14,204 nucleotides of DNA, taken from Patescibacteria group bacterium UBA6023 (GTDB taxonomy: Bacteria; Patescibacteriota; Minisyncoccia; Phycocordibacterales; UBA6899). The notes beneath the pieces were generated by a model. It had not been told where the DNA came from. It did no database searches and worked only from the letters and a program-made list of their open reading frames with translations. Numbering within the stretch: position 1 is the first letter of the stretch; every line of letters begins with the position of its first letter. The stretch covers positions 796-14,999 of the forward strand of contig DIZR01000092.1 of NCBI GenBank assembly GCA_002429425.1. Direction: 5' to 3'. Positions 1-14,204 of this stretch are shown one piece after another. The translations under genes were made by a program, and so were the position numbers.

Positions 1-514
1 GCTGCACCCCTTTCGCATCAAATCGCCGGGGTATCGGAAGAAGTTTTGCTCTGCGGGGCATATCACGATGGAAAACCGTATCAAAACATGCAACTTGCAC
101 AAGCGCAGGATGCCGCTTTGTGAACATTTCAATAATCGCTATTTCAAGTGGGAAATGTTCAGTATCGATTGAGCTCGTTTCTTTAAGGGCTGCAATTAAC
201 TCGTCATTCACCACTGTGTGATTTTTTCGACCCATACCGTGTACAATTCGATGTCCAACCGCGATAATACGACTAAAATCAATATGCGTTTCGAGAAACG
301 AACTGAGAATTCCTATCGCTGCTTCAATATCTGCAATTGGAATTTCTCTCACTTCTTCCTTGCCCATTATATCAGTACACATGAGCACCGATCCCGGAAG
401 TCCGATGCGCTCGATCTTTCCATGCAATGATCGCAGAAAAGAACCATCACCTGAATAGAGGGCGAACTTGATACTCGAGGAACCACCATTGATTGTGAGA
501 ATATGTGTTTCCAT
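1..514 (-). CDS. ackA: Acetate kinase (acetate/propionate kinase family), 3'-truncated by the window edge
   Basis: It would phosphorylate acetate with ATP, or run in reverse for substrate-level ATP formation from acetyl phosphate, in the cytosol. The 171 visible codons carry the N-terminal family signature (LTINGGSSSIKF, residues 6-17), GHRIVHG (87-93) with the substrate-binding Arg89, and ACFDTVFHRDMP (142-153) with the catalytic Asp145. A full enzyme is about 400 residues, so the C-terminal half lies beyond base 1. The ATG at 514 gives the family's usual short N-terminus and has an extended -10 box upstream. No phosphotransacetylase is visible in this window. Identity comes from motifs and is secure; acetate versus propionate specificity is not determined. 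Confidence 0.92.
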   Translation of the reverse strand, partial: METHILTINGGSSSIKFALYSGDGSFLRSLHGKIERIGLPGSVLMCTDIMGKEEVREIPIADIEAAIGILSSFLETHIDFSRIIAVGHRIVHGMGRKNHTVVNDELIAALKETSSIDTEHFPLEIAIIEMFTKRHPALVQVACFDTVFHRDMPRRAKLLPIPRRFDAKGVQ

Positions 515-539
515 TTTGTTCAACGATTTCTCATGTAGC

Positions 540-548
540 AGTATAACA
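540..548 (-). promoter_or_regulatory. Extended -10 promoter of the acetate kinase gene
   Basis: The minus strand reads TGTTATACT, an extended -10 (TGn plus TATACT). It predicts a transcript start about 19 nt before the ATG at 514. No convincing -35 is seen and there is no Shine-Dalgarno. Confidence 0.5.
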
Positions 549-635
549 GATTTTATTTGGAACAAGATTTACGTAATGTTCGGAACTCAATAACATTCCC
601 TTTTTCCATCATATGCAATAAGCTTGAGCGCAGTC

Positions 636-1223
636 CTAGGAGGGAGATGATGTCGCCATATCAAGATACTGATCAGGTATTAATACATCTCCCCACGTTG
701 TAGGCTCTGCGGGCATTGATTCCCCCACAAGAATGACGGTAGCATTTATTCGTACCCGAGTGCCGATATCCGCAACAGAACCCTGTGGTGGTACATCCCT
801 CATAAAAGGTATTTTTTGCAACAATAGTTTATTACCCTCATTATCTACCAAGATTATCTCAACGTTTTTATTACACAATAATTGCAGTGTCGGCTCATTA
901 ACCTCAAACACATCACCCACACCAGCGAGAGAGGCCGGTATCTTCTTCGCTTCTAATCGCTCTTTGATATCATGGAGCACGGTAACAATAACCGGTTGCC
1001 ACGGCTCACAATTATCCTCCGGTCCACCAAAATATTTTTCGCTCACTACTGTTACGAAGGGTCCCATTTTAAAATCTTGAGTAATACTTCTGTCAAAACC
1101 GGAGCCTTCCCTCGATACTCCCGTCTCTCGGGTTGGTTCTTTAATTTCATGATAGGAAAAAGCGCTCATCATAATGAGTAAGATTACTATCAACACTAGG
1201 GCTATTTTCTCGTATGTACTCAT
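636..1223 (-). CDS. Membrane-anchored extracytoplasmic protein of unknown function, last gene of the flavin operon
   Basis: I do not recognise this 195-residue protein. Residues 6-23 form one hydrophobic N-terminal anchor with no lipobox cysteine, so most of the chain should lie outside the membrane. The outer part has only two cysteines (Cys72, Cys117), which could form a disulfide, and a beta-rich stretch from about 120 to 170 (EIILVDNEG, RVRINATVILVG). It starts 15 nt after the preceding small gene ends and no terminator lies between, so it is probably cotranscribed with the flavin genes. A role as partner or acceptor of the flavoprotein is inferred from position only. No Shine-Dalgarno precedes the ATG. 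Confidence 0.7.
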   Translation of the reverse strand: MSTYEKIALVLIVILLIMMSAFSYHEIKEPTRETGVSREGSGFDRSITQDFKMGPFVTVVSEKYFGGPEDNCEPWQPVIVTVLHDIKERLEAKKIPASLAGVGDVFEVNEPTLQLLCNKNVEIILVDNEGNKLLLQKIPFMRDVPPQGSVADIGTRVRINATVILVGESMPAEPTTWGDVLIPDQYLDMATSSPS

Positions 1224-1238
1224 ATTACTATTTTACCA

Positions 1239-1538
1239 TTAATCATCGCTTTCTCCCTCATAAGAGCGAATTCGGATGGAGTGATGTGCTGGAGAAGTTG
1301 CTTTCAACTTTTGCGTAGTCACGGGAATTATTATTTGAGTTTCCGATGGAAGATGGACAGAGGGGGAAACAGCACCGGATGGGATGTGCTGCGCTGTGGT
1401 TGTGGAAATATCCGAAACGGATTGATAGGTAAGTTTTGAATCATGAATTTTGGAAAGCCATGAAGAACTCACCACGAGTCCGAGCAAGAGTCCCAGGCTC
1501 ATGATAAATATTTTGTTTTCCTGTAAAAATTCATTCAT
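1239..1538 (-). CDS. Small single-pass membrane protein of unknown function in the flavin operon
   Basis: The 99-residue product is unrecognised. Residues 10-28 (FIMSLGLLLGLVVSSSWL) form one membrane segment. The rest is a low-complexity Ser/Thr/Pro tail ending in an acidic run (EGESDD). It begins 3 nt after the stop of the reductase fusion and ends 15 nt before the next gene, which argues for a real gene in the same transcript. It may be a small accessory subunit or a scaffold; the sequence shows no cofactor motif. Confidence 0.6.
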   Translation of the reverse strand: MNEFLQENKIFIMSLGLLLGLVVSSSWLSKIHDSKLTYQSVSDISTTTAQHIPSGAVSPSVHLPSETQIIIPVTTQKLKATSPAHHSIRIRSYEGESDD

Positions 1539-1541
1539 AAA

Positions 1542-3059
1542 TTATGTAAATCCCGGAAAGAAGTCACTCTTAATTTTAAAACGCGACACACCCATACTGA
1601 TTAAGGTTTTTTTGAATGACTCTACCATTCCATGCGGTCCTGATATGTAGAATATGCGCTCACGATAATCCGGAACTTCTCTCGCAATAAGTTCCGCATC
1701 AATCGGAGCACTAATCATCCCCGGTACTGGTGTCTTTTCTGCACTTAAGGAGTAGACTGTTTTAATTCCAAGCTCCAATTCTGCGCGATCAAAAATATCT
1801 TTGTATGCGATATCCGCCACTGTTTTATTTGCATACAACATAATGATAGATCGAGGTTCTTTTATATCAAGCAAGTAGTGGATCATGCTCCGAAATGGTG
1901 TCACACCAATTCCTCCAGCAATAAAAACCAATTTTTTCTCTTTATTTTTTGGCAATACAAAACCACCAGCGAGTTGAGAGACGGATATCGTATTTCCAAC
2001 ACGCATCGCGGCAAGTGCCCGTTTAAATGTGCTGGGGGGCTCATAAAATTTCACTCCAAGGCGCACCTCGGGTTCAGCGGGAGATGACGCGATGGTAAAA
2101 TAACGACGATTACCACGATCATCGGGATAATGGTGCGGAAGTGTCCACTCAACATATTGCCCGGGTCGAAATGAGAATGGACGGTCTGACTTGAACACAA
2201 AATCATACGCATCATTCGCGGCTTTTTCAATGCGCGCGAGCGTAAGCATATATCGCCCCTTGGGACTGACCAGATAAGAAAAAACATTTCCGACAAGTAA
2301 TGCGAGCTCCGGAGTCATATAAAAAGTTCCAATATGAATATTTGGTGCAAAGAGGAAACCAACGAGCGCTCCATAGAGCACCCGAAGTGTCATACCTGGT
2401 GGAGTTGTCAGGGGCTCAGTCAACATTACAAACATGAGGAAGAAAAACGACGAGTGGAGGAGTGTTTGCACAACCGGTGTTCCATAGTTACTCGATGAAG
2501 AAGTGAGAATAATGGTCACCAGTGACACAATCGTAAAACTTATAATAAGGTCAAACCGCCGTATTTTCCGCACCACCAACAAGCCACCAACAAGCACAAA
2601 TGGGAGTAGCGCAAGATTGCCTCCGACCCACCAAGTTGCAGATTGATTAATGAGGAGCGCAGTGAGCGCGACCGCAAATGCTGCTGGATTAAATATATGT
2701 TTTTTTCCGATAGCGAACAAATATTTCGATGCCATTGCCCACACAGACGCAAAGATCAAAAAACCGACTCCATTGTGGTTTGTGGCAGTAACGGGGGTGA
2801 TAATGAGCGCAAGGATCAATGCGGTGATATACACTGATTCAATGTTCGTCGCAGCTTGAAAAATGCGTGCAAAAATCCAATTAGTGATAAAACATACGGC
2901 AAGAATCAGCAATACTGAGAATGCCATTGCAGTCGGATCATAAGGTAAAACACCAAAGAAACCAAAAACGAAAGCTGCAATAAAAAGAACAACTAAGTAA
3001 TAAAGTACCAACCGATACATCGTAATGCGATTCAAAATATTATCAATGTAGCTGATCAT
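1542..3059 (-). CDS. RnfD/NqrB-like membrane domain fused to an FAD/NAD(P)H oxidoreductase domain
   Basis: The likely role is to take electrons from cytosolic NAD(P)H through FAD and pass them across the membrane. Residues 1 to about 265 are multi-pass and RnfD/NqrB-like, with FNPAAFAVAL (123-132) and MLTEPLTTPPG (212-222) matching the conserved family loops. Residues 270-505 are a ferredoxin-reductase-type module: FRPGQY (297-302), the FAD motif RYFTIAS (319-325), the nucleotide-binding GGIGVTPFRSM (382-392), YISGPHGMV (471-479) and a C-terminal DFFPGF. No 2Fe-2S ferredoxin domain or cysteine cluster is present. Compared with RnfD, the long loop carrying the covalent-FMN threonine is almost absent; only QSAT (139-142) remains there. 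The ATG overlaps the ApbE stop by 4 nt (ATGA), suggesting coupled translation. Confidence 0.85.
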   Translation of the reverse strand: MISYIDNILNRITMYRLVLYYLVVLFIAAFVFGFFGVLPYDPTAMAFSVLLILAVCFITNWIFARIFQAATNIESVYITALILALIITPVTATNHNGVGFLIFASVWAMASKYLFAIGKKHIFNPAAFAVALTALLINQSATWWVGGNLALLPFVLVGGLLVVRKIRRFDLIISFTIVSLVTIILTSSSSNYGTPVVQTLLHSSFFFLMFVMLTEPLTTPPGMTLRVLYGALVGFLFAPNIHIGTFYMTPELALLVGNVFSYLVSPKGRYMLTLARIEKAANDAYDFVFKSDRPFSFRPGQYVEWTLPHHYPDDRGNRRYFTIASSPAEPEVRLGVKFYEPPSTFKRALAAMRVGNTISVSQLAGGFVLPKNKEKKLVFIAGGIGVTPFRSMIHYLLDIKEPRSIIMLYANKTVADIAYKDIFDRAELELGIKTVYSLSAEKTPVPGMISAPIDAELIAREVPDYRERIFYISGPHGMVESFKKTLISMGVSRFKIKSDFFPGFT

Positions 3060-3793
3060 ATAATAAGTTGTGAAAATCCGCTGGTCATGGTCGCCACCGC
3101 ATTTGCATTAATCTGATAACCCTCGAATCCGGGGAGTTGCTCGATGAATAAGATGCCATTTTCCCCCATTGCAAATGCTGCAGTCGCAAAACGATCCGCC
3201 TCATAGACATCAGGACCAATGACGGTGATACTCACGATGTCTTCGATTGCCCTCTCTGGTTTATGAGGATCGTAGATATGTTGACCCCGAGCCGCGGTAC
3301 CGGAAGTTGCAACTCCACGACCTTGAGGACAGATAGCCTTTATAATCTCTTTCGAATCGAACGGATTGCGAATACCGATAGTCCACGCGCGACCCTCTGC
3401 GTCGATGCCCTTGGACTGTATATCACCCCCCACATCAATAAAATAATTTTCATAGCCCATGCGCTCAACAAGTGTCGCAGCATTCCATATTGCCCAACCC
3501 TTTACGATGCCAGACGGATCGATTACACCATCGGGCCGAATGATAGAAAAATAACCATTTGTATCTTTTTCCGTACGTTCCGCAAGATTAAAAATCTCCT
3601 TCATCTCTTCGCTATATTCATTTTTTTTGAGCTCACCACGATTAATCTTCATGATCTCGCTCTGTGGTTTGTAAGTACTAAAACGTGCATCGATCGCAGT
3701 AAAGTACTCGAATACCGCATCAAGCGCTGCGTCCGTGCCACTAACGATTTCTATGGTGACTGGCATACCCATGATATCTCGAAGTTTACGCAT
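3056..3793 (-). CDS. apbE: FAD:protein FMN transferase (ApbE family)
   Basis: It transfers FMN from FAD to a Ser/Thr of a target protein, here presumably the FMN-binding-domain protein encoded just upstream. The 245 residues contain DPSGIVKGWA (92-101), VGGD (121-124), ATSG (162-165), HIYDP (172-176) and EADRFATAAF (198-207) with probable Mg-binding Asp200 and Thr204. The open frame extends to 3964, but its first 57 codons would overlap the neighbouring gene and look non-natural. ATG 3793 starts 1 nt after that gene's stop and gives the usual ApbE beginning (MRKLRDIMGMPVTIEI). With this start there is no signal peptide or lipobox, unlike many exported ApbE enzymes. Confidence 0.9.
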   Translation of the reverse strand: MRKLRDIMGMPVTIEIVSGTDAALDAVFEYFTAIDARFSTYKPQSEIMKINRGELKKNEYSEEMKEIFNLAERTEKDTNGYFSIIRPDGVIDPSGIVKGWAIWNAATLVERMGYENYFIDVGGDIQSKGIDAEGRAWTIGIRNPFDSKEIIKAICPQGRGVATSGTAARGQHIYDPHKPERAIEDIVSITVIGPDVYEADRFATAAFAMGENGILFIEQLPGFEGYQINANAVATMTSGFSQLII

Positions 3794-3794
3794 A

Positions 3795-4406
3795 TTATGA
3801 ATTCTTGGCTTGCGCAAGCGCATTACCAAGCGACTGAATGAATGCGGGACTGGTCTCAGACGCCCCCGAAACTCCGCTGACATCGGCGCTTTGTGCCTGA
3901 ATAGCTTCGCTTTTGAGTATCGGCATCGCTTGATCATTGATATACCGCGAAGTACTACGATCATTTGGATACTGTAAAAAATCTACTGAAGCAAGTCTCC
4001 CACCTAGAATGACTGCCTGTACCTGGACCATGCCATAGTACGCATCTTCGACACTGCCAGTGTAGGTACCATCAACGTATTGACCCTTTGGTTTTGGAGG
4101 AATAATCGGTGCGGGTGGCAATACTGGCACAACTTTTGGCTTTGGCTTTGGTTTTGACACAGGTGGCGGTGTCACCACAGGAGTGATCTTGGTAACCGCA
4201 ACGATTGGTTGTGTGGGGACAATTTGCACCTCAGGAGTCGGCAACGTTACCTTTATTGATTGAGGAGTCATCGCGGAGATCTGAGTATTTGACTGAGAAG
4301 TTACCAGAGTCGTAACAGCACTTGCCGAACTACCCCCAGTAGACTGATACACCACATAGCCCGCAGAGGTGGCAAAAACAAAGAATGATAGAAAAAATTT
4401 TTTCAT
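3795..4406 (-). CDS. Exported FMN-binding-domain protein (RnfG/NqrC C-terminal-like) on a proline-rich stalk
   Basis: It is the likely extracytoplasmic flavoprotein and electron carrier of this operon. Residues 4-20 form a signal or anchor helix, with a possible signal-peptidase site after ASA (28-30). Residues 57-108 are Pro/Lys/Val-rich (SKPKPKPK) and look like a wall-spanning stalk. Residues 109-200 match the FMN_bind domain: GQYVDGTYTG (108-117), a Tyr-Gly-Met beta strand, and VSGVSGASETSPAF (176-189). The usual flavinylation motif is SGAT; here it is SGAS, so the acceptor would be Ser183 if modified. It is the first gene of the operon and is followed 1 nt later by apbE, its probable modifying enzyme. 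Confidence 0.85.
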   Translation of the reverse strand: MKKFFLSFFVFATSAGYVVYQSTGGSSASAVTTLVTSQSNTQISAMTPQSIKVTLPTPEVQIVPTQPIVAVTKITPVVTPPPVSKPKPKPKVVPVLPPAPIIPPKPKGQYVDGTYTGSVEDAYYGMVQVQAVILGGRLASVDFLQYPNDRSTSRYINDQAMPILKSEAIQAQSADVSGVSGASETSPAFIQSLGNALAQAKNS

Positions 4407-4424
4407 AAATCAACTACTCGCAGT

Positions 4425-4454
4425 AGTATACACTGTTAATACGAAGCTTGTCAG
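4425..4454 (-). promoter_or_regulatory. Promoter of the flavin electron-transfer operon
   Basis: The minus strand has CTGACA (4454-4449), an 18-nt spacer and TATACT (4430-4425). This is the best -35/-10 pair in the window. The start would fall near 4418, leaving a leader of about 12 nt before the ATG at 4406, with no clear ribosome-binding site. Confidence 0.6.
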
Positions 4455-4492
4455 CAAAATGGTGCTTCGAAAAATGAAGATTTCTTTCTCAA

Positions 4493-4603
4493 TTAAGCCC
4501 ATACAACAGAACGTGGCTTTCCAAAGAGCTCTTTGGGTGAGTGCAGCAAAAAATAGCGAAAGAACTGAGACCGATAATCCAACAAGATCAATACGTGATC
4601 CAT
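4493..4603 (-). CDS. Possible 36-residue small protein with a strong ribosome-binding site
   Basis: The reading frame runs from ATG 4603 to TAA 4495-4493 and encodes 36 residues beginning MDHVLILLDYRSQFFRYF and ending SVVWA. It is notable because GAGGAG (4615-4610) sits 6 nt before the ATG, the only strong Shine-Dalgarno I found in a window where most genes lack one. It lies between the hypothetical gene at 4770 and the flavin operon, on the same strand and just upstream of the operon promoter. No family is recognised. Chance is possible for so short a frame. Confidence 0.3.
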   Translation of the reverse strand: MDHVLILLDYRSQFFRYFLLHSPKELFGKPRSVVWA

Positions 4604-4769
4604 GGCAAACTCCTCACATAACTGAAAAAAACTGTTACTAAAAAACTAGCAAGCGATGTCTTTTTATACAAGTAAATATATCAAGTACTGAGATACTGCT
4701 GGTACTTAATAATAGAGACAATGTTAATTACCACTTGAATAGCAACACTCACCGAGCCTGTCCTCATTA
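4604..4769 (-). other. Intergenic stretch with a weak hairpin
   Basis: This is the 3' side of the 4770-5213 gene. It holds a 6-bp inverted repeat, AAGTAC (4683-4688) with GTACTT (4702-4707), and T-rich runs on the minus strand, but no convincing intrinsic terminator and no copy of the intergenic repeat. Positions 4616-4682 show nothing further. Confidence 0.35.
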
Positions 4770-5213
4770 CTAATGTATTAAAGGTTTGTCTTGATGAATG
4801 ATAAAACTGTCGGGATGTATTTCTGCCTGTCCTTCGTAGAGTTCATCGAATTTCTTGGAAAGAACTCCAATCTCACCGTCAATTTCCCAAAACCGTTTTG
4901 AGCGGTTATCGCCAAGGTTTACTTCACCCTGCTCAAGCTCTTCGGTCGAGATTTCACGCACTATCCTCTCGGGTCCTTTTTCCCAATCCATTGGTATCTC
5001 ATCCAAGAGTTCGTCAAAAAGAGCAAGGATGCGTTGCCCGACACCCACGAGTTCTAGGCGAGTCTGGCTCGAGTGCCCATCTCTGATGACATTGGTCACT
5101 TCGGTAAGTCTGACCTCAATTCCATTTTGGATTTTTTCTGCCTTGCTTCCTTCAGGAAATTTTTTGATTGTTTCACTTTGCGACGTTTCTTCGCGATTTG
5201 ATTCAATAGTCAT
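4770..5213 (-). CDS. Hypothetical soluble acidic protein
   Basis: The 147-residue protein is not recognised. It has no signal peptide or membrane segment, is rich in Glu/Asp/Lys, and looks helical and charged (SKAEKIQNGIEVRLTEV, RILALFDELLDEIP, GVLSKKFDELYEG). A cytosolic helical protein, perhaps oligomeric, is the most the sequence allows. The ATG at 5213 is strongly supported because an extended -10 box ends 6 nt before it. It stands alone, bounded upstream by a 14-bp stem hairpin and a long copy of the intergenic repeat. Confidence 0.7.
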   Translation of the reverse strand: MTIESNREETSQSETIKKFPEGSKAEKIQNGIEVRLTEVTNVIRDGHSSQTRLELVGVGQRILALFDELLDEIPMDWEKGPERIVREISTEELEQGEVNLGDNRSKRFWEIDGEIGVLSKKFDELYEGQAEIHPDSFIIHQDKPLIH

Positions 5214-5219
5214 TCTGAA

Positions 5220-5228
5220 AGTATATCA
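5220..5228 (-). promoter_or_regulatory. Extended -10 of the hypothetical gene, leaderless type
   Basis: The minus strand reads TGATATACT, then 6 nt, then ATG (5213). The expected start is the A of the ATG, so the mRNA should be leaderless. Directly upstream is GTTCTAAC (5235-5228), a motif shared with the promoter near 8887. The -35 region falls inside the adjacent hairpin. Confidence 0.6.
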
Positions 5229-5236
5229 AGTTAGAA

Positions 5237-5268
5237 CCAAGAAGTCTCTCCGTCGAGAGACTTCTTGG
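5237..5268 (-). terminator. Perfect 14-bp stem hairpin between two minus-strand genes
   Basis: CCAAGAAGTCTCTC (5237-5250), loop CGTC, GAGAGACTTCTTGG (5255-5268), with no mismatch. Neither side has a good U-run, so it may end transcription imperfectly, protect a 3' end, or act as an operator over the -35 region of the promoter at 5220. It lies between repeat copy A and that promoter. Confidence 0.55.
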
Positions 5269-5282
5269 AATAATTATCCTTA

Positions 5283-5348
5283 GGGGTGCCAACTGGGACG
5301 AAGTGGGAACAATATTAAAAAATTAGATGATTCCGTTATCTGTAATAT
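5283..5348 (-). repeat. Intergenic tRNA-3'-like repeat, copy A
   Basis: The plus strand begins GGGGTGCCAACTGGGACG and contains GTGGGAAC, ATTAAAAAATTA and TTATCTG. It matches copy B at about 53 of 58 positions from GGGTGCC to TATCT, nearly all differences being transitions. On the minus strand its end reads TGTTCCCAC...GGCACCCC, like the T-arm and acceptor end of a tRNA, but no full cloverleaf is present. It lies 3' of the TraB-like gene. Confidence 0.75.
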
Positions 5349-5354
5349 TAATAT

Positions 5355-6140
5355 TTATCTCACTAACTTCCGAAGCGCTTTTTCTAAAATTACCGCGTGT
5401 TGCTGTCCATAAATAATAAATAAACTCTTTCCCTCGTTCCAATATCGCTCAATTTCCGAGAGTATATATGTATCACGAATACCCTCATCGTCGGCAAGGG
5501 ATATCTTATTTATTATTGAAAACGAAGTAGTTGGGTTTATCACATTATAAAAAAATTCTTTATCATCTTCTTTGAACATCGTATGAAAAAGATCGTAATG
5601 TATTTCTTTCATATGCTCTAGAGAAAAATCATAATCATTCCACCCACTATTTTTAATATTTGCTTCAAGAAAATTTGAAACATATGTTTCAAATGAGGGG
5701 CGAACATCTTTTTGATTCCACTGATAGCACACACGGGCAAAGTCATAATATGCGACCGCGTCTTTTGAAAATCTGCTTGCGAGCTCTTGAAACCAGTGTG
5801 AGGCTCTGGGTTCTGGCGATTCAATAGAAATATCACTCTGTGCGGCAAGAAATGCAGTGTACTGAATTTCACCTCCCGTTTCTATTGCTTCTTTTTTTGA
5901 GTTGAGGATAGCCCGCTTTCCCCCCTCGACCAAGACTATTCGCTCGGAACCATTTGTGGTAGCAGAGAAGTCTTCCCAAAATATCTCAAGTTTTGGGATT
6001 TGTTCATCATTAGGATCATAAACATGACGAGATCCAAAAAAATAAAGATGTTGTGCACCCTTTGAAAGATGGTATGGGTAGGGAAATGCGTACTCTTTTG
6101 AGCCATACTCAGCGTAAGGCATAAGGTCATCGTGGTTCAT
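5355..6140 (-). CDS. TraB/Tiki-superfamily-like protein of unknown activity
   Basis: The 261-residue product resembles the TraB/Tiki/ChaN-type fold. Near the N-terminus a strand ends in FFGSRHVYD (34-42). Then come IVLVEGG (68-74), a conserved-looking GIRDTYILSEI (220-230), and a late strand ending FIIYGQQHAVILEKAL (241-256), the G-x-x-H then L pattern of the family. It lacks a signal peptide and membrane helices, so it is probably cytosolic; relatives include metal-dependent proteases and haem-binding proteins, and no activity can be assigned. The open frame reaches 6227, but a terminator at 6171-6200 lies in that stretch and a -10 box sits 6 nt before ATG 6140, so I start at 6140. Confidence 0.6.
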   Translation of the reverse strand: MNHDDLMPYAEYGSKEYAFPYPYHLSKGAQHLYFFGSRHVYDPNDEQIPKLEIFWEDFSATTNGSERIVLVEGGKRAILNSKKEAIETGGEIQYTAFLAAQSDISIESPEPRASHWFQELASRFSKDAVAYYDFARVCYQWNQKDVRPSFETYVSNFLEANIKNSGWNDYDFSLEHMKEIHYDLFHTMFKEDDKEFFYNVINPTTSFSIINKISLADDEGIRDTYILSEIERYWNEGKSLFIIYGQQHAVILEKALRKLVR

Positions 6141-6146
6141 TGATAC

Positions 6147-6152
6147 AGTATA
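6147..6152 (-). promoter_or_regulatory. -10 box of the TraB-like gene, leaderless type
   Basis: TATACT on the minus strand, then GTATCA, then ATG at 6140. The predicted start is the first base of the ATG. The -35 zone is AT-rich and overlaps the T-run of the terminator just upstream. Confidence 0.55.
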
Positions 6153-6170
6153 TAACATTACATAATTACA

Positions 6171-6200
6171 TAAAAAGTGGGCTATTTTCATAGCCCACTT
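6171..6200 (-). terminator. Intrinsic terminator of the DUF6159-like gene
   Basis: A perfect 10-bp stem, AAGTGGGCTA (6175-6184 on the plus strand) with TAGCCCACTT (6191-6200) and a 6-nt loop. On the minus strand it is followed by TTTTTA. It ends transcripts from 7373-6330 and shows that the longer frame of the TraB-like gene is not its coding start. Confidence 0.8.
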
Positions 6201-6329
6201 GAGTTTACATCCAACGTTTAATTTCAAGAGGAGTTAATGTCCGTCTTTGTTCCACCACTGAATATACTATATGTTAAGTAATAACTAAATAAACTTTGAA
6301 CTTACCTGGCAGGAAGACGAGAAAAAACT

Positions 6330-7373
6330 TTAACCCAAGGATAATTTTACCAAAATCAACATAGCAAAAATGAGTAAGGCGCAAAAGATCAGCCCCCATT
6401 TAAGGACGAGCACTATGTTTTTGGGAGCAGCTTTATTGGCAGCCTGCTCTCTGGCAGCATTCGCACCAGATATTTCTCTGGCACTCTCGTTGAGGATATC
6501 ATTCAATATTTCAGAGGTTGGAGTACTAAGCTCTGCGCTCGCTTGAGCCCCATTCATGTACTTCAAGTAAAGAAGTCCTATTGTCATTTGCTCCAAATAG
6601 ATACTCAAAGACCAAACTAATCCTTCGTAAATAAGCACAACGCTCCAAATAAAATCAGGTGTGGGGATGTGTTCTCTTACCACAAGAAATAGGATGAGTG
6701 GCAGAGCCATAATTCCTGCAGTTATCGAAGTAAGAGTGTACGCGGCAAGAAATTGTATCGGGTTACTTCTTAGAACATCAACCGATTCTTTAAGTGCTTG
6801 AAATGGTCTTTTGTCTTGCCATGCGATACCAGGCAATGCGAGAAATGAAATAAGTCGAAGAACTTTTTCGAGCATTTCCAGCCCCAAGCGAGACCAACTT
6901 AATGATCCGCTATTTACTCCACCAAGTGTCATTGCCGCATCTTGAAGGGAGGGTTGCGCTCGAGAAGAACTATTACGTCTACTGGTGAGCGCTTGAAGGA
7001 TTAGCAAAATAAACCAAAGAATTGCCCAAATAAGCGCAATGGGTATTGCTTTAATGGCATCGTTAAAAATAGTTTCACGCAATGCTTTGCCTAAAGAAAA
7101 TTGTTTATTTTGCTCTGATTGGAGGAGCTCAAGCATGACCATGTTTGCAATGCAAATGCTGTAGGTGATCAGGATGAGAAATAGCAGTATCTCAAATAAC
7201 CCAAGCAAGTGATTGGCTGGTGCCTGCCAATAGTACCGCAAATATAACGTAACAAAAGAGACGATAATCCAGGAGAAAAATATTGGAAAAAGAAAAGCTG
7301 GGCGTTTAGTGATAAATATGAATGAATCTTTAAACAGCTTCCATCCATCAGTAAAATTAGAAAAAAAATTCAT
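6330..7373 (-). CDS. Multi-pass membrane protein, DUF6159-like
   Basis: The 347-residue protein has about six membrane segments. The N-terminal GWKLFKDSFIFITKRP (11-26) before the first helix, and the central FLALPGIAWQDKRPFQALKESVDVL pattern, resemble the DUF6159 type of bacterial membrane proteins, in which a conserved Pro and a KES/KRS stretch precede a helix. An Ala/Glu-rich cytosolic linker follows (SELSTPTSEILNDILNES and on to AANKAAPK) before a last helix at the C-terminus. Function is unknown for the family. A possible -10 (TATAAG, 7397-7392) lies 18 nt before the ATG. No Shine-Dalgarno is present. Confidence 0.7.
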   Translation of the reverse strand: MNFFSNFTDGWKLFKDSFIFITKRPAFLFPIFFSWIIVSFVTLYLRYYWQAPANHLLGLFEILLFLILITYSICIANMVMLELLQSEQNKQFSLGKALRETIFNDAIKAIPIALIWAILWFILLILQALTSRRNSSSRAQPSLQDAAMTLGGVNSGSLSWSRLGLEMLEKVLRLISFLALPGIAWQDKRPFQALKESVDVLRSNPIQFLAAYTLTSITAGIMALPLILFLVVREHIPTPDFIWSVVLIYEGLVWSLSIYLEQMTIGLLYLKYMNGAQASAELSTPTSEILNDILNESAREISGANAAREQAANKAAPKNIVLVLKWGLIFCALLIFAMLILVKLSLG

Positions 7374-7591
7374 GGGGTGAGAACTATCTTACTTATAAAA
7401 TTCATCTTCAGATATATCTAAGCACTCCCTAGTCAATCATGCAAACAAGGAAAGAGAGCATTAATACACCCACGAGCTAGAATGCTATTCTGCGATACAT
7501 TGAGTGAAGAAGTATATCCCTTACGATAAAAGAAGAAAGAAACCGCTCGCAAAAAGGCATGCAGAGCTATCCTTATACACCCACATACAAA
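7374..7591. other. Intergenic region with no recognisable gene
   Basis: This stretch separates the DUF6159-like gene from the methyltransferase terminator. No open frame with a plausible start, no tRNA and no copy of the long repeat was found. The text ATACACCCAC occurs twice (near 7463 and 7575), and AGAATGCTATTCT makes a small hairpin. Confidence 0.4.
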
Positions 7592-7618
7592 AACCATCCG
7601 AAGGTGGTTCTTATTTTT
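7592..7618 (-). terminator. Probable bidirectional terminator after the methyltransferase gene
   Basis: AACCATCC (7592-7599), loop GAA, GGTGGTT (7603-7609), a stem with one bulged T. The plus side is followed by TTATTTTT and the minus side continues into TTTTTG. Being about 120 nt past the methyltransferase stop, with repeat copy B in between, it likely ends that transcript. Confidence 0.6.
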
Positions 7619-7684
7619 GGGTGCCTACTGGGATGAAGTGGGAACAATATTAAAAAATTAAATGATCCCGCTATCTATATCCCC
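7619..7684 (-). repeat. Intergenic tRNA-3'-like repeat, copy B
   Basis: The plus strand begins GGGTGCCTACTGGGATG, continues GTGGGAACAATATT, and ends CTATCTATATCCCC. It is about 91% identical to copy A over 58 aligned bases. It lies in the 3' untranslated region of the methyltransferase gene, directly before the hairpin at 7592-7609. Confidence 0.75.
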
Positions 7685-7731
7685 ATGCTTTTCCACAACA
7701 CCCCACCTTGAAACACCACCTCACGGTGAAC

Positions 7732-8331
7732 TTATTTCTCGCAAAGATAATATCCAAGAACGCCATTATCATCCATAAAATCTCTATGAAATAAATTCAC
7801 TTTAGAAAACTGCTCGTTAAGTAACGATTCAATTATTTCCACATCAACCGCGATTCCTTTTGTGTGAGGTTTTGTATATTCAACACCAGAATACAGGAGG
7901 GGTGTGATCAAAAGTAATTGGCCCTTTTCCGAAAGCAAGTCATAAATATTCTTCAGAAAAACTTTTTTATCTTTTATAAATGCAATAACTAATTTATTTG
8001 TAATGAGATCGTATGTATTTGCATGAAACTGATCCAATCCAAGGGCATCAACATCGCCCACAACCACAGACTGTTCATCGAGTCCTGTTCGCTCACGTGC
8101 AATACGCACCGCCTCGGAAGATGCATCGATACCCGTGACATCGAACCCTCGCTTCTGCATTCTCATCAACACGTCCCCTGTTCCGCACCCAACATCAAGC
8201 AATGTTCGCGGAATATTTCCTTCTTTGGGGGTAAGGCGTGGCAACAATTCTTCATCAATAAAAATATCATTAAATGTGGTAAAATCCTTTCCTTGTTTAA
8301 ATACTTCATCCCATCGTTCTTTTGGATTCAT
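7732..8331 (-). CDS. Class I SAM-dependent methyltransferase
   Basis: The 199-residue protein has the Rossmann methyltransferase core: motif I LLDVGCGTGDVL (44-55), the acidic end of strand 2 in VTGIDASSEAV (65-75; Asp69), and VVVGDVDAL (89-97), a typical motif III region. It is close to UbiE/Tehb-like small-molecule methyltransferases, but nothing shows the substrate. It is a single-gene unit with its own near-leaderless promoter at 8341 and its own terminator. An added or substituted C-terminal part (about 140-199) would set specificity. Confidence 0.85.
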   Translation of the reverse strand: MNPKERWDEVFKQGKDFTTFNDIFIDEELLPRLTPKEGNIPRTLLDVGCGTGDVLMRMQKRGFDVTGIDASSEAVRIARERTGLDEQSVVVGDVDALGLDQFHANTYDLITNKLVIAFIKDKKVFLKNIYDLLSEKGQLLLITPLLYSGVEYTKPHTKGIAVDVEIIESLLNEQFSKVNLFHRDFMDDNGVLGYYLCEK

Positions 8332-8340
8332 TGTTATGTC

Positions 8341-8346
8341 ATTATA
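8341..8346 (-). promoter_or_regulatory. -10 box of the methyltransferase gene, near-leaderless
   Basis: A perfect TATAAT on the minus strand, 9 nt before ATG 8331. The transcript should carry only about 2-4 untranslated bases. No good -35 is seen. Confidence 0.6.
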
Positions 8347-8363
8347 AATGAAAACTTCTTATT

Positions 8364-8392
8364 AAACACAAAAACCACCCAAAGGTGATTTT
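8364..8392 (-). terminator. Probable terminator between repeat C and the methyltransferase promoter
   Basis: On the minus strand AAAATCACC, loop TTTG, GGTGGTTTT (8392-8371) with one G-T pair, followed by TGTGTTT. It resembles the hairpin beside copy B in sequence and position, and would end transcripts from the 8548 gene. Confidence 0.55.
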
Positions 8393-8396
8393 GTAA

Positions 8397-8465
8397 GGGG
8401 TGCCGTCATAGAGGACGTTAGAACTATTTTTGAGCTAATAAACGACACTTCCATCTGCATTCCCA
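8397..8465 (-). repeat. Intergenic tRNA-3'-like repeat, copy C
   Basis: The plus strand begins GGGGTGCCGTCATAGAGG and has GTTAGAACTATTTTT, AAACGACACT and CCATCTGCATTCCC. It aligns without gaps for about 58 bases with copy D at roughly 80% identity, and more weakly with A and B. It lies 3' of the 106-residue membrane protein gene. Confidence 0.7.
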
Positions 8466-8547
8466 ACCTGCGATCTGTGGAGGTGGTGTAGTTGCTTGAT
8501 AATTCACAGTGTCAAAAAAGGAGATAGGGGACGCTTAAACTTATTAT

Positions 8548-8868
8548 TTAGTGTAGAAGGGCGATAGCGCAAAAACCCAACAACACCCCTGTCCACTGTT
8601 TTATAGATAGTGGTTCGTGGTAATAAGAAATGGTGATAAGTAGAACGATGAGGATATTGATAACAATCGGCAGGATGGTAGCAATACTAAAATTTGTTGA
8701 GCGAAGTTGTAACCCATAGTATGTAAGGCTAGCTGAATAAGAGAGTAAAGCACTTGATAAAAATAACAACCCAATGCCCTGCAAGGAGTATTGTTGATTA
8801 GCCCAGTTCTTCATAAAAACACCCCCTAGAGCCATTCCGATTCCAATGAGTATAAATTTTATAAGCAT
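8548..8868 (-). CDS. Four-helix membrane protein, DMT/SMR (EamA half)-like
   Basis: The 106-residue product has four hydrophobic segments (about 3-18, 29-46, 58-80, 88-105). The C-terminal half, with YHEPLSIKQWTGVLLGFCAI, resembles the last two helices of drug/metabolite and small multidrug resistance transporters. In alignment with EmrE by eye, helix 1 keeps the trailing Met-Lys (FMK) but has Met where the essential membrane Glu14 should be. It is therefore unlikely to be a classical proton-coupled drug exporter; a lipid or undecaprenyl-sugar flippase subunit is an alternative. A GTTCTAACCTGATAGAGT promoter motif lies upstream. Confidence 0.65.
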   Translation of the reverse strand: MLIKFILIGIGMALGGVFMKNWANQQYSLQGIGLLFLSSALLSYSASLTYYGLQLRSTNFSIATILPIVINILIVLLITISYYHEPLSIKQWTGVLLGFCAIALLH

Positions 8869-8886
8869 GACTTTGTTTACATCAAA

Positions 8887-8904
8887 ACTCTATCAGGTTA
8901 GAAC
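8887..8904 (-). promoter_or_regulatory. Probable promoter of the DMT/SMR-like gene
   Basis: The minus strand reads GTTCTAAC (8904-8897), C, then TGATAGAGT (8895-8887), an extended -10-like sequence. It matches the promoter of the 4770-5213 gene at about 15 of 19 positions. It leaves a leader of about 12 nt before ATG 8868. Confidence 0.4.
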
Positions 8905-8948
8905 TGAAATGTCTTTATCCAACTTAATCATTCGCAAAAATTCCCGTT

Positions 8949-8977
8949 AGGGTACCATAGTGGACACACTTCAAACC
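8949..8977 (-). repeat. Short copy of the intergenic repeat, copy F
   Basis: The plus strand reads AGGGTACCATAGTGGAC...TTCAAACC. It pairs best with copy E at 11532: both have GGGTRCCRTAGTGGA and TTCRAACC at the same spacing. It lies between divergent genes, so unlike A-C it cannot be a 3'-end element of either neighbour. Confidence 0.5.
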
Positions 8978-9033
8978 TTCATCATGTTGTACAATTTTTT
9001 TGCATCTTTTCACTGCCTTGCACCGAAAACGTG

Positions 9034-9047
9034 TTGGGATCACCCAA
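9034..9047. promoter_or_regulatory. Inverted repeat upstream of the acyltransferase gene
   Basis: TTGGG-ATCA-CCCAA, a perfect 5-bp dyad just before the likely -10 at 9051. It could be an operator or a weak hairpin; it is short enough to be chance. Confidence 0.3.
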
Positions 9048-9050
9048 AAC

Positions 9051-9059
9051 TGTTATGCT
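9051..9059 (+). promoter_or_regulatory. Possible extended -10 of the acyltransferase gene
   Basis: TGTTATGCT has the TGn extension and four of six -10 consensus bases. It would give a leader of about 35 nt. No clear -35 at proper distance was found. Confidence 0.35.
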
Positions 9060-9100
9060 TCTTATTATAGAAACTCTTTTTATGAGCACTCTACCAATAA

Positions 9101-11296
9101 ATGAGGTCACCGAACAAAAATAGCAGCATACCGTATCGTCCGTATATTGACGGCCTTCGTGGTGTCGCCGTTATTGCGGTTGTGCTCTATCATGCAAAAC
9201 TTTTTTTTACTACCGGAGGATTCATCGGTGTGGATATTTTTTTTGTTATATCTGGGTTTTTGATCACTCTGATCATTACCCGAGATCTCAACGCTGGGAC
9301 TTTTTCGCTACTGGGATTTTGGGAGCGTCGCGTGCGAAGAATTCTGCCGGCACATTTTGTAGTCATGCTTGCTTCGGTCATCGCAGCATATTTCTTGATC
9401 TTGTACCCGCCAGATTATGTATTTTTTGGAAAAACAGTTATTGCTCAAAGTATGTTCGTGTCGAATGCTTTGTTTATGGTGACCGATAACTACTTTGATG
9501 AACAGGCAAGATTCTCTCCGCTCCTCCACACATGGTCTCTTTCTGTTGAGGAGCAATTCTATATTCTTTTTCCATTCGTTGTCCTTTTCAGTACCTGGCT
9601 TTCACGACGGAGTCCCGCGTCGCGCATGAAACGATATTGGGCATGGGTAGATAAGGGAAAAAATAGCGCACTTATCCACGAGACCCACAGTGACAATGAC
9701 GTGGGGAGGAGAGGATATTATTCACTATTCACTTTCGTCATTCTGTTTGGGATTCTTTCTCTACTGCTTAACATATGGTTCGTTGATATTACCCCCAACA
9801 TTCCCTTTAAGCTCAAATTCGTTCCCGACCGGATCTTTGGTGGTGCCACATATGCCACAATAGGATTCTATCTTCTCTTCACTCGAATGTGGGAACTTGC
9901 ACTTGGTATTCTCGTCGCACTCTGTGCAGTAAGGATCCGCTCGCCATTTCTGGCTGACGTGGTGAGCATCTCGGGCATCATTGCAATCGGCACATCGATT
10001 TTTATTTTTACTGACAAAACATCCTTTCCTGGTATCGCCGCACTTCTCCCAACTATGGGCGCTGCAGCATTCATTGTGGCAAACGAAAGCCATCCGACAA
10101 GAACGGGGAGGATACTCTCAAGTACTCCACTAATATTTGTTGGAGTCATCTCTTACTCGCTCTACTTATGGCACTGGCCACTGTTTGTATTCGCAAAGCT
10201 CACATCATCCACCGCGCTCTCACCAATGACGATGGCTGGGCTCTGTGCTGTCGCAGTGATAATTTCATGGCTCTCCTACCGATTCATCGAGCTTCCATTT
10301 AGAAAAAAAACCTTTATTCATCAACGATATGTGATATTTCTTCTTGGCGCTACTGCGATGGGAATACTCGTCCTCTCCGGAATGCTTATAAAGCAGCATT
10401 CATCTCCGTTTTCAAATCGGATACCACTTCCTGCAAGGCATGTACTGGAGACATCTTCAGAAAACATTCCATGGGGAGGGATGTGTTTTCAAACTCCGGG
10501 CGATGAATCACGTTACGGCGGGATTTGCCGCATTGGTGACGCACAGAAGGGTACGAAGCAGAAATTTGTACTGTGGGGTGATAGTCACGCAGAAGCGATG
10601 GCTCCTCTCTTTAATACGCTCGGACGAGCATATGGAGTTCAAGGAGTAGTGTTTGATGGCGGAAACTGTATTCCGATTATTGGAGCACATCTAATACCTC
10701 CAGCTCCCGGCTGTGAGGAGGAGAAAGAATTTGCCATTCGCTACATCAGAGACAATGACATCACACAGGTGATTCTTATAGCCCGCTGGAGCTACTATCT
10801 AACTGGGGGTCAGAACGCAAAGCGCGCAGCACTTATCACTGATACAAATAATAGCTCAAATTTATCGATCGAAGCGGAAAAAGTCTTTGAGAGGAAGTTC
10901 GTGCCGATGGTACAGCAACTATCTCGCGAGGGTCGCTCCATATATATCGTTGAACAAGTTCCAGAGCAACCCCAATTTGATCTCCGTAATATTTTTTATC
11001 GCGCAGTACACACAAAAAAAGAAATACAATTCGAGAGCATATCGATGAAGGACAGTGAGGCAACTCAAGCACTTCCCAACTCGGTCATTGACTCGCTCGC
11101 ATCACTACCCAACGTTCACATCATCAATCCAGCAAAACTCCTTTGTAAGAGAGGTGGCCTTTGTGAACTTGAGGCTGGAGGAAAACTCATCTACAGAGAC
11201 GAGAGCCACTTGAGTACGATTGGCGCAATGAGTCTTGAGCCACTTTTTACTCCGTTTTTCAAAAGCATACAGAGCGCGAGCTCAAGTACGCAGTAA
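9101..11296 (+). CDS. Acyltransferase 3 (OafA/YrhL-type) with C-terminal SGNH domain
   Basis: This 731-residue protein should acylate an extracytoplasmic glycan. The membrane part has YIDGLRGVAVIAVVLYHA (15-32) with catalytic His31, GGFIGVDIFFVISGFLIT (39-56), RRVRRILPA (76-84) and HTWSLSVEEQFY (about 143-154). After the last helix comes an SGNH hydrolase-like domain with WGDSH (492-496; Ser495) and a C-terminal DESH (700-703). Two insertions are unusual: a polar loop at about 168-208, and about 20 residues before RMWELALG (262-269). A stop codon immediately precedes the ATG, so the start is fixed. The polysaccharide substrate is unknown. Confidence 0.93.
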   Translation: MRSPNKNSSIPYRPYIDGLRGVAVIAVVLYHAKLFFTTGGFIGVDIFFVISGFLITLIITRDLNAGTFSLLGFWERRVRRILPAHFVVMLASVIAAYFLILYPPDYVFFGKTVIAQSMFVSNALFMVTDNYFDEQARFSPLLHTWSLSVEEQFYILFPFVVLFSTWLSRRSPASRMKRYWAWVDKGKNSALIHETHSDNDVGRRGYYSLFTFVILFGILSLLLNIWFVDITPNIPFKLKFVPDRIFGGATYATIGFYLLFTRMWELALGILVALCAVRIRSPFLADVVSISGIIAIGTSIFIFTDKTSFPGIAALLPTMGAAAFIVANESHPTRTGRILSSTPLIFVGVISYSLYLWHWPLFVFAKLTSSTALSPMTMAGLCAVAVIISWLSYRFIELPFRKKTFIHQRYVIFLLGATAMGILVLSGMLIKQHSSPFSNRIPLPARHVLETSSENIPWGGMCFQTPGDESRYGGICRIGDAQKGTKQKFVLWGDSHAEAMAPLFNTLGRAYGVQGVVFDGGNCIPIIGAHLIPPAPGCEEEKEFAIRYIRDNDITQVILIARWSYYLTGGQNAKRAALITDTNNSSNLSIEAEKVFERKFVPMVQQLSREGRSIYIVEQVPEQPQFDLRNIFYRAVHTKKEIQFESISMKDSEATQALPNSVIDSLASLPNVHIINPAKLLCKRGGLCELEAGGKLIYRDESHLSTIGAMSLEPLFTPFFKSIQSASSSTQ

Positions 11297-11490
11297 TAAG
11301 AATGCCCTAACAGAAAAGGTGCCTCCAGAAAATTTCGAAGCGTACAGCTTCAGCACCTGATTCACCACAAATAGTACTTCAGAAAATACAATCGCTCCGC
11401 TCATTACTTTCTTGGTCGCCAATTTCTGAGGATTTCGAAATCCCCAGAAATATGGAAAACAGCTTCGAATCCATGACGGAAGCACGCAAA
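11297..11490 (+). other. Structured intergenic region 3' of the acyltransferase gene
   Basis: No gene is supported here, but inverted repeats are dense. AGGTGC (11317-11322) pairs with GCACCT (11353-11358) around an inner GAAGC/GCTTC hairpin (11337-11351). A near-perfect 28-base palindrome lies at 11423-11450: TTTCTG and CAGAAA flank GGATTTCGAAATCC, with one A/C mismatch. Repeat-like ends occur at 11318-11341 (GGTGCC...TTCGAAGC) and, inverted, at 11461-11485 (GCTTCGAATCC...GGAAGCAC). It may be a folded 3' untranslated region or a small RNA ending at the terminator at 11491. Confidence 0.45.
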
Positions 11491-11522
11491 GAGAAAACCC
11501 CTCTCGGGGTTTTCTCGGTTTT
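11491..11522 (+). terminator. Strong intrinsic terminator
   Basis: GAGAAAACCCC (11491-11501), loop TCTC, GGGGTTTTCTC (11506-11516): a perfect 11-bp stem followed by GGTTTTA. It should end transcripts from the acyltransferase gene. Its A/T-rich base would also allow termination on the minus strand. Confidence 0.75.
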
Positions 11523-11531
11523 ATCCCGTTT

Positions 11532-11560
11532 GGGGTGCCGTAGTGGATAGATTTCGAACC
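11532..11560 (-). repeat. Short copy of the intergenic repeat, copy E
   Basis: The plus strand reads GGGGTGCCGTAGTGGATAG then ATTTCGAACC. Its complement, GGTTCGAAAT...CTACGGCACCCC, is the most tRNA-like of all copies (T-loop TTCGAAA, GGCACC end). The 3' distal box seen in copies A-D is missing. Confidence 0.55.
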
Positions 11561-11607
11561 TGTTTACTTGGATGAATACATTACCCTGCCCTCAAGTCCG
11601 AGTGGAA

Positions 11608-11632
11608 TTTCGTCCTTATTCTCATGACGAAA
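11608..11632. promoter_or_regulatory. Hairpin upstream of the lipid kinase gene
   Basis: TTTCGTC (11608-11614) and GACGAAA (11626-11632) form a perfect 7-bp dyad with an 11-nt loop and no T-run. It could be an operator or an RNA hairpin; it lies about 37 bp before the first -10 box. Confidence 0.35.
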
Positions 11633-11668
11633 AGATGAAGGAAAACACACAAGTGAATTTTTACCATT

Positions 11669-11687
11669 TGGTATAATTTGGTATCAT
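11669..11687 (+). promoter_or_regulatory. Two tandem extended -10 boxes before the lipid kinase gene
   Basis: TGGTATAAT (11669-11677) and TGGTATCAT (11679-11687) sit in a 10-bp direct repeat (TTTGGTATAA/TTTGGTATCA). The first is a perfect extended -10 with a leader of about 9 nt. The second ends 5 nt before ATG 11693 and would give an essentially leaderless transcript. Confidence 0.6.
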
Positions 11688-11692
11688 TAAGC

Positions 11693-12589
11693 ATGCGAAG
11701 TATAGCTATTATTTTCAATCAGCGGTCGGGTATTCTCAGTCGACTGGAAGAGTTGCAAAAAAATTGTATTGAATTATCTAACGAGTTATATCACATAGAA
11801 ATATATGAAGTACAAGAAGGCGATAATATCCCTGAGATAGCAAAACATTATATCGCAAGAAAATTTGATACTATCGCCGCAGCAGGCGGAGATGGCACAG
11901 TAAATGCAGTTGGCTGTGCACTTATTAATACCCAGTGTCGCTTGGGGATCTTACCACTCGGAACCTTTAACCATCTCGCAAAAGATCTTGGCATTTCTAC
12001 CGACTTATCACTCGCGTTTCGCACATTAACGAATGAGGGAAAAGAAATCATTATTGATGCCGCAAGTTGCAATAAAACAATTTTTTTTAATAATTCGAGT
12101 CTTGGAATTTATCCAAAGGTCGTACACCTTCGCGAAAAGTATCAATCATGGGGAAAATTAAAATGGACTGCTTTTTTCTTCGCTGTAATCGAAGTGATAA
12201 CACGACTCCCAAACATATTCATTTCTTTTGAAGCGGGTGGCCGAAAAATTTCTCGCCGGACACCTTTTCTTTTTGTCGGCAACAACGCCTATAAATTAAC
12301 AGGCGTGGGACTTGGGACACGCTCGTCACTTTCAAGCGGCAATTTATCCGTATGGCTCATTCACTCAACTTCATTTGGGGGAATGCTCGGTCTTTTAAGG
12401 ATCATGTTGAGCGTTATAGTGAAAGAAGACAGAGAGCTCGATACATTCTATCCGCAAGAAGTTATCATTGAGACTGTCCCCTCTCGACTTTCCGTTTCGT
12501 ATGACGGCGAAGTGTTGGAAGCTGACAGTCCATTTCATTACAAGATTCTGCCACAGTGTTTGCGGGTTATTGTTCCCGAAAAAATATGA
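11693..12589 (+). CDS. Diacylglycerol kinase-like lipid kinase (DAGK_cat family)
   Basis: It probably phosphorylates diacylglycerol or a related lipid with ATP at the inner membrane face. The 298 residues have SIAIIFNQRSG (3-13), the nucleotide-binding AAAGGDGTVNAVG (62-74), LGILPLGTFNHLAKDLG (84-100), a FFNNSSLGIYPKVV segment and a C-terminal SYDGEVLEADSPF strand, all in family order. An in-frame TTG at 11678 would add five residues but lies inside the promoter region, so I use ATG 11693. The stop overlaps the next ATG (ATGA), so the phosphoesterase is translationally coupled. Lipid specificity (diacylglycerol versus sphingoid or isoprenoid) is not visible. Confidence 0.88.
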   Translation: MRSIAIIFNQRSGILSRLEELQKNCIELSNELYHIEIYEVQEGDNIPEIAKHYIARKFDTIAAAGGDGTVNAVGCALINTQCRLGILPLGTFNHLAKDLGISTDLSLAFRTLTNEGKEIIIDAASCNKTIFFNNSSLGIYPKVVHLREKYQSWGKLKWTAFFFAVIEVITRLPNIFISFEAGGRKISRRTPFLFVGNNAYKLTGVGLGTRSSLSSGNLSVWLIHSTSFGGMLGLLRIMLSVIVKEDRELDTFYPQEVIIETVPSRLSVSYDGEVLEADSPFHYKILPQCLRVIVPEKI

Positions 12590-13407
12590 AGAAGATCATT
12601 CATATATCAGATCTCCACTTTAACCGCGTCGACCAGTCGCGGGTAGAGGCGCTCCATCTGCTCATTCGGCAAATTACCCCAAACGTGGTTGTTGTATCAG
12701 GCGACCTTACGCAGCGCGCAAAGAAAGAGGAGTTTATTGCCGCAAAAGGTTTTTTGGATGGCCTAGAACTACCTATGCTCGTAGTCCCAGGGAATCATGA
12801 TATTCCACTCTATAATCTTATTGAGCGATTTTATTCTCCACTAAAGCGCTACACAAAATTCATCACCAGCGATCTTGTTCCGTTCTATGCCGATAACGAG
12901 ATTGCGATCATAGGGTTGGTCTCTGCGCGAAAAGGAAAAATATTGTCAGGTTCAATAAGCGAACGACAGCTTGAGCGTGCAGAAACACTGCTCGGAAAAC
13001 TTGATGAAAAGATCATCAAGATTGTTGTGACACATCATCCTTTTGATATACCGCAAGACACGACTCACACGCATGCACAGGTGATCGCCCACTCAACAAG
13101 CGCAATGATGCGTTTGTCAAAAATTGGGATCGATTTGTTTTTGTCGGGGCATCTCCATGTTTTCCATGCAGGCGATACGACAACGCGCTATGTGATAAAC
13201 GGCTACAGCGGCCTCATCATTCATGCGGGTACTGCATTTTCAACACGAGTGCGAAGTGGCCCTGTTTCATTTAATCTCATCACTGTCGATGCTGAACATA
13301 TCATTGTCGAAAATTATGCCGGTAATACTGGTGATGCTGGGTATTCGATTGCTTCATTAACAAAGTTTACGCGAGGTAAAGACGGGTGGAAGATTGTTGC
13401 CTCATAG
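12586..13407 (+). CDS. Calcineurin-like metallophosphoesterase (CpdA/YfcE-like)
   Basis: The 273-residue enzyme carries the five metal-binding blocks: IIHISDLHF (4-12; Asp9, His11), VVSGDLTQ (36-43; Asp40), VVPGNHDIP (66-74; Asn70, His71), VVTHHPFD (147-154) and SGHLHVFHAG (187-196). The spacing is that of class III cyclic-nucleotide phosphodiesterase and UDP-sugar pyrophosphatase relatives. It has no signal peptide, so it should act in the cytosol on a phosphodiester, nucleotide or lipid-linked pyrophosphate. It shares a 4-nt ATGA overlap with the lipid kinase, pointing to related substrates. Its last 6 bases overlap the convergent PAP2 gene. Confidence 0.9.
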   Translation: MKKIIHISDLHFNRVDQSRVEALHLLIRQITPNVVVVSGDLTQRAKKEEFIAAKGFLDGLELPMLVVPGNHDIPLYNLIERFYSPLKRYTKFITSDLVPFYADNEIAIIGLVSARKGKILSGSISERQLERAETLLGKLDEKIIKIVVTHHPFDIPQDTTHTHAQVIAHSTSAMMRLSKIGIDLFLSGHLHVFHAGDTTTRYVINGYSGLIIHAGTAFSTRVRSGPVSFNLITVDAEHIIVENYAGNTGDAGYSIASLTKFTRGKDGWKIVAS

Positions 13408-13977
13408 ACGATATGTTTCTCCGTTTCTCCCACTGATCATCTTCATGAATGGTGGTCGTAAATAGCGAAATACAACATATGCAGTAATAGAACCGACAAT
13501 AATCCCCCCAAGAATATCCGACGGATAATGGATGCCTGCGGCCACACGCCCGATCGACATGATGATCACGAGAATGAAGAACCATATTCCCCACTTTTTG
13601 TTGTACTGATAGATTGCGCAAGCAAATGCAAAAAAGAACGTTGCATGCACAGAGGGAAAGGAGTACGAATTTTCAGAAAGTAGTTGATGGAGATGATGCG
13701 TGAGAAACGGTCGCGGACGATGGTAAAAATAACGAACAACCTCCATCACACCATAACGGGCAAAGAAACTTGAAAAGAAAACCACACTTCCAATGACTAA
13801 TTTTTCCCGAAATGGACAGGTGGTTCGCCAAAGGAGCACAGCAAATGCGACCACAAGAATAATGGGTAAGAAATCAGCAAGAAAAACGATCCAGAAGTCG
13901 GCCGTGGAAGATTGACCAGCTAGGTTGTTAAGCAGAAACAGTGTCTTTACATCAAGGCTGGAAAGAAATTGAAGCAT
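13402..13977 (-). CDS. PAP2-superfamily membrane phosphatase, undecaprenyl-diphosphate phosphatase-like
   Basis: The 191-residue product probably dephosphorylates a lipid (di)phosphate at the outer membrane face, as BcrC and PgpB do. The three signature blocks are RYFYHRPRP (82-90), FPSVHATF (107-114) and GRVAAGIHYPSD (143-154; Arg144, His150, Asp154). Two departures from the KX6RP-PSGH-SRX5HX3D consensus are seen: Arg82 for Lys and Val110 for Gly; the catalytic histidines remain. Five or six helices are visible. The frame reaches ATG 14022, but that ATG lies in a hairpin loop, while ATG 13977 follows a perfect TATAAT by 6 nt and starts at a typical family N-terminus. I use 13977. Confidence 0.88.
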   Translation of the reverse strand: MLQFLSSLDVKTLFLLNNLAGQSSTADFWIVFLADFLPIILVVAFAVLLWRTTCPFREKLVIGSVVFFSSFFARYGVMEVVRYFYHRPRPFLTHHLHQLLSENSYSFPSVHATFFFAFACAIYQYNKKWGIWFFILVIIMSIGRVAAGIHYPSDILGGIIVGSITAYVVFRYLRPPFMKMISGRNGETYRL

Positions 13978-13983
13978 TGATAC

Positions 13984-13989
13984 ATTATA
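13984..13989 (-). promoter_or_regulatory. -10 box of the PAP2 gene, leaderless type
   Basis: TATAAT on the minus strand, then GTATCA, then ATG at 13977. The predicted start coincides with the A of the ATG. The same GTATCA spacer text occurs at the TraB-like gene. Confidence 0.65.
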
Positions 13990-14006
13990 GGACAAAAAGT
14001 TCAAAC

Positions 14007-14035
14007 CAAAAAATCCCTTCATTCGAGATTTTTTG
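14007..14035 (-). terminator. Probable terminator between repeat D and the PAP2 promoter
   Basis: CAAAAAATC (14007-14015) and GATTTTTTG (14027-14035), a perfect 9-bp stem with an 11-nt loop. It would end transcripts of a minus-strand gene lying beyond 14204. Its place between a repeat copy and a -10 box repeats the arrangement at 5220-5348 and 8341-8465. Confidence 0.5.
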
Positions 14036-14050
14036 TATAAATTTTCTCTA

Positions 14051-14116
14051 GGGTTCCGTCATAGAGAATGTTGGAACTATTTTTAATAAGAGAAACGATA
14101 CTACTATCTATATCCC
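14051..14116 (-). repeat. Intergenic tRNA-3'-like repeat, copy D
   Basis: The plus strand begins GGGTTCCGTCATAGAG, has GTTGGAACTATTTTT and AAACGATACT, and ends CTATCTATATCCC. It matches copy C along its length and shares the terminal CTATCTATATCCC with copy B, which links the C/D and A/B subgroups into one family. Confidence 0.7.
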
Positions 14117-14157
14117 TATTTTCTACTCTTTTATATGACTCTCTACATTCTATTTAT

Positions 14158-14182
14158 CGAGCGAAGCTCGCTTAACTTTTTT
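14158..14182 (+). terminator. Small hairpin with T-run at the right edge
   Basis: CGAGC (14158-14162), loop GAA, GCTCG (14166-14170), then CTTAACTTTTTT. The stem is short and the T-run is 6 nt away, so a terminator role is weak. A perfect palindrome AATTCGCGAATT follows at 14184-14195. Confidence 0.3.
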
Positions 14183-14204
14183 CAATTCGCGAATTCTAAT
14201 GATC

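Follow-up and report, generated by a model that had tools for sequence, protein, structure and literature searches.

The window analysed here, a stretch of 14,204 nucleotides, belongs to a CPR genome of 890,675 bases that is 82% complete. Between positions 636 and 4406, its minus strand carries five genes separated by gaps of 1, -4, 3 and 15 nt, which bears out the compact layout described in the original prediction, the gap lengths presupposing that the second gene starts at position 3793. In order of transcription, the genes encode a protein with an FMN-binding (FMN_bind) domain (203 aa, 3795..4406), a short form of the FAD:protein FMN transferase ApbE (245 aa, 3056..3793), a fusion of an RnfD/NqrB-like membrane domain with an FNR domain (505 aa, 1542..3059) and two small proteins of 99 aa (1239..1538) and 195 aa (636..1223). 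Upstream of the FMN_bind gene, on the same strand, lies a sigma-70-like promoter match (4425..4454; CTGACA-18-TATACT), picked out by consensus scan only. Read from 4454 to 4425 it agrees with the consensus at 10 of 12 positions, and sites of this kind are not commoner than in shuffled sequence (14 found against 10.7 ± 3.3 expected).

Residues 1-264 of the fusion protein form the RnfD/NqrB-like membrane domain and residues 265-505 the FAD/NAD(P)H reductase domain. Both exceed their Pfam cut-offs (PF03116 at 36 bits and PF00175 at 45 bits), and the predicted fold of each half agrees with the domain assignment, that of the membrane half being RnfD-like. The fusion is the sole PF03116 match in the host genome, and its closest named relatives are found in the Kaiserbacteria, Adlerbacteria and Magasanikbacteria. 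The flavinylation motif [ST]GA[ST] is absent from the membrane half in all rows of the alignment (0/41). PF02508 (Rnf-Nqr) has no match in the host genome, at its 82% completeness; the same search matched 4 of 14 control genomes.

The FMN_bind protein begins with a hydrophobic anchor, MKKFFLSFFVFATSAGYVVYQ, which is followed by a stalk rich in proline and lysine and, at the C terminus, the FMN-binding domain. Its PF04205 score of 22.4 bits against a cut-off of 22 is borderline when taken alone, but FMN_bind proteins adjoining fusions in other genomes of the phylum reach 50.9 bits, and the protein is the sole PF04205 match in the host genome (82% complete). A flavinylation-type motif, SGASET, starts at residue 180 and is the candidate site of FMN attachment. 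The [ST]GA[ST] pattern is present in 45 of the 53 matches of a first FMN_bind profile, where SGAT is the commoner variant (38 against 6 with SGAS), so the window has the rarer, Ser form. Export of these proteins was judged by hydropathy. The window's own anchor is weak by this measure (1.28 over 19 residues, just under the 1.3 applied to relatives), whereas an N-terminal hydrophobic segment was found in 52 of 53 first-profile matches, a protein with a truncated FMN_bind (L019) being excluded, and in 17 of 17 matches of a second profile. A charge bias that would leave the N terminus inside and the C terminus outside is seen in 44 of the 53 but in only 10 of the 17; the two profiles share 29 of the 65 proteins matched, and their counts are not additive. 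In other CPR genomes the fusion is found together with a second, diverged type of FMN_bind that has an ApbE of its own, and the same holds for L065, a record labelled Pseudomonas sp. DR48 that looks actinobacterial. The FMN_bind copy on that record has a lipobox-like start, as seen by eye. The host genome also has a second-type FMN_bind/ApbE pair, on another contig (L057), with no fusion within the stretch read there.

The full-length fusion is present in 44 of 286 genomes (45 proteins) drawn evenly from the phylum, the host genome included, and at 1e-30 the fusion profile matches 84 of the 286. In a larger, overlapping draw of 379 genomes, in which all 44 of the earlier fusion genomes recur, there were 61 matches at 1e-100 and 60 genomes with the full-length fusion. 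The fusion is thus encoded by about 15% of the genomes sampled from the phylum, the full-length counts excluding one genome with the fusion in two pieces, interrupted by a stop (G284), and matches to the FNR domain alone. A protein search scored 7,999 candidates, of which 7,984 matched at E <= 0.001; the best 120 of these were examined, and lower-scoring ones may have only the FNR domain in common. Within the 286-genome draw, ApbE is encoded by 31 of the 44 fusion genomes and by 29 of the 242 others, and FMN_bind by 29 of the 44 and by 11 of the 242. A set of 47 loci (L006-L052) was collected with short patterns from the window's own protein and is hence biased to close relatives; FMN_bind lies within 3 kb upstream of the fusion and on its strand in 44 of them, and ApbE within 3 kb in 31. 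The order FMN_bind-ApbE-fusion is kept in 29 of the 47, with L010 and L020 deviating in order or strand. This neighbourhood is not due to chance. The original prediction had proposed a search of other genomes for the gene order and allowed that it might be found nowhere else; for the trio, the order recurs and that outcome is excluded.

The trio is also found outside the CPR. Plasmid pB2-1-1 of Mesorhizobium sp. B2-1-1 carries FMN_bind, ApbE and fusion genes in the window's order, and its fusion is 56% identical to that of the window. In a tree of 84 rows, the plasmid fusion is nested in a 21-row clade of otherwise CPR-type sequences (support 96/98); the bootstrap of this tree had not fully settled and the plasmid row has an unusual composition. 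The plain reading of the tree is that the trio would have moved from the CPR to a rhizobial plasmid.

The two small genes are real additions to the trio, as the original prediction had it, but they are limited to a clade. Relatives of the 195-aa protein lie downstream of the fusion in 4 of the 47 loci (L007, L008, L011 and L013) and relatives of the 99-aa protein directly after it in 2 (L006 and L008), counts that are limited by the early downstream end of some loci; a further relative of the 99-aa protein follows a contig-edge piece of the fusion (L053). Neither protein matches a Pfam family at E 0.1, and the one NCBIfam line obtained for the pair, at 13 bits, is far below its cut-off of 279. 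Hydropathy shows a hydrophobic segment at the N terminus of both. The 195-aa protein has 47 homologues, its own sequence included, and two Cys residues (72 and 117) that are invariant in an alignment of 45 rows; comparison of its model (pLDDT 87.7) with known folds gave no confident match. From their position and anchors, the two proteins are probably clade-specific accessories on the outer face of the membrane.

Taken together, the domain content, predicted fold and conserved gene neighbourhood fit a route by which electrons would leave the cell. Cytosolic NAD(P)H would be oxidized by the FNR half of the fusion, using FAD. By way of a non-covalent flavin in the RnfD/NqrB-like membrane half, the electrons would then reach the stalked, exported FMN_bind protein and its covalently bound FMN, and from there an acceptor at the cell surface. 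Attachment of this FMN to the FMN_bind protein would be the task of ApbE. This is in substance the mechanism of the original prediction, which is partly supported; its claim to novelty fails, the same mechanism having already been proposed in print. An NQR/RNF-like system, reported mainly from Actinobacteria and CPR, was named in 2021 (Meheust et al., eLife, PMC8238504). Huang et al. (2024, mSystems, PMC11334425) have since, in the portions of the text examined, presented a multimer model and noted the lost membrane flavinylation site, and a unidirectional flow from NAD(P)H to the outside is proposed in the examined text of both papers. The outward redox line is therefore not unexpected, nor is the combination of genes newly inferred, as the original prediction had held. 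We regard it as likely that the cluster is an NQR/RNF-like flavinylation system that passes cytosolic NAD(P)H electrons to the exported FMN_bind protein. Weighing against this are the weak anchor and the Ser motif of the window's FMN_bind protein, the uneven charge bias of its relatives, and the fusions of the first draw with neither FMN_bind nor ApbE nearby (13 of 45).

ApbE is typically an exported lipoprotein, and the usual view is that a surface protein acquires a covalent flavin only with an ApbE outside the membrane and exported FAD. The clusters described here set a compartment puzzle in that their ApbE looks cytosolic. The window's ApbE, for which PF02424 scores 132 bits, above the curated cut-off, and which also aligns with its family (alignment A2), begins MRKLRDIMGMP, seven residues ahead of MGMP, and no signal peptide is seen. 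A longer open reading frame (3056-3964) would start within the FMN_bind gene, and relatives begin at the equivalent Met. A hydropathy scan covered 46 ApbE proteins encoded within 3 kb of a fusion, among them some remote ApbEs and those of L064 and L065, both plasmid loci. On a criterion of our own setting (15-residue hydropathy >= 1.8, sought between 60 residues ahead of the start of homology and 12 residues beyond it), 45 of the 46 show no export segment. The segment of the exception, L011 (2.01), precedes the conserved Met and falls where the frame overlaps the FMN_bind gene, and L087 is just short of the threshold (1.74); in 7 of the 46, an upstream in-frame stop leaves fewer than 15 scorable residues and thus no room for a signal. 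Such a lack does not exclude ApbE function, since cytosolic ApbEs are known: in the portions examined, a review names that of the Klebsiella fumarate reductase and those of two eukaryotes (PMC12052999).

Because the window's ApbE has no visible export signal, the simplest reading of the sequences is that flavinylation most likely takes place in the cytosol, before or during export, in which case no FAD exporter would be needed. A search of the host genome, at 82% completeness, turned up neither of the domains that make up the usual FAD synthase, which counts against cytosolic flavinylation; given that gap in an incomplete genome, the host may scavenge its cytosolic FAD. The 2021 survey, as far as its excerpts go, asked for a signal in one or more genes of a cluster (PMC8238504), so that clusters with an unexported ApbE could pass. 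Within the titles, opening lines of abstracts and excerpts of the open-access literature, a cytosolic ApbE paired with an exported FMN_bind protein in CPR was not found discussed.

The identity of the surface partner may vary. By PF04205 and alignment A2, 13 of the 45 fusions of the first draw have neither FMN_bind nor ApbE within 3 kb, and an FMN partner is thus not obligatory; one of the 13 (L073) does have the second FMN_bind type when its locus is read. Four others (L068, L069, L071 and L078) lie near a type-1-copper cupredoxin with the full His, Cys, His, Met set and, by eye, an N-terminal hydrophobic segment. All four cupredoxins are within 1.3 kb of the fusion, that of L068 at the full 1.3 kb with one gene between, and three are on the same strand; on the tree, the cupredoxin-paired fusions need at least three changes. 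Left out of the count were two loci with cupredoxin-like neighbours lacking the Cys ligand (L075 and L076), and one with both a cupredoxin and FMN_bind (L023) was counted with FMN_bind. A cupredoxin lies within 3 kb of 4 of the 45 fusions against 0.15 expected from cupredoxin counts (Poisson, 2e-5), and near 4 of the 13 partnerless fusions but none of the 32 others (Fisher, 0.005), both tests being post hoc in that the pattern was noticed in the same 13 loci and the cupredoxin profile (A6) was built from those four proteins and two others. Among 18 further fusions from 16 new genomes, 13 have FMN_bind, one has ApbE alone near a contig end and four have neither; none is near a cupredoxin. An exchange of FMN_bind for cupredoxin as a general rule is not upheld by this further sample and, with 0 of 18, the pairing is rare as well as noticed after the fact.

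The pairing was not found treated in titles, abstract openings and excerpts of the open-access literature, the nearest being a 2025 survey of denitrifying Patescibacteriota that infers a plastocyanin-like carrier feeding NirK (PMC12931201). In its excerpts, this survey leaves the protein that reduces the carrier unnamed and assumes that the electrons come from quinone. The copper form of the fusion is a candidate for that reductase and, if the pairing holds, could fill the place left open there. A joint proposal is that cytosolic ApbE would load FMN before or during export, with no FAD exporter, and that the fusion would be a general outward gate whose surface carrier is a flavoprotein or, convergently, a blue-copper protein; we put this forward tentatively and rather doubt that it holds in full. 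An exchange of flavin and copper partners, should it hold, would be a lead to the use that ultra-small bacteria make of electrons at the cell surface.

Other readings of the cluster differ in where they place the flavin or in its ancestry. Were the FMN_bind domain to stay in the cytosol beside ApbE, the system would be a flavin reductase of the inner face. That would suit the 45 of 46 ApbEs without an export segment and the mixed charge bias of the second profile (10/17), but not the hydrophobic N terminus ahead of the domain in nearly all matches (52/53 and 17/17), the N-in charge of 44 of 53, the Pro-rich stalk of the window's protein or the lipobox-like start seen by eye on L065; the published models, in the text examined, also put the domain outside (PMC8238504, PMC11334425), and we consider a cytosolic domain quite improbable. 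It is scarcely credible that the cluster is the remnant of a full Rnf/Nqr ion pump. The RnfD-like fold and an FMN domain of the RnfG/NqrC family would be expected of one, but the genome has no PF02508 match, the membrane half is without the flavinylation motif, and the full-length fusion recurs across the phylum, in about 15% of the genomes sampled.

Two further readings concern what an outward flow of electrons would serve. The fusion might be a general outward NAD(P)H reductase with an exchangeable partner, and its main task might be less respiration than protection of the envelope against oxidative or copper stress, with thiols, methionines or Cu maintained in the reduced state. The cupredoxins within 3 kb of 4 of 13 partnerless fusions and none of 32 others point this way, as do neighbours that on reading of their sequences look DsbA- and VKOR-like (L066 and L091), DsbB-like (L080), CsoR-, Cu P-type ATPase- and MsrA-like (L094) or CsoR-like (L090), an ECF-sigma-like gene upstream at some loci, one of them checked against Pfam, and the failure to find a COX1-type oxidase in the host genome. 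Against it are the 18 further fusions with no cupredoxin nearby, the want of such neighbours in the window and the post hoc reading of those neighbours, and we treat envelope protection as a serious possibility without favouring it. That the system serves to reduce extracellular ferric iron, whether in uptake or in extracellular electron transfer, seems to us unlikely. A VIT1 iron transporter occurs in six published clusters of the system (PMC8238504), a gene annotated as a VIT family protein adjoins the Mesorhizobium trio, and flavin-based iron reduction has been proposed for mine-drainage CPR (PMC12153355, in the part examined), but no iron transporter is recognized beside the window's cluster, and the same part of the mine-drainage study relies on Listeria-type EET genes and itself notes incomplete sets.

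Comparison with known systems returns us to the NQR/RNF-like reading. The window shares with the Rnf/Nqr pumps the RnfD/NqrB fold, an FMN_bind domain and an NqrF-like FAD/NAD domain; where the pumps have six subunits, however, the window has one fusion, no PF02508 (the A/E or D/E intramembrane subunits) was found in the host genome, and the membrane half is without an FMN site; the system is not predicted to pump. Listeria-type EET (Ndh2, EetA/B, FmnA/B and PplA) resembles it in that a surface flavoprotein, the product of an ApbE-type enzyme, receives its electrons from cytosolic NADH, but the Listeria ApbE (FmnB) works outside the cytosol and depends on FmnA/EetB to export FAD (PMC9973259, as excerpted), whereas the window's ApbE looks cytosolic and no Eet-like gene is recognized in the cluster. 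The plastocyanin-like carrier of the denitrifiers is an inferred cupredoxin, and a cupredoxin is close to four of the CPR fusions described here; the text examined names no RnfD, FMN or ApbE (PMC12931201), and the window's cluster is the flavin form. From the published NQR/RNF-like system, the window differs in its additional 99- and 195-aa proteins, found only in close relatives, in the Ser at its putative flavinylated residue, Thr being commoner, and in an ApbE without an export segment, a feature not discussed in the examined text of PMC8238504 and PMC11334425. It agrees with that system in joining an N-terminal NqrB/RnfD domain to a C-terminal PF00175 domain in one protein, in the clustering of this fusion with FMN_bind and ApbE, in an exported FMN_bind protein, predicted here from hydropathy, and in a membrane half without a flavinylation site, in the window as in the published cases. 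The cluster is a further case of the published NQR/RNF-like flavinylation system.

An FMN_bind-ApbE-fusion trio of the candidate phyla radiation (CPR) type lies on the Mesorhizobium sp. B2-1-1 plasmid pB2-1-1 (L064:6411-9512), near genes annotated as VIT family, cytochrome b, sensor kinase/response regulator and PepSY. Two further records carry doubtful labels. A 19-kb record filed as a Pseudomonas plasmid (L065, NZ_CP081947.1) encodes argS- and lysA-like genes of actinobacterial look, as judged by eye, and is probably a contaminant contig. Similarly, a CPR-type cluster on a contig labelled Paraglaciecola arctica (L011, QIJM01000443.1) clusters with Magasanikbacteria in the tree, and this contig was probably mis-binned.

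The genome to which the window belongs encodes a second FMN_bind-like protein, with a hydrophobic segment at its N terminus, followed by ApbE and a DUF475/TerC membrane protein (L057:5213-7728, plus strand, contig G000:C39). No signal peptide was seen in this ApbE, as for that of the window, and no fusion gene adjoins the pair. At 1e-30, the only match to the fusion profile in this genome besides the fusion itself is a 791-aa histidine kinase (L056:1099-3474, minus strand, contig G000:C59), which has as neighbours, judged by eye, a PAS-type sensor, a binding-protein-like gene and two response regulators. In the kinase, PAS domains, HisKA and HATPase come after an N-terminal FNR-like FAD/NAD(P)H domain (PF00175, 40 bits); the protein is perhaps redox-sensing.

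Outside the flavin cluster, the window encodes what is, from its predicted products, an envelope/lipid-type set: AT3-SGNH acyltransferase, diacylglycerol-kinase-like protein, metallophosphoesterase and PAP2 phosphatase (9101-11296 and 11678-13407, plus strand; 13402-14022, minus strand). FMN_bind is directly preceded in locus L030 (3240-4513) by an ECF-sigma-like gene and by the gene for a membrane protein whose family is unknown; L008, L017, L021, L032 and L038 are similarly arranged, and L030 is the one locus of these six in which the ECF-sigma-like gene was checked by Pfam. In several CPR loci, the FMN_bind system thus looks as if it were controlled by envelope stress.

Cupredoxins also occur near FNR-containing proteins other than the fusion (G105:C25, G247:C34 and G068:C49), as does ApbE (G145:C34, G081:C8 and G272:C6), and a second reductase family may therefore share the choice between a flavin and a copper partner.
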